Of a stretch of DNA of 64,000 nucleotides, positions 1 to 64,000 are shown in pieces. The DNA is from Sedimentibacter sp. MB35-C1. GTDB taxonomy: Bacteria; Bacillota; Clostridia; Tissierellales; Sedimentibacteraceae. Under the pieces are notes generated by a model. It did no database searches. It was not told the origin of the DNA and saw nothing but the letters and a program-made list of their open reading frames with translations. A program made the translations under genes and the position numbers. The DNA is taken from positions 1,922,001 through 1,986,000 of the forward strand of contig NZ_CP133188.1 in assembly GCF_030913635.1 (NCBI RefSeq), read 5' to 3'. How positions within the stretch are numbered: position 1 is the first letter of the stretch; every line of letters begins with the position of its first letter.

Positions 1-251
1 TGTATGCAAATCCGGTTCATCCGTATACTCAGGCTCTGCTGTCTTCAATTCCTATACCTGATCCAGACATAGCAAAAGCATCAAAAAGAATCGTTTTAGA
101 AGGAGACGTTCCGAGTCCTGTAAATCCGCCTTCAGGCTGTAAATTCAGGACAAGATGCAGGTATGCAACAGATATATGCAAAGAAGTGTCGCCTGAACTT
201 AAAGAAGTCGAAAAAGAACACTTTGTAGCATGTCATTTGGTAAATAAATAA
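1..251 (+). CDS. oppF: Oligopeptide ABC transporter ATP-binding protein, C-terminal fragment (OppF-like)
   Basis: Only the last 82 codons are inside the window; the gene is cut by the left edge and read from base 3. The visible part begins with the HPYTQ segment and has the cysteine-containing tail (SGCKFRTRC...C...C) found at the C-terminus of OppD/OppF/DppD/DppF ATPases, where the usual CP of RCP is replaced by CR. Walker motifs are upstream of the window and cannot be checked. The protein would energise peptide import on the cytoplasmic face of the membrane. The next gene on the same strand is an OppA-type binding protein, which fits an opp operon. OppF rather than OppD is a guess from being the last ATPase before oppA. 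Confidence 0.85.
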
Positions 252-293
252 TGATGTTTTCATCCTTTATGCAATGTGTTAAAAGTATAACTC

Positions 294-322
294 TTGACAT
301 ATTGCATAAAAAGGGTGATAAT
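294..322 (+). promoter_or_regulatory. SigA-type promoter of the OppA gene
   Basis: TTGACA at 294-299 and GATAAT at 317-322 are separated by 17 bases. The match lies in the short gap between the OppF tail and oppA, so the binding protein can be transcribed apart from the rest of the transporter, as is common for abundant binding proteins. Confidence 0.7.
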
Positions 323-374
323 ATAAATGCAGCCAAAAAATGGCTGTAAATACATAGATATTTGGAGGGATTTT

Positions 375-2120
375 ATGTTAAAGAGAGTACTGGCGTTAAT
401 AGTGGTACTAGCAATGGTATTTTCTATAGTTGGCTGCGCTAAGCAGGAAGCACCTGCACCTACAGATGAGCCAGCAGAGGAAACACCATCAGAAGAACAG
501 CCGGCTGAACAAGCAGCAGGTAATGACGATTATTTAGTTTGGAACATAGCAGTTGACTCACAAACTTGGGACCCAACGCTTAACAGTTCTGCAGACGGTG
601 GACACATAATTCAAAACTTATTTGAAGGTTTGACAAGAGAAACAAAAGATGGTATTGAAGCTGCCGCAGCAGATAGTTGGGAAATTACAAATGACGGTAA
701 AACTTATACATTCAAATTAAAAGAAGGTCTTAAGTGGTCAGACGGACAACCGTTAACAGCTAAGGATTTTGAATATGCTTGGAAAAGAGCATGCGATCCC
801 GCAACAGCATCAGAATATTCTTTCCTTGTAACTAGCTACTTAGTTGGTGGAGAAGAATTTTTTAACGGTGAAGGTACAATAGATGAAGTGGGAGTTAAGG
901 CACTTGACGATACAACTTTAGAAGTTAATCTGAAATTCCCTGTATCTTACTTCCTGAGCTTGACTTCATTCTATACTTACATGCCTGTAAGACAGGACAT
1001 AGTTGAAGCTAACGGTGAAGGTTGGGAAAAGAATCCTGAAACTTGTATTTCAAACGGAGCTTTCAAGCTTTCTGAATATAAGACTGGCGATCATTTAACA
1101 ATGGTTAAGAACGACCAGTACTGGGATGCAGACAGCATTAAACTTGCTGGAATTAAAGGCCTTATGATAGTTGAAGGAACTACTGCTCTTAACGGTTATG
1201 AAAATGGAGAAATCCAAGTTCTTGACAGTATTACTATAGAACAGATTCCAAGACTTCAAAAAGAAGATCCTAACTTCAAAATTACTCCTCACATCGGAAC
1301 ATACTATGTAAACTTCAACGTTGACGACGATGTATTTAAGGATGTAAGAGTAAGAAAAGCATTCTCACTTGCTATTGACAGAAAAGCGTTTGTTGAACAG
1401 GTTACAAAGGGTGGGCAGGTTCCTGCAACAGGATTTATACCATCCGGTATGCAGTATTCTGAAGGAACTGACATCAGACCGTTGGATGAAAATGGACTTC
1501 CAGCAGTTGAGTATGGTATAGACCCAAGCAAAGCATTAGTAGAAGAAGCTCAGACATTATTAGCTGAAGCTGGATATCCTAATGGAGAAGGATTATCTGA
1601 AGTAACATTCCTTTACAATACAAACGAAAACAATAAGAAAATTGCTGAAGCATTACAGGGTATGTGGAAACAAAACCTTGGCGTAGATGTTACACTTCTT
1701 AATCAAGACTGGGCTGTATTCCAGGAAGAAAGAAGAGCTGGAAACTACATGATGGCCAGAGGCGGCTGGTTGGGTGACTACGGTGATCCAATGACTATGC
1801 TTGATTTATTTGCATGTAAATCAGGAAACAATGATCCTCAGTGGAGATACAAAGAAATGTCTGTTTTGGCACCTCATGATAAAATGCTGAACCCAGAGCA
1901 GGAAGAATTTGAAAATGCAATTGATGCTTCAATGCTTGCAAGCGGAAAAGACAGAGATGAGCAATTGAAGATAGCTGAAGATGCTCTTATGAACAATCAT
2001 GTTATAGCTCCTATTTACTACTATACATTCACAAACATAGTTGATGAATCTGTAGTTGAAGGTGTTGAGCTTACAATGACTAATAAATGGGATTTCAGAC
2101 ACGCTGAGATTATAAAATAA
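375..2120 (+). CDS. oppA: Oligopeptide-binding lipoprotein (OppA/DppA family)
   Basis: Extracytoplasmic solute-binding protein of family 5, which captures peptides and hands them to the Opp permease. I start it at ATG 375, 8 bases after a GGAGGGA ribosome binding site, not at the upstream in-frame ATG 327, which would lie almost on the promoter. From 375 the protein (581 aa) has a classic lipoprotein signal: two positive residues, a hydrophobic core and lipobox IVGC with Cys21. A Glu/Pro/Ala-rich linker follows to about residue 52, then the binding domain, including the WxxTxDGKTYTFKLK segment typical of the family. Length is normal. A terminator follows directly. The ligand cannot be told from sequence. 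Confidence 0.93.
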   Translation: MLKRVLALIVVLAMVFSIVGCAKQEAPAPTDEPAEETPSEEQPAEQAAGNDDYLVWNIAVDSQTWDPTLNSSADGGHIIQNLFEGLTRETKDGIEAAAADSWEITNDGKTYTFKLKEGLKWSDGQPLTAKDFEYAWKRACDPATASEYSFLVTSYLVGGEEFFNGEGTIDEVGVKALDDTTLEVNLKFPVSYFLSLTSFYTYMPVRQDIVEANGEGWEKNPETCISNGAFKLSEYKTGDHLTMVKNDQYWDADSIKLAGIKGLMIVEGTTALNGYENGEIQVLDSITIEQIPRLQKEDPNFKITPHIGTYYVNFNVDDDVFKDVRVRKAFSLAIDRKAFVEQVTKGGQVPATGFIPSGMQYSEGTDIRPLDENGLPAVEYGIDPSKALVEEAQTLLAEAGYPNGEGLSEVTFLYNTNENNKKIAEALQGMWKQNLGVDVTLLNQDWAVFQEERRAGNYMMARGGWLGDYGDPMTMLDLFACKSGNNDPQWRYKEMSVLAPHDKMLNPEQEEFENAIDASMLASGKDRDEQLKIAEDALMNNHVIAPIYYYTFTNIVDESVVEGVELTMTNKWDFRHAEIIK

Positions 2121-2131
2121 GAAAGTTACGA

Positions 2132-2162
2132 AAATACGGCAGATTTTCTGCCGTATTTTTTT
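2132..2162 (+). terminator. Rho-independent terminator of oppA
   Basis: AATACGGCAGA and TCTGCCGTATT form an 11-bp perfect stem with a short T-rich loop, followed by a run of T (2155-2162). Confidence 0.9.
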
Positions 2163-2439
2163 ATGGAAATTTAGGGCTTTAAAAGCACCAAAAATTTTCC
2201 GTAGATTTAGAATCTAAGGATAAGGTGAACAAGAGAATAAATGATGTGAAAAATTGTTTAAATCAACGAATTGCTGGACTTTGAGTATGCTTTATGTTAT
2301 TATAGTTGCACAATAAAGGAGCAAAGATAACATAATTATAAAAATTCTTCCGCAAAACTTTGCCATGGAAAAACTATTGTAATTGACTTCGAAACAAAAA
2401 TGAAAAATATTCATGCCGCAAAATTAAGGAGGTTTTTAA
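2163..2439 (+). other. Leader region of the MarR gene
   Basis: About 280 bases with no credible gene. TATGTTAT (2293-2300) and ATAACATA (2327-2334) form an inverted repeat that may be an operator. A weak promoter is possible (TGGACT 2275-2280, 17 bases, TATTAT 2298-2303) and would overlap the left arm of that repeat. A strong AAGGAGG (2426-2432) closes the region and points to the ATG at 2440. Confidence 0.4.
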
Positions 2440-2898
2440 ATGTTTGATTTAGATAGATGAGTGGGATATATAGCAGATAATTCAAGTAAAATTATCTGTG
2501 ATGCCTTTAGTGAGAGGGTGAAAGATTTAGGTGTAACCAGAGTACAGTGGATTGCTCTGTATTATTTAGGAAAAGATGAATTTATAAGTCAAAAGGAATT
2601 GGCTGAAAGAATGAGTGTAAAAGAATCATCTGTAGCTAGACTTTTAGATCGTATGGAAAGAGACGGATTAGTGGAAAGAGTCAGAAGCGAAGAAGATAAA
2701 AGAGTTATAAATTTAAGACTTACCGAAAAAGGAAGGCAGCGTAGAGCTAAATTGGTTCCGGAAGGTGAGAAATTTGAAAGATTGTTGCATAAAAACATAT
2801 CGGATGAGGATATGAAGATATTTACAATGGTTTTATCAAAGATGGTTAATAATATATTGGAAGAGAATATGGATGAAAAATGTACACGTGAATTATAA
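2440..2898 (+). CDS. MarR-family regulator with in-frame TGA at codon 7 (candidate selenoprotein)
   Basis: Winged-helix regulator; the HTH/wing region (VTRVQWIALYYLG ... KELAERMSVKESSVARLLDRM ... RLTEKG) covers about residues 30-100 and is intact. The only good ribosome binding site, AAGGAGG at 2426-2432, is 7 bases before ATG 2440. From there the frame reads MFDLDR, then TGA (2458-2460), then VGYIADNSSK and the rest of a normal 152-residue MarR protein. The alternative start GTG 2461 directly follows the TGA and has no ribosome binding site. Right after the TGA lies a hairpin at a distance usual for a bacterial SECIS. OhrR-type MarR proteins carry a peroxide-sensing cysteine near the N-terminus, so a selenocysteine sensor is plausible. 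Alternatives are a nonsense mutation or re-initiation at GTG 2461. The downstream AhpD-like gene with a palindromic operator is its likely target. Confidence 0.7.
2458..2503 (+). promoter_or_regulatory. In-frame TGA and SECIS-like hairpin
   Basis: TGA at 2458-2460 is followed by CAGATAATT (2474-2482), loop CAAGTAA (2483-2489) and AATTATCTG (2490-2498), a perfect 9-bp stem that extends outward through G-U, one mismatch, U-A, A-U and U-G to about 2469/2503. The loop begins 23 bases after the TGA, inside the range reported for bacterial SECIS elements. The loop contains GU, but the G is the fourth loop base, not one of the first two as in the usual bacterial consensus, so the match is partial. 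Confidence 0.5.
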
Positions 2899-3048
2899 AA
2901 TGTGTGCATTTTTTTTATACTAGTAAATATATATAATGAAAATTACAAGGATTTGATGCTCTGCAGTTAAGTTGAGGCAACGAATCAACTTTTTTAAATA
3001 TAAAAATATGTAAAATTATAATAGTTGTTAAAAATTTGTCCAAAAATG

Positions 3049-3102
3049 TTGACAAAAATCATTTTACTTGCTATACTAATAGTTAGCATAGCAAGTAAAA
3101 TG
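3049..3102 (+). promoter_or_regulatory. Promoter and palindromic operator of the AhpD-like gene
   Basis: TTGACA 3049-3054 and TATACT 3072-3077 are spaced 17 bases, a near-consensus promoter. A perfect 15-base inverted repeat, CATTTTACTTGCTAT (3060-3074) and ATAGCAAGTAAAATG (3088-3102), spans the spacer, the -10 box and the start region. The inner AGTTAGC/GCAAGTA half-sites resemble MarR-family operators. A bound repressor would block this promoter; the upstream MarR protein is the obvious candidate. Confidence 0.75.
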
Positions 3103-3118
3103 ATTGGGAGGATAAGAA

Positions 3119-3472
3119 ATGGCTAAAGATGTAAGACAATTATTACAGGATTTTACAGGAGGAATGGAAGAGCTGTCAAATACCAGCGGAGCTCAGATTG
3201 ATGCATTTATGAATTTATTGGGAGCGGCTTACGAGCCTGATGCATTGGATTTAAAAACAAAAGAATTAATAAGCGTAGGAGTTGCTGTTTACAATCGTTG
3301 TGAATATTGCATTGTTTTCCACACTTACAATGCTCTGCAGGCAGGTGCCACAAGAAAAGAAATTATAGAAGCAGCGATGGTTTCTGTAGCATTTGGAGGA
3401 GGCCCTTCAATGGCATATAGTTCAACAGTATTAAAAGATTCTCTTGATGAATTTGAAAAGGATTTTAAATAG
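3119..3472 (+). CDS. AhpD-like / carboxymuconolactone decarboxylase family protein
   Basis: 117-residue alkylhydroperoxidase AhpD-core protein. The catalytic pattern known from mycobacterial AhpD is present: Glu49 (KTKEL), then Cys61-x-x-Cys64 (CEYC) with His68 four residues on. In that family the CxxC disulfide is reduced by a lipoyl group and passes electrons to a peroxidase or reduces peroxide itself. ATG 3119 follows GGGAGGATAAGAA. It is expressed from a strong promoter under a 30-base palindromic operator. Only 66 bases without a terminator separate it from the lipoyl-carrying lipoamide dehydrogenase, so the two are probably co-transcribed and work together. The substrate is not known. 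Confidence 0.85.
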   Translation: MAKDVRQLLQDFTGGMEELSNTSGAQIDAFMNLLGAAYEPDALDLKTKELISVGVAVYNRCEYCIVFHTYNALQAGATRKEIIEAAMVSVAFGGGPSMAYSSTVLKDSLDEFEKDFK

Positions 3473-3538
3473 GCAAAAAAGGATAATGAGCAGATTGGAG
3501 TCTCATTGCATAGTCTTTAAATTAACGGGAGGAATAAA

Positions 3539-5257
3539 GTGATATTTGATATAAAACTGGAAAAATTATCAGGTAGTGACAGATCCGGAGTGATAGGCAG
3601 CATATATAAGTCAAATGGAGACCCTGTAAAAGCAGGAGATGAAGTCCTCGATGTAGAAGTTAAAAAAAAGAACATTACCATTACTTCTGATGTGGAAGGA
3701 AAGATTGTAGAAATAAAAGCAAAACAAGGAGATAAGGTTTCAATAGGTGATGTTCTATATACTGTTGAAGGTGAAAAAGTCGAAAGTAAAGGGCAGACTG
3801 ATAAGAAGCAGGGTTTTAATTATATGGCTAATTTTTTAAAACCGCAAAAAGAAACAATTGACGGAGACATAGTCATAATCGGCGGCGGTCCGGGAGGATA
3901 TGTTGCTGCAATTGAAGGTGCTAAGGAAGGCGCTAATGTAATATTGATTGAAAAAGAAAGCCTGGGAGGAACCTGTCTCAATAGAGGATGCATACCAACA
4001 AAAGCTTTGGTGAGGTCTTCTGAGGTTTACAATATAGTTAAAAACTCTGAAGGATATGGAATTTTTAATTCTTCTCCAAGTTACGACTTTTCCAAAATAG
4101 TAGATAGAAAGAATGAAGTTGTAAAGGAATTGGTTGGAGGAATAGATTATCTGATGGCCAAAAATAATGTTACTGTATTCAGAGGAGACGGTCAAATAGT
4201 AAATAAGAATGTGGTATTTGTAAAGGAAAGGAACAAAGAAATTACAATTAATACAAAAAACATCATAATAGCCACCGGCTCAGATACATTTGTCCCTCCA
4301 ATAAAAGGAGTGGAGTCAAAAAATGTACTGACTAGTACTGACATGTTGAATTTAAGCCAACTGCCTGAGAAAATAATTATTGTAGGTGGCGGTGTAATAG
4401 GTATGGAGTTTGCATTTATTTGCAATGCTTTAGATGTAGATGTTAGTGTGGTAGAGTTTGCTGATGATATTTTAGTTTCATTGGATGAAGATATAAGAGA
4501 TGAAATCAGAGAGATAGCTGTAGAAAAAGGAATAAAGGTATATATCGGTTCAAAGGTTGAAGAAATTATAGATACCGAAGAAGGCAAGTCAATCGTATTA
4601 TTCAATAAAGAAGGTAAAAATGGTTATATAACAGGTGACAAAGTTCTTATGGCAGTTGGAAGAAAGCCATTTTATGGTAATATAAATTTGGAAGAGCTGG
4701 GAATTGAAGTTGGCAGAAATAAAAGAGGAATAAAAGTTAACAGTAAGATGCAAACTACGGCAGAGAATATTTACGCTGTTGGAGATGTTACTAATGTGAT
4801 ACAATTGGCTCACGTTGCTTCTCATCAGGGTTTGGTTGCTATTGAGAACATAATGGGCAAAGATACAGAAACTGATTATTCTGCTATACCAAGCGTAATA
4901 TTTACGAGCCCTGAAATTGCTTCTGTCGGCATTAGAGAAAAAGATGCAAGAGAGCAAGGTATACCCGTAAGCATTGGAAAGTTCCCATTTGGAGCTAACG
5001 GCAAGGCTCTGACTCAGGGAGACAGAAAGGGTTTTGTAAAAATAATAGCCCAGGAAGATACAGGCGTAATATTGGGTGGATCTATAATAGGTCCTCACGC
5101 TTCAGATCTTATACATGAAGTTGCAGTTGCAATAAAAAACAAATCAACCGCTGAACATGTAATTAATACTGTTCATGCTCATCCTACAACTGCCGAATCT
5201 GTACATGAGGCTATGTTAGCAGCTACAGCAAAAGGGGCAATACATTTGGCTGAGTAA
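3539..5257 (+). CDS. lpdA: Dihydrolipoamide dehydrogenase with N-terminal lipoyl domain
   Basis: Flavoprotein disulfide reductase, 572 aa, about 110 residues longer than a plain Lpd because of an N-terminal biotinyl/lipoyl domain (about residues 1-80; lysines at 42-44 in VEVKKKN sit where the lipoylated lysine is expected). Then come the FAD motif GGGPGGYVAA (116-125), the redox disulfide Cys146/Cys151 (GGTCLNRGC), the second nucleotide site VGGGVIGMEF, and the C-terminal HAHPTTAE with catalytic His548 and Glu553. GTG 3539 is the start, preceded by GGGAGGA. No E1, E2 or GcvH genes are near; the partner in view is the AhpD-like CxxC protein upstream. NADH to FAD to disulfide to lipoyl to AhpD is the inferred route. 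Confidence 0.93.
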   Translation: MIFDIKLEKLSGSDRSGVIGSIYKSNGDPVKAGDEVLDVEVKKKNITITSDVEGKIVEIKAKQGDKVSIGDVLYTVEGEKVESKGQTDKKQGFNYMANFLKPQKETIDGDIVIIGGGPGGYVAAIEGAKEGANVILIEKESLGGTCLNRGCIPTKALVRSSEVYNIVKNSEGYGIFNSSPSYDFSKIVDRKNEVVKELVGGIDYLMAKNNVTVFRGDGQIVNKNVVFVKERNKEITINTKNIIIATGSDTFVPPIKGVESKNVLTSTDMLNLSQLPEKIIIVGGGVIGMEFAFICNALDVDVSVVEFADDILVSLDEDIRDEIREIAVEKGIKVYIGSKVEEIIDTEEGKSIVLFNKEGKNGYITGDKVLMAVGRKPFYGNINLEELGIEVGRNKRGIKVNSKMQTTAENIYAVGDVTNVIQLAHVASHQGLVAIENIMGKDTETDYSAIPSVIFTSPEIASVGIREKDAREQGIPVSIGKFPFGANGKALTQGDRKGFVKIIAQEDTGVILGGSIIGPHASDLIHEVAVAIKNKSTAEHVINTVHAHPTTAESVHEAMLAATAKGAIHLAE

Positions 5258-5296
5258 ATAGAATTGTAAGATTTATTTTAAAATTTTATACAGCAA

Positions 5297-5348
5297 AATA
5301 AAAAATATTAGAATTAGCATTTTTTTTTCTAATATTTTTTATTTTTTT
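5297..5348 (+). terminator. Terminator after lpdA
   Basis: ATAAAAAATATTAGAA pairs with TTCTAATATTTTTTAT across a short loop, followed by T-rich sequence. AT-rich but long. Confidence 0.7.
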
Positions 5349-5398
5349 ATCGAATAGAGCCAGAGGATTGCTTAGAGTTGCTCAGCCGTTCTTTTATA

Positions 5399-5427
5399 TA
5401 TACAATTCCCTGAATACAGTGTATAAT
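5399..5427 (+). promoter_or_regulatory. Promoter of the HAD hydrolase gene
   Basis: TATACA (5399-5404), 17 bases, TATAAT (5422-5427). The -10 box is perfect and the -35 box matches at four of six positions. Confidence 0.5.
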
Positions 5428-5443
5428 TAACAGGGGTGATTAT

Positions 5444-6277
5444 ATGAAGTATAAAATGGTTGTCCTTGACTTGGACGGAACTTTGCTGAATAATGATAAG
5501 CATATAAGCTTAAATAATATAGAAATATTAAATGATCTTCATGGAAGAGGAATAAAAATAGTTATTGCCACAGGTAGAAATTATTATATGGCAAAGACTC
5601 TTGTTAAGGATGTAGAAAATGTTGAGCCAGTTATTCTTGCAAACAACGGAGCTATAATAAGAAAATCACAGAATGACGAGCTCATTGAATGTAATTATCT
5701 AAGTCCTCTTGAGTTTGAAAAAATCTACCGAGAGGGAATAAAACGCAATTTGAATCCTGTTCTGCATGTGGATGAGTACTTTAACGGATATGACCTTATA
5801 TATGAAAATGAGAATTTTGAGGAAGTATACAGGGGATATATTAAGAAGGGTTATGAAAGAGCGAAGCTTAAAAAATTTAATCCACTAGAAATCAAGAACA
5901 TTTTGTCTGTATGTTATTTTAATGATTATAACATGCTTTGTGACTTCAGTGATGAAATGAATAAAATAAATAGAGGAAATTATAATACAATATGCAACAG
6001 AAATATAGGAAAAAGAGCTCTGCTTGAGTTCCTTCATCCTGATGGATGTAAGTGGAGTGCATTAAAAAAATACGCTTTACAGCACAATGTTGGACCGGAT
6101 GAAATAGTATCAATAGGAGATGACAACAATGATATCGAACTTTTGAAAAATTCAGGCCTCGGAATTGCCATGTTAAACGGAACTGAAGAATCAAAAAAAG
6201 CTGCTAAAATAATTACTACGCACAATAACAATGATTCTGGAGTTTACCATATATTGAATGAAATATTTAAGATGTAA
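5444..6277 (+). CDS. Cof-type HAD-IIB family hydrolase
   Basis: 277-residue phosphatase of the haloacid dehalogenase superfamily. Motif I is DLDGTLL with the nucleophile and acid/base Asp9 and Asp11, motif II lies in VIATGR, and motif IV is GDDNNDIELL near residue 226 followed by GLGIAMLNG, the signature of the Cof/YidA group. The long cap between about 85 and 190 is the type IIB cap. Such proteins dephosphorylate sugar phosphates, nucleotides or flavin precursors; the substrate is not predictable here. It stands alone with its own promoter. Confidence 0.88.
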   Translation: MKYKMVVLDLDGTLLNNDKHISLNNIEILNDLHGRGIKIVIATGRNYYMAKTLVKDVENVEPVILANNGAIIRKSQNDELIECNYLSPLEFEKIYREGIKRNLNPVLHVDEYFNGYDLIYENENFEEVYRGYIKKGYERAKLKKFNPLEIKNILSVCYFNDYNMLCDFSDEMNKINRGNYNTICNRNIGKRALLEFLHPDGCKWSALKKYALQHNVGPDEIVSIGDDNNDIELLKNSGLGIAMLNGTEESKKAAKIITTHNNNDSGVYHILNEIFKM

Positions 6278-6353
6278 AAATATATAAGCTTTGTACATAT
6301 TTCTCTTAGACATCAAATATAATGTAATAATATTAGATTGTTGAGGAGGAATT

Positions 6354-6545
6354 ATGAGAATCTTAACTGCAATAGCGTCAATTCTTATTATCATAGGAGC
6401 TTTAAACTGGGGACTATACGGATTATCAAAAATTGATATAATTGAAAATTTCTTTGGCGGTTGGAAAAATAAATTTGGACGAATGCTTTACATTCTTATT
6501 GGACTTGCCGGACTTTATTCTCTTTTATACGTAATATTTGCGTAA
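6354..6545 (+). CDS. DUF378 family small membrane protein
   Basis: 63 residues with two hydrophobic stretches: RILTAIASILIIIGALNWGL (with the GALNWGL signature of DUF378) and LYILIGLAGLYSLLYVIFA near the C-terminus, with a short polar loop between. GAGGAGGA precedes the ATG. Function of the family is not known. A strong bidirectional terminator follows. Confidence 0.8.
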   Translation: MRILTAIASILIIIGALNWGLYGLSKIDIIENFFGGWKNKFGRMLYILIGLAGLYSLLYVIFA

Positions 6546-6551
6546 AGCAAT

Positions 6552-6604
6552 AATATTTTAAAGCAGCAATAACGCTCATCAGCGTTTTGCTGCTTTAAAA
6601 TATT
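6552..6604. terminator. Bidirectional terminator
   Basis: An 18-bp perfect stem (arms beginning AATATTTTAAAGCAGCAA and ending in its complement) plus an inner AACGCT/AGCGTT stem, with A- and T-rich ends. It sits between convergent genes and can serve both. Confidence 0.85.
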
Positions 6605-6630
6605 CCGCAGTAATTATTATCAGAAATTTT

Positions 6631-6846
6631 CTACTTAAACGAAACTGCTTTAGAAGCTTTTCTTACCATATTGCTGTTTTGGACTTTTTGACCTACAAAC
6701 GTTGCGGAGCCCATAGCAATATGCGCCAGGCCAAAGCCTATAATTCCGTTTCTGTAGGATTTCGGAATATTATTTTTTAGTGCAAATCCCGTAGCTGTTA
6801 CGGCGGTTCCTAAAACTGCGGGGATGATTCCTTCTCTAATATGCAT
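6631..6846 (-). CDS. Small hydrophobic protein of unknown function
   Basis: 71 residues, with segments IIPAVLGTAVTATGFAL (about 7-23) and GIIGFGLAHIAMGSATF (about 34-50) that could be membrane helices, and a basic C-terminus. A strong AGGAGG (6851-6857 on the opposite strand) supports the ATG at 6846. I do not recognise a characterised family; similar short proteins occur in clostridial genomes. The upstream region 6860-7020 is very AT-rich and could hold its promoter and that of the divergent radical SAM gene. Confidence 0.65.
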   Translation of the reverse strand: MHIREGIIPAVLGTAVTATGFALKNNIPKSYRNGIIGFGLAHIAMGSATFVGQKVQNSNMVRKASKAVSFK

Positions 6847-7020
6847 ATATACCTCCTGAATTTTTGTTGTTTAATTATTGTTTGCATAAATTTTAAAAAT
6901 AATATAATTTTTATTACCAAAATATATAAATAATTATAATTTCAATTGCTTTAATTGTTTAATTTAATTATAATTATATGATATAAATAAAATTGCAAAA
7001 TTACAAATGATAGGGGCAAT

Positions 7021-7950
7021 ATGAAATTATATAATGAATATTCTATATTTTTAAAAGAAAAATATGGCGAAAAGGTTTATAAGCTTCCGGTTAATATTCC
7101 ATGTACATGTCCTAACCGCGACGGAACAATCGGATACGGAGGGTGCACATTTTGTGCAGATGTAGGTACAGGTTTTGAAATGCTTAAGAATACTATTAGT
7201 GTAAAGGAACAAATTGAAAAAAACATGCAGTATATATCTAAAAAGTATAAGGCAAAAAAATTCATTGCTTACTTCCAGAATTATACGAATACGTATCTTG
7301 AACTTGAAGAATTTAAAAAATATATCAATGAAGCAGTTGGTAAAGATATAGTGGGGATATCTGTTTCTACGAGGCCTGATTGTATAGGAAACGAATATCT
7401 TGAGTTTCTTAAAGAAGTAAAAGATTTATACAATATTGATATTTCAATAGAGCTGGGATTACAGACGGCAAATTACCACACACTTATATCCATTAACAGA
7501 GGGCATACTCTTGCTGAATTCATTGATGCTGTTATGAGAATAAAAAAATACGGTTTTGAAGTATGTACTCACGTTATTTTAAACCTGCCGGGAGATGATA
7601 TTATTGATGCGAAGGAGACAGCAAAAATTTTGTCAGTACTCATGGTTGACCAGGTTAAAATTCACTCACTATATATTATGGAAAATACAAAGATGGGAAT
7701 ATTATATAAAAATAAGGAAATAACTGTTATTGACGAGGAAGAATATGTTGAAAGAGTAATTGTATTTCTGGAACATCTTGATAAGAATATAGTGGTGCAA
7801 AGGCTTGTGGGTAGAGCTCCGGAGAAAAACTCCCTGTTTGTTAACTGGGGTATGAGCTGGTGGAAAATAAAGGATGATATTCTTGAGAAAATGGAGAAGG
7901 AAGGCAGGCATCAAGGTTCCAAATCAATAAAAAATTATACCGCAGGTTAA
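7021..7950 (+). CDS. TIGR01212-family radical SAM protein (YtqA-like)
   Basis: 309-residue radical SAM enzyme. The cluster region CTCPNRDGTIGYGGCTFC has Cys30, Cys42 and Cys45 in the spacing of the YtqA/TIGR01212 group, together with the conserved PNRDG. Later blocks (VSTRPDCI, IELGLQTA, NRGH, HVILNLPGD, VKIHSLYIMENTKM) are the ELP3-like barrel of this family. It binds a [4Fe-4S] cluster and S-adenosylmethionine. Its exact reaction is not known to me; a tRNA modification role has been suggested for the group. It is monocistronic, and ATG 7021 follows AGGGGCAAT. Confidence 0.88.
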   Translation: MKLYNEYSIFLKEKYGEKVYKLPVNIPCTCPNRDGTIGYGGCTFCADVGTGFEMLKNTISVKEQIEKNMQYISKKYKAKKFIAYFQNYTNTYLELEEFKKYINEAVGKDIVGISVSTRPDCIGNEYLEFLKEVKDLYNIDISIELGLQTANYHTLISINRGHTLAEFIDAVMRIKKYGFEVCTHVILNLPGDDIIDAKETAKILSVLMVDQVKIHSLYIMENTKMGILYKNKEITVIDEEEYVERVIVFLEHLDKNIVVQRLVGRAPEKNSLFVNWGMSWWKIKDDILEKMEKEGRHQGSKSIKNYTAG

Positions 7951-8071
7951 AATGTAAAGACTTTTACTACAACTTGTAAATTTTAAAAATAAGTAGTGTA
8001 AACATTTTCAATTTGTGGTACAATATATATGTAATTAACTTTTATAAAAAAAACATAGGAGTGTGATTATT

Positions 8072-8500
8072 ATGGTTCAATTAGTTTGTGGGCACAACGG
8101 CACCGGTAAAACAAGAAGAATGATTGATATGGCAAACAAAACAATCGATAGTATACATGGAAAGATGGTTTTTTTGGAAGCGAACAACCGACATATATTC
8201 GATTTGGATTACAGAATCAGATATATAAACACAAAAGAATTTGGACTAACAAATGCTGAGCAGTTTGAAGGCTTTGTATGCGGCTTAATTGCCACAGATT
8301 ATGATATAGAACAGGTTTACATAGATGGATTGTACAAGATAGCCCAGGCGGGCATGGAAAAACTGGATTATGTAGTAGAAAGACTGGATTATTTATCAGA
8401 GAAATTTGATGTGAAATTTGTAATGAGTGTAAATCATGATGTAGAAGATATTCCGGAAGGATTAAGAGATAGAGTAATTGAAGAGGCAGTAATGCTATAG
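8072..8500 (+). CDS. P-loop ATP-binding protein, unknown function
   Basis: 142 residues. Walker A GHNGTGKT at 7-14 directly follows the first strand VQLVC; a possible Walker B lies in VYIDGL near residue 88, and VMSVN near 128 could be the sensor strand. The protein is little more than a minimal nucleotide-binding core. I choose ATG 8072, 7 bases after AGGAGTG, rather than GTG 8063, which lies inside that ribosome binding site. Similar clostridial proteins are sometimes named after PilT, but no pilus gene is nearby and I do not endorse that. Confidence 0.75.
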   Translation: MVQLVCGHNGTGKTRRMIDMANKTIDSIHGKMVFLEANNRHIFDLDYRIRYINTKEFGLTNAEQFEGFVCGLIATDYDIEQVYIDGLYKIAQAGMEKLDYVVERLDYLSEKFDVKFVMSVNHDVEDIPEGLRDRVIEEAVML

Positions 8501-8506
8501 TTAGGT

Positions 8507-8530
8507 GAGCCACCGATTTATCGGTGGCTC
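8507..8530 (+). terminator. Hairpin after the P-loop gene
   Basis: GAGCCACCGA / TCGGTGGCTC perfect 10-bp stem with a TTTA loop. The T-run is delayed (CATGCTGTTTT), so termination is likely but not textbook. Confidence 0.6.
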
Positions 8531-8810
8531 ATGCTGTTTTAAAACTATAAAAATCTCAGAAAATTCAACTATCAATCTAATCATCTAAATGCATTCGGTT
8601 TATCCGCAACAGGTGCCCTGCGGAACGAATCATTTTGGATGTTGTCATTTTGTTATGTTTGCTATTTAATAATTGCCGCCGATATTCGGCGGCAATTATC
8701 TTTAAAACGAATCTAATTTTAGGGACTTATCTCTGTCACTATTGCTAAAAAGCATTTTTTCTGTTAAAATTATTTTACTATTTAGTACGACTATTAGAAA
8801 GAGTGATCTT
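8531..8810. other. Gap with a second GC-rich hairpin
   Basis: No gene seen. AATTGCCGCCGA (8671-8682), loop TAT, TCGGCGGCAATT (8686-8697) is a perfect 12-bp stem with only weak T content after it. A smaller TCCGCA/TGCGGA stem lies near 8608-8630. The core motif GCCG..GAT resembles the terminators at 46053 and 58875. Confidence 0.5.
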
Positions 8811-9365
8811 ATGAATTATTTTAAACAGAGCAAGAATATTTTTGACGAGTTTTTCGAACACAGGGATATGCTGATTATTCAGCATATGAATGGTGATATC
8901 AATAAGAAGGAGTATCTTGAATTAAATTATAAATACATGCTTGAAAAAAATATTAAGCCGTTTCAGCGAATAGACAGTTTTGAAAAAGGCATGTACAATT
9001 ATCAGTATTACAATATGATGGCAAAGTATCATAGAATGATTGCCCAAGAAATTAAGGACAAAGGGAAGCACATAAGCTTTTACAGCAAGTACTTGAATGA
9101 TGCCGATTATTATTATAATGAGAAGGATAAAACAACATTCAGGCTTTTGAGATTCCTTCAGTACGAAAATGTAGAAGCATACTATATTAAAATGGAATCT
9201 ACAATTCTTGAGGGTAAGCTTTATGAAATTGTGCTGAATGATTATGAATATGCGGTGCTTCATTCTAAAAGCCTGTGGCTTCTGGAAGTATTAAAAAAAG
9301 AAAATGTGTTTTCAGATAAAAAGAAAAAATCGGTTATTGATTACTATGTAAATTCTAAGTATTGA
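8811..9365 (+). CDS. Conserved hypothetical protein, helical, Tyr-rich
   Basis: 184 residues from ATG 8811, which follows AAAGAGTGATCTT; an upstream in-frame ATG (8742) would add 23 hydrophobic, poorly fitting residues and has no ribosome binding site. Mostly helical, rich in Tyr, Lys and Met, no signal peptide or membrane segment and no catalytic motif. The block KPFQRIDSFEKGMYNYQYYN looks conserved in character and recalls clostridial hypothetical proteins (perhaps DUF6648), but I am not sure. It is monocistronic. Confidence 0.65.
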   Translation: MNYFKQSKNIFDEFFEHRDMLIIQHMNGDINKKEYLELNYKYMLEKNIKPFQRIDSFEKGMYNYQYYNMMAKYHRMIAQEIKDKGKHISFYSKYLNDADYYYNEKDKTTFRLLRFLQYENVEAYYIKMESTILEGKLYEIVLNDYEYAVLHSKSLWLLEVLKKENVFSDKKKKSVIDYYVNSKY

Positions 9366-9440
9366 TGAAAAGGCAATGAATATAAATTGTTCCTATAACT
9401 TTTATTGACACTTTTTTGGTTAAGAAAGCATCAATTAAAA

Positions 9441-9472
9441 GGTCTGCAGCATTTTTGAACTGTCTGCAGACC
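9441..9472. terminator. Hairpin between convergent genes
   Basis: GGTCTGCAG (9441-9449) and CTGCAGACC (9464-9472) form a 9-bp stem. Read on the minus strand it is followed by TTTTAATT. Confidence 0.55.
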
Positions 9473-9525
9473 CCATAATTAATGAATTTTATAAATTATG
9501 ATAAAATATGAAGTATTATAATAAA

Positions 9526-9563
9526 ACACAGCAAACCATTAATTTAAAACTGTTTTGCTGTGT
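9526..9563 (-). terminator. Terminator of the MltG-like domain gene
   Basis: ACACAGCAAA (9526-9535) pairs with TTTGCTGTGT (9554-9563); on the minus strand the stem is followed by TTTTATTATA. Confidence 0.65.
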
Positions 9564-9615
9564 ACTTGATGTTCTTATTTATTAAGCTTTGATTTTAGTA
9601 TTTCTGTCGACATCA

Positions 9616-10110
9616 CTATTGTGCGTTTGCTATTATCTTTATCACATTGTCCAACGATGTTCCCACTTCTATTTCAAATGTTCCGCTTCTAAGCCTTGTA
9701 TCAAGTCCCAGCTCAACTGATCTGTTTAAAAACTCATTCTTGTCATCAATTAGATTGGAATTAAGAAGGATATCTCCGATTGTCGATGGATATGAACCTT
9801 CCGGAATACTAACTGTTGCAAATAATTTGTTTCCGCCATTAGTTTCTGATCCTGGGTTATCATCTTGCGCTGGTTCTTCAGGGCTTTCCGGATTTTCGGG
9901 GTCAGGAGTGTCTTCGCCGGTTGGTGTCTCAGGGTTATTTTCCGATGCAACGGGAAAATCTTCAATAACATCCTTTTCAATGCCCCTGCTAAATAAAATG
10001 TCAAACCTCCAACTTAATATTACAGCCATAATAACGATTACCGTAATAATCAACCCATAGTCCGTAATATTATATAAAAAGTCTCTTATTGCATTAATTA
10101 TTGTTTTCAT
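9616..10110 (-). CDS. Membrane-anchored protein with MltG/YceG-like LysM-type domain only
   Basis: 164 residues: a short cytoplasmic part, one membrane helix (about 20-34), an acidic Pro/Glu-rich linker (about 52-90), then a 65-residue domain (TVSIPEGSYPSTIGDILL ... LDTRLRSGTFEIEVGTSLDNVIKIIANA) that parallels the N-terminal domain of the complete MltG encoded at 59471 (IPSGSTTNDIADIL ... SLKAGSYVLSKNMNVEELI). The catalytic domain of MltG is absent. It may bind peptidoglycan or act as a partner of a wall enzyme; this is inference. AAGGAG precedes the ATG at 10110. Confidence 0.75.
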   Translation of the reverse strand: MKTIINAIRDFLYNITDYGLIITVIVIMAVILSWRFDILFSRGIEKDVIEDFPVASENNPETPTGEDTPDPENPESPEEPAQDDNPGSETNGGNKLFATVSIPEGSYPSTIGDILLNSNLIDDKNEFLNRSVELGLDTRLRSGTFEIEVGTSLDNVIKIIANAQ

Positions 10111-10243
10111 TTGTAACTCCTTGAGATTATCCTATTGATTAATAATAGCACAAAATTCGCTCATATACAATAATCACGTTATATAAAAACCTACTAAATT
10201 TTATCAAATTTTACAAAGGTATATACTTTCACTAATAATTTGG

Positions 10244-10249
10244 TATAAT
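10244..10249 (+). promoter_or_regulatory. Extended -10 promoter of the rluA-type gene
   Basis: TGGTATAAT ends at 10249, an extended -10 element without a good -35 box. Transcription would start near 10256, which excludes the ATG at 10253 as translation start and supports ATG 10286. Confidence 0.55.
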
Positions 10250-10285
10250 ATAATGAAGATATCACAAAACAGACATGGAGAAAAC

Positions 10286-11227
10286 ATGAAGGAAATAATA
10301 ATTACTAATAATGAAGAAGGCCAAAGACTTGATAGATTCTTAAAAAAATATCTTAATAAAGCTAATCAGTCCTTTATTTATAAAATGATAAGGAAGAAAA
10401 ATATAAAATTGAACAATTCCAAGGCAGAACCTGAAATCCTTTTAAAAAAGGATGATTTGGTGCAGGTTTATCTATCTGATGAAACAATCTCAAAATTCAG
10501 AGAAAAGAAAACACTAAAACAGACAGATATACATTTTGGCGTTGTATATGAAGATGATAATATTCTTATTGTAAACAAACCCATAGGCTTAAGTAGTCAG
10601 CCTGACGAGACAAGTTCAATAAACCTTGTGGATGAGATTAAAATGTATCTGGATGCAAAGGAGAAGAATATCAGTTTTACTTTCAAGCCGGCAGTATGCA
10701 ACAGGCTGGACAAGAATACTTCAGGTCTGGTTATTGCAGCAAAAAACTATGAGACACTGAAACAGACAAACATGGCTATAAGAGAAAGAAGCATAAAAAA
10801 ATTCTACATGGCAAAGGTGCACGGAATAATCGATAACACTATTGAACTTAAGGATTACCTGATTAAAAACGAAAATAAAAATATGGTGAAAATAATAAAA
10901 AACGAAGCTGAAAGTGCAAAACGGGTAATTACCACGGTACGTCCCTTGAGGGAAGAAGGTAATTTTACATGGCTTGAGATAGAAATAGAAACCGGAAGAG
11001 CACACCAGATAAGAGCCCATCTTGCATCCATAGGGCATCCAATTGTGGGAGACAAAAAGTATGGCAGAAAAGATAGTGAAAAGCACCAGATTCTGCATGC
11101 CTATAAATTGATTTTAGAAGGATATGAAGGCAGCTTGTCTTATTTGAACGGAAAGACGGTAAAGTCGGAAATTAATGACAGATTTTTATTAAGGGGGAAA
11201 ACTCATGAAAATAGAATTAGTAAATGA
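10286..11227 (+). CDS. RluA-family pseudouridine synthase
   Basis: 313 residues. N-terminal S4-like RNA-binding domain (EGQRLDRFLKKYL ... KKNIKLN, about 8-65) and an RluA catalytic domain with the active-site motif NRLDKNTSGLVIAAK (catalytic Asp in RLD) and the later GRAHQIRAHLASIGHPIVGD block. Converts uridine to pseudouridine in rRNA or tRNA; the RluC/RluD group is the nearest by domain order, the target site is not predictable. Start chosen at ATG 10286 (GGAGA upstream). Its end overlaps the next gene by 23 bases, suggesting translational coupling with the uridine kinase-like gene. Confidence 0.88.
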   Translation: MKEIIITNNEEGQRLDRFLKKYLNKANQSFIYKMIRKKNIKLNNSKAEPEILLKKDDLVQVYLSDETISKFREKKTLKQTDIHFGVVYEDDNILIVNKPIGLSSQPDETSSINLVDEIKMYLDAKEKNISFTFKPAVCNRLDKNTSGLVIAAKNYETLKQTNMAIRERSIKKFYMAKVHGIIDNTIELKDYLIKNENKNMVKIIKNEAESAKRVITTVRPLREEGNFTWLEIEIETGRAHQIRAHLASIGHPIVGDKKYGRKDSEKHQILHAYKLILEGYEGSLSYLNGKTVKSEINDRFLLRGKTHENRISK

Positions 11228-11966
11228 AAATAAAAATGTAGACATAGATAATAATAAATCTTTGTATGATTTTTTGAAGGAATACAAAACGGATTATAAA
11301 AAATATCTCGGAATCAAAGTAAACAATAAACTGCGTGAGCTTGTCAACGCAGATTTCTGCGAAAATGATAAGGTCGAATTTCTGGATATAACAGACAGGG
11401 ACGGACACAGGATTTATGTGAGAACTCTTTCTTTGATTTACATAAAAGCATGCAAGGATGTATTTAAGAATATAGATGTGGAGATTAAGCATTCATTAAA
11501 CAAGGGATTGTATACAGAACTTGAATTTAAGCAGCCGGTAAATAATACCAAGCTTGAAAGCATAAAAAAGAGAATGAAGGAAATTATAGATGCTCAAAGA
11601 CCTGTTAATACTGTTTTTTTAGATATCGATGAAGCTGAAAAAATATTCTTAGGACAGGGCATGAAAGATAAGGCAGAGCTTCTGAAATATTGGACTAAAG
11701 ATAAAATTCGTGTATATGAACTTGATGGATACTATGATACCTTCTACGGCTACCTGGCACCAAATACAGGTTATATAGATAAATTTGACTTGAGGCTGTT
11801 TTATCCCGGAATAATATTAAATTTTCCCACAAAAGAAAGCAACTTTGAACTTCCCGAATACATTGAACAGAAGAAGCTTTACAAAGTGTTCAAGGAAGCA
11901 GAGGAGTGGGGAGAAATAATGGATGTAGGCTATGTAGGCGTTCTAAACAAAAAAAATAGTCAATAA
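11205..11966 (+). CDS. TGS-uridine kinase-like protein, N-terminal part (frameshifted)
   Basis: 253 residues with a TGS-like domain (about 1-65) and the second-additional-domain region of threonyl-tRNA synthetases (FLDITDRDGHRIY ... HSLNKGLYTELEF, about 65-230), ending YVGVLNKKNSQ then TAA. In clostridial relatives this continues without break into the uridine kinase-like domain that here lies in the +1 frame from 11957 on. The break is at an eight-A run (11949-11956): with one A fewer the frame reads KKIVNNTINDMIRINEALHE and joins the next segment. The start ATG 11205 has AAGGGGGAAA before it. See the finding on slippage. Confidence 0.8.
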   Translation: MKIELVNENKNVDIDNNKSLYDFLKEYKTDYKKYLGIKVNNKLRELVNADFCENDKVEFLDITDRDGHRIYVRTLSLIYIKACKDVFKNIDVEIKHSLNKGLYTELEFKQPVNNTKLESIKKRMKEIIDAQRPVNTVFLDIDEAEKIFLGQGMKDKAELLKYWTKDKIRVYELDGYYDTFYGYLAPNTGYIDKFDLRLFYPGIILNFPTKESNFELPEYIEQKKLYKVFKEAEEWGEIMDVGYVGVLNKKNSQ

Positions 11967-11979
11967 TACAATTAATGAT

Positions 11980-12855
11980 ATGATCCGTATTAACGAAGCC
12001 CTGCATGAGAAAAAAATCGCCTATATTGCGGATGAGATAGCCGGTGACAAAAATATTAAAATAGTGCTCATAGCTGGTCCATCCTCTTCGGGCAAGACTA
12101 CATTTGCGCAGAGGCTGTCAATTCAGCTGAGAGTTAACGGGAAAAAGACATATGCGCTTTCTCTTGATGATTACTTTGTTGACAGGTATCTGACACCTAA
12201 GGACGAAAATGGTGCTTATGATTTTGAGACGATTGACGCTTTGGATTTGGATTTGTTTAACGAGCAGCTGTTGAGCCTTATGACCTGTGAAACTGTTAAA
12301 TTGCCGGTCTATAATTTTAAGCTTGGCAAGAGGGAATATACCAGAGAGCCCGTTACCCTGACGAAAGATCACATAATTATTATTGAAGGAATACACGGGT
12401 TGAATGATAAACTCACAAAGCAGATACCTCAAATCAATAAGTTTAAGATTTATATAAGTGCTTTGACTCAGCTGAACATAGATAATCACAATCGTATTTC
12501 TACATCTGATTTAAGGCTACTGAGGAGAATAGTGCGAGACAATACTCACCGGGGAAATGATGCGTTGAAAACAATGGAGCTTTGGGATAATGTAGTTAGA
12601 GGAACTGAAAGGTTTATTTTTCCGTATCAGGAAAATGCAGATGCAATATTTAACTCTGCTTTGGTATATGAACTGTGCGTACTAAAAAAATACGCTGAGC
12701 CTCTTATAAACGGAATAGAAAAAAATAGCAAGTTTTATCCCGAGAGGCAGCGATTACTGAAGTTTTTAAGCTATTTTAAATCAATCGAAGATGAAAGTGC
12801 AATTGCAAGCACATCAATTTTGAGGGAATTTATAGGTGGAAGCTGTTTTGAATAA
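11980..12855 (+). CDS. Uridine kinase-like domain, C-terminal part of the split nucleoside kinase
   Basis: 291 residues of phosphoribulokinase/uridine kinase fold: Walker A AGPSSSGKTTFAQ (about 31-43), LDDYFVDR, the Walker B-like IIIIEGIHGLN (about 131-141), and the STSDLRLLRRIVRD lid region. Predicted to phosphorylate a nucleoside with ATP or GTP. ATG 11980 has no ribosome binding site in front of it, and the residues encoded before it (TIND, in the same frame) match the linker expected in a fused protein, so independent translation is doubtful. It ends in a strong bidirectional terminator. Confidence 0.8.
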   Translation: MIRINEALHEKKIAYIADEIAGDKNIKIVLIAGPSSSGKTTFAQRLSIQLRVNGKKTYALSLDDYFVDRYLTPKDENGAYDFETIDALDLDLFNEQLLSLMTCETVKLPVYNFKLGKREYTREPVTLTKDHIIIIEGIHGLNDKLTKQIPQINKFKIYISALTQLNIDNHNRISTSDLRLLRRIVRDNTHRGNDALKTMELWDNVVRGTERFIFPYQENADAIFNSALVYELCVLKKYAEPLINGIEKNSKFYPERQRLLKFLSYFKSIEDESAIASTSILREFIGGSCFE

Positions 12856-12897
12856 AAAAAGGAGTTGAACAATTAACAAATTGTTCAACTCCTTTTT
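12856..12897. terminator. Bidirectional terminator between the kinase gene and rodA
   Basis: AGGAGTTGAACAATT / AATTGTTCAACTCCT, 15-bp perfect stem, loop AACA, flanked by A-run and T-run. Confidence 0.92.
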
Positions 12898-14050
12898 ACA
12901 TGAAATCATTTAAATCTACTTTTCCTCTTTTCATACCTACGCTGAGGGCGAGCCCCATGCTTACCATATTTATAAGCATAAATGTTCCTCCAGAACTTAT
13001 AAACGGAAGAGGTATACCTGTTACAGGTAACAATCCCATTGTCATGCCTATATTTTCGAAAATATGGAAGAATTGCATGGAGGCTATTCCTGTCACTATC
13101 AGGGATCCGAACAGGTTAGATGAATGTTTCGCAATACGTATCAACCTGTTAAGCAAGATTGCATAAAGACTGAGCAGAAAAAGACCTCCAATGAGCCCTA
13201 ATTCTTCTCCTATTACCGCAAATATAAAATCTGTTTCCTTTGTCGGCAGGTATCCAAGCTGGTTTTGAACTCCGTTGTACAATCCTCTGCCGTAAAGCAT
13301 GCCTGAGCCGATGGCAGTCTTGGACTGTATAACCTGGTAACCTGTATCTTCCGGGTCCAGTTCGGGGTAAAAGAATGTTACTATTCTGTCTATACGATAA
13401 TCTTCATTGGGTGTATAATCCTGCATTATATAGTAGAGAAAAACAAGCCCTACTATAAGAAGTATAAGAATAATTAACATGACTGAAATAATATATTTCC
13501 TGTCTATCCCAGCTACGAAAATCATAACCGCAATAAAGAAAATGAAAACCATGGCGGTTCCAAAATCAGGCTGCATTAAAATTAATGCTATTGGGAAAAA
13601 TGCAAAAATTAAAACTTTTATAAGCACTGCAGGATCGTTCAAATTTTCCTTGTTTATATCAATGTATTTTGATACTGATATTATAACTCCAAATTTAGCC
13701 AATTCTGAAGGCTGAAATACAATAGGACCTACGGAAATCCAGCTTCGTACATCACCCCATTCTGAGGCGCTTACGGGATTTATAAGAACATATACCAGCA
13801 GAATCACAGTTACTCCGTAAATTGGGATATAAAAGGTTCCGTATATGTCGTAGTCTATCATTACGAGCACAAGCAGTACAGCTAGACCAATCCCGAAGGC
13901 AGCTATCTGAGTTTTTAAATACGGCTCGCTTCCGGATATTTTGCTCATGGTTGCGCTATTAATTATTATAAAACCAAAAACACACAATATAATCGTTGTA
14001 AAAAACAACACAAAATCAAACCTCTTAAGTTTGCTTTCTTTCTTAAACAT
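12896..14050 (-). CDS. rodA: Rod shape-determining protein RodA (SEDS peptidoglycan polymerase)
   Basis: 384-residue polytopic membrane protein of the FtsW/RodA/SpoVE family with about ten hydrophobic segments. SEDS signatures are visible: SWISVGPIVFQPSELAK (about 103-119), GSGMLYGRGLYNGVQ, FIFAVIGEELGLIGG, and GLLPVTGIPLPFISSGG near the C-terminus. It polymerises glycan strands with a class B PBP during elongation. I call RodA rather than FtsW from its length and the absence of division genes. It is monocistronic, convergent to the kinase gene and divergent from ruvC. Confidence 0.88.
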   Translation of the reverse strand: MFKKESKLKRFDFVLFFTTIILCVFGFIIINSATMSKISGSEPYLKTQIAAFGIGLAVLLVLVMIDYDIYGTFYIPIYGVTVILLVYVLINPVSASEWGDVRSWISVGPIVFQPSELAKFGVIISVSKYIDINKENLNDPAVLIKVLIFAFFPIALILMQPDFGTAMVFIFFIAVMIFVAGIDRKYIISVMLIILILLIVGLVFLYYIMQDYTPNEDYRIDRIVTFFYPELDPEDTGYQVIQSKTAIGSGMLYGRGLYNGVQNQLGYLPTKETDFIFAVIGEELGLIGGLFLLSLYAILLNRLIRIAKHSSNLFGSLIVTGIASMQFFHIFENIGMTMGLLPVTGIPLPFISSGGTFMLINMVSMGLALSVGMKRGKVDLNDFM

Positions 14051-14162
14051 GTTAAACTCCTTTGTAATATACGTTATTATATCATATTTTAATATAATGA
14101 AAAGTAAAATATTATTTATGACAATAATTGTATACCGTGATATTTCAGGGGTTAAAAAGTTC

Positions 14163-14191
14163 TTAACATGACGATGAATCTATGTTATAAT
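14163..14191 (+). promoter_or_regulatory. Promoter of the ruvCAB-queA-tgt operon
   Basis: TTAACA (14163-14168), 17 bases, TATAAT (14186-14191) with a TG one base upstream (extended -10). It drives ruvC and, given the tight spacing that follows, probably all genes to yajC. Confidence 0.8.
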
Positions 14192-14220
14192 TTGAAATAA
14201 CCCAAGAGTTAGGAGAAACT

Positions 14221-14721
14221 ATGATTATATTCGGTATAGATCCGGGCCTTGCCATATCAGGCTACGGTATTTTAAATTATGTCGGAAATAAATTCGAAGT
14301 ATTGGATTACGGTGCGGTTACAACAGACAGCTGTGAAGAATTCCCAAAGAGGCTAAAAAAAATATATGACAGATATACAGAGCTGTTTATGTTGTACAAG
14401 CCCGAAGCAGTTGCCATTGAGGAACTTTTTTATAATAAAAATGTTAAGACAGCCATAGCCATTGCAGAGGCAAGGGGGGTACACCTTTTAGCAGCGGAAA
14501 ATTTCGGAATACCTTTGTATGAATACACACCTCTTCAGATAAAGCAGGGCATTGTGGGCTACGGCAGAGCCGAAAAAAGGCAGATCCAAGAAATGGTGAA
14601 AATAATACTTCACCTTGAATGCATTCCAAAGCCAGATGATGTAGCCGACGGACTGGCGGCAGCTATCTGTCATGCTCATTCATTAAAATATGCAAATAAC
14701 TATAAAATATTAAAATATTAA
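14221..14721 (+). CDS. ruvC: Crossover junction endodeoxyribonuclease RuvC
   Basis: 166-residue Holliday junction resolvase. The opening [16 protein letters not shown] carries the first catalytic Asp; [12 protein letters not shown] carries the catalytic Glu near residue 67; [17 protein letters not shown] near the C-terminus holds the last two Asp. It cuts four-way junctions held by RuvAB. AGGAG precedes the ATG. It is the first gene of a compact operon, 11 bases before ruvA. Confidence 0.96.
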
Positions 14722-14732
14722 CGGAGTGTCAG

Positions 14733-15329
14733 ATGATTAGTTATATCAAAGGTGAAGTAGTAAAAAAAGGACCTGATTACATAGTTGTAGAAAATAATGA
14801 TATAGGCTACTATGTAAGCACATCCCGCTCAACTTTAAATAAGGTAAGTGAAGGAGAGAGGACTTCAATACATATATATATGCATGTAAGAGAGGATAAT
14901 ATTGCGCTGTACGGGTTTCTGACCTCGGATGAAATTGAAATGTATAAAAAACTAATTTCAGTGAATGGTATCGGCCCTAAAGCAGGATTATCAATTTTGT
15001 CCACTTATGAAACAAATACTGTTAAGGAAATAATTATTAAAGATGATGTTGCAAGCATGTCCAAGGTTCCCGGCATAGGGAAAAAAACAGCAGGGAAAAT
15101 AATTCTTGAGTTAAAGGACAAAGTTGGAACACTTGACAGCATAGAAGTTTCGGCACCAACGGAAATTCAGCGCTTTGATTCCGAATCAGATGATGTAATA
15201 AATGGTTTAATATCACTGGGATTTAATCCGAATGAATCTAAAAAGGCCCTTGATAAAATTGACACGACTGGAAAGACGGAGAACGAAATTATTAAGGAAG
15301 CATTAAAAAATATTAACAGGCAGGGATAA
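14733..15329 (+). CDS. ruvA: Holliday junction branch migration protein RuvA
   Basis: 198 residues: N-terminal OB fold ([12 protein letters not shown] ...), helix-hairpin-helix region with [12 protein letters not shown] and [19 protein letters not shown], an acidic flexible linker around 140-150, and the C-terminal domain [14 protein letters not shown] that contacts RuvB. Binds four-way junctions and loads RuvB. Its stop TAA overlaps the first ATG of ruvB (TAATG), which implies coupled translation. Confidence 0.96.
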
Positions 15330-16366
15330 TGATGTTTGAAAGAGAAAATGAAATAGTTGCCGGTACTGCAAATACAGGTGAGGAAGAACTTGAACTCAGC
15401 CTGAGGCCCCAAAGACTCTGTCAATATATTGGACAAAGCAAGGTTAAAGAGGTTCTTAATATTTTCATTCAGTCGGCTCAAATGAGAAATCAGCCTCTGG
15501 ATCATGTGCTGCTTTCTGGGCCTCCTGGGTTGGGAAAAACCACGCTTGCCAATATTATTTCAAATGAAATGGGAGTGAACATCAGAGTTACATCAGGTCC
15601 GGCGATAGAAAGGCAGGGAGATTTAGCAGCAATATTGACGAATTTAAACGAGAATGATGTGCTGTTTATTGATGAGATTCACAGAATAAATAAGAATGTG
15701 GAAGAAATCTTATACCCTGCACTTGAGGATTTCGCTCTTGATATTATAATAGGCAAGGGACCATCAGCAAGATCTATAAGGCTTGATTTGCCGAAATTTA
15801 CTTTAATCGGTGCCACAACAAGATCTGGAATGCTGGCATCACCTTTGAGAGACAGGTTCGGTGTCATGTGCAACCTGGATTTTTATAATGTAAAAGATTT
15901 AAAAGAAATTGTACTTCGTTCTGCCGGAATTATTGATGTTGAAATAAATGAGAATGGAGCAGAAGAAATTGCAAGGAGATCAAGGGGAACACCTAGAATA
16001 GCAAACAGACTACTAAGGCGTGTAAGGGATTATGCCATAGTGAAAAGTGACGGAATAATCGATACAGAAACGGCTGACAGCGCTCTTAAAATGTTAGAAA
16101 TAGATGAAATGGGACTGGATAAACTTGACAGGAGAATATTGAACACAATCATTGATTTTTACAAGGGAGGCCCTGTAGGGCTGGAAACTCTGTCTGCTTC
16201 AATAGGTGAAGAAAAGGGAACGATAGAGGATGTTTATGAACCTTATCTTCTTCAGATAGGATATTTGAGCCGAACGCCAAGAGGTAGAATCGTTACAGAA
16301 CATGGATACAGGCATGTAAATAAGCATAGAAAAAATACAAGTCAAACAACAATTGATCTGGATTAG
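15329..16366 (+). CDS. ruvB: Holliday junction DNA helicase RuvB
   Basis: 345-residue AAA+ motor. [12 protein letters not shown] opening, Walker A GPPGLGKT at 64-71, Walker B LFIDEIHR, sensor 1 IGATTRSG, arginine-finger region SPLRDRFG, and the winged-helix DNA-binding end ([12 protein letters not shown] ... YLSRTPRGR). Two adjacent ATG codons (15329, 15332) are possible starts; the first overlaps the ruvA stop. Drives branch migration with RuvA. Confidence 0.96.
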
Positions 16367-16375
16367 GTGATTTAT

Positions 16376-18112
16376 ATGAAAAAAAACATATTGAAGATTA
16401 CAGCTATGTCTTTATTGATTTTAATTTTATCAATTTCTGCCTGCTTCGGAGCTTCTGATGAAGAATATGTTAGAATCAGAATACGGTATCCAAGAGTATA
16501 CAACGAGCAGTCATCAATCCAGAGCTATGAAGATATAACCGTTTATGAACTGGATGGAAAGCCGGAGGAGCTGTTTCAGTTAAATGAAGACAGCTTATGT
16601 CTCCTCTTAGATTCGTATTTCGACAGTGAATACAGCTACACACAGGAAAAAAACAAGGCGTCTGTTGGACCAAACCATGTTGTTCTTGACCAGCTATATT
16701 CTTCTTTTGAAAAAGCTGATAGAGTTGCAAATGAACTGGAGGAAGAATTCAGAGAAGACTTTTTCCCACAGCTTAGTAATGATGGCTACAGAATTTACGG
16801 TGGTATGTATGCTGACATGTACGGAGCAAAAGAGTTAATGGAAGAAATGGTTGACGAGGGGTATGAAGTAGAAGTTGTAAGCACTAATATGCAAAATGTA
16901 GCAGCCTATGATGATAATGACAATGTTGCATTTATGTACAGTAACGACATGGACATATATTTTTCATCATACAATGACGGCGAAGGCTGTGAAATGATTA
17001 AAATTGATAAGAAACCTTACAGGGGTTTTATAGGGTTTAAAATAATAGATAATTCTAAGCTTATTTCTATTAATTTTGTAGATCTTGAAAGCTATCTGTA
17101 TGGTGTAGTTCCAAATGAAATATCCGCTTCATGGGGAAAAGAGTCTCTTAAAGCACAGGCGGTTGCAGCCAGGACATATGCAGTTTCTTGCCTAAGTCCT
17201 TATGCTTCATACGGCTATGATATGGATGACAACCAAAACAGCCAGGTATACATGGGTTATTCTTCGGAAAAGGAATCAACTAATGAAGCTGTAGATGAAA
17301 CAAAGGGTGAAATGATTTATTATGAAGACAAGCTTATTCAAGCATTTTATCATTCTACCAGCGGAGGAAAAACCGAGAATACGGAAAATGTATGGTCGTC
17401 AAAACTTCCGTATGGCGTTGCTGTAGATGATGAGTATTCGGACAGGTCTGATTCACCGTACAATGAATGGCAGAAATCATATAAAAGAAGCGAAATAATT
17501 AAAATGCTCAATGATGATGGAAACAACGTTGATGAGCTTTACAGTATAGAAATAGCGGAGGTTTCTGAAAATAACAGGGTTTTGAAATGCATATTTTTAA
17601 CTGATATTGGAGAAATTGTATATTATAAGGAAGATGCAAGGCTTGTTCTTGGTCTTATGAGCCAATGGTTTACAGTTGAAAACGGAACAGTGTATTATTT
17701 TACAAATGAATTTACATTTGATAAAAGTTCAAGCACAGCTGAAGATGACGGTTTAAAGCAGGAAATCCCTTCAAGAGGAGGAATTCTGGATCACATAATA
17801 GATGAAATACCAGAAGAAGATGCAGGCAGCGAAACGGCGGATACGGTGAATCGATTGGATACAGGAAGTGTTACAGGCCGACATGTAATATCATCCTCAG
17901 GTACAAAAAAATTAACACAAGAAAAAATTTCAGTTATTAGCTCTTCAGGAGTATCTGTTTTGGATACAGATTCATCAGATTACAATTTCCAGGGAAGAGG
18001 CTGGGGGCACGGTATCGGCATGAGCCAGTACGGAGCCAAGCAAATGGCTGAAGAAGGATTTAAGTACGACGAAATATTAGAACATTACTATACTGGAGTA
18101 ACAATTAGATGA
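16376..18112 (+). CDS. SpoIID/LytB-domain protein
   Basis: 578 residues from ATG 16376 (AGGTG a few bases upstream; a GTG at 16367 directly abuts the ruvB stop). Signal peptide about 1-26. The SpoIID core is [20 protein letters not shown] then [13 protein letters not shown], with [17 protein letters not shown] and the end block [15 protein letters not shown](K)QMA. About 110 residues inside the core (Ser/Thr/Asp-rich, about 455-535) form a low-complexity insert. SpoIID is a lytic transglycosylase needed for engulfment; LytB-type members stimulate amidases. Position between ruvB and queA suggests a homologue seen in clostridial ruv operons, not necessarily the sporulation enzyme. It overlaps queA by 4 bases. 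Confidence 0.88.
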
Positions 18113-19146
18113 TAAATGATTTTAAGACAAGTGATTTTTATTATGATCTTCCCCAGGAGCTTATAGCTCAGACTCCTATAAAGGATAGGGATCATTCAAG
18201 ACTTCTGGTGCTTGATAAAAGTACCGGAGAGGTTGAGCATAGACATTTCTATGAAATTGTGAACTATTTAAAAAAAGGCGACTGCCTTGTAATTAACGAT
18301 ACTAAGGTGCTACCGGCGAGGCTTTTTGGAACAAGAAAGGATACGGGAGCCGTAATTGAGCTTCTTTTGTTGAAAAGGATTGATGACAACAAATGGGAAA
18401 CTTTAGTTAAACCAGGCAAGAAAGCAAGGAACGGAGTTGAAATAGTATTCAAAGAAAATCTGCTTTCCGGCAAAATAATAGAGGTTGAGGATGATGGTAA
18501 TCGAATAATTGAATTTAAATATAATGGAATTTTTGAGGAAATACTGGATCAGTTGGGAGAAATGCCGCTTCCTCCGTACATACACGAGAAGCTGGAGGAT
18601 AAGAACAGGTATCAGACGATTTATGCTAAAAATCCCGGTTCTGCTGCCGCACCTACTGCCGGATTACATTTCAATGACGAATTGTTGAAAAAGATAGAAG
18701 AAATGGGAACAGACATAGCCAGGCTGACGTTGCATGTAGGGCTTGGAACCTTTAGACCGGTTAAGTCTGAATTTATTTCCGAGCATAAAATGCACTCTGA
18801 ATATTATGAGCTGTCGGAAATCGAGGCGGAAAAAATAAACAGGGCAAAAATGAATGGAAATAGAATAATCTCTGTTGGAACAACAAGCACGAGAACATTG
18901 GAAACAATAGGAGATGATCGTGGATTTGTTAGAGCTCAAAAAGGATGGACAGATATATTTATATATCCGGGATATAAATACAAGGTTGTGGACACACTTA
19001 TTACAAATTTCCATCTGCCAGAGTCCACGCTTATAATGCTTGTAAGTGCGCTGGCAGGCAAAGAAAACATAATGAATGCTTATAATATTGCAGTAAAAAA
19101 CAAATACAGGTTTTTCAGCTTCGGCGATGCTATGCTGATTAAATAA
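18109..19146 (+). CDS. queA: S-adenosylmethionine:tRNA ribosyltransferase-isomerase QueA
   Basis: 345 residues, full family length. Typical blocks: [102 protein letters not shown]. Transfers the ribosyl moiety of SAM to preQ1 in tRNA to give epoxyqueuosine. Starts in an ATGA overlap with the SpoIID-domain gene and is followed after 10 bases by tgt. Confidence 0.97.
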
Positions 19147-19153
19147 AGGGTGA

Positions 19154-20266
<1,113 letters not shown>

Positions 20267-20281
20267 ACATTAGGAGGAAAT

Positions 20282-20617
20282 ATGGAACAATATAGCGGAA
20301 TTTTAATGATGGTCGTTTTATTTGCATTAATGTATTTTATGATGATCAGACCGCAGAAAAAAAAGGACAAAGAAATAAAGGCAATGAGAGACAGCCTGGC
20401 TACAGGAGATGAAGTCATTACAATCGGCGGAATTCATGGAAAAGTAGTTAAGGTTAATGATGAAATCGTGGTATTAGAAATGCCGCACGCTAAGCAAAGA
20501 ATTGAATTCTCTAAATGGGCAATAGGAAATGTTGTTAAAAAGGGAAAAGAAAAAGCAGCTGCTGTCGAAGAAGTTGAAACTGAAACCAAATCGACAGATG
20601 AAGATGATAATAAGTAA
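20282..20617 (+). CDS. yajC: Preprotein translocase subunit YajC
   Basis: 111 residues: one N-terminal membrane helix (about 5-22), MMIRPQKKKDKE, then the conserved GDEVITIGGIHGKVVKV and an acidic tail. Auxiliary subunit of the Sec translocase. AGGAGG before the ATG; last gene of the ruv-que-tgt run, ended by two hairpins. Confidence 0.93.
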   Translation: MEQYSGILMMVVLFALMYFMMIRPQKKKDKEIKAMRDSLATGDEVITIGGIHGKVVKVNDEIVVLEMPHAKQRIEFSKWAIGNVVKKGKEKAAAVEEVETETKSTDEDDNK

Positions 20618-20629
20618 TTGATACATATA

Positions 20630-20651
20630 GGAGCATTGATGCTCCTTTTTT
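20630..20651 (+). terminator. Terminator of yajC
   Basis: GGAGCAT / ATGCTCC stem, two-base gap, followed by TTTTTT. Confidence 0.75.
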
Positions 20652-20662
20652 CTTGCATAAAT

Positions 20663-20693
20663 AAACCCGGCTTGAAGAAGCCGGGTTTATTTA
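20663..20693. terminator. Bidirectional terminator
   Basis: AAACCCGGCTT / AAGCCGGGTTT, 11-bp stem with GAAG tetraloop, between convergent yajC and the P-type ATPase gene. Confidence 0.85.
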
Positions 20694-20696
20694 TAA

Positions 20697-23378
20697 TTAT
20701 GCTTGTTTTTTAAATATGTGCTTTCCTGCTACAACAATTTCATGGGACAGCAGAGGAACCATTGATAAAAGTATCAGGTTTCCCCATTCTTTAAATGACA
20801 GTTTGCTAGTTTCAAAAGCTTCGACAAGTATAGGAATTTCAGTAACTGCAACTTGAAGAAGCAGACCTATGATAAAAGCACCTATCATTGATTTATTGTC
20901 AAATAAATTCTGTTTAAAAAGAGATTTATCGTAGTTTCTCATTCCTATTGCATGAAACAGCTGTGAAACGCCCAGTGTTGTGAATGCATATGTCTGAGCA
21001 TGCTCGATTATGCTGTAATCGACCCCGTTTTCTTGTATAACCTGTCCAAGCATCCATTTTATATTTTCCAGTGTTACTTCCATGCCGGCATTATTCAGAT
21101 GAATGACAGGAGACCAAAGAAATGCTCCCAATGTAAGGGCTGCAATCATGAAGCCGTTGTATACGGTAAATGCCATGCCTCCGTGGGCAAACAGACTTTC
21201 ATTTGGATTTCTTGGACTCGCTTCCATTATATCTTCATCTTTTGAGTCAACTCCAAGAGCAAGGCCCGGCAGAGAGTCGGTTATAAGGTTAATCCACAGT
21301 ATGTGAATTGATTGCAGAGGAGCTGCAAGTCCTGCGACTATTGCTCCAAACATGGATATAACTTCTCCAAAATTTGAGGAAAGAAGGAACAATACAGTCT
21401 TCTTGATATTATTGTAAATACCTCTTCCTTCAGCAACTGCTTTCTCAATCGTCGCAAAGTTATCATCTGTCAGAACCATGTCAGCGGCACCTTTTGCTAC
21501 ATCAGTTCCGGTTATTCCCATTGCAACGCCAATGTCGGCTGCTTTTAATGAAGGAGCATCATTTACACCGTCACCTGTCATTGAAACTATGCTTCCGTTT
21601 GATTTGAATGCTTTAACTATCATTACCTTATGTTCCGGCGACACGCGGGCGAACACTCTTAAGTTGTTAACCTTATGGTTTAACTGTTCCTGAGTCAGCT
21701 CGTTCAACTGGCTTCCGGTTATACATTGGCTCTCATCCTCTGCAATACCCAGTTCCTTGGCTATTGCAAGGGCTGTATCTTTATGATCTCCGGTAATCAT
21801 TATGGTTGTTATACCCGCTTGTTTTAATGTTTTGACAGAATCTTTGGCTTCCGGACGTGGAGGGTCTATCATGCCAACCAAACCAACAAATGTAAGATTT
21901 TCTTCACTTGCAGAATCATCATCCTGTTTGATACCCAGTGCTAAAACTCTTAAGGCATCTTTTGCCATTTCAGAAGCAGCATTGTTTATGCCTGCAATAT
22001 GCGTATCTGTAATATCTACAGTCTTTCCGTCAATGTATATTTTTTTACATCGCCCAAGAAGCACATCTGTTGCTCCCTTTGTGTAGCTTATAACCTTGCC
22101 GTCCTCATCCTTGTGGACGGTAGTCATAAGTTTACGCGCAGAATCAAATGACTGCTCGTTTATTCGTGGGTTGCTCTTTTCCAGCTCTTCTCTCGTAATG
22201 TTGGAAAGAGAACCCATATCAAGAAGAGCCAGTTCAGTTGGGTCTCCTATTCTTTCATTGTTTGCGGTTGAGGCATCATTGCACAGTACAAAACCTTTCA
22301 TAAATACAGTATTTTTATCGTAGGAAAGGTCATTAACTTCTTTTATTTGCCCATCTAAATATATTTTTGTTACAGTCATTTTATTCTGAGTGAGGGTACC
22401 TGTTTTATCTGAGCATACAGTGCTTACTGCGCCTAATGTTTCAACTGCCGGCAGCTTTCGCACTATTGTGTTGACTTTTACCATTCTTTGAACCCCAAGA
22501 GCAAGAACGATGGTTACAACTGCTGTAAGACCCTCAGGAATAGCAGCTACCGCAAGAGAAATTGCAGTAATAAGCATTTCAACAATGTCTCTGCCCTGCA
22601 GTACCGCAATACCGAACATTGCAAGAACTATTACAATTGCAACTATCCCCAGAACCTTGCCTAAATCGTTAAGCCTTTTTTGAAGAGGCGTAAGCTCTTC
22701 TTCGCTTTCATTCAGCATTGCGGCAATTTTACCGATTTCTGTATCCATGCCCGTATATACAACAACACCTTCGCCCCGCCCGTAAGCAACGCTTGTTGAT
22801 GAGTATGCCATATTAATTCTGTCGCCTATGCCGACTTCTGTATCTGCAATGAATTCAGCATTCTTGTCAACAGGTACTGATTCACCGGTCAATGCCGATT
22901 CTTCTATTTTCAGATTAACTGAGTTAAGAAGTCTTAGGTCTGCTGGAATTATCCGGCCAGCTTCTAGTACAACAATGTCTCCAACTACTAATTCAGATGC
23001 AGGTAGTTCCATTATTTTTCCGCCTCGTTTTACCATTGCTGACGGGCTTGAAAGGTTTTTTAAAGCTTCAAGTGCTGCTTCTGCTTTTGATTCCTGTATT
23101 ACACCGATCACAGAATTTATAAGCACTACCAGCAGTATAATTATTGCATCTGTTACTTCATGCAGCATGAATGATATGGCTGCGGCAGCAAACAATATAT
23201 AAATCATAGTATCCTTCAATTGTGCCAAAAACTTTTGGAGTAAGGTTTTACGGCTTTTCTCAACTAGAGCATTAGGCCCGTTCTGCTCAAGTCTCTTTTT
23301 TGCTTCCTCCTGACTCAGTCCGCTTCTTAGAGTGCTTAACTCTGTACAGACTTCGTCAGCTTTTTTTTGATAATACAT
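20697..23378 (-). CDS. P-type cation-transporting ATPase (P2A type), probably Mn2+ or Ca2+ efflux
   Basis: 893 residues with the full P2A layout: N-terminal cation ATPase domain, actuator TGES (ESALTGESVPV), M4 ion-site motif AAIPEGLTAVV, phosphorylation site CSDKTGTLTQNKM, KGA(TDVLL) in the nucleotide-binding domain, hinge MTGDGVNDAPSLK, and C-terminal helices including HILWINLITDSLPGLALGVD. The family exports Ca2+ or Mn2+. A yybP-ykoY (Mn2+) riboswitch sits in its leader, which argues for manganese efflux, as for P-type ATPases under this riboswitch in other Firmicutes. AAAGGAG precedes the ATG. Single-gene transcript. Confidence 0.92.
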   Translation of the reverse strand: MYYQKKADEVCTELSTLRSGLSQEEAKKRLEQNGPNALVEKSRKTLLQKFLAQLKDTMIYILFAAAAISFMLHEVTDAIIILLVVLINSVIGVIQESKAEAALEALKNLSSPSAMVKRGGKIMELPASELVVGDIVVLEAGRIIPADLRLLNSVNLKIEESALTGESVPVDKNAEFIADTEVGIGDRINMAYSSTSVAYGRGEGVVVYTGMDTEIGKIAAMLNESEEELTPLQKRLNDLGKVLGIVAIVIVLAMFGIAVLQGRDIVEMLITAISLAVAAIPEGLTAVVTIVLALGVQRMVKVNTIVRKLPAVETLGAVSTVCSDKTGTLTQNKMTVTKIYLDGQIKEVNDLSYDKNTVFMKGFVLCNDASTANNERIGDPTELALLDMGSLSNITREELEKSNPRINEQSFDSARKLMTTVHKDEDGKVISYTKGATDVLLGRCKKIYIDGKTVDITDTHIAGINNAASEMAKDALRVLALGIKQDDDSASEENLTFVGLVGMIDPPRPEAKDSVKTLKQAGITTIMITGDHKDTALAIAKELGIAEDESQCITGSQLNELTQEQLNHKVNNLRVFARVSPEHKVMIVKAFKSNGSIVSMTGDGVNDAPSLKAADIGVAMGITGTDVAKGAADMVLTDDNFATIEKAVAEGRGIYNNIKKTVLFLLSSNFGEVISMFGAIVAGLAAPLQSIHILWINLITDSLPGLALGVDSKDEDIMEASPRNPNESLFAHGGMAFTVYNGFMIAALTLGAFLWSPVIHLNNAGMEVTLENIKWMLGQVIQENGVDYSIIEHAQTYAFTTLGVSQLFHAIGMRNYDKSLFKQNLFDNKSMIGAFIIGLLLQVAVTEIPILVEAFETSKLSFKEWGNLILLSMVPLLSHEIVVAGKHIFKKQA

Positions 23379-23419
23379 AATTTTCTCCTTTTTGATAGTT
23401 TATACTAGTATGCCATTTC

Positions 23420-23570
23420 TAAAAAAAAAAAGACTCGTGGCATATCTTTATAATAAATCCAAGATATACTAAAAGTCTTGTTACCTACGTTACTTAAACA
23501 GATCTTCAGCCAGAATGCTGGCATTCGGTTGTTGACTGAAGATTTAAAACTACTCCCTCTTAGTATCCTT
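23420..23570 (-). ncRNA. yybP-ykoY (manganese) riboswitch with terminator
   Basis: Reading the minus strand: P1 5' arm ATACTAAGAG (23566-23557), GGGAGTAG, then GTCAACAA, the hairpin GCCAGCATTCTGGC, ACAAGACTTTT and the P1 3' arm CTTTTAGTAT (23475-23466). The GGGAGTAG, CATTCTGGC and CAAGACTTT blocks are those of the yybP-ykoY family. The expression platform can form AAGACT/AGTCTT and ATATCTT/AAGATAT stems ending in an 11-base T-run (23431-23421), a terminator that competes with P1. Mn2+ binding would favour readthrough into the ATPase gene. Confidence 0.85.
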
Positions 23571-23599
23571 ACTTTAGCAAATCCGACTGTTGTTGTCAA
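23571..23599 (-). promoter_or_regulatory. Promoter of the riboswitch-ATPase transcript
   Basis: On the minus strand TTGACA (23599-23594), 17 bases, TAAAGT (23576-23571), placed just before the aptamer. Confidence 0.6.
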
Positions 23600-23697
23600 G
23601 TGTTTTATGCCTCAAATATAGCCATTATTAGTATTGTCGGTTCTTTTTTTTTTACATCTGAATAAAATTTAATGATTATAATAATTGGAGGATTAAT

Positions 23698-24063
23698 ATG
23701 ATGAAAATAATGAAATTGCTTAAATATTCGCTATATTTATTAATAATGTCCTTGTCTGTATTTTTTATTCTTACATTGTACATGTACTTTTTTTCTAAAC
23801 AGCCCTCATTGGAACTTGCATACAGTTTTGTGATTCCCATATGTATGTTTGTAGTGACGCTTATGTACTCCAAAAGTGTGCACGAGAGAGGTTTGCTAAG
23901 GGGAATTGAAATGTGGATAGTTTATTTTGCAGTTGTGTTGCTGATGAAAGTTATATTCAGGCATCCGGGAGAAATAAATATATTGATGCACTTGCTTTAC
24001 CTGCCTGTTTCAATTCTCGCAGGAATAGTAGGAGTAAATATGAAACTTCGCACTCAAAGGTAG
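23698..24063 (+). CDS. TIGR04086-family membrane protein
   Basis: 121 residues (ATG 23698 or the adjacent ATG 23701) with four hydrophobic segments: about 10-30, 42-60, 75-90 and 98-113. GGAGG upstream. The pattern and the position immediately before a SCIFF gene match the TIGR04086 membrane proteins that commonly neighbour SCIFF loci. Function unknown; a role in export or immunity of the ranthipeptide is only a guess. Confidence 0.7.
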   Translation: MMKIMKLLKYSLYLLIMSLSVFFILTLYMYFFSKQPSLELAYSFVIPICMFVVTLMYSKSVHERGLLRGIEMWIVYFAVVLLMKVIFRHPGEINILMHLLYLPVSILAGIVGVNMKLRTQR

Positions 24064-24112
24064 CCTATTTATAAAATTTAAAAAAAAACACTTTTAAATA
24101 ATCTCCAAAAAT

Positions 24113-24120
24113 GCTATAAT
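24113..24120 (+). promoter_or_regulatory. Extended -10 promoter of the SCIFF gene
   Basis: TGCTATAAT ends at 24120, 25 bases before the SCIFF start, with a strong GAAGGAGG downstream. The -35 is poor, as is common with extended -10 elements. Confidence 0.55.
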
Positions 24121-24145
24121 TTAAAAAGTTCGAAGGAGGTTCAGT

Positions 24146-24286
24146 ATGGTACATATTAAAACGCTAAACAAAACAAAACTTACAGATAACATGAATGTAA
24201 AAGGATGCGGCGAATGCCAGACTTCATGTCAATCTGCATGCAAAACTTCTTGTACAGTAGGAAACCAAAAGTGCGAGAATAAATAA
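24146..24286 (+). CDS. scfA: SCIFF (six-cysteine) ranthipeptide precursor
   Basis: 46-residue peptide opening MVHIKTLNK and ending GNQKCENK. The six cysteines are at 21, 24, 28, 32, 36 and 43 (GCGECQTSCQSACKTSC plus one more), the hallmark of SCIFF peptides, which are nearly universal in Clostridia. The radical SAM maturase downstream installs thioether cross-links to non-alpha carbons. GAAGGAGG lies 7 bases before ATG. Followed after a 160-base gap by a terminator, so the peptide can be made in excess over its maturase. Biological role unsettled; some ranthipeptides act in quorum sensing. Confidence 0.95.
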   Translation: MVHIKTLNKTKLTDNMNVKGCGECQTSCQSACKTSCTVGNQKCENK

Positions 24287-24599
24287 ATAGTTAAGGGTGT
24301 TGAAAAAGTTTGTTCTGCAAGATTTTGGAAGGTAGGCATAAACAGTATGTTCGGATACTTAACGATTGTTTGTTTTAACAGAATCGATGCAGGCAGATTT
24401 TTTCAGCAACTTGTGCAGCTTCTTGGTTAAGTTGTTGCCTTTGTGTAGATGACCCCTTTAAGGGGGTTTTTTTCTGAACAGCGAAAAATTTCTGTTAATG
24501 AAACGCTAACTGATAAATGGCCTGATCAACACAATGTTTAACGGAATATGTAATATAATATGATCCATTGATGAGCCATAAAGTAATTTGGAGGAAGAG
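24287..24599 (+). other. SCIFF-maturase intergenic region with imperfect inverted repeat
   Basis: No gene. A run near 24298-24320 (GTTGAAAAAGTTTGTTCTGC) is partly complementary to 24390-24413 (GCAGGCAGATTTTTTCAGCA), enclosing two small hairpins (AGTAT/ATACT and CGATT/AATCG). This could be a folded mRNA 3' end or a relic of a small mobile element. A separate terminator follows at 24452. Confidence 0.4.
24452..24473 (+). terminator. Terminator between SCIFF gene and maturase gene
   Basis: ACCCC and GGGGGT form a GC stem around TTTAA, followed by seven T. It limits transcription into the maturase gene. Confidence 0.75.
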
Positions 24600-25937
24600 A
24601 TGATACATCTATTTTGTTTGGACAACATGTGCTTCGCTATTGATACTAACAGCGGGCTGGTGCATGTTGTTGATGAAGTGGTATATGACCTATTAAATGA
24701 TGAAAGTTTTAAATGCGGACATAAAGTTGAAGAAATTGAAAAAAAATACGGCAAGGAAGCAACTGATGAGGCTATTTTAGAAATTAACTATCTCATAGTT
24801 AACAATATGCTTTACACAGAAGAATCCAATCCTGTAAACAAAATTAAACCTGCTGTTAAGGCTATGTGTCTTAACATGACACATGATTGTAACCTGAGGT
24901 GTGAATATTGCTTTGCATCACAGGGAAGTTACAACGGTGAAAGATCATATATGAGCTTTGAAACAGGGAAAAAAGCTTTTGATTACCTGGTGAAAAATTC
25001 TGGAACAAGAAGAAATCTTGAAGTTGACTTCTTTGGAGGGGAACCTCTTATGAATTTTGAAACGATTAAAAAGCTTGTGAGTTATGGAAGGTCTTTGGAA
25101 GATAAGTACAATAAGCACTTTAGATTTACCGTAACTACAAACGGAGTTCTCCTGGATGACGAAAAGATAGACTATATAAATGAAAATATGGACAATGTGG
25201 TGTTAAGTATAGACGGAAGAAAATCTACTAACGACCGCATGAGAAAGACTGTTAATAAAATGGGTAGCTACGATGTTATTGTAAATAACTTTAAAAAATT
25301 TGTAGCAAAAAGGATGGATAAAGATTATTTTGCCAGAGGTACTTTTACTGCGAACAATCTTGATTTTTCTGAAGATGTAAGGCATATGAGAGACTTGGGA
25401 TTTGATAAAATCTCCGTAGAGCCTGTGGTTGCAAGCCCAGAAGAAAAATACGCCTTGCTTGAAGAACATCTTGAAATATTAAAAAATGAATACGAAAAGC
25501 TTGCCAGACTTTATTTGGAATCCCAAAAAGATGACAGCAAGAAATTCCAATTTTTCCACTTTAACATTGAACTTGATGGAGGCCCGTGCATATACAAGAG
25601 ATCTATAGGCTGCGGAGCAGGAACGGAATATGTTGCCGTAACGCCTGCAGGGGAATTTTATCCGTGCCATCAGTTTGTCGGCCAGGAGGAATTCATTATA
25701 GGAAATGTTGATGAAGGAATAGTAAACGAGCCGGTTGTAAGCAAATTCAAAAATGTATCTGTAAATGACAAGCCTGTATGCAAAGATTGCTGGGCAAAGT
25801 ATTACTGCAGCGGAGGATGTCATGCAAATGCATACAATTTTAACCATAATTTTGATGTTCCTTACAATGTTGGATGCGAGCTTGAGAAAAAAAGAATTGA
25901 GTGCTCAATATATATAAAAGCGAAATTAAGTGAATAA
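24600..25937 (+). CDS. scfB: SCIFF radical SAM maturase (thioether-forming, CteB-type)
   Basis: 445 residues from ATG 24600 (GGAGGAAGAG directly before; a TTG at 24588 is less likely). N-terminal peptide-recognition (RRE-like) domain including IDTNSGLVHVVDE, the radical SAM cluster motif CNLRCEYC at Cys97/Cys101/Cys104, SAM-binding FFGGEPLMN, and a C-terminal SPASM domain with CGAGTEYVAVTPAGEFYPC and CKDCWAKYYCSGGC. The family binds three [4Fe-4S] clusters and cross-links Cys to Thr in the SCIFF peptide. Partner is the peptide encoded just upstream. Confidence 0.95.
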   Translation: MIHLFCLDNMCFAIDTNSGLVHVVDEVVYDLLNDESFKCGHKVEEIEKKYGKEATDEAILEINYLIVNNMLYTEESNPVNKIKPAVKAMCLNMTHDCNLRCEYCFASQGSYNGERSYMSFETGKKAFDYLVKNSGTRRNLEVDFFGGEPLMNFETIKKLVSYGRSLEDKYNKHFRFTVTTNGVLLDDEKIDYINENMDNVVLSIDGRKSTNDRMRKTVNKMGSYDVIVNNFKKFVAKRMDKDYFARGTFTANNLDFSEDVRHMRDLGFDKISVEPVVASPEEKYALLEEHLEILKNEYEKLARLYLESQKDDSKKFQFFHFNIELDGGPCIYKRSIGCGAGTEYVAVTPAGEFYPCHQFVGQEEFIIGNVDEGIVNEPVVSKFKNVSVNDKPVCKDCWAKYYCSGGCHANAYNFNHNFDVPYNVGCELEKKRIECSIYIKAKLSE

Positions 25938-26045
25938 TTTATTGTAATATTATGCTTAATTGTAAAAAATAGTGGTAAATATATACTAGACTATAGTATA
26001 ATATATTTTGATATCTACATATGATTACAAGAGAGGAGTGTTACT

Positions 26046-26543
26046 ATGCAGGTTGGTTTTATAGTTATATTGATAATAGCAATTTTTGTTGCTATATTTG
26101 CTATTCAGAACGGCACACCGGTTCCTGTTGATTTGTTTCTTGCCAGATTTGAAATGCCTTTGGCTGTTGTTATGATGATTTGTATAATTATAGGAGCTGT
26201 ACTTGTTTTGATTCTCGGAACAACTAGACAGTTTAAAAAAAGATCTGAGTCAAAAGAGATGAAGAATAAATTAAAAACACTTGAAAACGACAAAGTACTG
26301 GCAGACAGCAATATTAAAGCAATGGAAGAAGAAACGAATAAGCTGAAAGAAAACGGAAGCGCATTAGAAGCAAAAATCTCCGAACTGGAGCAGAAAAACA
26401 AGGCTCAGGCAGATACAATCGCAAAGTTAAACAATGAATTGGATTCTCTAAAAACTGAATCAAACGAATCGATTGTAACCGATACTAAAGATGAAGGTGC
26501 CAAAATTACTGACAACGATGAAAAAAGTGAAGCTCAAAGTTAA
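26046..26543 (+). CDS. LapA-domain membrane protein with coiled coil
   Basis: 165 residues: two membrane helices (about 4-20 and 38-58) with the NGTPVPVDLFLARFEMPLAV block of the LapA domain between, then a charged coiled coil (about 70-145) and acidic end. GAGAGGAG before ATG. LapA proteins act in LPS assembly in Gram-negatives; in Firmicutes the role is unknown. The gene overlaps recJ by 26 bases. Confidence 0.82.
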   Translation: MQVGFIVILIIAIFVAIFAIQNGTPVPVDLFLARFEMPLAVVMMICIIIGAVLVLILGTTRQFKKRSESKEMKNKLKTLENDKVLADSNIKAMEEETNKLKENGSALEAKISELEQKNKAQADTIAKLNNELDSLKTESNESIVTDTKDEGAKITDNDEKSEAQS

Positions 26544-28437
26544 AGAGTATGACAGAGGATATATTAAAGATGTAAGCAGAAAATTTAATCTTTCAAAAAT
26601 ATCCTCAAGGATACTTTTAAACAGAAATATAACAGAATATAATGAAATAGAGGAATTTCTTAATCCGGATTTCAAATACTTTGAAAATGCTAAGAATTAT
26701 AAAGATTTACAAAGAGGATGTTCAAGAGTTCTTGAAGCAATTGATAAGAATCAGAAAATAATCATATATGGAGATTATGATGTAGACGGTGTGACCTCCA
26801 TAAGTCAATTCATATTGCTCTTGTCAAAAGCTGGGGCAGATGTTGATTATTATGTGCCTGAAAGAGAAAATGAAGGTTATGGCATAAGTTCCGAATTTGT
26901 GGAAAAGCTGAAGGATAATAGAATAGAGGCTGACTTAGTGGTTACAGTAGACTGCGGTATAGCTGAAATTGAAAAGATTGCCTGCATAAGCGAAATGAAT
27001 AAGGATGTTGTTATAATAGACCATCACCAGTGCAAGGAGGAGCTGCCTCCGGCTTATGCAGTCATAGATCCGAAGCAGAAAGACTGTCCGTCGAAAAACA
27101 AGCATTTATGCGCGGCAGGACTGTCTTTTAAATTTTTGAAACATTTGAACACATATCTTAAGGTTGAAGACATTGAAGATGTTCTTCTTGAACTGGCATG
27201 CCTTGGTACTATAGCGGATATAGTTGATCTTTTTGGAGACAACAGGGTTATTGCAAAGAACGGATTGAGAAAAATTAACAACACAAGGTTGATAGGCTTA
27301 AAAAAGCTTATTGAAGTTTCCGGTATCAAAGATAAAGAAATCGAATCCTACCACATTGGATTTATTATTGCTCCGAGAATAAATGCGGCTGGGAGAATGG
27401 ATACCGCAAAAAAGGCAATAAAGCTTATGCTTTCGTCTGATGAGCAGGAAGCAGAAAAGCTTGCACTGGAGCTTGAAGCTTTAAATGCTTTGAGAAAGCA
27501 GGCCGAGAGTGTAATTTTTGAAGAAGCTGTTAATAAGATAGAAACAGACTTTTTATACAAGAAGAGTATTATTGTTGTTTATGGAGAGAACTGGCATGAA
27601 GGCGTGCTTGGAATTGTAGCTTCAAAGCTTACGGATAAATATGAAATACCCAGTGTTGTTATATCTATGAAAGAAGGTATAGGCAAAGGATCTGCCAGGA
27701 GTCTGGAATGTGTTGATATTTTTGAGGCTTTTACAGCGGTGAAGCAATATTTGCTGAAGTATGGCGGTCATAAGCTTGCAGCTGGACTGACGATAGAAGA
27801 GAAAAATATAAATATATTTGCAGATGAATTGAACAGCTACATCTTCTCTTTAAACAGGGATGACAGCCTAAATGAAATTGAAGCCGATTCGTATATTGAA
27901 GCGAAAGACGTCAGTTTTGATTTATATAAAGAAATCTGCATGTTTGAGCCTTATGGATCGGGAAATCCGAAACCGGTGTTTGCTCTTAAGGATGCAGAAC
28001 TGAAAAATATTCGAAAAGTAGGCAGGGATGGAAGTCATTTAAGCTTTGTTCTTGTAAAAGATAATAGAGAAATTTCTGTAATTGGATTTGGTAAAATCGG
28101 CATTTTGGAAAAAGTTCTCACAAAACCGTCAGCTTATGTGGTTACCATGAGCTTGAATGAATTTAACGGCAGAAAAAGTATTCAGCTGGTATTGCAGAAT
28201 GTTGAGGATAGTGACAAACTGGATTACTCTATCGACGATGAAAAAATGAAAGTGCTGAATTCAGTCATAAATAAAAGCAAGTCAAAAATAATAAAGACTG
28301 ACATATTCGTGCTTGTGGAAAAGCTAAATAAAATATATAATACTAAAATAACAGCAGAAGAAATAATATGTATGCTTAAAAAGGCTGATAATATTCAATA
28401 CGCATTAAAAAATGAAGTACTGTATATAAAGAAATAG
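26518..28437 (+). CDS. recJ: Single-stranded-DNA-specific exonuclease RecJ
   Basis: 639 residues from ATG 26518 (an ATG at 26491 would add 9 residues; neither has a clear ribosome binding site, which fits coupling to the overlapping lapA gene). DHH phosphoesterase: IYGDYDVDGVTS, VTVDCGIAE, IIDHHQCKEELPPA, and DHHA1 region KYGGHKLAAGLTI. 5'-3' exonuclease in recombinational repair. The next genes apt and relA follow in the order common to Firmicutes. Confidence 0.95.
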   Translation: MKKVKLKVKEYDRGYIKDVSRKFNLSKISSRILLNRNITEYNEIEEFLNPDFKYFENAKNYKDLQRGCSRVLEAIDKNQKIIIYGDYDVDGVTSISQFILLLSKAGADVDYYVPERENEGYGISSEFVEKLKDNRIEADLVVTVDCGIAEIEKIACISEMNKDVVIIDHHQCKEELPPAYAVIDPKQKDCPSKNKHLCAAGLSFKFLKHLNTYLKVEDIEDVLLELACLGTIADIVDLFGDNRVIAKNGLRKINNTRLIGLKKLIEVSGIKDKEIESYHIGFIIAPRINAAGRMDTAKKAIKLMLSSDEQEAEKLALELEALNALRKQAESVIFEEAVNKIETDFLYKKSIIVVYGENWHEGVLGIVASKLTDKYEIPSVVISMKEGIGKGSARSLECVDIFEAFTAVKQYLLKYGGHKLAAGLTIEEKNINIFADELNSYIFSLNRDDSLNEIEADSYIEAKDVSFDLYKEICMFEPYGSGNPKPVFALKDAELKNIRKVGRDGSHLSFVLVKDNREISVIGFGKIGILEKVLTKPSAYVVTMSLNEFNGRKSIQLVLQNVEDSDKLDYSIDDEKMKVLNSVINKSKSKIIKTDIFVLVEKLNKIYNTKITAEEIICMLKKADNIQYALKNEVLYIKK

Positions 28438-28457
28438 TCTTTTAAATTGGAGGAATT

Positions 28458-28973
28458 ATGGACTTAAAAGAAAAGATTCGTGTAATAGAAGGGTTTCCGT
28501 CAGAGGGAATAAGTTTTAAAGACATAACGACACTTCTGAAGGATGCGGATGCTTTAAAGGAATGCATAAACAAAATGGCTGAAAAATTCAAGGACATAGA
28601 TGTTGATATAATAGTTGGACCTGAATCAAGAGGCTTCATATTCGCAACTCCTCTTGCTTATTTGCTGGGAACAGGATTTGTTCCTGTAAGAAAGCAGGGA
28701 AAACTTCCTGCTGAAACAGTAAGTTACGAATATTCCCTTGAATATGGAAAAGATAAACTGGAAATACATAAGGACTCAATCAAGAAAGGGCAAAAAGTAT
28801 TAATTGTGGATGATTTACTTGCTACCGGTGGAACGATGTACGCTGCTGCAAAACTGGTTGAAAAACTGGGAGGCGAAGTAGCAGGACTTGGATTTTTAAT
28901 TGAGCTGGAAGATTTAAACGGAAGAGAAAAACTAAAAGGGTACAATGTTGAATCATTAGTAAAATACAGCTAA
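28458..28973 (+). CDS. apt: Adenine phosphoribosyltransferase
   Basis: 171 residues. PRPP-binding loop [17 protein letters not shown] (about 113-129), [14 protein letters not shown] near residue 54, [20 protein letters not shown] typical of Apt. Salvages adenine to AMP. TTGGAGGAATT ribosome binding site, 20 bases after recJ. Confidence 0.97.
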
Positions 28974-29066
28974 TGCTTTAGTCAGTGAACTTATTAACAT
29001 AAGACACTGTAATAGAAAAAGTAACAGACATTAATTATGATACTGATTAGAAATAGTGGTGAAGAC

Positions 29067-31253
29067 ATGCTGGAAAATTTAATTAATCAAATAGAATCGT
29101 ATAATTCCAATGCGGATATTTCTGTTGTTGCAAAGGCATACAACTATGCGGAGATGGCTCATTCAAATGCGCAGACTAGGTATTCTGGCGAAAGATACTT
29201 TGTGCATCCTTATAATGTTGCGCTTATTTTAGCTGATTTGCATGTTGATGTACAAACGATCGCAGCAGCTCTTCTCCATGATGTGGTTGAAGATACAGGC
29301 ATTACATATTATGACATAAAGAGAGAATTCAGTGAAGAAATTGCTAATATGGTTGACGGTGTCACAAAGTTGAGCAAGGTAAAATACCGAAATAAAGAAG
29401 AACGCCAGGCTGAATCCTTAAGAAAAATGATAATTGCCATGTCAAAGGATATCAGGGTTGTTATAATAAAACTTGCGGATCGACTTCACAATATAAGAAC
29501 GCTTCAATACATGCCTAAGGAAAAGCAGTACCAGAAGGCAATGGAAACTATTGAAATATATGCACCTATTGCGAATCGTCTCGGTATGGCATCCATTAAG
29601 TGGGAGCTTGAAGACTTGAGCCTTAAATATATAGATCCGGAAGGATATGAAGACTTAGTCAAAAAAGTACAGGAAAAAAGTGAAAAGAGAAAAGATTACA
29701 TTTCTCAAATAATTTCTATAATGTCTGAAAAGCTTAACGAAGCGGGAATAAAATCAGAAATCAAAGGGAGACCGAAAAGTCTATATTCCATTTATAAGAA
29801 AATGTATTTTAAGAATAAATCCTTTGAGCAGATATATGACTTGATTGCCGTTAGAATTATTGTGGACACTATTAAAGACTGCTACGGCTCTCTGGGAACT
29901 GTGCACACACTTTGGAAGCCTATTCCTGGAAGGTTCAAAGACTACATTGCAATGCCAAAACCAAACATGTACCAGTCTTTGCATACTACGGTAATAGGGC
30001 CGTATGGAGAACCATTTGAGATACAGATAAGGACTCTTGAAATGCACAGGACTGCTGAGTACGGTATTGCGGCGCACTGGAAGTACAAGGAAGGAATCGA
30101 TGAAAAGACAAATTATGAGGAGAAACTGAACTGGCTGAGGCAGATGCTTGAATGGCAGCAGGAAACAAATGATCCTCAGGAATTTATGGAATCGCTAAAA
30201 ATAGACTTATATGCTGACGAAGTATTTGTATTTACACCTAAGGGAGAAGTTGTAAATCTGCCTAAGGGTTCAATACCGATAGATTTTGCTTACAGGGTAC
30301 ACAGTGCCGTGGGCAACAGGTGTGTAGGTGCAAAGATAAACGGCAGAATAGTGCCTATTGACACGAAGCTAAAGACAGGTGATCAGGTTGAAATACTTAC
30401 ATCGCAGTCTAGTGTCGGTCCCAGCAGAGACTGGCTGAAAATAGCTGCATCAAGCCAGGCAAAATCAAAAATAAGGAAGTTCTTCAAGGAAAAAGACAAA
30501 GATTTCAATGTTGAAAAAGGGAAAGAGCTTGTAGAGCGAGAAGTCAAAAAACAAGGCTTTCAAATTGTTGATTTGATGAAGGAAGAATGGCTGAAGTTTG
30601 TAGCAGATAAATACAACATGAATACCATAAGCAATCTGTTTGCGGCGGTAGGAAATGGCGGTATCACAGAAAACCAGATTGTAAACAGGCTGAAGTTACT
30701 ATATCTGGAAAAAAACAAGGATAAAATAGAGCTTGAAAAGATAGAAAATCTTGAGAAGAATCTGACAGCAGCAAAAGCATCGCCGCCAAGAAAAGAAAAA
30801 CATGCTTCGGGTGTTATTATAAAGGGCATAGACAACATAAAGGTCCGTTTTTCTAAATGCTGCAATCCAGTTCCCGGAGATGCAATTGTAGGATATATTA
30901 CCAGAGGCAGAGGAGTTTCGATTCACAGGTCAGACTGTACAAATGTCCATGACCTGAATGATTCGGATGATCAAAGGTTTATCGAGGTAGAATGGGACAC
31001 AGAAGAAAAGGCGACTTTCTTAAGCGAGCTTCAGATAAAAGCCATAGACAGACCAAGACTTCTTCAAGACGTGACTAATCTATATTCGGAAGCTAAATTG
31101 AATGCCGTTTCACTCAACTTAAGAGTAAATAAGGAACGGGTTGCCATATTAGACATTGGATTTGAAATAAATGAAACAAAACAAATAGAAGATTTAATCA
31201 AAAAAATCAAAAAGTTAGACGGAGTACTGGAAGTATACAGGAACAAAAAATAG
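29067..31253 (+). CDS. relA: Bifunctional (p)ppGpp synthetase/hydrolase RelA/SpoT (Rel)
   Basis: 728 residues from ATG 29067 (GGTGA upstream; the ATG at 29037 has no site). HD hydrolase domain with HPYNVALILADL, LLHDVVEDT and KLADRLHNIRT; synthetase domain with GRPKSLYSIYKK, RIIVDTIKDCYGSLGTVH, FKDYIAMPKPNMYQSLHTTV; TGS domain around VFTPKGEVVNLPKGS; Zn-finger-like VRFSKCCNPVPGDAIVGYI with HRSDCTN; C-terminal ACT domain. Both catalytic halves look intact, so it should make and degrade the alarmone. Confidence 0.96.
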   Translation: MLENLINQIESYNSNADISVVAKAYNYAEMAHSNAQTRYSGERYFVHPYNVALILADLHVDVQTIAAALLHDVVEDTGITYYDIKREFSEEIANMVDGVTKLSKVKYRNKEERQAESLRKMIIAMSKDIRVVIIKLADRLHNIRTLQYMPKEKQYQKAMETIEIYAPIANRLGMASIKWELEDLSLKYIDPEGYEDLVKKVQEKSEKRKDYISQIISIMSEKLNEAGIKSEIKGRPKSLYSIYKKMYFKNKSFEQIYDLIAVRIIVDTIKDCYGSLGTVHTLWKPIPGRFKDYIAMPKPNMYQSLHTTVIGPYGEPFEIQIRTLEMHRTAEYGIAAHWKYKEGIDEKTNYEEKLNWLRQMLEWQQETNDPQEFMESLKIDLYADEVFVFTPKGEVVNLPKGSIPIDFAYRVHSAVGNRCVGAKINGRIVPIDTKLKTGDQVEILTSQSSVGPSRDWLKIAASSQAKSKIRKFFKEKDKDFNVEKGKELVEREVKKQGFQIVDLMKEEWLKFVADKYNMNTISNLFAAVGNGGITENQIVNRLKLLYLEKNKDKIELEKIENLEKNLTAAKASPPRKEKHASGVIIKGIDNIKVRFSKCCNPVPGDAIVGYITRGRGVSIHRSDCTNVHDLNDSDDQRFIEVEWDTEEKATFLSELQIKAIDRPRLLQDVTNLYSEAKLNAVSLNLRVNKERVAILDIGFEINETKQIEDLIKKIKKLDGVLEVYRNKK

Positions 31254-31257
31254 TTTA

Positions 31258-31286
31258 ATAACAAACTTTTCGAGACGGTTTGTTAT
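31258..31286 (+). other. Hairpin after relA
   Basis: ATAACAAAC / GTTTGTTAT, 9-bp stem with an 11-base loop and no T-run; probably an mRNA 3'-end or attenuating structure ahead of the real terminator. Confidence 0.4.
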
Positions 31287-31310
31287 CTTGATGGCTTTGT
31301 AATCAATCTG

Positions 31311-31339
31311 AGAACGACTTCGCGTCGTTCTGTTTTATT
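31311..31339 (+). terminator. Terminator after relA
   Basis: AGAACGAC / GTCGTTCT, 8-bp stem around TTCGC, then GTTTTATT. Confidence 0.75.
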
Positions 31340-31399
31340 GTAGGTGACATAATTACAGACTAACATAAAATTAAACTATAAAATAAGGAAGGTGATTAA

Positions 31400-31849
31400 A
31401 TGAGAGGAGTAGTACAGCGTGTAAAAAGAGCAGGCGTTACTGTTGACAACAAGATTATAGGCGAGATAAACCACGGTATATTGCTATTGCTTGGAGTGGA
31501 AGAAACGGACAATGAAAAAGACCTGGAATACATGTGTGAAAAAGTCCCTAATTTAAGGATATTTGAAGATGAAAACGGGAAAATGAATAAAAGCCTCATA
31601 GATGTGGAAGGAAGTATTTTGGTTGTTTCTCAGTTTACTCTTTTGGGAGATGCAAGAAAAGGAAGAAGGCCCAGTTTTATTCACGCAGCTTTGCCGGAGA
31701 AGGCGGTCCCCATGTATGAAAGCTTCATAAATAGAATGAAAGAAAAAGAAATATTTACTCAGTGCGGAGAATTTGGTGCCGATATGGATGTAGAACTTGT
31801 CAATGACGGCCCGGTTACAATTCTTCTAGACAGCAAAAAATTATTTTAG
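31400..31849 (+). CDS. dtd: D-aminoacyl-tRNA deacylase
   Basis: 149 residues, full length. MRGVVQRVKRAGVTVD opening, the SQFTLLGDARKGRRPSF active-site block (conserved SQFTL near residue 78) and the C-terminal NDGPVTILLDS (conserved NGPVT-type motif, with an Asp inserted). Hydrolyses D-aminoacyl-tRNA and mischarged Gly-tRNA(Ala). AAGGAAGGTG upstream. Confidence 0.96.
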   Translation: MRGVVQRVKRAGVTVDNKIIGEINHGILLLLGVEETDNEKDLEYMCEKVPNLRIFEDENGKMNKSLIDVEGSILVVSQFTLLGDARKGRRPSFIHAALPEKAVPMYESFINRMKEKEIFTQCGEFGADMDVELVNDGPVTILLDSKKLF

Positions 31850-31858
31850 GAGGAACAA

Positions 31859-32479
31859 ATGATATTTGAAGCTATGACTGTAGGGTCTTATTTATCCAAT
31901 TGTTATATTGTTGGTTCTGAAACAACAATGGAAGCCGCTGTAATAGATCCGGGAGCAGACTTTAAAAAAATAGATGATAAGCTGAAGGAACTTAACCTTA
32001 TTCCTAAAATTATCATACTTACTCATGCTCACGGTGACCATATAGGAGCTGTGAAGGAGCTGACTGATAAGTATAATTTGAAAATTTATATTCACAAGGA
32101 TGACGCAGAAGTTCTTAAGGACGGCAATGCTAATTTTTCAAAGATGATTACTGGCAGGAGTACATCTATAATTCCGGATGTTGAATTAAATGATGGTGAT
32201 GATATAATGCTGGGAGACTTAAAATTTGATATTATTCATACTCCGGGCCATACAAAGGGCGGTATATGTATAAAGGTCGGAAATATTATGATGACCGGCG
32301 ATACGCTCTTTAACAAATCCATAGGCAGGACGGATTTTCCGGGAGGATCCTTTGATGATATAATAAGTTCAATAAAGAATAAAATCTTTAAATATGACGA
32401 TGATATTGTAATATATCCGGGCCACAACTCACCTTCTACCATTAAATCTGAGAAACTCGGGAATCCGTTTGTAAACTAA
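31859..32479 (+). CDS. MBL-fold metallo-hydrolase, glyoxalase II-like
   Basis: 206 residues. Metal-binding motif LTHAHGDHIGAV (HxHxDH, about 57-68), later HTPGHTKGG, MTGDTLF with a bridging Asp, and YPGHNSPST. This is the compact GloB-like group in Firmicutes (YqgX/YcbL type); the natural substrate may be a glutathione-, bacillithiol- or other thioester. TTAGGAGGAAC ribosome binding site, 9 bases after dtd. Confidence 0.88.
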   Translation: MIFEAMTVGSYLSNCYIVGSETTMEAAVIDPGADFKKIDDKLKELNLIPKIIILTHAHGDHIGAVKELTDKYNLKIYIHKDDAEVLKDGNANFSKMITGRSTSIIPDVELNDGDDIMLGDLKFDIIHTPGHTKGGICIKVGNIMMTGDTLFNKSIGRTDFPGGSFDDIISSIKNKIFKYDDDIVIYPGHNSPSTIKSEKLGNPFVN

Positions 32480-33976
32480 ATGAAGGTGCTTACATTTTAT
32501 TTTTCAGGACATAATTTTGAATATGAAGCAAGAAATGACCTCAGAATATTTGATTTAAACATAGGATATGAAGTCAAACTTTCCGGAAAAAGCTATAATG
32601 ACACAGGGCTGGCAATGGTGTCAGTATTGAACGATGATGGGAATTCGTTAATCAGTACTGCTTGTCTGTATTTAAACGACCAGCTTTTGTTCAGAGCAGA
32701 ATACGAAAGTGATGAAATTTTTCTTGAGAGTGCTGATTCGAAGAGACTTAAAAAGATTCTTGTCGTAAAATCAATACACAGTGTTCTGAAAAGATACTAC
32801 GGTGTAAATCCAGAGTACGGTATTCTGACCGGCGTGAGAGTGGTAAAGATACTGATAACAGCACTTAAACATGGGAAGACAAAAAAAGAAACTACAAAAA
32901 TATTAAAAGATACCTACGAAGTTTTACCGGAAAAAATTGATCTTTTGTGGGAAGTACTGGATATTGAAAGAAAGTATGTGAATGAAGAGGAAAACAAGCA
33001 AAATTACAATTTGTATGCCGGGATACCGTTTTGCCCTTCAAAATGTAGCTATTGTTCATTTACATCATATACAGGCGCAAAGGAAGATAAAATAGATAAA
33101 TATATAGATGTACTTGTATATGAGATTGAAGAAACGATAAAAATGGCTTTGAGAAGGGGCCTAAAGCTACACACTATATATATAGGAGGAGGAACTCCTT
33201 CTGTATTAAATGAAAGGCAGATATCTGTTATATTTGACTGCATAAAAAAATACTATGATCTGGCTGAAATAAAAGAAGTGATGTTTGAAGCCGGAAGACC
33301 GGATACTTTGACAGAAGAAAAATTGATATTCCTAAAAGAAACAGGCGTAAACCGAATAAGCATCAACCCTCAGACAATGAACGAAAAGACGCTTGAAATA
33401 ATCGGGAGAAAGCATTCTTCAGAGGATATAGTAAATAAATATAACCTTGCAAGAAAAACAGGCTTTGATTGGATTAACACGGATATAATATTGGGACTTC
33501 CAGGAGAAGATGAAGCAGACGTTAATTACACCATAAGAGAAATAATTAAATTAAGGCCTGAAAATATTACTGTCCATTCACTGGCATACAAGACGAAATC
33601 TGAGCTTACAAGACAAAGTGAAGAATTGCGTAAGGATTATGACTTGATACAAAAAATGTATGAGGTGGTAAAGAAGGAATGCATTGACAGCGGGTACATA
33701 CCATACTATATGTACAGGCAAAAAAACATAAAGGGAAATTCTGAAAATATTGGTTATACTTTGCCGGAAAAGGAAAGTTTATACAATATTGTTATAATAG
33801 AGGAACTGGAGACCATACTGGCGTGCGGACTTGGAGCATCTTCAAAAATAAAGAAACAGGACGGGAGGCATGTTCCCCTTCGGAATTTTAAAAGTCTGGA
33901 GGAGTACGAAGGGCGGATTGAAGAAATATTGCAAAAAAAGAAGAGATTATTATTTGACAAAAAGGAGATTGTATGA
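32480..33976 (+). CDS. hemZ: HemZ-type radical SAM protein (coproporphyrinogen III oxidase-like)
   Basis: 498 residues; ATG starts one base after the previous stop. N-terminal domain of about 160 residues typical of HemZ, then the radical SAM cluster CPSKCSYCSF (about 181-190), IGGGTPSVL, FEAGRPDTL, GVNRISINPQTMNEKTL, IGRKHS, DIILGLPGEDEADV. Named for anaerobic coproporphyrinogen dehydrogenation, but in clostridia without heme synthesis the function is uncertain, and no hem genes are near. Overlaps the following glutaredoxin-like gene by 4 bases. Confidence 0.87.
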   Translation: MKVLTFYFSGHNFEYEARNDLRIFDLNIGYEVKLSGKSYNDTGLAMVSVLNDDGNSLISTACLYLNDQLLFRAEYESDEIFLESADSKRLKKILVVKSIHSVLKRYYGVNPEYGILTGVRVVKILITALKHGKTKKETTKILKDTYEVLPEKIDLLWEVLDIERKYVNEEENKQNYNLYAGIPFCPSKCSYCSFTSYTGAKEDKIDKYIDVLVYEIEETIKMALRRGLKLHTIYIGGGTPSVLNERQISVIFDCIKKYYDLAEIKEVMFEAGRPDTLTEEKLIFLKETGVNRISINPQTMNEKTLEIIGRKHSSEDIVNKYNLARKTGFDWINTDIILGLPGEDEADVNYTIREIIKLRPENITVHSLAYKTKSELTRQSEELRKDYDLIQKMYEVVKKECIDSGYIPYYMYRQKNIKGNSENIGYTLPEKESLYNIVIIEELETILACGLGASSKIKKQDGRHVPLRNFKSLEEYEGRIEEILQKKKRLLFDKKEIV

Positions 33977-34233
33977 AGAAGGTAAAAGCATTCTATTTGG
34001 AAAATTGTCCTCACTGCAAGAGGGCCTTTAAAATGGTAGATGCGTTGAAGACAAAAAAACCTGAATACAAGGATGTTGAAATTGAACGTATTGAAGAATC
34101 AGTGCATGCGCAAATTGCCGATGCTTATGATTATTACCAGGTTCCCACATTTTACGTTGACGAAATAAAAGTCCATGAGGGAGTACCATCTTTCGAAAAA
34201 ATAGAAGAAGTATTGAAAAAAGCAATATCATAA
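33973..34233 (+). CDS. Glutaredoxin/thioredoxin-like protein with CPHC site
   Basis: 86 residues. FYLENCPHCKRAFKMVD with Cys12/Cys15, the cis-proline segment YQVPTFYVDE, thioredoxin-like ending. Thiol-disulfide exchange, partner unknown. Begins in an ATGA overlap with hemZ, suggesting the two are made together, perhaps to keep the radical SAM enzyme or its substrate reduced (inference). Confidence 0.85.
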   Translation: MKKVKAFYLENCPHCKRAFKMVDALKTKKPEYKDVEIERIEESVHAQIADAYDYYQVPTFYVDEIKVHEGVPSFEKIEEVLKKAIS

Positions 34234-34262
34234 AAATTGGGACTGAGCCAGTCCCAATTTTT
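34232..34262. terminator. Bidirectional terminator
   Basis: AAAAATTGGGACTG / CAGTCCCAATTTTT with an AGC loop; serves the convergent genes on both sides. Confidence 0.9.
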
Positions 34263-34270
34263 TATGTATG

Positions 34271-34660
34271 TTATAATTTTTTTTCATCAACTTCATTCTT
34301 GTGAGCCGTTTTTTCTTTCAATTCTTTGAAGTGATTTGCACGTTTCGAATCGCTTTCTATTTCCCAATGAATAATTAATGTTAATGCTGCTCTTAAAACT
34401 ACTATGGAAGCAAGAATAATTAGTTCATCAATTGTTCTGATAACCAAGGTTTTTAAAATCTCAGCGCCCAGTTTAAATTCCAGTGCCATTGCCAGAGCCT
34501 GCGAAAATTCGATTTTAATAGTTTCATCAGTAAATTTAAAAAACCTAAGCGCATACCTTCCGAATGCCTTTAAAGCAGAGTAAATTATTATAAATACACC
34601 TATTAATTCCAAAATATGCGCAATATTAGGCACAAGAATAGTAATCAAATGTTCTAGCAT
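34271..34660 (-). CDS. DUF1622 family membrane protein
   Basis: 129 residues from the ATG at 34660, which has GGAGG before it (an ATG ten codons upstream lies before that site). Two or three membrane helices (about 12-30, 75-100), the segment EFSQALAMALEFKLGAEILKT characteristic of DUF1622, and a charged C-terminal tail (HFKELKEKTAHKNEVDEKK). Function unknown. Confidence 0.8.
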   Translation of the reverse strand: MLEHLITILVPNIAHILELIGVFIIIYSALKAFGRYALRFFKFTDETIKIEFSQALAMALEFKLGAEILKTLVIRTIDELIILASIVVLRAALTLIIHWEIESDSKRANHFKELKEKTAHKNEVDEKKL

Positions 34661-34830
34661 AGTACCTCCAAGTATATATAATGAAAACATTTACTAGTAT
34701 TATATATAATTTGTCTCGTTATGTCAAACATGTGAGCATACGTTTGATTGGTAAAAAGTGCTAATTAATATTGCGATTTTAAGACATAATGTGCGTCACA
34801 ATATATATATATAAGTAAGGGGTGAAGTAT

Positions 34831-35640
34831 ATGATTATTTATATAAGAAAGAAAAGTATTGGTATAGCTTTGTTTTGTGCGGTGCTTTTATTTGCGGGCA
34901 TGTTTGTTTATGAGGCGATGTTTAATTTTTCTATAACAGTTTCTACTGAAATAACCAATTGGGGACTGAGTTTCAGGGAAAACGGAAAGGCTCCCATAGG
35001 CAATGCCACCGCAAGGGCACTAAAAGAATACAATGCTTATTACGTGGGGAATGATGACGAAAAGGTAATATATCTTACTTTTGATGCGGGTTTTGAGAAT
35101 GGATTTACTGAAAAGATACTTGATACATTGAAAAAACATGATGTTAAGGCAGCTTTTTTTCTTGTAGGCCATTATATGGAGGAAGAACCGCTGCTGGTTA
35201 AGAGAATGGTTAATGAAGGGCATATTGTAGCAAACCATACATACCATCATCCGGACATGTCAAAGATATCAGATGTGGAATCATTTAAAAAAGAGCTTAC
35301 ATCTCTTGAAGAGATATTTAAGCAGATAACTGGTACTGAAATGTCTAAATATTATAGGCCTCCTCAGGGTAAATTTAATGAAAAAAATCTAATGATGGCA
35401 AATGAACTGGGATATAAAACAATTTTCTGGAGTCTTGCATATGTAGACTGGTACGCCGATAAGCAACCTACAAAAGAACAGGCGTACAGCAAGCTTATAC
35501 CAAGAATTCATCCGGGTGCCGTATTACTTTTGCATAGTACCTCAAAAACAAATTCAGAAATATTGGATGAACTTCTGACAAAATACAAGGAAGAAGGATA
35601 TATATTTAAGACTTTGGATGATTTAACAGAAAATAATTAA
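34831..35640 (+). CDS. pdaA: PdaA-type polysaccharide deacetylase
   Basis: 269 residues from ATG 34831 (AAGGGGTG just before; GTG 34822 lies inside that site). One N-terminal membrane anchor (about 6-26). NodB domain: LTFDAGFENG (motif 1, catalytic/metal Asp, with the DAGFEN form typical of PdaA), NHTYHHPDMS (motif 2, metal His pair), YYRPPQGKF (motif 3), and C-terminal LLLHSTSKT. In B. subtilis PdaA removes acetyl from muramic acid to form the muramic delta-lactam of spore cortex. Supports a spore former. Confidence 0.88.
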   Translation: MIIYIRKKSIGIALFCAVLLFAGMFVYEAMFNFSITVSTEITNWGLSFRENGKAPIGNATARALKEYNAYYVGNDDEKVIYLTFDAGFENGFTEKILDTLKKHDVKAAFFLVGHYMEEEPLLVKRMVNEGHIVANHTYHHPDMSKISDVESFKKELTSLEEIFKQITGTEMSKYYRPPQGKFNEKNLMMANELGYKTIFWSLAYVDWYADKQPTKEQAYSKLIPRIHPGAVLLLHSTSKTNSEILDELLTKYKEEGYIFKTLDDLTENN

Positions 35641-35971
35641 TAAAACTAATGAATTACAAAAAATTAATAATTTATAAAGATGTGGAATAAAATAGAGTGT
35701 TTGAATGATTATGCAAAAGCGCGCTTACAACTATTGAAAGAAAGTGTGTAAAATTCTTAATATGTGAGCAAATTAACATATGTCGTAAAAAAAACAAATT
35801 AAATATTCATTAGTAATCATTTTTTTATGAGGAAAAATCGTTATATCATTTAGGATATAACGGTTTTAAGCGATTTTAGTATTGATTAAAAAGTTTAATT
35901 ATGATAAAATTATAACATTATAATTGTTAAAAAATATACAATTATAAAATATTGCTCGCGGGAGGGACTTG
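35641..35971 (+). promoter_or_regulatory. Intergenic region with hairpin and palindrome before the YdhW-like gene
   Basis: No gene in 331 bases. CGTTATATC (35839-35847) / GATATAACG (35854-35862) is a 9-bp hairpin followed by GTTTTAAG, a weak terminator for pdaA. TTATAATTGT (35918-35927) and ACAATTATAA (35938-35947) form a perfect inverted repeat 25 bases before the next start; its core, TTGTTA-N6-ATACAA, resembles a two-fold symmetric Crp/Fnr- or MarR-type operator. No clear -35/-10 pair beyond AT-rich sequence. Confidence 0.45.
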
Positions 35972-36598
35972 ATGATTGATAATTCTGTTGAAGACAGAAA
36001 TAATGAAGAAGAATTTGAGTCTGATTTAATTTCCGAGGAAAATGATGCTTTCGAAGATGCCCCTGATGATAAATTAGCTGAATTGGCAATTTTAATCAGG
36101 GATAAATCATATGAAGGAATTTTGGCAAATGCAGAGGACTTTTTGGACGAGCCGATGTCATTGGAGGTCGAAAACCTTTTGGAGATCATTGAAGAGCTGA
36201 AAGCAAGAGAAGAATTCTCTGATATTTGCACCATGAACGGGAAGGAAAAAATGTATTTGTACTCGGAGCAGTACATGACCGGAAAATATGCTAAGATGAT
36301 GGTTTTGGTGGAAGAAAATGATTTATTTAAAACCATATCTGAAACTGTAAGAGAGGAATCAAGGATATATCCGAGGCCGACAGATGTAAGGCTGTTCGGT
36401 AAATCTCCTTTTAAGTTGTCCAAAGAAGAGTTTGCAGAAGTGTATGAGCAGCTCAAAAAAAATGAGGAGTACAAGGATATACAGGAAACGAGAGCTTCAA
36501 ATAATGCGCTTTATCTTTATTCTGACAAGTTCATGAGAAAAGCTCATGCCGCTTCACTTGCCGAATGGATAGAAGTGGAATCCGAGCAAAATCCATAA
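35972..36598 (+). CDS. Acidic protein, possibly YdhW-like, with internal duplication
   Basis: 208 residues from ATG 35972 (GGGAGG 6 bases upstream). No signal, no cysteine cluster. Very acidic first 30 residues. Two copies of a 50-residue unit: EIIEELKAREEFSDI ... EKMYLYSEQYMTGKYAKMMVLVE and EVYEQLKKNEEYKDI ... NALYLYSDKFMRKAHAASLAEWIE. The position in front of YdhY- and YdhV-like genes and the LYS(D/E) motifs suggest the counterpart of E. coli YdhW, an uncharacterised accessory protein of that locus. That assignment is from memory and context and is tentative. It might be a maturation chaperone for the oxidoreductase. Confidence 0.6.
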   Translation: MIDNSVEDRNNEEEFESDLISEENDAFEDAPDDKLAELAILIRDKSYEGILANAEDFLDEPMSLEVENLLEIIEELKAREEFSDICTMNGKEKMYLYSEQYMTGKYAKMMVLVEENDLFKTISETVREESRIYPRPTDVRLFGKSPFKLSKEEFAEVYEQLKKNEEYKDIQETRASNNALYLYSDKFMRKAHAASLAEWIEVESEQNP

Positions 36599-36635
36599 GT
36601 TTGTCAATTTAAATTACTTGGAAAGGAGGGATAAC

Positions 36636-36815
36636 ATGGGCAAAATAGGACCTGCTGAACTGATACTTGTATTAGTTATAGCTTTAGTTATATTTGGACC
36701 TTCCAAACTTCCGGAAATAGGAAAGGCATTCGGGAAATCTATAAGAGAATTTAAGGATAATGTTAATAAGACCAGTGACGAACCTACAGAAAAAGATGCT
36801 GTTAAAGAAGATTAA
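36636..36815 (+). CDS. tatA: Twin-arginine translocase subunit TatA/E
   Basis: 59 residues from ATG 36636 (AAAGGAGGG upstream). MGKIGPAELILVLVIALVIFGPSKLPEIGKAFGKSIREFK is a textbook TatA: membrane helix, FGP hinge, amphipathic helix, short acidic tail. Forms the pore for folded Tat substrates. The next gene encodes a protein with a twin-arginine signal, so this copy is probably dedicated to it. No tatC is in the window. Confidence 0.93.
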   Translation: MGKIGPAELILVLVIALVIFGPSKLPEIGKAFGKSIREFKDNVNKTSDEPTEKDAVKED

Positions 36816-36870
36816 ACAAGCGATTCATATTTTATCAGAGAGATGATATATATTTGAAGGGAGAGTTATC

Positions 36871-37551
36871 ATGTTTGAAAGAGAGATTGAAGATTTTATT
36901 GAAAAAATCAGAACAAGACGCGAATTTTTGAAAATGAGCGGTAAGGGAATTGCAGGTGTAACTGTCGCAACTTCTGTTTTGAACCTAATGGGATGTTCCC
37001 AGGCTGAGCCGTCGGGAAATGAAGAATCACCTGAAGTTGAGGCCTTTGTAATTCCTACTGGTCTTCTTGTTGTAGAGCCTAACAAATGCACAGGATGCCA
37101 GAGATGTGAAATGGTTTGTACTGTTGCAAATGACCAAAAGATTCACCCGTTAATTTCAAGAGTCAAAATCAGCAGAAATTTTAACTACGGAAAAGAAATG
37201 ACAGAAAACTATCGTTATGAAAACGGATATTTTGGTAACTTCTTGATGACGCCTGAAACATGTCGTCAATGCGAAGATGCTAAATGTGCTGAAGCATGTC
37301 CGAAAAATGCCATCAGTCAAAATGAAACAACCAAGGCTTGGACAGTAGATGAAAGTTTATGTGTGGGCTGTGGAGCATGTTCAGATGCATGTCCTTGGAA
37401 TATGCCTACTGTTGATCCGGAGACAGGTAAATCAACTAAATGTATTTTATGTGGTGCATGTGCTGACAACTGCATAACTGGAGCTTTGCAGATTATACCT
37501 TGGGAAAAAATGGAGGCAATCTTCAGAAGAAAAGGATATAGATTTTCATAG
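36871..37551 (+). CDS. Tat-exported [4Fe-4S] ferredoxin-like lipoprotein (YdhY-like)
   Basis: 226 residues. Twin-arginine signal TRREFLK (Arg16-Arg17), hydrophobic stretch, then lipobox LMGC with Cys42, so a membrane-anchored protein on the outer face. Four cysteine groups follow: CTGCQRCEMVC, CRQCEDAKCAEACP, CVGCGACSDACP and CILCGACADNC, enough for four [4Fe-4S] clusters as in electron-transfer subunits of the DmsB/HybA kind. Closely parallels E. coli YdhY in order of motifs (the E. coli protein has LE where this has RE). It would relay electrons for the AOR-family enzyme next to it. Confidence 0.87.
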   Translation: MFEREIEDFIEKIRTRREFLKMSGKGIAGVTVATSVLNLMGCSQAEPSGNEESPEVEAFVIPTGLLVVEPNKCTGCQRCEMVCTVANDQKIHPLISRVKISRNFNYGKEMTENYRYENGYFGNFLMTPETCRQCEDAKCAEACPKNAISQNETTKAWTVDESLCVGCGACSDACPWNMPTVDPETGKSTKCILCGACADNCITGALQIIPWEKMEAIFRRKGYRFS

Positions 37552-37598
37552 TTTAAGCTAACTGAAAAATGAAAGAATTTTGATTGGAGGAAGAATAA

Positions 37599-39701
37599 AT
37601 GGCTAATATAACAGGATGGACAGGAAGTCTATTAAGAGTTAATTTAACTACTGGCAATATTAAAACAGAAGATACAATGAAATACAAAGACCTTGTAGGA
37701 GGAGCAGGATTCGGATACAAAATAATATTTGACGAAGTTCCTCAGGGAACAAAGGCTTTTGATGAAGCAAACAAGGTAGTAATAGCAGTGGGGCCGCTTA
37801 CAGGTACAACGGCACCTTGTAGCGGAAGAACAAATATTACTTCATTGAGCCCTACAAATCCGTATCATGCTATAGCTGACAGCCACATGGGAGGAAATTT
37901 CGGAGCTTGGCTGAAATTTGCAGGATACGACGGAATTATAATTGAAGGGGAATCAACAAAACCTGTATGGTTAAAAATTGAAGATGATAATATATCAATA
38001 GAAGATGCAAGTGACTTATGGGGAAAAGGTACCATAGACACAACTTATGCAATAAATGAAATTATGGGTAAGGAAGCATGTATTGCCGCAATCGGGCCTG
38101 CAGGGGAGCAGATGAAAAATCTGGCATCAATAGTTAATTCAGTTAACCACTCAGCAGGAGGACACGGAGGAATTTTAGGAGCAAAAAAACTAAAAGCCAT
38201 AGGTGTAAAAGGAACTAATGCTGTACATATAGCAGAAGGAAAAGCTCAGGATTGGCTGGATTTGAATGAATACATGATGAAAGATATAATAGGATCCAAC
38301 AACAATCACGTGGTACCTAGCACACCACAGCCTTGGGCAGAATATCACAATTCAAAGAGCCGCTGGACTGCACAGCTTGGGCTGTTCTGGGGAGCAGCTA
38401 ATCCGCCTGTGGAAACGGGAGAATGTGCTGCAGGAGATAAAAACAAGGTAGGACTTCGTACACAGAAGGCTATATTTGACTTGGGACCGCTGGCTGAAGA
38501 CAGAACCATAAAAATGGGAGGATGCTACTCATGTCCGATTCGATGTCAGTCAAATATGTATATGCCTGAACTTGAAAAATACGGATTAACTCCTTATGCA
38601 ACAAGTACATGCATTAACTACAGTTCGCCTAACACTGCAATGATAAAAGGTTATGCAGATGGTGAAAAGAAGGGAATGGATTCACTTATTACAAAATGTC
38701 TGGGATCAAGGCTTGCTGATGATTACGGTATTTGGAGCAATTACGGTCAGTTGCCGAGAGACTTTAGATATGCTTATAATTCAGGGAAATTTAAAGAAGT
38801 TCTTCCTAAGGAAGAATATGACAGCATAAACTGGGATTTAGTGGAGAGCGGTGATCCGGGCTGGATGGTAGAGTATTACGGAAACTTGATTAAAGGTGGA
38901 GAGTTCGGCCATTTGCTTGATGGACCGTACTGGCTTGATCAAAGATGGAATTTAGGAGAAGAATATTGGAATTCATACGGAAATAATTTGTGGTCTAAAA
39001 TGGCATATCCTAAACATCACAGTAATGAATCAGGAGCACAGGTAGGTGCATTGGTTAACGTAATATTCAATAGGGATGCAAATTCGCACACTCACATGAA
39101 TATGATAGGTGCTGGACTTCCTATTGAAATTCTTAAAGAAGTTGCAGGAGAAGTATGGGGTTCGCCTGATGCGTTGGATGCACCGATGAACTACACTCCT
39201 ATGAATGAATATAAAGCTAAATTTGCTAAATGGTCGCTGGACAGAAACTTCCTGCATGATTCAATTACATTGTGCAACTGGGTATGGCCTATGACTGTAT
39301 CACCTTCAAAGGAAAGAAACTATAGAGGAGATACTGCACTGGAAGCTAAATTCTTCAGCTTGGCAACAGGCATAGAGACTTCAGAGGAAGAAATGAATCT
39401 TGCAGCAGAAAGAATTTCAACAATGCACAGGGCTGCATGTGTTAAAGAAATGAATACAATTGATATGAGAAATGAACATGATACAATTCCAGAATGGGTA
39501 TTTGAAGCTGATCCAGATGTTAAACCATTTACTGAAGGTACGGTAAAACTTGACAGAGATGATATGCAGTTAGGTTTGACACTGCTGTATAGAGAATATG
39601 GATGGGATGAAAAAACAGGAGCTCCTACAAGAGCTACATTAGAAAGACTAGGTCTTAAGGATGTGGCAGATGAGCTTGAAGCTTTGAACCTGCTTCCTTA
39701 A
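37599..39701 (+). CDS. Aldehyde:ferredoxin oxidoreductase family protein (YdhV-like)
   Basis: 700 residues, W- or Mo-pterin enzyme. Opening GWTGSLLRVNLTTGNI, VGGAGFGYKI, GPLTGTTAPCSGRTNITSLSP, the Fe-S motif GGCYSCPIRCQ (CxxCxxxC) with a distal Cys in LCNWVWPMTVSP, and MNMIGAGLP. From memory it resembles E. coli YdhV over its full length, including the N-terminal and C-terminal ends (ETLxRLGL). No signal peptide, so cytoplasmic unless carried along through Tat by its partner. Substrate of the YdhV group is unknown. Good AGGAGGA... site before the ATG. Confidence 0.9.
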   Translation: MANITGWTGSLLRVNLTTGNIKTEDTMKYKDLVGGAGFGYKIIFDEVPQGTKAFDEANKVVIAVGPLTGTTAPCSGRTNITSLSPTNPYHAIADSHMGGNFGAWLKFAGYDGIIIEGESTKPVWLKIEDDNISIEDASDLWGKGTIDTTYAINEIMGKEACIAAIGPAGEQMKNLASIVNSVNHSAGGHGGILGAKKLKAIGVKGTNAVHIAEGKAQDWLDLNEYMMKDIIGSNNNHVVPSTPQPWAEYHNSKSRWTAQLGLFWGAANPPVETGECAAGDKNKVGLRTQKAIFDLGPLAEDRTIKMGGCYSCPIRCQSNMYMPELEKYGLTPYATSTCINYSSPNTAMIKGYADGEKKGMDSLITKCLGSRLADDYGIWSNYGQLPRDFRYAYNSGKFKEVLPKEEYDSINWDLVESGDPGWMVEYYGNLIKGGEFGHLLDGPYWLDQRWNLGEEYWNSYGNNLWSKMAYPKHHSNESGAQVGALVNVIFNRDANSHTHMNMIGAGLPIEILKEVAGEVWGSPDALDAPMNYTPMNEYKAKFAKWSLDRNFLHDSITLCNWVWPMTVSPSKERNYRGDTALEAKFFSLATGIETSEEEMNLAAERISTMHRAACVKEMNTIDMRNEHDTIPEWVFEADPDVKPFTEGTVKLDRDDMQLGLTLLYREYGWDEKTGAPTRATLERLGLKDVADELEALNLLP

Positions 39702-39731
39702 ATTAGGATAGCAAAGCTGTATCGGTATAAT

Positions 39732-39757
39732 AGGAAAGCAGTTTGCTTTCCTGTTTT
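39732..39757 (+). terminator. Hairpin after the YdhV-like gene
   Basis: AGGAAAGC / GCTTTCCT, 8-bp stem, then GTTTTAC. It may reduce transcription into the following ferredoxin gene. Confidence 0.6.
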
Positions 39758-39781
39758 ACTTTACAATACAAAGGTGCCAAT

Positions 39782-40858
39782 ATGATATTAGATTATTTGT
39801 TTAACAAAATGACTGAAAAAAATCTTCCGGAAGTTTCTGCCAAAAAATGTATTAATAACAAAGGCATACCATGCAGCAGATGCATTGATAATTGTCCGGA
39901 AGGAGCTATTCAGTTAAAGGATAAAAAAATAAAATTCAGCGAAAAAATGTGCGCTGAGTGTGGTGTGTGCAGATCAAGTTGCCCTACGCAGGCAATAACA
40001 TTTAATAATGCTCAGGAGGAAGATGTTCTTTTGCATGCATGCGGCAAGAAAAAACTTGTTTTTTCTTGTTTAAAGGAATCTGCAGCAGGAAACATTAATA
40101 TGAGCTGCCTGAATGGAATGCACCCTGAGTTTATTGCAGCAGTATTAATTTTATGCGCAGATAAGAAAATTTATTTTAACTTGAGCAGGTGTTCTGATTG
40201 TGAAGCAGGGTATAATGATTCGTTTTTTAAACAATCTTTGGAAAAAGCCACAGCTTTTCTTAAAAATATTGGAAGGCTTCCTAATTATGAAATTATTACT
40301 GAAAACAGAGATATTGCGGACTTAATCGATGAGGAAATATCGCGAAGAAATTTATTTAAGCTTGTAAAAAAAGAATCAGAAAATATTGTGCTGAAGACTA
40401 TAAATTCAATTATTGATGATGATAATAACCTGTCAGCCAGAAGGCTGCTTCTAAAAGCTATAAGAGACAAGGGATTGTCAGACCGGGCTAAGAATGTAAA
40501 TACGTTTTGGGCAGATTTTGAAGTCGGTGCTGCTTGTGACGGTTGCGGTAAATGTCAGGATGTATGTCCTGGAGATGCTTGGAAGATTGAAGAAGAAACT
40601 CTGTCAAAGAGGTTGTACTACAGTGTTGCTAACTGTTATCAATGCGGATTATGCGAAACAATGTGCCCACAGAAGGCAATATACAGATGTTCAGACGGAA
40701 GTCAGGTTTTTAGCTCTGCTTTGAAAAAAGAAATTAATCTGAAAATCTGTAGCGTTTGTGGGAAGAAGCATATGCCTGAAAATGAAAATGAGGAAGTATG
40801 TATAGTTTGCAGGAAAAAAGAATTATTGAGAAAAAAATTATCAACTGGATTGAGTTAA
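39782..40858 (+). CDS. Multi-cluster 4Fe-4S ferredoxin-domain protein
   Basis: 358 residues from ATG 39782 (AAAGGTG upstream). Two ferredoxin modules: N-terminal CSRCIDNCPEG with CAECGVCRSSCPTQ (about 27-70) and C-terminal CDGCGKCQDVCPGD with CYQCGLCETMCPQK (about 250-305), followed by a rubredoxin/zinc-ribbon-like CSVCGKKH ... CIVCRKK. Between them a cysteine-containing region (FSCLKES, MSCLNG, CSDCEAG). No signal peptide, so cytoplasmic. Probably the electron donor or acceptor for the AOR-family enzyme, linking it to the cell's ferredoxin pool; inferred from position. Confidence 0.8.
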   Translation: MILDYLFNKMTEKNLPEVSAKKCINNKGIPCSRCIDNCPEGAIQLKDKKIKFSEKMCAECGVCRSSCPTQAITFNNAQEEDVLLHACGKKKLVFSCLKESAAGNINMSCLNGMHPEFIAAVLILCADKKIYFNLSRCSDCEAGYNDSFFKQSLEKATAFLKNIGRLPNYEIITENRDIADLIDEEISRRNLFKLVKKESENIVLKTINSIIDDDNNLSARRLLLKAIRDKGLSDRAKNVNTFWADFEVGAACDGCGKCQDVCPGDAWKIEEETLSKRLYYSVANCYQCGLCETMCPQKAIYRCSDGSQVFSSALKKEINLKICSVCGKKHMPENENEEVCIVCRKKELLRKKLSTGLS

Positions 40859-40880
40859 TATATATTTTATAGATCTTTTA

Positions 40881-40889
40881 TGTTATAAT
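40881..40889 (+). promoter_or_regulatory. Extended -10 promoter of the second tatA
   Basis: TGTTATAAT ends at 40889, 34 bases before the ATG, with GAGAGGAG downstream. It lets this tatA be expressed independently. Confidence 0.5.
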
Positions 40890-40922
40890 TGTACAAGAAA
40901 CGTAATTGAGAGGAGAATAATT

Positions 40923-41183
40923 ATGGGCAGAATAGGTACAGGAGAATTAGTGCTTATACTAATAATTGCATTAATCATAGTAGGGCCGGCTAAACTTCCT
41001 GAGCTTGGCAGATCAATTGGAAAGACATTAAATGAATTTAAAAAGGTATCCAAGGAATTTAAAGATGACCTGTCTGTAGAAGATAAACCCCAAAAGACCG
41101 AAAAAGAAGAAAAACCGGTCGTAATAGCTGAAAAATCAGAATCTGTTGAAGCGGCAGAAAAAACAGAGGAAACAGAAAAATAG
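40923..41183 (+). CDS. tatA: Second TatA/E protein
   Basis: 86 residues. MGRIGTGELVLILIIALIIVGPAKLPELGRSIGKTLNEFKK is TatA-like (VGP hinge in place of FGP) followed by a longer acidic tail of about 45 residues. Two distinct TatA proteins bracket the YdhY/YdhV-like genes. Its terminator follows. Confidence 0.9.
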   Translation: MGRIGTGELVLILIIALIIVGPAKLPELGRSIGKTLNEFKKVSKEFKDDLSVEDKPQKTEKEEKPVVIAEKSESVEAAEKTEETEK

Positions 41184-41213
41184 CATTTTCGATTGCGCTG
41201 AATAAAGAAATTC

Positions 41214-41252
41214 AAAAGAAATTGGACTTTTGTTCAATTTCTTTTATTTTTT
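41214..41252 (+). terminator. Terminator of the second tatA
   Basis: AAAAGAAATTGGA / TTCAATTTCTTTT stem (one wobble) around CTTTTG, then TTTTTT. Confidence 0.8.
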
Positions 41253-41399
41253 AATAATCAGTAGAGGGGTATGTAGGTCTCTACTGTAGCGGCAACATAG
41301 TATTTTTTTGCAGCAGATGCAATATTTTTCACCTATGCAAAAAATCGTTGACAAAGAAAAATTATTGTGGTAGTTTTATTGTATATATTGCATGGGGAA

Positions 41400-41575
41400 G
41401 AGTAATCATAATTGCATTAATTTTAGCGAGACAGGGACGATGGAAGCCTGTTATTAACTTGTGATGAAAGACACCTCTAAATAGCAATTTCTAATTGAGC
41501 GGGACTGTACGGTCCAATTAGGGTGGCAACGCGGGTTAAACTCGTCCCTAGCAGGGAGGGGTTATTTTTTTTGAT
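41400..41575 (+). ncRNA. T-box leader, aspartate-specific
   Basis: Stem I region with GGGACGATGGAAGCC, specifier GAC (41470-41472, in GAAAGACACCTC), the T-box AGGGTGGCAACGCGGG (41520-41535) and a terminator CTCGTCCCT / AGGGAGGGG followed by eight T. GAC is an Asp codon and the acceptor-binding bulge TGGC (41524-41527) complements a GCCA 3' end, as expected for the G73 discriminator of tRNA-Asp. Uncharged tRNA-Asp should allow readthrough into aspS. Confidence 0.92.
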
Positions 41576-41589
41576 ATATGGAGGAAATT

Positions 41590-43368
41590 ATGGATACGAT
41601 GGGTCAATTAAAAAGAACCGATATGTGCGGAGAATTATGCCTTGGTGATATAGGACGAGAAGTGGTGCTTATGGGCTGGGTTCAAAAAAGAAGAAGCCTT
41701 GGAGGACTTATTTTTGCCGATCTTAGAGATATAACAGGGTTAGTTCAGGTTGTATTCGATACTGAAGTGAATAATGAAGCATTTGATAAAGCAGGAAGTT
41801 TGAGAAGTGAATTTGTTATTGCTGTAAAAGGGAAGGTTTTTGAAAGAAAATCCAAAAATCCGGAAATGAAAACCGGCGATATAGAAGTTTATGCTGAAGA
41901 ATTAAAGATACTTGATACTGCGGAAACTCCGCCTATTTATATTAAGGATAATGACGATGTGTCAGAGCAGATGCGTCTAAAATACAGATTCCTTGATTTA
42001 AGGAAACCTCACATGCAGAATAATCTTATAATAAGAAGTAAAACATCTAAAGTTATAAGAGAATTTTTGTACGAAAATGATTTTAATGAAATAGAGACAC
42101 CGTTTTTAACAAAACCGACTCCTGAAGGAGCGAGAGACTATCTTGTTCCAAGCAGAGTCAATCCTGGAAAATTTTATGCTTTGCCTCAGTCTCCTCAGCT
42201 TTTTAAGCAATTGCTGATGGTGTCAGGAATGAACAGGTACTTCCAGATTGTAAGATGTTTCAGGGATGAGGACTTAAGAGCAAACAGACAACCTGAATTT
42301 ACTCAGGTAGATATTGAAATGTCTTTTGTTGATGTAGAGGATGTTATTTCAGTTAATGAAAAACTGATACAAAGAATTTTTAAAGAAGTCAAAAATATTG
42401 ATATAGAGGTACCTATAAAGCGCATGCCATACAAGGTTGCTATGGATAAGTACGGATGTGATAAGCCGGATTTGCGCTTTGGATATGAGCTTACAAATAT
42501 AACAAAGATTTTTAGAAATACAGAGTTCAATGCATTTAAGTCCACATGTGAGTCTAAAGGGCTCATTAAGTGCATTAAAATCGAAGGAGATGCAGACGAA
42601 TTTTCAAAGAAAGGGATATCAAAGCTTGAAAAATTCGTTAAAACATATGGAGCTAAAGGGTTAGCGTGGATGAAATATGAAGGCGGAGCAATTGACTCTC
42701 CAATAGCGAAGTTCCTGAGTGAAGAAGAAATCAAACAGCTAGAATCATCTCTTGAATTAAAAGAGAAGGATATTGTATTTATTGTAGCTGATAAGGAATC
42801 CGTAGTAAATACTGCATTAGGGGCATTAAGAATTGAGATAGCAAAGAAAAAAGGTCTTATAGACAACAATAAATATGAGTTGGTTTGGATAACAGACTTT
42901 CCGCTTTTCGAATTTGATGAAGAAGAAAACAGATACGTTGCAAAGCACCATCCGTTTACTTCACCTGTAGATGAAGATATTGAGAAGATAGAATCTGATC
43001 CGGGAGAAGTGAGAGCAAAAGCATATGATATTGTAATAAACGGTGATGAAATAGGCGGAGGAAGTATACGTATAACTAACAGAGAGTTGCAAAACAGAAT
43101 GTTTAGAGCGTTAGGATTTACAGATGAGGAAGCTAATGAAAAGTTTGGATTTTTACTTGAAGCATTTAAGTACGGAGTACCACCACACGGCGGAATTGCT
43201 TACGGGCTGGATCGCTTCATGATGTTGCTTACAGAAAGTGATAATATCAGAGACGTTATAGCTTTCCCTAAAACTCAGAGTGCTACATGCCTGATGACAG
43301 AAGCACCTACGTATGCTTCCGAAAATCAACTTAATGAATTGAGCATAGAAGTAAAAGATAAGGAATAG
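41590..43368 (+). CDS. aspS: Aspartyl-tRNA synthetase
   Basis: 592 residues from ATG 41590, which is well placed after GGAGGAAATT; ATG 41578 overlaps that site. OB-fold anticodon domain (about 10-110), class II core with motif 1 near FLYENDFNEIETPFLTKPTPEGARDYLVPSR, motif 2 RCFRDEDLRANRQPEFTQ and motif 3 GGIAYGLDRFMMLL, plus the bacterial insertion domain (about 290-420). Regulated by the aspartate T-box just upstream. Confidence 0.97.
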   Translation: MDTMGQLKRTDMCGELCLGDIGREVVLMGWVQKRRSLGGLIFADLRDITGLVQVVFDTEVNNEAFDKAGSLRSEFVIAVKGKVFERKSKNPEMKTGDIEVYAEELKILDTAETPPIYIKDNDDVSEQMRLKYRFLDLRKPHMQNNLIIRSKTSKVIREFLYENDFNEIETPFLTKPTPEGARDYLVPSRVNPGKFYALPQSPQLFKQLLMVSGMNRYFQIVRCFRDEDLRANRQPEFTQVDIEMSFVDVEDVISVNEKLIQRIFKEVKNIDIEVPIKRMPYKVAMDKYGCDKPDLRFGYELTNITKIFRNTEFNAFKSTCESKGLIKCIKIEGDADEFSKKGISKLEKFVKTYGAKGLAWMKYEGGAIDSPIAKFLSEEEIKQLESSLELKEKDIVFIVADKESVVNTALGALRIEIAKKKGLIDNNKYELVWITDFPLFEFDEEENRYVAKHHPFTSPVDEDIEKIESDPGEVRAKAYDIVINGDEIGGGSIRITNRELQNRMFRALGFTDEEANEKFGFLLEAFKYGVPPHGGIAYGLDRFMMLLTESDNIRDVIAFPKTQSATCLMTEAPTYASENQLNELSIEVKDKE

Positions 43369-43433
43369 GCAAGCAGGGCGAATTAGTTCGCCATAGCGGT
43401 CGTATTTCGTAAGTGCCAGAAAGGAATGGAATA

Positions 43434-43850
43434 ATGGAGCAAGTAGGTAAAATAGAGAAAATTGAAGGAAACAAGGCGATAATTTCGGTGAAGAGAGTAT
43501 CCAGCTGCGGTGACAACTGTAAAAGCTGCGGATCATCTTGCAGGCAACCCAGCGTCATGTTTGAAACAGAAATAAGCGGTGATTATGAGGTTGGAGATTA
43601 TGTTGAAATTACAACTGAAAATTCAGTGGTCCTCAAGCAAATTTTAATGCTTTACGGCATACCGTTTGTAATTATGTTAATTACAATAGGGATAGTACAG
43701 CTTATATTTATGAACAATGCCAACAAAGATATGATTTCAGCCGTTGCATCCATTGCTTCTCTTGCCGTATCTTACTTTATTTTGAAAGCCTATGATAAAA
43801 AAGAAATGAAGAAAAATACCCTTAAATTTACATTGGGGAAAAAACTATAA
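43434..43850 (+). CDS. RseC/MucC-family membrane protein
   Basis: 139 residues from ATG 43434 (AAAGGA upstream). N-terminal domain with four cysteines, CGDNCKSCGSSC (Cys25, 29, 32, 36), then two membrane helices (about 72-92 and 100-120) and a basic tail. The layout is that of RseC, which in other bacteria works with the Rnf/Rsx complex to keep SoxR reduced; no rnf genes are in the window. Cys content suggests an Fe-S cluster. Confidence 0.82.
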   Translation: MEQVGKIEKIEGNKAIISVKRVSSCGDNCKSCGSSCRQPSVMFETEISGDYEVGDYVEITTENSVVLKQILMLYGIPFVIMLITIGIVQLIFMNNANKDMISAVASIASLAVSYFILKAYDKKEMKKNTLKFTLGKKL

Positions 43851-43877
43851 TTTTTGTGAAGCATTGAAGGATAAATA

Positions 43878-45191
43878 ATGAATATATTTGAAATGCAATA
43901 TGAAAATAACATTAAGAAAAAAGGGCCTCTCGCTGAGCGAATGAGACCAATGAATCTTAGTGATTTTGTTGGGCAGAAACACATAGTCGGTGAGGGCAGG
44001 ATATTGAACAGAGCAATAAAGGCTGACAAGCTTTCTTCGGCAATATTTTACGGCCCGCCCGGGACAGGAAAAACAACTCTGGCGAGAATTATTGCTGAAA
44101 ACACCAATAACAATTTTACAACTTTAAATGCAGTTACCAGCGGAATTAAGGATATAAAGGGAAAAATTAGCTTTGCGGTTGACGAGCTGTCTATTTATAA
44201 TAGAAGGACAATACTCTTTATTGACGAAATTCACCGGTTTAATAAAGCTCAGCAGGATGCCCTCCTTCCATATGTTGAAAACGGAACGATTATACTGGTG
44301 GGAGCAACAACGGAGAATCCTTATTTTGAGGTTAATCAGGCTTTGATTTCACGTTCGTTGGTTTTTGAATTTCAAAAAATAACAAATGAAGATATTAAAA
44401 TGGTTGTTCGAAATGCCTTGAAGGATGAAGAAAGGGGCTACGGAAAAAAGAACATTGAGCTTGAAGATGATGCGCTGAATCATATAGTGGAGAACTCAAA
44501 CGGTGACATAAGAAAGGCTTTGAGTGCATTGGAACTGGGAGTGGAAACTACTTCCGAAGTGAACGGCAGGATAATAATTGACATTAATGTAGCTGTTGAA
44601 TGCATCCAAAGGAAGAAAATTGAATATGATAAAAACGGGGATAGTCATTATGACACAATTTCTGCATTTATTAAAAGTATGAGAGGATCAGACCCGGACG
44701 CTGCTGTGTTCTGGCTGGCAAAAATGATTAAAGCAGGAGAAGATCCTAAGTTTATTGCAAGAAGAATAATAATATGTGCTTCGGAAGATGTTGGTAATGC
44801 TGATCCGAGAGCACTGGAAGTTGCGGTTAATGCTTTTAAGGCTGTGGAGATAATAGGGTTTCCGGAGGGGCGCATAACATTGGCTCAGGCAGCAATTTAC
44901 GTAGCCTGTGCACCTAAAAGCAATGCCTCGATCATAGCCATATCTAGAGCTATGGATGCCGTCGAAAAAAATTCACTTGAGGTTCCTTTACATCTAAGGG
45001 ATTCCCACTATGGAGGAGCTGAAAAGCTTAACAGAGGAGTCAGCTATAAATATCCTCACGATTATGATAAATTTTATGTTAAACAGAGTTATCTTCCGGA
45101 AACTTTGAAGAACACAAGTTTTTATGAGCCAAAAGAATCAGGTTACGAAAGCAAAATGAAAAAATTTTTGGAGTACCTGAAACAGAGTTAG
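43878..45191 (+). CDS. rarA: Replication-associated recombination protein RarA (MgsA)
   Basis: 437-residue AAA+ ATPase. LAERMRPMNLSDFVGQKHIVG opening, Walker A YGPPGTGKTT (about 55-64), Walker [16 protein letters not shown], sensor 1 GATTENP, C-terminal region with DPDAAVFWLAKMIKAGEDPKF and ASEDVGNADP. Acts at stalled forks. Followed after 8 bases by an unknown gene. Confidence 0.95.
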   Translation: MNIFEMQYENNIKKKGPLAERMRPMNLSDFVGQKHIVGEGRILNRAIKADKLSSAIFYGPPGTGKTTLARIIAENTNNNFTTLNAVTSGIKDIKGKISFAVDELSIYNRRTILFIDEIHRFNKAQQDALLPYVENGTIILVGATTENPYFEVNQALISRSLVFEFQKITNEDIKMVVRNALKDEERGYGKKNIELEDDALNHIVENSNGDIRKALSALELGVETTSEVNGRIIIDINVAVECIQRKKIEYDKNGDSHYDTISAFIKSMRGSDPDAAVFWLAKMIKAGEDPKFIARRIIICASEDVGNADPRALEVAVNAFKAVEIIGFPEGRITLAQAAIYVACAPKSNASIIAISRAMDAVEKNSLEVPLHLRDSHYGGAEKLNRGVSYKYPHDYDKFYVKQSYLPETLKNTSFYEPKESGYESKMKKFLEYLKQS

Positions 45192-45199
45192 GGGGAGCT

Positions 45200-45703
45200 A
45201 TGGACTATAAACTATTCAAATCAAATATTACTGATTCAAATGTTTTCGAAACTATCGAAAACAAGGTCGATTTTTACGGACTTGACGAAAATAATATCTA
45301 TGATATTTCTGTTGAATATTACAACAATGATCTGAATGAAGAGATGTTAAACGAAAATGCAGCCTTTGAAATAAAAAGAAAGCACTATGTATTTATAAAA
45401 GAAGTCAGAAATTTGTTTGAAAAACACAATATAAAAATCAATAAGTTTCACCTGATGGGTACTATTATCGATTTAAAAGAAAATGAAATGAGTATTTCAA
45501 TTTTAAAGTCAAACTATGATAAAAAAAGCAACACCGTATGGCCTTGCAAGGAAATCTTTATCTTTGAAGACAGTAAAAATAAATTAGACGACCTTCTTTT
45601 TAACAATCAAATATCAGAAGAAGACTATGAATCAAATTTAGAAATTCTCAAGGATGAACTGAATATTTACGAAAAAGAGGATGAAATGCAGTATTTAAAT
45701 TAA
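45200..45703 (+). CDS. Conserved hypothetical protein
   Basis: 167 residues, acidic, no signal peptide, membrane helix or cysteine cluster. The middle (NKFHLMGTIIDLKENEMSISIL) looks like a beta-rich core, the end (EDYESNLEILKDELNIYEKEDE) like a helix. GGGGGAGC before the ATG; co-transcribed with rarA. I do not recognise the family with confidence. Confidence 0.7.
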   Translation: MDYKLFKSNITDSNVFETIENKVDFYGLDENNIYDISVEYYNNDLNEEMLNENAAFEIKRKHYVFIKEVRNLFEKHNIKINKFHLMGTIIDLKENEMSISILKSNYDKKSNTVWPCKEIFIFEDSKNKLDDLLFNNQISEEDYESNLEILKDELNIYEKEDEMQYLN

Positions 45704-45710
45704 CAGTTCA

Positions 45711-45775
45711 CCTCCTTTGTAACCTTATGAAATATTGTTAATAAAATAATATAGGGTGCAGCATTATAAAGGAGG
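45711..45775 (+). promoter_or_regulatory. RBS-sequestering hairpin before the DUF3343 gene
   Basis: CCTCCTTTGTAA (45711-45722) is complementary to TTATAAAGGAGG (45764-45775) over 12 positions with one G-U pair. The second arm is the ribosome binding site of the gene starting at 45782, so the site is buried when the RNA folds. The 41-base loop has no obvious structure. Confidence 0.6.
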
Positions 45776-45781
45776 AATTTC

Positions 45782-46042
45782 ATGGAACTGTATATTATAA
45801 CATTTATGCATGGAAGTTATGCTATTGCAGCATATAATAAATTACAGGGTTACGGTTTAAAAAATATTAAGGTGGCCCAAACCCCTTTCAGCATCAAGGG
45901 TGAATGCGATATGTGCATTAAAATGTATGACAGAAAAACATTGGATATTGTGCTGAATGAGTGCAGGAAAAGATATCCGGTGAGCAATGTATATATGGAA
46001 GCAAAGCAGGATGGCAGGACGGTTTATAAATTACTGCCCTGA
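45782..46042 (+). CDS. DUF3343 (putative Se/S carrier-like) protein
   Basis: 86 residues. LYIITFMHGSYAIAAYNKLQGYG opening, then the Cys42-x-x-Cys45 pair in GECDMCIKMYD and a helical end. PF11823-type domain, described as a putative Se/S carrier; members often sit near selenium or sulfur metabolism genes. No such partner is adjacent here, although a NifS/NifU pair lies 4 kb downstream. Its ribosome binding site GGAGG lies in a hairpin stem, so translation may be conditional. A terminator follows. Confidence 0.75.
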   Translation: MELYIITFMHGSYAIAAYNKLQGYGLKNIKVAQTPFSIKGECDMCIKMYDRKTLDIVLNECRKRYPVSNVYMEAKQDGRTVYKLLP

Positions 46043-46052
46043 TGAAATAATG

Positions 46053-46088
46053 AAACAGCCGGCGATATTTTCGTCGGCTGTTTTGATT
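46053..46088 (+). terminator. Terminator of the DUF3343 gene
   Basis: AAACAGCCGGCGA / TCGTCGGCTGTTT, 13-bp stem (one G-U), then TTGATTT. Confidence 0.85.
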
Positions 46089-46192
46089 TACATTTGTGAA
46101 TTTGAATGAATTCTCTTTAAATTTTATGAAATTAATGTTAAAATAGTTGGAACAAAGAATTTTTTGTTACATTATGGAAAGGATGGTACCGT

Positions 46193-46729
46193 ATGTCGGA
46201 TTCACAAATAACAAAAAAAGCGCTGGCTGAATCTATGAAGAAGCTAATGGAAGAAAGGCCCATGAAAAAAATAAATATTAGTGATATAGTTGAAGGCTGC
46301 GATATGAACAGACAGAGTTTTTACTATCATTTCAAAGACAAATATGATTTGGTCAACTGGATTTATTATACTGAATTCATAGTTACAATCAAGGATGTCC
46401 CCATGTCATCTTGGCAAATTCTTGAGAAAACATGCGATTTTTTCTATGAAAACAAAAAATTTTATAAAAATGCTTTTAAGGTTACAGGCCAGAATTCATT
46501 CTCAGAGTATTTTATAGAAGTTTTGCATCCTATACTTGTGGTCCATCTTAATGACGTACTTAAAAACAATAAGGATGTGGATTTCTATGCTACGTTTTAT
46601 GCAGATGCTATAAGAGTTGCAATTTCAAGATGGCTGCTTGAGGAAGCAAAAATTCCTCCGGAGCAGTTTGTAGCTCTATTGAGAAATGCAATTGAAGGCG
46701 TTGCTATGTCAATACTGGAAAAAAATTAG
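46193..46729 (+). CDS. TetR/AcrR-family regulator (DhaS-like C-terminal type)
   Basis: 178 residues. N-terminal helix-turn-helix (TKKALAESMKKLM ... KINISDIVEGCDMNRQSFYYHFKDKYDLV, about 6-50), then the C-terminal domain typical of DhaS-like TetR proteins (WQILEKTCDFFYENKKFYKNAF ...). AAAGGATGG upstream. Its 3' end overlaps by 4 bases the convergent pseudo-radical-SAM gene. The AGACA/TGTCT palindromes between the two radical SAM-type genes are its likely operator (inference). Confidence 0.85.
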   Translation: MSDSQITKKALAESMKKLMEERPMKKINISDIVEGCDMNRQSFYYHFKDKYDLVNWIYYTEFIVTIKDVPMSSWQILEKTCDFFYENKKFYKNAFKVTGQNSFSEYFIEVLHPILVVHLNDVLKNNKDVDFYATFYADAIRVAISRWLLEEAKIPPEQFVALLRNAIEGVAMSILEKN

Positions 46730-47772
46730 GTATATTTTGCTTTCGGCATTGTTGAAGCAAGAATTTCATTCAGACTTTTGTTCTGAATGTTTAGTGATGT
46801 TTCATTCAAACTGTCCGAAATACTTATCTGACCTCGGCTGTTTATGCTTAAAAAGCAGGATTTTACTGAGATGATTTCGTTAATGCGCTCCAAATCACCA
46901 TACAAATCCATCATAAATACCGGGTAATTATCTTTTACTCTCAGACTATTAATAAAATTTCGAATTTCTTGTGCAGTTTTAATGTTGCAGCTACGTTTTT
47001 TAATATACATGGCGAAGTTTGTTTTCAGTGACATCATAGTTTCGGCAGATTTGCCGCTTAATATATAATCTGCATTTTTGTCATCATAACTGTAAGATAA
47101 TCCGCACAGGCACCTGTGTTTTTTAAGAACATTGAATTTTTCAGTTGCTGTTTTATTTTTTTTGTCACAATTGATTGATACAAAAATGCATAAGTTACTA
47201 TGCAGGCTTAATTTTTCGATTACGTCATAATTTAAGGCATCAGGCTCTACAAATAAAGTGAATGCGCAATCATCATTTTCAAGTAATATATTGCTCAATG
47301 CCTTTAGGGGCATATTTTTTTCCAATAATATAAAATAGCTGTAAATTCCGACCTTTTTGCCGGCGCTTATTATTTTTAAAAGTTCTTCTTCCGTGAGCTC
47401 AATATGATCATCATTTTCAAAATTAAAAACTATTGCCCAAGGGATATTATATCCCAGTTTTTTTTCGTTTTCTCTTATTGTCCGCGTCCCGTATGTAAAG
47501 CTGTTATATCCGATGTTTATTCCGAAAACGGTCAACTTTTTATGGCTTATTTCTTTTACAAGGCTGTCAATTATATTATAGTAGAAGCTGTTTTCATTGC
47601 TTAATATTTCATGAGAAAGCTTAAAAAAATTCTTTTGAAAATTTCCAGATGCAAAGTATTCGCCTAAATCCAAGAGATTTCGTACACCTCTTTTCGGGTT
47701 ATCCTCAATGTATCGTATTCCGTTTTCCACCGCCGTCTTAATAACAGTATAAATCAATTTGTTGTTTTCCAT
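46726..47772 (-). CDS. Degenerate radical SAM paralogue lacking the cluster cysteines
   Basis: 348 residues. It aligns by eye with the active radical SAM protein encoded divergently at 47983: ...NIPWAIVFNFEND here against NIPWAILMDPTSACNLHCTGC there, then EELLKIISAGKKVGIYSYF / ETLDSIINQGKKLGTFMYI, DDCAFTLFVEP / SDCAFLAFTNS, CGLSYSYDDKNADYI / FGISCCYTRKNADVI, and KTNFAMYIKK / GAKFAWFFTY. The CxxxCxxC loop (about 18 residues) and the SPASM-like cysteines are missing, so it cannot bind the radical SAM cluster. No stop codon or frameshift, so it is maintained as a protein, perhaps a regulatory or scaffold partner. A ribosome binding site (AAAGGGGATATG) is present. Confidence 0.75.
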   Translation of the reverse strand: MENNKLIYTVIKTAVENGIRYIEDNPKRGVRNLLDLGEYFASGNFQKNFFKLSHEILSNENSFYYNIIDSLVKEISHKKLTVFGINIGYNSFTYGTRTIRENEKKLGYNIPWAIVFNFENDDHIELTEEELLKIISAGKKVGIYSYFILLEKNMPLKALSNILLENDDCAFTLFVEPDALNYDVIEKLSLHSNLCIFVSINCDKKNKTATEKFNVLKKHRCLCGLSYSYDDKNADYILSGKSAETMMSLKTNFAMYIKKRSCNIKTAQEIRNFINSLRVKDNYPVFMMDLYGDLERINEIISVKSCFLSINSRGQISISDSLNETSLNIQNKSLNEILASTMPKAKYT

Positions 47773-47840
47773 TTCATATCCCCTTTTCTGTAAAGGTATA
47801 CCTATATTTATATACTATAGCTTTTATGTGATTTTTATAT

Positions 47841-47918
47841 AGACAAAAATTTAAAATGTCTAAAATTTATACAAAAAATTAAATGTGTCTGAAATTAAGA
47901 CAAAAAAAATTATTGTCT
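47841..47918. promoter_or_regulatory. AGACA/TGTCT operator array in the divergent promoter region
   Basis: AGACA 47841-47845, TGTCT 47857-47861, TGTCT 47886-47890, AGACA 47898-47902 and TGTCT 47914-47918. They pair as inverted repeats: AGACA-N11-TGTCT twice and TGTCT-N7-AGACA. The region lies between two divergent genes; a good -10 (TATAAT, 47943-47948) for the rightward gene follows. TetR-type operators are palindromes of this kind. Confidence 0.65.
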
Positions 47919-47982
47919 AGTGTAAGTATCGATGTAAGTTAATATAATGGCATTATAAAGTGAATTATTTTGAAGGGAGGAT

Positions 47983-49359
47983 ATGGGCAATATGACAATG
48001 GTTGAACTTCTTGAATCCTATGGATTGAAAAAAGTATTATCATATTTGGACGCAGATCCGGACAATAATATTCCTAAAATATTGGACTGGGTTGAAAAAT
48101 TTGACAGGGATGGTGTTGTGGAAAGGCAGATGAACACCATCAAAAAGTCTCTTAAGAATAAAGATGGAAACTGGTATAAGCTTACAAAGAGTCTGTACAC
48201 AGATATTGACCCAGAAGTAAGAAAAAAAATATTTGAGAATTTTATAATAAATGCCACGATAATAGGAGGACAGAGGCAAAGAAAGGCTAGAGCGGAAAAT
48301 GAATGCAATATTCCGTGGGCAATTCTTATGGATCCAACTTCGGCATGTAATCTGCACTGCACAGGATGCTGGGCTGCAGATTATGGAAATAAGATGAACA
48401 TGGACTATGAAACTCTGGACAGTATTATTAATCAGGGCAAAAAGCTGGGGACGTTCATGTATATTTATTCCGGCGGAGAACCTCTTGTGCGAAAGAAAGA
48501 CATTATTAAACTTTGTGAAAAACATAGTGATTGTGCATTTTTGGCATTTACAAATTCAACGCTGATTGATGAGGAATTTGCTGACGATATGCTGCGAGTT
48601 AAAAATTTCATCCCTGCCATAAGTGTTGAAGGCTTTGAAGATGAGACAGATTTCAGAAGGGGAAACGGGGCATACAAAGCAATTATAAAGGCAATGGAAA
48701 TACTCAAGAACAAGAAGCTTCCTTTTGGTATATCTTGCTGTTATACAAGAAAAAATGCTGATGTTATAGGCAGCGAGAAATATTTTGATGACATGATTAA
48801 AAAAGGCGCGAAATTTGCATGGTTTTTTACTTACATGCCAGTGGGAACAGATGCAGTGCCTGAACTTCTAGCAACCGCAGAGCAGAGAGAGTACATGTAT
48901 CATCAAATAAGAGAGTTCAGAAAAACAAAACCAATATTTACCCTTGATTTCTGGAATGACGGAGAATATGTGGACGGATGTATAGCAGGGGGAAGGTGCT
49001 ACCTGCACATAAATGCAAACGGAGATATTGAACCATGTGCGTTCATACATTACTCGGATGCAAATATTCACAAAAACACATTGCTGGAGGCATACAAAAA
49101 GCCATTGTTTATGCAGTACAGGCAAAATCAGCCGTTTAATAAAAATCATTTGAGACCTTGTCCGCTTTTGGATAACGCTGGACGTCTTACGGATATGGTA
49201 GAAAAATCAGGCGCAGCTTCAACAGACTTCATAAGCCCTGAGAATGTACGAAACCTGAGTGCAAAATGCAGTGATGCGGCTGCTAATTGGGCACCTGTGG
49301 CAGATAAGCTCTGGGAAGAGTCTGGTAAATGCTCTGACTGTAAGAAGCGCAGCAGCTAA
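47983..49359 (+). CDS. Radical SAM protein with SPASM-like C-terminus
   Basis: 458 residues (ATG 47983; ATG 47992 is equally possible, since GGGAGG ends 2 bases before the first and 11 before the second). A 110-residue helical N-terminal domain, then CNLHCTGCW at Cys122/126/129, YSGGEPLVRKKDI, the barrel to about 330, and a C-terminal cysteine-bearing region (DGCIAGGRCYLHINANGDIEPC, LRPCPLL, KCSDAAANW, KCSDCKKR) that can hold auxiliary clusters. Reaction unknown. Divergent from a cysteine-less paralogue, with a TetR regulator next to that. Confidence 0.88.
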   Translation: MGNMTMVELLESYGLKKVLSYLDADPDNNIPKILDWVEKFDRDGVVERQMNTIKKSLKNKDGNWYKLTKSLYTDIDPEVRKKIFENFIINATIIGGQRQRKARAENECNIPWAILMDPTSACNLHCTGCWAADYGNKMNMDYETLDSIINQGKKLGTFMYIYSGGEPLVRKKDIIKLCEKHSDCAFLAFTNSTLIDEEFADDMLRVKNFIPAISVEGFEDETDFRRGNGAYKAIIKAMEILKNKKLPFGISCCYTRKNADVIGSEKYFDDMIKKGAKFAWFFTYMPVGTDAVPELLATAEQREYMYHQIREFRKTKPIFTLDFWNDGEYVDGCIAGGRCYLHINANGDIEPCAFIHYSDANIHKNTLLEAYKKPLFMQYRQNQPFNKNHLRPCPLLDNAGRLTDMVEKSGAASTDFISPENVRNLSAKCSDAAANWAPVADKLWEESGKCSDCKKRSS

Positions 49360-49399
49360 TTAATGAACGAAAATTTATAGAATAGTTTTATTGAGAAAG

Positions 49400-49440
49400 A
49401 AAACCTGAAGAGCTCCGAAATGAGATAGTCAGGTTTTTTA
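49400..49440 (+). terminator. Terminator of the radical SAM gene
   Basis: AAAACCTGA / TCAGGTTTT stem with a 20-base loop, then TTTTATTTTT. Confidence 0.75.
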
Positions 49441-49501
49441 TTTTTGACTGCAAGCCTTTAATTCAGTGAGTTTGAAATAAAAAAATTTTTTTCGTTTATT
49501 G

Positions 49502-49546
49502 TTGACAAAATTAGTGGGGTATACTATAATAAATCGTACCCCACTA
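49502..49546 (+). promoter_or_regulatory. Promoter and operator of the iscR-nifS-nifU operon
   Basis: TTGACA 49502-49507, 17 bases, TATAAT 49525-49530: full consensus. A perfect inverted repeat TAGTGGGGTA (49512-49521) / TACCCCACTA (49537-49546) surrounds the -10 box, with a further TAGTGGG half-site at 49550. The Rrf2 protein encoded next is the probable repressor. Confidence 0.85.
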
Positions 49547-49579
49547 AAATAGTGGGAATTAAAATTAAGGAGAACAGAC

Positions 49580-50008
49580 ATGATTTTATCGACAAAGGGC
49601 AGATATGGATTAAAAGCGGTATTTGAACTTGCACTGAATTATGGTTCAGGGCCTGTTTCTCTGAAGAAGATATCGGACAAATATGATATATCTGAAAGCT
49701 ATCTGGAACAGCTTTTTGCCAAACTTAAAAAAAGCGGCTATATTGATACGGTAAGAGGACCGTATGGAGGATACATGCTTGCCAGAAACCCGGAGGAAAT
49801 AACCGTCGGTATGATTTTAAGAACGCTCGAAGGCGATATAACCACGTCAGATTGTATAAATAAAGAGGTATGCTCCAGAGAATCAATATGTGCTACCAGA
49901 GTAATATTTGAAAAGATAGAAAAGAGCATTAACGATGTTATTGATAATATAACTTTAGCGGATATGCATGAACAGCAAAAACAAATTTTAACGGAGGAAA
50001 ACATATGA
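49580..50008 (+). CDS. iscR: Rrf2-family Fe-S regulator, IscR-like
   Basis: 142 residues. MILSTKGRYGLKAVFELA opening, winged helix with YDISESYLEQLFAKLKKSGY and RGPYGGYMLAR. Three cysteines at 92, 98 and 104 (SDCINKEVC ... ESIC) occupy the same spacing as the [2Fe-2S] ligands of E. coli IscR, so this is an Fe-S-sensing member and not the cysteine regulator CymR. It overlaps nifS by 4 bases and probably represses its own operon when Fe-S clusters are plentiful. Confidence 0.9.
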   Translation: MILSTKGRYGLKAVFELALNYGSGPVSLKKISDKYDISESYLEQLFAKLKKSGYIDTVRGPYGGYMLARNPEEITVGMILRTLEGDITTSDCINKEVCSRESICATRVIFEKIEKSINDVIDNITLADMHEQQKQILTEENI

Positions 50009-51192
50009 GCAGAAAATTATATCTTGACAATGCTGCTACAACAAGAGTAAGAAAAGAAGTTTTGGACGCGATGCAGAAATATTTTGAAGAGTATTACGGT
50101 AATCCGTCGTCTCAGTTGTACGAGCTTGGAAGAAAATCCAAGGAAGCTGTTGAAAACTCAAGAAAGACGGTTGCTGATTTTATAAATGCAGATGAAAAGG
50201 AAATTTATTTTACCGGCGGCGGATCGGAATCTGATAACTGGGCGCTGAAAGGTATTGCATTTGCAAATTTCAACAAAGGAAAGAATCATATTATTACTAC
50301 TAAAATAGAGCATCATGCAGTATTACATACGTGTGAATACTTGGAGAAATTCGGCATTGAAACGACTTATCTGAATGTTGATAAGTACGGCATGATAGAT
50401 CTTGAAGAACTAAAAAAAGCAATCAGACCGGAAACTATGCTCATATCAGTAATGTTTGCAAATAATGAAATAGGAACTATTCAGCCTATAGAACAAATAG
50501 GAGAAATTGCAAAGAAAAACGGAATTGTTTTTCATGTTGATGCGGTTCAGGCCTTGGGTAGCGTAAAAATTGACGTGAAAAAGCAGCATATTGATTTATT
50601 GTCCATGTCGGCCCACAAAATAGGCGGTCCTAAGGGAATAGGTGGAATGTTTATAAGAAAAGGTGTTAAAATAGACAACTTTATTCACGGAGGCGCACAA
50701 GAAAGAGGAAGAAGAGCTGGGACAGAAGGCGTACAGAATATAGTTGGTTTTGGAAAAGCCGTTGATATTGCAAATAAGAATTTTGACAGCCATGTTAAAA
50801 AGCTTTCGGCTTTAAGAGATAGGTTGATTACAGGTATAAAAAACAACATACCTGATGTTATTCTTAACGGTCATCCTACTAATAGGCTTCCTAACAATGT
50901 AAATTTTTCATACAAATATGTTGAAGGAGAATCAATATTGCTTTTGCTTGATATGGACGGCATAGCGGCATCAAGCGGTTCCGCATGTACATCAGGCTCT
51001 CTTGATCCTTCCCATGTTCTTTTGGCAACAGGTCTTGACCACGGAACTGCTCACGGCTCAATACGTTTTACGGTAAGCGAGGATATTACGGAAGAAGATA
51101 TTGATTTTGTTGTTGATACGATGAAGAAAATAATCGAGCGATTAAGAGCTATGTCACCAATTAAAAACGACTCGGATTTATATAAAAAATAA
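50005..51192 (+). CDS. nifS: Cysteine desulfurase NifS/IscS
   Basis: 395 residues. YLDNAATTRVRKEVLDAM opening, PLP lysine in SAHKIGGPKGIGG, the loop cysteine in SGSACTSGSLDPSHVLLA, and RFTVSEDITEEDID near the C-terminus. Supplies sulfur (in some organisms also selenium from selenocysteine) for Fe-S clusters and thiolation. AACGGAGGAAAAC site inside the end of iscR; the scaffold NifU follows after 24 bases. Confidence 0.95.
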   Translation: MSRKLYLDNAATTRVRKEVLDAMQKYFEEYYGNPSSQLYELGRKSKEAVENSRKTVADFINADEKEIYFTGGGSESDNWALKGIAFANFNKGKNHIITTKIEHHAVLHTCEYLEKFGIETTYLNVDKYGMIDLEELKKAIRPETMLISVMFANNEIGTIQPIEQIGEIAKKNGIVFHVDAVQALGSVKIDVKKQHIDLLSMSAHKIGGPKGIGGMFIRKGVKIDNFIHGGAQERGRRAGTEGVQNIVGFGKAVDIANKNFDSHVKKLSALRDRLITGIKNNIPDVILNGHPTNRLPNNVNFSYKYVEGESILLLLDMDGIAASSGSACTSGSLDPSHVLLATGLDHGTAHGSIRFTVSEDITEEDIDFVVDTMKKIIERLRAMSPIKNDSDLYKK

Positions 51193-51216
51193 TTCACACT
51201 TAACGGAGGAGAATAT

Positions 51217-51645
51217 ATGTATACGGAAATAGTAATGGATCACTTCAGAAATCCAAGAAATGTTGGTTCAATAGATAATCCTGACGGAGTAGGTCAGGTT
51301 GGAAATCCAAAGTGCGGAGACATAATGAAGATTTATTTAAAAATAAATGACGAAGTAATAGAGGATGTAAAATTTGAAACATTTGGATGTGGCTCTGCAA
51401 TTGCATCATCAAGCATGGCAACAGAGCTTATAAAAGGGAAAAACATCAACGATGCCGTAGAACTGACAAACAAGGCAGTTGTTGAAGCGCTGGGAGGGCT
51501 TCCACCGGTTAAAGTTCACTGTTCTGTATTGGCTGAACAGGCAGTTAAGGCAGCGTTGTACGATTACTCACAAAAAACAGGTAAAACAATCAAAGGATTG
51601 GAAAACTACAAGCCTGAAGATTCAGAAGATATTCACTGTCATTAA
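51217..51645 (+). CDS. nifU: Fe-S scaffold protein NifU/IscU
   Basis: 142 residues. Scaffold ligands Cys33 and Asp35 (PKCGDIMK), Cys58 (FGCGSAIASSS) and Cys102 (VKVHCSVLAEQA). Receives sulfur from NifS and iron to build clusters. ACGGAGGAG before the ATG; terminator directly after the stop. Confidence 0.95.
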   Translation: MYTEIVMDHFRNPRNVGSIDNPDGVGQVGNPKCGDIMKIYLKINDEVIEDVKFETFGCGSAIASSSMATELIKGKNINDAVELTNKAVVEALGGLPPVKVHCSVLAEQAVKAALYDYSQKTGKTIKGLENYKPEDSEDIHCH

Positions 51646-51653
51646 TAATTTGG

Positions 51654-51690
51654 TAGGAGCTAAATAAAATTTTATTTAGCTCCTATTTAA
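51654..51690 (+). terminator. Terminator of the iscR-nifS-nifU operon
   Basis: TAGGAGCTAAATAAAA / TTTTATTTAGCTCCTA, a perfect 16-bp palindromic stem, followed by TTTAATTATT. Confidence 0.8.
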
Positions 51691-51742
51691 TTATTAAAAA
51701 TATATAATTTTGGAAGTAGATGTTAGAATAAATGAAATATAG

Positions 51743-51885
51743 TTGACAATACGGGAAAGAATACATTATAATTTCATAATAAGAACCCCGCTCGGCGACG
51801 CAATTAAAGATTGCTGCCGATTGCCAGGGAATCTTGTTGCATTTGCAATAAGAATAATGAACGTACTATACATATTGGAGGAGCA
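51743..51885 (+). promoter_or_regulatory. Promoter and structured leader of alaS
   Basis: TTGACA 51743-51748, 18 bases, TATAAT 51767-51772. The 100-base leader contains a hairpin in which CGGC (51793-51796) pairs with GCCG and GCAAT with ATTGC around TAAAG, and a second TTGC/GCAA stem. There is no T-box sequence, unlike many Gram-positive synthetase leaders. Control by the leader is possible but unproven. Confidence 0.5.
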
Positions 51886-54519
51886 ATGGATACATTAGAT
51901 AGATTTTCCATAAACAACATAAGAAGAGAGTATTTGAATTTTTTTAAGAGCAAGGGACATTTAACCGAAAGCAGCTTTTCATTGATTCCTAAAAATGATA
52001 AGAGTCTTTTACTGATAGGTGCCGGCATGGCACCGCTGAAAAAATATTTTACGGGTATTGAAACTCCACCTTGTAAAAGAATGGCGACCGTTCAAAAATG
52101 TGTGAGGACGGGAGATATCGACAATGTAGGTTTAACTGCAAGGCATCTTACTTTTTTTGAAATGCTTGGAAACTTTTCGTTCGGAGATTATTTTAAAAAG
52201 GAAGCAATTCAGTGGGCATGGGAGTTATTGACTGGAGTTTTGAAAATAGAAAAGGACAGATTATGGGTAACCGTTTATTTGGACGATGATGAGGCTGCAG
52301 ATATTTGGCATGATGTTGTTGGAGTGCCTAAGGAAAAAATAATAAGGCTTGGAAAAGAGGATAATTTCTGGGAATTGGAAGTTGGACCCAGCGGGCCATG
52401 TTCCGAAATATATTATGACACAGGATCCGACAGAGGTTGTGGGTCGCCTGAATGCAAGCCGGGATGTGACTGCAACAGATTTATTGAAATATGGAACTTG
52501 GTATTTACACAGTTTGACAAGGATGTAAATGGAGTATATCATCCTCTTCCAAACCCAAACATTGATACAGGAATGGGGCTTGAAAGAGTTGCAGCTGTTT
52601 TGCAGGATAAGGAAACTGTATTTGATGTGGAGCCGCTTTTATCTATAGTGAATAAAATTTCTGAAATATCCGGTATACAATACGGTTCTGATGAAAAAAA
52701 TGATGTTTCTATGAAAATAATATGCGACCATTCCAGAGCAGCAGCGTTCATGATAGGTGATGGAGTCATACCATCTAATGAAGGCAGAGGCTATGTTCTT
52801 AGAAGATTAATAAGAAGAGCTGTAAGACAGGGAAAATCTCTTGGTATACATAATGAGTTTTTGACAAAGACTGTAAAGGTAGTAATAGATGAATGGAAGG
52901 ATGCTTATCCTGAGCTTGGTGAAAAGGAAAGCTACATACTTAAAGTAATTAAGCTTGAAGAAGAAAAATTTAAAATTACAATCGACCAGGGACTTGAACT
53001 TTTAATGAAAGAAATAAAAGCCCTGAAGGAAGCCGGCAAGGATATACTGGATGCTGGAGTGGCATTCAAACTGTATGACACATATGGATTCCCTTCGGAA
53101 CTTACCGAAGAAATACTGGCTGAAAATTCTATAAAATTTGATAAAGATGCTTTAAGCGCTATTATGGATGAACACAGACAGATGGCACGAGAAGCAAGAG
53201 CAAAAACAGGAAGCTCAGGTTGGAAGGACGAAGATTTTAATCTCGATGTTCCTAAGACAGAATTTACGGGATATATTACATTGGATGATACCGCAGAGGT
53301 TAAGGCGATTGTGGTTGATGGTGAACAAGTCAATACAATTTCCGAAGGTCAGTTTGGAATTATAGTTCTGGATAAAACTCCATTCTATGCCGAAAGCGGA
53401 GGACAAACGGGAGATACAGGTAGAATTGAATCTGATGATGCTATGACAGAGGTTCATGACACAAAAAAATACAACAAAACAATCTATCTTCATGAAGTGA
53501 CTGTTGTGAGTGGAAGCATATCTGTAAGTGACAAGGTTGCAGCTCATGTAAATGCTGATGGAAGAAAAAATACGGCTAAAAATCATACATGCACACATAT
53601 TTTGCATAAAGTATTGAAAGAAATGCTGGGAGATCATGTAAACCAGGCTGGTTCGTATGTATCTCAGGACAGACTTAGATTTGACTATACTCATTTTGAA
53701 GCAGTTGATCATGATACGCTGAAAGAAATTGAAAAGAGAGTTAATGAAGCGATTCTTGCAGACTATGCTGTTAATACAGATATACTTAATATTGAGGAAG
53801 CAAAAAAATCAGGCGCTATGGCATTGTTCGACGAAAAATATGACGATACTGTAAGAGTTGTAAGTGTAGGCAATTTCAGTAAAGAGCTATGCGGGGGAAC
53901 TCACATTGACGAAACAGCTAAAATAGGTTTATTTAAAATATTATCTGAAGGAGGCATTGCTTCTGGAGTAAGGAGAATTGAGGCCATTACAGGAAGAGCA
54001 GCGCTGAATTACCTCAAGGAGCTTTCAGATATTACAGATGAACTTTCGTTGTCAATGAAGGCATCAAAGGATGAGCTTATAGGTAAAGTTAACACTCTCA
54101 AAAAAGAAATTAAAGATAAAGAAAAAGAAATACAAAAATTGAACACGGAGCTGTTAAAACAAGACTTGAATAAGATGCTTGAAGATTATGATGAAATAAA
54201 CGGAATCAAGTTGTTTGCTCTTAAGTTTAAAGATAAAGATGCCAATACTTTAAGGGAAATTGCTGATAAGATAAAAGACAAGAATGAAAGCTGTGCAGTT
54301 TTACTGGCATCTGATTTGGGAGATAAAGTACTGTTTGTGGCTGCTGTTACAAAGGATTTAGTTAAGAAAGGCCTGAATGCGGGAAATATGGTTAGAGAAG
54401 CCGCAAAAGTTGCTGGCGGCGGCGGTGGTGGAAGACCGGACTTTGCACAAGCTGGAGGCAAGAATCCCGGCAAAGCTGACGAAGCAATTGAAGCTGTTAA
54501 GAAAATGATAAATTTATAA
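51886..54519 (+). CDS. alaS: Alanyl-tRNA synthetase
   Basis: 877 residues from ATG 51886 (TTGGAGGAGC upstream; an earlier in-frame ATG lies in the structured leader). Class II core (FLKSKGHLTESSFSLIP near residue 15, RHLTFFEMLGNFSFGDYF, GMGLERVAAVLQ), tRNA-recognition domain, editing domain with HTCTHILHK and CGGTHID, a coiled coil (about 720-770) and the C-Ala domain with GGGGGGRPDFAQAGGK. Complete and of normal length. Confidence 0.97.
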   Translation: MDTLDRFSINNIRREYLNFFKSKGHLTESSFSLIPKNDKSLLLIGAGMAPLKKYFTGIETPPCKRMATVQKCVRTGDIDNVGLTARHLTFFEMLGNFSFGDYFKKEAIQWAWELLTGVLKIEKDRLWVTVYLDDDEAADIWHDVVGVPKEKIIRLGKEDNFWELEVGPSGPCSEIYYDTGSDRGCGSPECKPGCDCNRFIEIWNLVFTQFDKDVNGVYHPLPNPNIDTGMGLERVAAVLQDKETVFDVEPLLSIVNKISEISGIQYGSDEKNDVSMKIICDHSRAAAFMIGDGVIPSNEGRGYVLRRLIRRAVRQGKSLGIHNEFLTKTVKVVIDEWKDAYPELGEKESYILKVIKLEEEKFKITIDQGLELLMKEIKALKEAGKDILDAGVAFKLYDTYGFPSELTEEILAENSIKFDKDALSAIMDEHRQMAREARAKTGSSGWKDEDFNLDVPKTEFTGYITLDDTAEVKAIVVDGEQVNTISEGQFGIIVLDKTPFYAESGGQTGDTGRIESDDAMTEVHDTKKYNKTIYLHEVTVVSGSISVSDKVAAHVNADGRKNTAKNHTCTHILHKVLKEMLGDHVNQAGSYVSQDRLRFDYTHFEAVDHDTLKEIEKRVNEAILADYAVNTDILNIEEAKKSGAMALFDEKYDDTVRVVSVGNFSKELCGGTHIDETAKIGLFKILSEGGIASGVRRIEAITGRAALNYLKELSDITDELSLSMKASKDELIGKVNTLKKEIKDKEKEIQKLNTELLKQDLNKMLEDYDEINGIKLFALKFKDKDANTLREIADKIKDKNESCAVLLASDLGDKVLFVAAVTKDLVKKGLNAGNMVREAAKVAGGGGGGRPDFAQAGGKNPGKADEAIEAVKKMINL

Positions 54520-54526
54520 TGTAGTT

Positions 54527-54577
54527 GACATGGCAATTTAATTGGGTTTATTGTCAACCAATTGAATTGTCGCTGTC
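54527..54577 (+). terminator. Long hairpin after alaS
   Basis: GACA..CAATTTAATTGG (54527-54545) pairs with CCAATTGAATTG..TGTC (54558-54577), stem interrupted by small internal loops. No T-run follows, so it may be an attenuator or RNA-stabilising structure rather than a terminator. Confidence 0.45.
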
Positions 54578-54660
54578 ATTGCCTAAACATATATAAAATA
54601 TTAATTGATTTTAAAACAAAACTGTAGTACAATTAAGACAGATGTTAAGAGGTGGTTTAT

Positions 54661-54921
54661 ATGGATAGTAATGCAAATAACACTACGAAATTTAATTACA
54701 AAATGGAATCGTTAAATGAAGCTAGGGAAATAGTGTCTCAAGTTTATGAGTCATTGAAAGAAAAAGGATACGATCCTAATAACCAGCTCATAGGATATAT
54801 ACTATCCGGAGATCCAACTTATATTACGAATCATAACAATGCAAGAAGTTTAATAAGGAAAATAGAAAGAGACGAACTGTTGGAAGAAATATTAAATGTT
54901 TACTTAGATGTGATAGACCTT
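54661..54921 (+). CDS. ireB: IreB-family regulatory phosphoprotein (UPF0297)
   Basis: Starts at ATG 54661 (AAGAGGTGG upstream; a GTG at 54652 lies within that site). About 87 residues with [48 protein letters not shown]-type conserved blocks of IreB/YrzL. In enterococci IreB is phosphorylated on threonine by the kinase IreK and affects cephalosporin tolerance. Position after alaS and before ruvX is the standard Firmicutes order; the stop codon ends at 54924. Confidence 0.9.
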
Positions 54922-54932
54922 TAAGAACGGGA

Positions 54933-54962
54933 AGCAGTATATAAACATATACTGCTCTATTT
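54933..54962 (+). terminator. Hairpin after ireB
   Basis: AGCAGTATAT / ATATACTGCT, 10-bp stem with an AAAC loop, then CTATTTAT; a moderate terminator. Confidence 0.6.
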
Positions 54963-54995
54963 ATATTACCGGAACAACAGATGAAATAATCAGTT

Positions 54996-55943
54996 ATGAA
55001 ATATACAAATTTATTTGAAAAAGAAAATGTATCAAAGTTATGCTACGGGACTTTGGCTTTAAGTTTCCTGCAGAATTTTGATAGCCTTGAAAACAAGGTA
55101 AACCTCTTGAATTATGCTTTTGAAAGAGGTATTAATTTTTATGATACAGCAGAGCTTTATGACAACTATAATATATTAAAAGAATTCATAAAAGATAAAG
55201 ACAGGGATAAACTAACATTAGCTACAAAAAGCTATGCCTATGACAAGCAGACTGCAGAAATTAGTGTCAATAAAGCTTTGAAGGAACTAAATACGGATTA
55301 TTTAGACGTTTTTATGCTTCATGAACAAGAAAATGGAAATAATTTTAGAGGCCATTATGAAGCTGTTGAGCGCTTTATGAAATATAAAGAACAAGGCGTT
55401 ATAAGGCACTTCGGAATATCCACTCACAGGGTTGCGGCTGTAAGAGACAGCCTACAATTTGATGAAATTGAATTCGTATTTCCACTCATCAATATGATGG
55501 GGATAGGTATACAGGATGGAACTGTGGATGAAATGACGGAAGCAATAAAAAATGCCAAAAAACACAACAAATTTATTATGGCAATGAAAATTTATGGAGG
55601 AGGCCACTTAATTAACCAGGCAAAAAAAGCATTTGATTTTGCTCGGAACATAAGTGAGATTGATTCCATAGCAGTAGGTATGAGCACATTTGAGGAAATA
55701 GATGCGAATATCTGTTATTTGGAAAACAATGAGTTAAATATTAATATAAAAAATAAAATAAGAAATCAAAAACGCACTCTCATGATAGAAGAGTGGTGTG
55801 TAGGTTGCGGAAAATGTGCAAAGAAATGCAGTCAAAACGCACTTCAGATTATTGACGGTAAATGTGTTGTCGATATGAATAAATGTGTTTTGTGCAGTTA
55901 TTGCGCAGGTGAATGTACGGATTTTTTTATCAAAATTGTGTGA
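54996..55943 (+). CDS. Aldo/keto reductase fused to a 2[4Fe-4S] ferredoxin domain
   Basis: 315 residues. AKR barrel about 1-250: [10 protein letters not shown] (catalytic Asp/Tyr region), [24 protein letters not shown]. The C-terminal 55 residues hold [13 protein letters not shown] and [13 protein letters not shown], a two-cluster ferredoxin. Fused proteins of this kind are common in anaerobes and may use ferredoxin with or instead of NAD(P)H. Substrate unknown. It is inserted between ireB and ruvX, which are usually adjacent. No clear ribosome binding site before ATG 54996. Confidence 0.85.
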
Positions 55944-55950
55944 GGTATCT

Positions 55951-56376
55951 ATGGAAAGATTGATGGGTCTTGATGTGGGAGACAAAACTATTGGAGTTGC
56001 TGTAAGTGATCTATTGATGATTACTGCTCAGGGTGTAACTACGATTAAAAGAACGAATATAAAAAATGATATCAGCGAGCTGAAAAAGATAATTGAAGAG
56101 TACCAAGTTACGAAGATTATTGCGGGATTGCCGAAAATGCTTGACGGAACAGTCGGAATTCAAGGAGAAAAAGTACTCAGATTTATAGAAAAGCTAAAGA
56201 ACCGTGTAGACTTGCCGATTGAATTTGAAGATGAAAGGTTCACCACAACTATATCCGAAAGAATGCTTATAGATGCCGATGTAAGTAGAAAAAAAAGAAA
56301 AGAAGTAATAGACAAATTAGCCGCGGTCCATATTCTTTCAGGTTATATGCAGCGTAAGAAAAATGGAGGAGAGTAA
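55951..56376 (+). CDS. ruvX: RuvX/YqgF Holliday junction resolvase-like nuclease
   Basis: 141 residues from ATG 55951 (TGAGGTATCT upstream), 7 bases after the AKR stop. [16 protein letters not shown] with the first catalytic Asp, [12 protein letters not shown], and FEDERFTT with the Glu/Asp pair. YqgF-family RNase H-fold nuclease implicated in 16S rRNA processing. Coupled to the DUF1292 gene downstream. Confidence 0.93.
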
Positions 56377-56377
56377 T

Positions 56378-56623
56378 ATGGAAAACAACATTATAGAATT
56401 GATCAATGAAAACGGAAAACCGGAAAAGCTTGTTGTTGAAGCTACTTTTCATATTGACGATACCTTGTACGCAGTTCTTCATGAAGTCGACTCAGATGAG
56501 GGTATGATTTATTGTGTGGAAGAAGCGGAAGATGGTAACGGAATATTAATCAAGGTTGAAGATCAAGAGGAAATCAGGGAAGTAATGGAAGTCTATGAAG
56601 GAATAGCTGACGATTTAATATAA
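56378..56623 (+). CDS. DUF1292 family protein (YrzB-like)
   Basis: 81 residues from ATG 56378 (GGAGGAGA inside the end of ruvX). Acidic beta-rich protein, IIELINENGKPEKLVVEATF and DDTLYAVLHEVD blocks typical of DUF1292. Function unknown; always near ireB and ruvX in Firmicutes. Confidence 0.88.
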   Translation: MENNIIELINENGKPEKLVVEATFHIDDTLYAVLHEVDSDEGMIYCVEEAEDGNGILIKVEDQEEIREVMEVYEGIADDLI

Positions 56624-56653
56624 TGTTAAATGTCAATTTATTAGGGGTGAATT

Positions 56654-57127
56654 ATGAACGAATCAGATTACTTATTAAAAGCGCTTGGAGATAACGGATA
56701 TAAAACTACCAGTCAAAGAGCTTTGGTATATGAAGTACTTTCCGAAAACAAGGACCAGCATTTAAGTACTGAAGAAGTTTACGAGCTAGTAAAAAAAAAG
56801 AACTCCAATATGGGAATAGCTACCATTTACAGAACCCTTCAACTTTTTGAAGAAATAGGACTGGTTTATAAGCATAACTTTGATGATGGTTGTTCAAGAT
56901 ATGAAATTTTATCTCCGAACAGCAACGAAGTTCATCAACACCATCATTTGTTATGCAAAAAATGCGGCAGGATAATTGAGGTCAAGGAAGATTTAATGAA
57001 CTCATTGGAAGAAATGATTGAAAAACAATACAATTTTGAAATATTAAATCATGTAGTCAAATTCACCGGAATCTGTGATTTATGCAGAAATAAGGAGAAT
57101 GAAGATGGCAACAGAAAAAAAACATAA
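56654..57127 (+). CDS. fur: Fur-family metalloregulator
   Basis: 157 residues. Winged helix (YKTTSQRALVYEVLSENKDQHLSTEEVYE ... GIATIYRTLQLFEEIGLV), metal region HQHHHLLCKKCGRIIEVKED with the CxxC zinc pair and the second pair CDLC near the C-terminus. Fur, Zur and PerR cannot be distinguished safely; the histidine-rich HQHHH favours Fur. Overlaps the start of the RNase J gene by 23 bases. Confidence 0.88.
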   Translation: MNESDYLLKALGDNGYKTTSQRALVYEVLSENKDQHLSTEEVYELVKKKNSNMGIATIYRTLQLFEEIGLVYKHNFDDGCSRYEILSPNSNEVHQHHHLLCKKCGRIIEVKEDLMNSLEEMIEKQYNFEILNHVVKFTGICDLCRNKENEDGNRKKT

Positions 57128-58811
57128 ACTTAAGGTTATACCTCTGGGAGGATTAGGAGAAATCGGGAAGAACATGACCGTTATTGAATATGGTGCAAAT
57201 ATCATGGTGATAGATTGCGGAATGTCGTTCCCAGAGGATGAAATGCTCGGTATTGATATAGTAATACCGGATATAACATATTTAATAAAGAATAAAGACA
57301 AAGTAAAGGGAATATGCCTGACACACGGGCATGAGGATCACATTGGTTCAATTCCTTACTTGCTGAAAAAAATGAATGTTCCTATATATGGAACGAAGCT
57401 TACGCTGGGATTATTGGGAAATAAGCTTGTGGAGCATAAAATAGAAGATGCTCAGCTTAATGTTATTGAAGCAGGAACAACAATAAATCTTGGATGTTTT
57501 AAAGTAACATTCATAAGAAACAACCACAGTATACCTGATGCTGTATCTATGGCAATAGACACCCCGATAGGAATGGTTGTTCATACTGGTGACTTTAAAA
57601 TTGATTACACTCCAATAAATGAAGATGTTATGGATTTAGGAAAGCTTGCTGAGCTGGGAAGAAAAGGTGTTCTGCTTGCTATGTCTGATAGTACGAATGT
57701 AGAGCGTGCAGGCTTTACTGAATCTGAAAAAACCATAGGCCAAAAACTTATGGAAATATTTAAACACTGCGAATCAAGAATAATAGTTGCATCCTTTGCA
57801 TCGAACATTCACAGGCTTCAGCAAATAATAGATGCTGCTGTTGTAAATAACAGAAAGGTTGCAATTTCCGGAAAAAGCATGGTAAATGCTGTAAAGGTTT
57901 CACAGGAGTTGGGTTATCTTGATGTTCCTGATGGAACTCTTATTCATGTAAATGATTTGAGAAGCCATAAGGATAACGAAGTTGTAATCATAACGACGGG
58001 AAGCCAGGGAGAGCCTATGTCTGCCCTCACAAGGATGGCAAACAATGCCCATAAAAAAATACAAATCAAATCTGGAGACTTGGTTGTTATATCAGCTAAT
58101 CCGATTCCCGGAAATGAAAAAACCGTATCAAGAGTTATTAATATGCTTTATGAAAAAGGAGCAAATGTACTTTATGATGCGTTGACACAGGTTCATGTTT
58201 CCGGACACGCCAGAAGAGAGGAATTAAAGCTGATGCTTACTCTTCTAAAACCGAAGTTTTTCGTGCCGGTGCATGGAGAATACAGGCATCTGATGCAACA
58301 TTCAATGCTTGCTCAGGAGCTGGGGCTTCCGGAGGGACGCACGGTAATAGGCAAGAACGGAGATGTAATAGAAGTCACGACAAAATCAATAGCTGTAAAC
58401 GGGACAGTTTCATCCGGAAATATTCTTGTTGATGGTTTAGGCGTTGGAGATGTTGGTAATATTGTGCTTCGTGACAGAAAACTGTTATCCGAAAACGGAC
58501 TGATAATTGTTGTTTTGGCAACTGAAAAAGGAACAGGTAAAGTTTTATCCGGACCTGAAATTGTTTCAAGAGGGTTTATTTATGTCAGAGAAAACATAGA
58601 TTTGATTGAGGAGTCCAAAACAGTAATTAAAAAAGCACTTGCCAAGTGTGAGGAATCTAATATAAAAGAATGGAATAACATTAAAATGATGATAAAAGAT
58701 TCCTTAAGCAGTTTCATTTATGAAAAAATAAAAAGAAACCCTATGATACTGCCTATAATCGTTGATGTTAAGACAGATGATTTTACTGATTTGAACAATA
58801 TTGAGTTTTAG
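57105..58811 (+). CDS. rnj: Ribonuclease J
   Basis: 568 residues from ATG 57105 (AAGGAG 7 bases upstream; an in-frame ATG 57075 lies inside fur). Metallo-beta-lactamase/beta-CASP nuclease: LGGLGEIGKNMTVIEYG, LTHGHEDHIGSIPYLL with the HxHxDH metal site, VHTGDFKID, TTGSQGEP, SGHARREELKLML and PVHGEYRHL. Endo- and 5'-exoribonuclease of mRNA decay and rRNA maturation. A hairpin terminator follows. Confidence 0.96.
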   Translation: MATEKKHKLKVIPLGGLGEIGKNMTVIEYGANIMVIDCGMSFPEDEMLGIDIVIPDITYLIKNKDKVKGICLTHGHEDHIGSIPYLLKKMNVPIYGTKLTLGLLGNKLVEHKIEDAQLNVIEAGTTINLGCFKVTFIRNNHSIPDAVSMAIDTPIGMVVHTGDFKIDYTPINEDVMDLGKLAELGRKGVLLAMSDSTNVERAGFTESEKTIGQKLMEIFKHCESRIIVASFASNIHRLQQIIDAAVVNNRKVAISGKSMVNAVKVSQELGYLDVPDGTLIHVNDLRSHKDNEVVIITTGSQGEPMSALTRMANNAHKKIQIKSGDLVVISANPIPGNEKTVSRVINMLYEKGANVLYDALTQVHVSGHARREELKLMLTLLKPKFFVPVHGEYRHLMQHSMLAQELGLPEGRTVIGKNGDVIEVTTKSIAVNGTVSSGNILVDGLGVGDVGNIVLRDRKLLSENGLIIVVLATEKGTGKVLSGPEIVSRGFIYVRENIDLIEESKTVIKKALAKCEESNIKEWNNIKMMIKDSLSSFIYEKIKRNPMILPIIVDVKTDDFTDLNNIEF

Positions 58812-58820
58812 TTTATCTTT

Positions 58821-58855
58821 ATGCATCCTTTCTAAGTAGAAAGGGTGCATTTTAA
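58821..58855 (+). terminator. Terminator of the RNase J gene
   Basis: ATGCATCCTTTCT / AGAAAGGGTGCAT stem (one G-U), then TTTTAATT. Confidence 0.85.
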
Positions 58856-58874
58856 TTGGAGCAATAAAATAATG

Positions 58875-58904
58875 AAGCAGCCGGCGATAATTCACCGGCT
58901 GCTT
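58875..58904. terminator. GC-rich hairpin between convergent genes
   Basis: AAGCAGCCGG / CCGGCTGCTT, 10-bp perfect stem. Probably terminates the minus-strand small gene; the plus side already has its own terminator. Resembles the hairpin at 46053. Confidence 0.65.
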
Positions 58905-58922
58905 GTGTGCTTATTACTTCAA

Positions 58923-59147
58923 TTATTTTTTAATCATGTGAAAGTTTACACCTAGTATAGGCCCAAATTGAGACGGTTTATTATTTACAATTTTTTTATC
59001 AACCACTTTTGTATTCTCTTTTTTGGAAAGAATATTTAAATCTGGTTCAAGTTTGCCATTTAATCTGGCTAACTGCAAATTGCCATCTCTTTTTTTCTTA
59101 ACTTCACCTAATTTTTTATCAGCATTATTTTCAGGAGTGTTACTCAT
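58923..59147 (-). CDS. Small basic hypothetical protein
   Basis: 74 residues from ATG 59147 (AAAAGGTAAG about 9 bases upstream; a TTG two codons earlier is an alternative). Very rich in Lys and Asn, low complexity, no membrane segment, motif or recognisable family (KKLGEVKKKRDGNLQLARL ... FGPILGVNFHMIKK). Could be a small acid-insoluble or spore-associated protein, but that is not supported by any motif. Moderate confidence that it is a gene at all. Confidence 0.5.
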   Translation of the reverse strand: MSNTPENNADKKLGEVKKKRDGNLQLARLNGKLEPDLNILSKKENTKVVDKKIVNNKPSQFGPILGVNFHMIKK

Positions 59148-59470
59148 GTTCAATCTTACCTTTTTTCAAGTCCAACAGAACCAACCCTCTCTTGAAAGTA
59201 ATAAGCATTATTATTATGGCAATATGGCAGATTATTATTCATGGAGGGCAACTTTTTTATGTAAAAAACTATGGATGGCTTTCCTGAAAATTATAATTGT
59301 TTTTATAATTTTTTAAATAAATTGATTATATGCTTTATGAAATATACAAGAAAGTTAAAGATAAAATATGTTAGAGAATTTGTCATTCAGGGCAACTAAA
59401 TATTTTATATTGTAATTATTGGTTAAAAGTTGTATAATTTAATGGATTTTGATAACAATCGGAGGAATTT
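59148..59470 (+). promoter_or_regulatory. Gap before mltG with its promoter
   Basis: No convincing gene. TTGTAA (59410-59415), 17 bases, TATAAT (59433-59438) precede mltG, with CGGAGGA at 59460. The rest is AT-rich sequence holding the upstream region of the divergent small gene. Confidence 0.55.
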
Positions 59471-60490
59471 ATGAAAAAACTAATTGCTGTTGCAGTTGTC
59501 TTAATATTAGCTGTTTTTGCATATTTTTTTGTTAGCAGCTATATTGATGAAAACTTGAAAGCGACAGATACTAACGATGATACCAAATTAGTCGTGGAAA
59601 TACCTTCTGGCAGCACTACAAATGATATTGCTGACATACTGTATGAAAACAATTTAATTAAGAATAAACTTGCTTTTAAGTTTTATGCTGAAAAAACCGG
59701 AAAGGACAGTTCCCTGAAAGCAGGAAGTTATGTTTTGTCCAAAAACATGAATGTGGAAGAGCTGATTCAGGAATTAACGAAAGGCGGTTCTTCAGGAAAT
59801 ACTTTAGACATTACCCTGATTGAAGGACTTACAATAGAGGAGACAGCAGAATCAATATCTGAACAGCTTGAATTAAATTACGACAAACTCCTTGAAATGA
59901 TGAACAATCCTCAGTTATTTAGGGAGGACTTTGCGTTTTTAGGAGACAATCCTGATATTGAGAGTCTTCAAGGTTATCTGATGCCGGACACGTACAATGT
60001 CTATATAAATTCTTCAGAGGAGGATATAATAAAAATATTGCTTTCTCAATTTGATGAATTTTATGAGGGTGAAATAGTTCCAAGAATGGAAGACTCGGAG
60101 TTGAGCTTTAGCGAAGTTATAGATCTCGCCAGCATCGTAGAGAAAGAAGCACTACTTGATGAAGAGAGAGATGAAGTAGCTGCAGTGTTTTTAAATCGCC
60201 TGGATATTAATATGAAGCTTCAATCCTGTGCCACAGTGAACTATGCTCACGGAGAATGGAAAGAAAGGCTTACATACGAAGACATAGCAATTGATTCGCC
60301 GTTTAATACATATGTAATTGAAGGACTTCCTCCGGCACCCATAAATTCTCCAGGAAAAGCATCTATAATTGCCGTGCTGGAGCCTGCGGATGTTGACTAT
60401 TTGTACTTTGTTGCAAAGGGTGACGGTTCACATTATTTTTCCAGAACATATGATGAGCATATAGATGCGGCGAATGAATACTTGGATTAG
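59471..60490 (+). CDS. mltG: Endolytic murein transglycosylase MltG
   Basis: 339 residues: one membrane anchor (about 4-20), LysM-like domain (VEIPSGSTTNDIADILYENN ..., about 38-105), then the YceG catalytic domain with SLQGYLMPDTYNVY, the catalytic glutamate in ASIVEKEALLDEE, VFLNRLDINMKLQSCATVNYA, SPFNTYVIEGLPPAPINSPG and FVAKGDGSHYFSRTYDEH. Cuts nascent glycan strands. CGGAGGAAT site. First of three genes with 9- and 13-base spacings. Confidence 0.95.
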   Translation: MKKLIAVAVVLILAVFAYFFVSSYIDENLKATDTNDDTKLVVEIPSGSTTNDIADILYENNLIKNKLAFKFYAEKTGKDSSLKAGSYVLSKNMNVEELIQELTKGGSSGNTLDITLIEGLTIEETAESISEQLELNYDKLLEMMNNPQLFREDFAFLGDNPDIESLQGYLMPDTYNVYINSSEEDIIKILLSQFDEFYEGEIVPRMEDSELSFSEVIDLASIVEKEALLDEERDEVAAVFLNRLDINMKLQSCATVNYAHGEWKERLTYEDIAIDSPFNTYVIEGLPPAPINSPGKASIIAVLEPADVDYLYFVAKGDGSHYFSRTYDEHIDAANEYLD

Positions 60491-60499
60491 GAATGAATT

Positions 60500-61144
60500 A
60501 TGGATAATATAAACAGAGAATATGTAGATACGTATATAAACAGCTTGATTGACGGCGAAAACGAGAAGCTTGATGCGTTCAGGAAAGAATGTGAAGAAAG
60601 AAATCTTCCAATTATTCACAGAGAAGTGGGACAGTTTATAAAGTTAGTCATAAACCATGCAAAAGCAAAAAAAATAATTGAAGTTGGTTGCAATGTAGGA
60701 TATTCATCTATTTTTATGAGCCATGTTATGAACAATAACGGTAAAGTTGTGACAATGGAAAGAAGCGAAAAATTTTACACCGAGGCATTGAACAACATAA
60801 AAAGCTTTGGCATGGAAAAAAATATAGACGTTTATTTCGGTGAGGCTGCTGAAATACTTGATACCGTAAAAGAAACTTTTGACATTGCGTTCATTGACGC
60901 AGCCAAAAGCTACTACAAATTATTTTTTGACAAATGCTGTGAGAAAATGAAGCCTGGAGGAATCATACTGTCGGATAATGTGTTGTATCAAGGAATGATT
61001 GCTTCTGATGATCTTGTTGTCAGAAGAAAGAAAACTCTTGTAAGAAATTTGAGAAGTTATTTGGAATACATTTCAAACGATGACAGATACATTACTTCCG
61101 TACTTCCGTTGGGAGACGGACTTGCGGTTACACTAATAAAATAA
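60500..61144 (+). CDS. trmR: O-methyltransferase, tRNA 5-hydroxyuridine methyltransferase TrmR-like
   Basis: 214 residues, class I SAM-dependent fold of the catechol O-methyltransferase group: IIEVGCNVGYSSIFM (motif I), VTMERSEKFY, DIAFIDAAKSYYKLFFD (metal Asp), GGIILSDNVLYQG. In B. subtilis the homologue YrrM (TrmR) methylates 5-hydroxyuridine at tRNA position 34. Adjacency to a U32 peptidase-family gene, whose relatives (TrhP) make that hydroxyuridine, supports this role. Confidence 0.87.
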   Translation: MDNINREYVDTYINSLIDGENEKLDAFRKECEERNLPIIHREVGQFIKLVINHAKAKKIIEVGCNVGYSSIFMSHVMNNNGKVVTMERSEKFYTEALNNIKSFGMEKNIDVYFGEAAEILDTVKETFDIAFIDAAKSYYKLFFDKCCEKMKPGGIILSDNVLYQGMIASDDLVVRRKKTLVRNLRSYLEYISNDDRYITSVLPLGDGLAVTLIK

Positions 61145-61157
61145 AAAAGGAGATAAT

Positions 61158-62378
61158 ATGTTGCCAAGGTTATTAGCACCTGCCGGTAATTTAGATAAAT
61201 TGATTATGGCCGTACAATATGGTGCGGACGAAGTATATTTTGCTGGAAAGTCAATGGGAATGAGAGCAGGGGGCAAAAATTTTACAAATAAAGAGCTGGA
61301 AAAAGGAGTTGATTACTGTCACAAGCATGGCAGGAAATCAAATATTACAGTAAATATAGTACCACACAATGAGGATTTAAAGGGAATAGAAGAATATTTG
61401 AAATATCTTCAAAAGATAGGTGCAGATGCAATAATAGCAGCAGATCCAGGTATTATTGAAATTATAAAGCAGACTGTTCCCGATATGAGAATTCATTTAT
61501 CTACTCAAGCAAACACAACAAACTACCGCACTGCCAATTTTTGGCACAAGCAGGGAGTTAACAGAGTAGTGCTTGCAAGGGAACTTTCGTTTAAAGAAAT
61601 AGAAGAAATAGTAAAAAATTCACCTAAAGATTTAGAATTTGAAACATTTGTGCACGGTGCCATGTGTATTTCTTATTCGGGAAGATGCCTGCTGTCAAGC
61701 TTCATGACAGGTAGATTTTCAAACAAGGGCGACTGCGCGCAGGCCTGCAGATGGAAGTATAACCTTGTTGAAGAAAAACGACCTGGTGAATATTATCCCA
61801 TAGAAGAAAATGATGAAGGAACTTTCATTATGAATTCTAAAGACATGTGTATGGTAGAACATCTGCAGAAATTTAAGGATTTAGGTATAAAAGCATTAAA
61901 AATTGAAGGAAGAAATAAAAGTGAGTATTATACGGCAATTGCCGTAAGATCATACAGAAATGCTCTGGATGAGCTTGATAAGCCTGTTGGTGAAAGAAAT
62001 ACTGAGTATTGGAAAGAAGAAGTAGAAAAGTCCTCTCACAGAGATTTTTCCTACGGATTTTTTTTCGGAAATCCATACAAAGACGGTCAGCTCTATACTT
62101 CCAGCAGCTATATTCGAACTTATGACGTAGTAGGTATAGTAAGATCCTATGATAAAGAAACAAGAACTGCCGTTATAGAGCAGAGAAATAAGTTTTCTGA
62201 GGGAGATGCGCTGGAATGCTTCGGACCTAAAGGAATGCATTTTGAAGTGACAGCAAAAAATATGCATGATGAGCAAGGAAATAAAATTATTTCGGCACCT
62301 CATGCTCAAATGATTGTAAAAATAGAAATAGACCATGACGTTGAACCATATTATATATTGAGAAAAAAAGTAGGATAA
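61158..62378 (+). CDS. trhP: U32 peptidase-family protein, tRNA hydroxylation TrhP-like (YrrO)
   Basis: 406 residues. LLAPAGNLDKLIMAVQYGADEVYFAG opening, the U32 signature ETFVHGAMCISYSGRCLLSSF, then CAQACRWKY; the four cysteines of the family (CISYSGRC, CAQAC) are present and probably bind an Fe-S cluster. In E. coli and B. subtilis relatives act in tRNA 5-hydroxyuridine synthesis, not proteolysis. Most Firmicutes have two copies in a row (yrrN, yrrO); only one is here. AAAAAGGAG site. Confidence 0.88.
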   Translation: MLPRLLAPAGNLDKLIMAVQYGADEVYFAGKSMGMRAGGKNFTNKELEKGVDYCHKHGRKSNITVNIVPHNEDLKGIEEYLKYLQKIGADAIIAADPGIIEIIKQTVPDMRIHLSTQANTTNYRTANFWHKQGVNRVVLARELSFKEIEEIVKNSPKDLEFETFVHGAMCISYSGRCLLSSFMTGRFSNKGDCAQACRWKYNLVEEKRPGEYYPIEENDEGTFIMNSKDMCMVEHLQKFKDLGIKALKIEGRNKSEYYTAIAVRSYRNALDELDKPVGERNTEYWKEEVEKSSHRDFSYGFFFGNPYKDGQLYTSSSYIRTYDVVGIVRSYDKETRTAVIEQRNKFSEGDALECFGPKGMHFEVTAKNMHDEQGNKIISAPHAQMIVKIEIDHDVEPYYILRKKVG

Positions 62379-62383
62379 TATAA

Positions 62384-62415
62384 GGAGCTGCAGGCCATCA
62401 TGCCGCAGCTCTTTA
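62384..62415. terminator. Bidirectional terminator between trhP and sigK
   Basis: GAGCTGC (62385-62391) / GCAGCTC (62405-62411), with GGC/GCC inside, then TTTATG; sits between convergent genes. Confidence 0.7.
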
Positions 62416-62422
62416 TGTAGCT

Positions 62423-63148
62423 CTAATTTCCAACATTTGATACCAAAGCGTCATAAAGCTTTTTTAAAGCTTTTTTTTCGATTCTGGAAACATAGGAACG
62501 CGAAATACCCAGCATTTTTGCTATTTCTCTCTGTGTTTTGTGCTCGTTGTTTCTTATGCCGTAACGCATTTCTATAATTGTTTTTTCTCTTTTTTGGAGT
62601 GTTTTATCGAGAAGTTCATCAAGAGCTTTGATTTTTTCTTCTTTATCGAGCCTTCCTACGATTTCCTCACCCTCGTACTTGATTATATCAATAAGATAGA
62701 TATTATTTCCTTCCTTGTCTGTTCCCAGAGGTCCCTGAAGAGAAACCTCTTTTTTTAGTTTTTTATCACTTCTTATAGTCATGAGTACCTCGTTGTCTAT
62801 GCATTTTGCAGCATATGTAGCCAGCCGTATACCTTTGTTGTTGTCAAATGTAGATACTGCTTTTATTAAGCCGATAGTTCCTATAGAGATTAAATCCTCC
62901 TGGTCGATTCCAACAGTCTTATATTTTTTTATTACATGAGCAACCAGTCTCAGATTCCTTTCTATAAGAATATTGCGTGCTTCCAGATCTCCGTCCTTAG
63001 ATTTCTGTATCAGCTCGGCTTCTTCTTCTTTATCTAAAGGCTGAGGAAAGGAACTCCCATTAGTTATGTATCCAAAAATAAAAATAGACAATGGAAACAA
63101 GAGCTGCAATATATTTTCTAACAAAAAACCACCCCCAGAGTTATACAT
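62423..63148 (-). CDS. sigK: RNA polymerase sporulation sigma factor SigK
   Basis: 241 residues. Short hydrophobic pro-sequence (LENILQLLFPLSIFIFGYITNG, about 10-31), then region 2 (EARNILIERNLRLVAHVIKKYK, DLISIGTIGLIKAV, RLATYAAKCIDNEVLM), region 3 and region 4 helix-turn-helix (TQREIAKMLGISRSYVSRIEKKAL). The pro-sequence implies processing before activity in the mother cell. The gene is uninterrupted, with no skin element. ATG 63148 is one start; TTG 63124, just after GGGGGTGG, would also fit. Shows the organism is an endospore former. Confidence 0.93.
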   Translation of the reverse strand: MYNSGGGFLLENILQLLFPLSIFIFGYITNGSSFPQPLDKEEEAELIQKSKDGDLEARNILIERNLRLVAHVIKKYKTVGIDQEDLISIGTIGLIKAVSTFDNNKGIRLATYAAKCIDNEVLMTIRSDKKLKKEVSLQGPLGTDKEGNNIYLIDIIKYEGEEIVGRLDKEEKIKALDELLDKTLQKREKTIIEMRYGIRNNEHKTQREIAKMLGISRSYVSRIEKKALKKLYDALVSNVGN

Positions 63149-63170
63149 TATATGCGGAAAGGCTCAAAAA

Positions 63171-63198
63171 ACTGTATGTACACTTTATTAAATAATTG
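63171..63198 (-). promoter_or_regulatory. Possible SigE-type promoter of sigK
   Basis: On the minus strand CATACAGT (63178-63171) fits the -10 of mother-cell SigE promoters; TCAATTA, 14 bases upstream, is a poor -35 match. SigE control of sigK is the known arrangement in B. subtilis. Confidence 0.35.
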
Positions 63199-63277
63199 AT
63201 ACAATAAAAAAATACGTCTATTTATCCGGAAATATATAAAATATGATAAAATTCGACTAATAAGCAGCAGCCTAAAT

Positions 63278-63323
63278 AAATATATGTAATATTCAAAATT
63301 AATTTTGAATATTACATATATTT
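63278..63323. repeat. 46-bp perfect palindrome
   Basis: AAATATATGTAATATTCAAAATT (23 bases, 63278-63300, shown here in two parts: AAATATATGTAA and TATTCAAAATT) is directly followed by its exact complement with no loop. It lies 3 bases beyond the stop of the coat-like gene and may act as its terminator. Confidence 0.8.
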
Positions 63324-63326
63324 CAT

Positions 63327-63932
63327 TTACCTCATTGTTCTGTTTTGCGTATTGTTGTTCATATTGTTCATATTGTTCATGTTGTTCATGTTGTTCATGT
63401 TATTCATGTTGTTCATGTTATTCATGTGATTCATGTTGCAATTCATGCGCCTCATCATTTCCATTAACTGCTCGCAGGTATATTGCGGCATTTCAGTCAT
63501 GTCTTCCTGAGGTGTTTCAGCCGTCGGTTCTGTCGGAGCGGTTGTTTCAGGTGACACCGGCATTTCAGGCATTACGGGCATTTCAGGCATTACGGGCATT
63601 TCAGGAACAGCAGGGAATCCTGGAAATTCTGGAATATTGGGGAATCCCGGAATCCCCGGATAAATATTAAGATCTTCGGGAATGAATGGCATTGGTCCGC
63701 TGCTCGGCATGTTTGGAAGCGCCGGTGTATCTCCGTCAATAAATGGCAGCTCCTGCATGAGATCTTCAGGCATAAAAGGCAGTTCCTGCATCATGTCACC
63801 GGGCATTGACTGAGAGTTTGCCATGTGTGGATACGGATTTTTATATTGCATCATATCTGGGTAATAGCCTGAGTTAAAACTGAACGGCATTGAATCATAA
63901 TGAGGCATATTTTTATAATTTGGGTAATTCAT
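63327..63932 (-). CDS. Asn/Met/Pro-rich repeat protein, spore-coat-like
   Basis: 201 residues from ATG 63932 (GGAGG 5 bases upstream). Three parts: an N-terminal Tyr/Met/Pro-rich region (YKNMPHYDSM, PYPHMANSQ), a Pro-rich middle with EMPVMP units and MPEDLMQELPF repeats, and a C-terminal run of about eight MNN tripeptides encoded by 9-base tandem repeats (63357-63440). One CEQLMEMMRRMNC segment precedes the repeats. No signal peptide. Composition and position beside sigK suggest a coat or exosporium protein made under SigK, which is inference. Confidence 0.7.
   Translation of the reverse strand: MNYPNYKNMPHYDSMPFSFNSGYYPDMMQYKNPYPHMANSQSMPGDMMQELPFMPEDLMQELPFIDGDTPALPNMPSSGPMPFIPEDLNIYPGIPGFPNIPEFPGFPAVPEMPVMPEMPVMPEMPVSPETTAPTEPTAETPQEDMTEMPQYTCEQLMEMMRRMNCNMNHMNNMNNMNNMNNMNNMNNMNNMNNNTQNRTMR
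63357..63440 (-). repeat. Tandem 9-base repeat encoding Met-Asn-Asn
   Basis: Units related to TTCATGTTG (plus-strand view) repeated about nine times, with TTATTC and GTGATT variants. Such repeats expand and contract by slippage; the frame is kept because the unit is a multiple of three. Confidence 0.85.
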
Positions 63933-64000
63933 ACTATCCTCCAATACTTAATTTATTTCTTATAATCAATATACGTAGCAAATGCAAATTAGGTGAATTA

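Follow-up and report, generated by a model that had tools for sequence, protein, structure and literature searches.

The AhpC/AhpD/DlaT/Lpd proteins of Mycobacterium tuberculosis form an AhpD-lipoyl-Lpd peroxidase system. Peroxides are sensed by the 1-Cys MarR-type regulators OhrR, SarZ and MgrA, and OhrR of C. violaceum has been described as sensing organic hydroperoxide through Cys21 (PMC3469484). Most of the selenoprotein families listed in Table 1 of a 2026 review (PMC13188914; 119 families or subfamilies by the review's own count) are enzymes, transporters or redox proteins, or else have no assigned role. The table includes an FmdB-type 'putative regulatory protein', and we saw in it no MarR protein or other winged-helix DNA-binding regulator. 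A term look-up found 'MarR' neither in the main text of that review nor in the main texts of a 2022 review (PMC9312934) and of the deep-Sep paper (PMC12013277). Literature searches for MarR, OhrR, transcription factors or helix-turn-helix proteins in connection with selenocysteine (Sec) or selenoproteins gave, among the matches listed, no title or abstract opening that describes a protein of this kind, subscription papers and preprints lying outside their scope. We found no earlier description of a MarR-type regulator with a predicted Sec where its close relatives have Cys.

Results

A MarR-family gene with an in-frame TGA at codon 7

The analysed window is a 64,000-nucleotide stretch of the single-contig, 3.62 Mb genome of Sedimentibacter sp. 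MB35-C1 (NZ_CP133188.1, positions 1,922,001 to 1,986,000, forward strand); unless a locus is named, positions are those of the window, and all window features lie on its plus strand. The MarR-family gene occupies 2440-2898. Direct reading bore out the preliminary description, which had assigned the ribosome binding site AAGGAGG (2426-2432, 7 nt upstream) to ATG 2440 and had placed a TGA at codon 7, followed by a complete MarR frame. Six sense codons (MFDLDR) precede TGA 2458-2460, and the frame continues with VGYIADNSS and stays intact to the TAA at 2898, which would give a 152-residue selenoprotein with Sec at residue 7. The mechanical list of open reading frames places the gene start after the TGA, as a 145-residue frame open from GTG 2461. 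A gene finder that starts at the codon following the TGA drops the presumed reactive residue, so further members of the group may be hidden. TGA terminates 6 of the 59 mechanical frames in the window, and a different genetic code was therefore set aside.

The protein matched the Pfam family MarR_2 with 60.6 bits (cut-off 27; E 1.6e-16). Its AlphaFold model (pLDDT 92.4) places residue 7 directly before a helix spanning residues 8-28 and matches solved MarR proteins of the PDB; in the Foldseek results the OhrR-DNA complex 1z9c ranked 33rd (TM 0.78 by query). The search listed 24 NCBIfam models, that of OhrR included, and all of them stayed below their cut-offs.

Close relatives carry Cys or TGA at the same column

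Relatives were collected by protein and alignment searches of overlapping genome sets, with 27 genomes from the family, 391 from the class, 22 from the order of genome G390, 398 from the phylum and 10 from the order of genome G551. The class and phylum searches scored at most 10 candidates per genome, so the counts of relatives are lower bounds. A scan of genome contigs added a Lutispora locus (L009), which agrees with L152/L160 over the printed stretch and was counted once with them; L157 and L159 duplicate L130 and L132. Among the resulting 28 close sequences, window included, the column of the TGA holds TGT or TGC in 23 and TGA in five (Cys in 23 and TGA in four of the other 27), never TAA or TAG. 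The preliminary description had proposed asking whether homologues hold Cys or Sec at this place or all start past it; the close relatives start before the site, which lies within the motif F-x-L-x-x-(C/U), with Y replacing F in L135.

The five TGA forms are spread over three families. Besides the window gene, they were found in the same genus (L092), twice in one genus of another order (L132 and L158) and in another class of the same phylum (L173). Within the order of the L173 genome, the search of 10 genomes found no member beyond L173 itself. A protein tree built without the site required at least four changes between Cys and TGA; several of its deep branches are unresolved and L173 forms a long branch. 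Two of the TGA genes have a further peculiarity. L132 contains a second in-frame stop, TAA at L132:1720-1722, on a contig that breaks off within the gene; the sister gene L158 is intact, and the second stop reflects either a broken gene or a read error. In the MarR gene of G551 (L183:4354-4794, minus strand) TGA occurs in two roles, at the Cys column and as the stop codon, which offers a built-in contrast for a read-through reporter. A MarR match with TGA in genome G018 was rejected, the TGA being that gene's own end.

Beyond the close set, 101 loci were aligned by ungapped extension, namely the 79 others of the contig scan (best 80 of 148) and 22 weaker family matches (L097-L118). An alignment was obtained for 97 of them and reached the N-terminus in 57, where the column holds Ser in 46, Cys in one (L017), other residues in 10 and a stop in none. 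Fifteen weaker matches of the class and phylum searches (L143-L151, L153-L156, L174 and L175) were left out of the 28; read by eye, the aligned place holds Ser in L143, L144, L174 and L175, Asp in L153, Tyr in L154 and Cys in L156, and the rest gave no alignment there. Cys or TGA at this place marks the window clade, since the more distant MarR relatives mostly carry Ser. Judged from these alignments, a reactive residue in the clade seems to correspond to an unreactive one in its kin.

Selenocysteine machinery is encoded near the window

The preliminary description had suggested a search for selA, selB, selC and selD. SelA, SelB, SelD and a tRNA-Sec gene (anticodon TCA) are all encoded in the same genome, about 71 to 81 kb past the window start. 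SelD itself carries an in-frame TGA, read by eye as MSIDKVRLTQMTKASG-TGA-AAKIGPE, and there matches UxxK, which Table 1 of PMC13188914 lists as the Sec motif of SelD. The selD gene lies at L129:7295-8347 (G000:C1 about 1993295-1994347), and its mechanical frame starts too late, at GTG 7379. A Pfam GRDB search of the genome gave six matches, four of them spanning nearly the full profile; one GrdB has an in-frame TGA, read by eye as TST-TGA-GTCTRCGA (L161, minus strand, TGA at 1500-1498). The presence of GrdB suggests an anaerobic amino-acid fermenter. SelA, the only gene sought in the four other TGA genomes, was present in all five TGA genomes and in 14 of the 22 Cys-carrier genomes tested, with no match in eight, one of which is only 83% complete. 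The presence of SelA does not separate TGA carriers from Cys carriers.

A hairpin follows the TGA codon

A candidate SECIS element was predicted at 2463-2506. The preliminary description had reported a perfect 9-bp stem with its loop 23 bases past the TGA and without a G in the first two loop bases, and both features were found on reading. The inner stem (2473-2482/2490-2499) comprises nine perfect Watson-Crick pairs and one G-U pair; the loop is CAAGUAA (2483-2489), its first base being the 23rd past the TGA. The stem had been thought extendable to about 14 pairs, and it does extend, the predicted fold having 16 pairs with the lower pairs GGG 2463-2465/CCU 2504-2506 and UAU 2467-2469/AUG 2501-2503 (-11.1 kcal/mol, z -2.16; 5 of 200 shuffles equally stable). 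Perfect stems of at least 9 bp at a SECIS-like spacing, a criterion chosen after this stem had been seen, were rare, following 23 of the 14,125 codon positions that were scanned in 36 of the 59 mechanical frames of the window. By folding energy alone the hairpin was unremarkable, with 390 of 4,697 sampled stretches folding equally well. The loop does not conform to the bSECISearch consensus, for which the preliminary description gave a G in the first two loop bases as the rule. A G in this position is also missing from the predicted loops of three other TGA genes and is present in L158, and the GrdB hairpin of the same genome has a GGC loop.

A stem-loop after the TGA was likewise found in the other TGA genes. 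For each of the 28 genes, the 17 codons following the site were compared with 1000 synonymous recodings. The hairpins of L092 (z -4.95), L132 (z -4.73) and L158 (z -4.53) were matched in stability by none of the 1000 recodings and that of L173 (z -3.21) by three. The test was thus significant for every TGA gene (z -3.2 to -4.95) except that of the window (z -1.43, p 0.086, not significant at 0.05). Among the 23 Cys forms z ranged from -2.07 to +1.13, two of them being nominally below 0.05 (L095, p 0.031; L130, p 0.040). As judged by recoding, the hairpin is under synonymous constraint in the four other UGA forms. The longest perfect stem did not distinguish these four genes (3-4 bp) from the Cys genes (3-6 bp).

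In the clade with the motif MFF-[ND]-L-[ND]-K-(C/U)-VGHITENA, TGA and Cys genes encode an identical peptide just past the site, and the Glu codon within the stem is GAG in all three TGA genes and GAA, a stem-breaking synonymous change, in all five Cys genes, these counts coming from related genes and not from independent draws. In most Cys genes of this clade the hairpin persists in weakened form (z +0.14 to -2.07); in L094-L096 and L130 this reads like the decay of a SECIS element after a change from Sec to Cys. The five TGA-gene hairpins have a common topology and no single pairing register. A covariation count gave no support; the common structure on which it was made had been drawn by hand and was misregistered, and the five TGA sequences, three of them nearly identical, are too few.

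A recurring operon with a palindrome over its promoter

Downstream of the MarR gene, a promoter-like site was identified by eye at 3049-3077 (TTGACA 3049-3054, 17 nt, TATACT 3072-3077). A perfect inverted repeat with 18-bp arms and a 13-nt spacer (3057-3105) spans its -10 box and is the putative operator. It is followed by the two putative target genes, one encoding a carboxymuconolactone decarboxylase/AhpD-like protein (3119-3472) and the other a dihydrolipoyl dehydrogenase (DLDH; 3539-5257) with an N-terminal biotin/lipoyl-like domain recognised in domain searches. The AhpD-like protein contains E-x11-C-x2-C-x3-H, which we take to be the AhpD active site.

In the fetched flanks, mostly of 1.5 kb, an AhpD-like gene was present at 17 of the 28 close loci and both genes at 14 of them. 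Neither gene was found in the flanks of L009 (1.9 kb downstream), L137-L140 and L142; L091 and L133 had the DLDH gene only, L141 and L172 had it on the other side, and the L132 contig ends. In G551 the AhpD-like gene is present and no DLDH gene adjoins it. Sixteen loci were inspected by eye for the palindrome. A core-like palindrome, with changes, precedes the AhpD-like gene in L090, L167, L168, L170, L171 and L173; the others contain TTGCTATACT-like pieces, except L134, which has none. The core of the window repeat, TTGCTAT-N13-ATAGCAA (3068-3094), has its only exact match in the genome in the window itself. A genome-wide search for the operator allowing up to two mismatches gave 77 matches per strand, one of them exact, versus 33 for the reversed pattern, and no wider regulon is claimed, because the sole exact match is the window's own. 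The MarR protein is probably a local repressor of the AhpD-like operon, a reading based on the recurring palindrome over the promoter, which is the usual logic of MarR operons.

Discussion

The sequences display an exchange of UGA and Cys codons at one site, a synonymously constrained hairpin in the four other UGA forms, the machinery for Sec, a recurring operon and a recurring promoter palindrome. From these we infer how the locus might work, from Sec insertion and repression to redox release and the inducer. SelA, SelB, SelD and tRNA-Sec would insert Sec at UGA 2458-2460, directed by the hairpin past the codon, and residue 7 of the repressor would thereby become a selenol. As a dimer, the repressor would bind the palindrome that overlies the AhpD-like/lipoyl-DLDH promoter. 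Peroxide or another oxidant would oxidise the N-terminal selenol, or the thiol in the Cys forms, whereupon the protein would leave the DNA and the operon would be switched on. The operon products may then reduce the oxidant with NADH via the lipoyl group and the CxxC pair. The refuting conditions named in the preliminary description, as far as they were checked, came out in favour of its Sec interpretation. We are confident of a Sec reading of the UGA and consider the explanation as a whole very likely. That the switch responds to an oxidant, which is argued by analogy, is reasonably likely.

Two other explanations dispense with Sec. Translation could end at the UGA after a six-codon leader peptide and restart at the adjoining GTG 2461, yielding a MarR protein that lacks the first seven residues. 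UGA and GUG adjoin in the window gene, L092, L132 and L158, and a frame of 145 residues is indeed open from this GTG. The codon after the TGA is, however, CTA in L173, where the first downstream ATG, GTG or TTG is a TTG 11 codons further on. The 23 close relatives with Cys read through the site within the common F-x-L-x-x-C motif, and the ribosome binding site of the window gene serves ATG 2440. Restarting would also leave the synonymous constraint on the hairpin and the exchange of Cys and TGA unexplained, and we regard it as very unlikely. Alternatively, the gene could be a pseudogene broken by a nonsense codon, or the TGA could be a sequencing error, and the additional in-frame TAA of L132 fits such a reading. 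Against it, the same codon recurs in five genomes from three families, four of these genes have an otherwise intact frame, including L158, the sister of L132, and the column of the 28 close sequences is restricted to Cys codons and TGA. Hairpins accompany the TGA forms, and the window genome is a single contig. We give this explanation hardly any credence.

A further alternative accepts Sec insertion and changes the signal, so that sulfane sulfur, selenide, an electrophile or a metal, in place of peroxide, would react with the selenol. According to a 2024 review (PMC11211675), MarR-family proteins such as MexR, OhrR and MgrA are responsive both to sulfane sulfur and to reactive oxygen species, and GrdB hints at the anaerobic life of an amino-acid fermenter. 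The neighbouring AhpD-like protein with its E-x11-C-x2-C-x3-H motif, often accompanied by the lipoyl-DLDH gene, nevertheless fits peroxide reduction best, and a signal other than peroxide appears fairly unlikely to us.

If the proposed switch is correct, its Sec would lie at the likely sensing site of a DNA-binding repressor, and selenium would take part in gene regulation directly. In a family of selenoprotein transcription factors of this sort, selenium might even have two roles, one as the reactive atom of the switch and the other as a supply gate, and a single gene would then signal oxidant as well as selenium status. Under selenium shortage, translation would end at codon 7, the repressor would be missing and the AhpD-like operon would be switched on; the repeated exchange of Sec and Cys would then represent evolution shifting the sensor between selenium-gated and selenium-free forms. 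This extension is tentative and somewhat unlikely. The natural Sec/Cys pairs with the same flanking peptide make it possible to ask what selenium adds to a thiol switch in rate, selectivity or resistance to over-oxidation.

The locus shares with known bacterial selenoproteins that have Cys homologues (AhpD-like proteins, Prx, GrdB and SelD) the in-frame UGA, the Cys in relatives and the hairpin, as well as SelA, SelB, SelD and tRNA-Sec in the genome. Its putative target operon resembles the AhpD-lipoyl-Lpd system of M. tuberculosis in combining a CxxC AhpD-like protein, a lipoyl-like domain and a dihydrolipoyl dehydrogenase. It differs in having the lipoyl-like domain fused to the dehydrogenase and a Cys/Sec MarR gene upstream of the other genes. 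With OhrR, SarZ and MgrA the protein has in common the MarR fold, the location of the residue at issue at the N-terminal end of helix 1 and a promoter palindrome ahead of a peroxide-linked gene, whereas TGA in five members sets the window clade apart from them. The preliminary description had proposed OhrR-type sensing. The likeness holds for the logic of the switch; the protein is not an OhrR, as judged from the position of its Cys/Sec, its model score and its neighbours. Aligned with one OhrR-like sequence (L102), the Cys/Sec stands two residues before the OhrR Cys, and the OhrR model NF052638 scored 50.9 against a cut-off of 200 bits; because of this offset, and since no NCBIfam cut-off was reached, the protein was not filed as an OhrR. 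The adjoining genes encode an AhpD-like protein and often a lipoyl-DLDH, in place of ohr. Redox sensing is argued by analogy, as the residue lies outside the OhrR column and Ser is usual in distant relatives, and by that analogy the protein may work like an OhrR-type switch.
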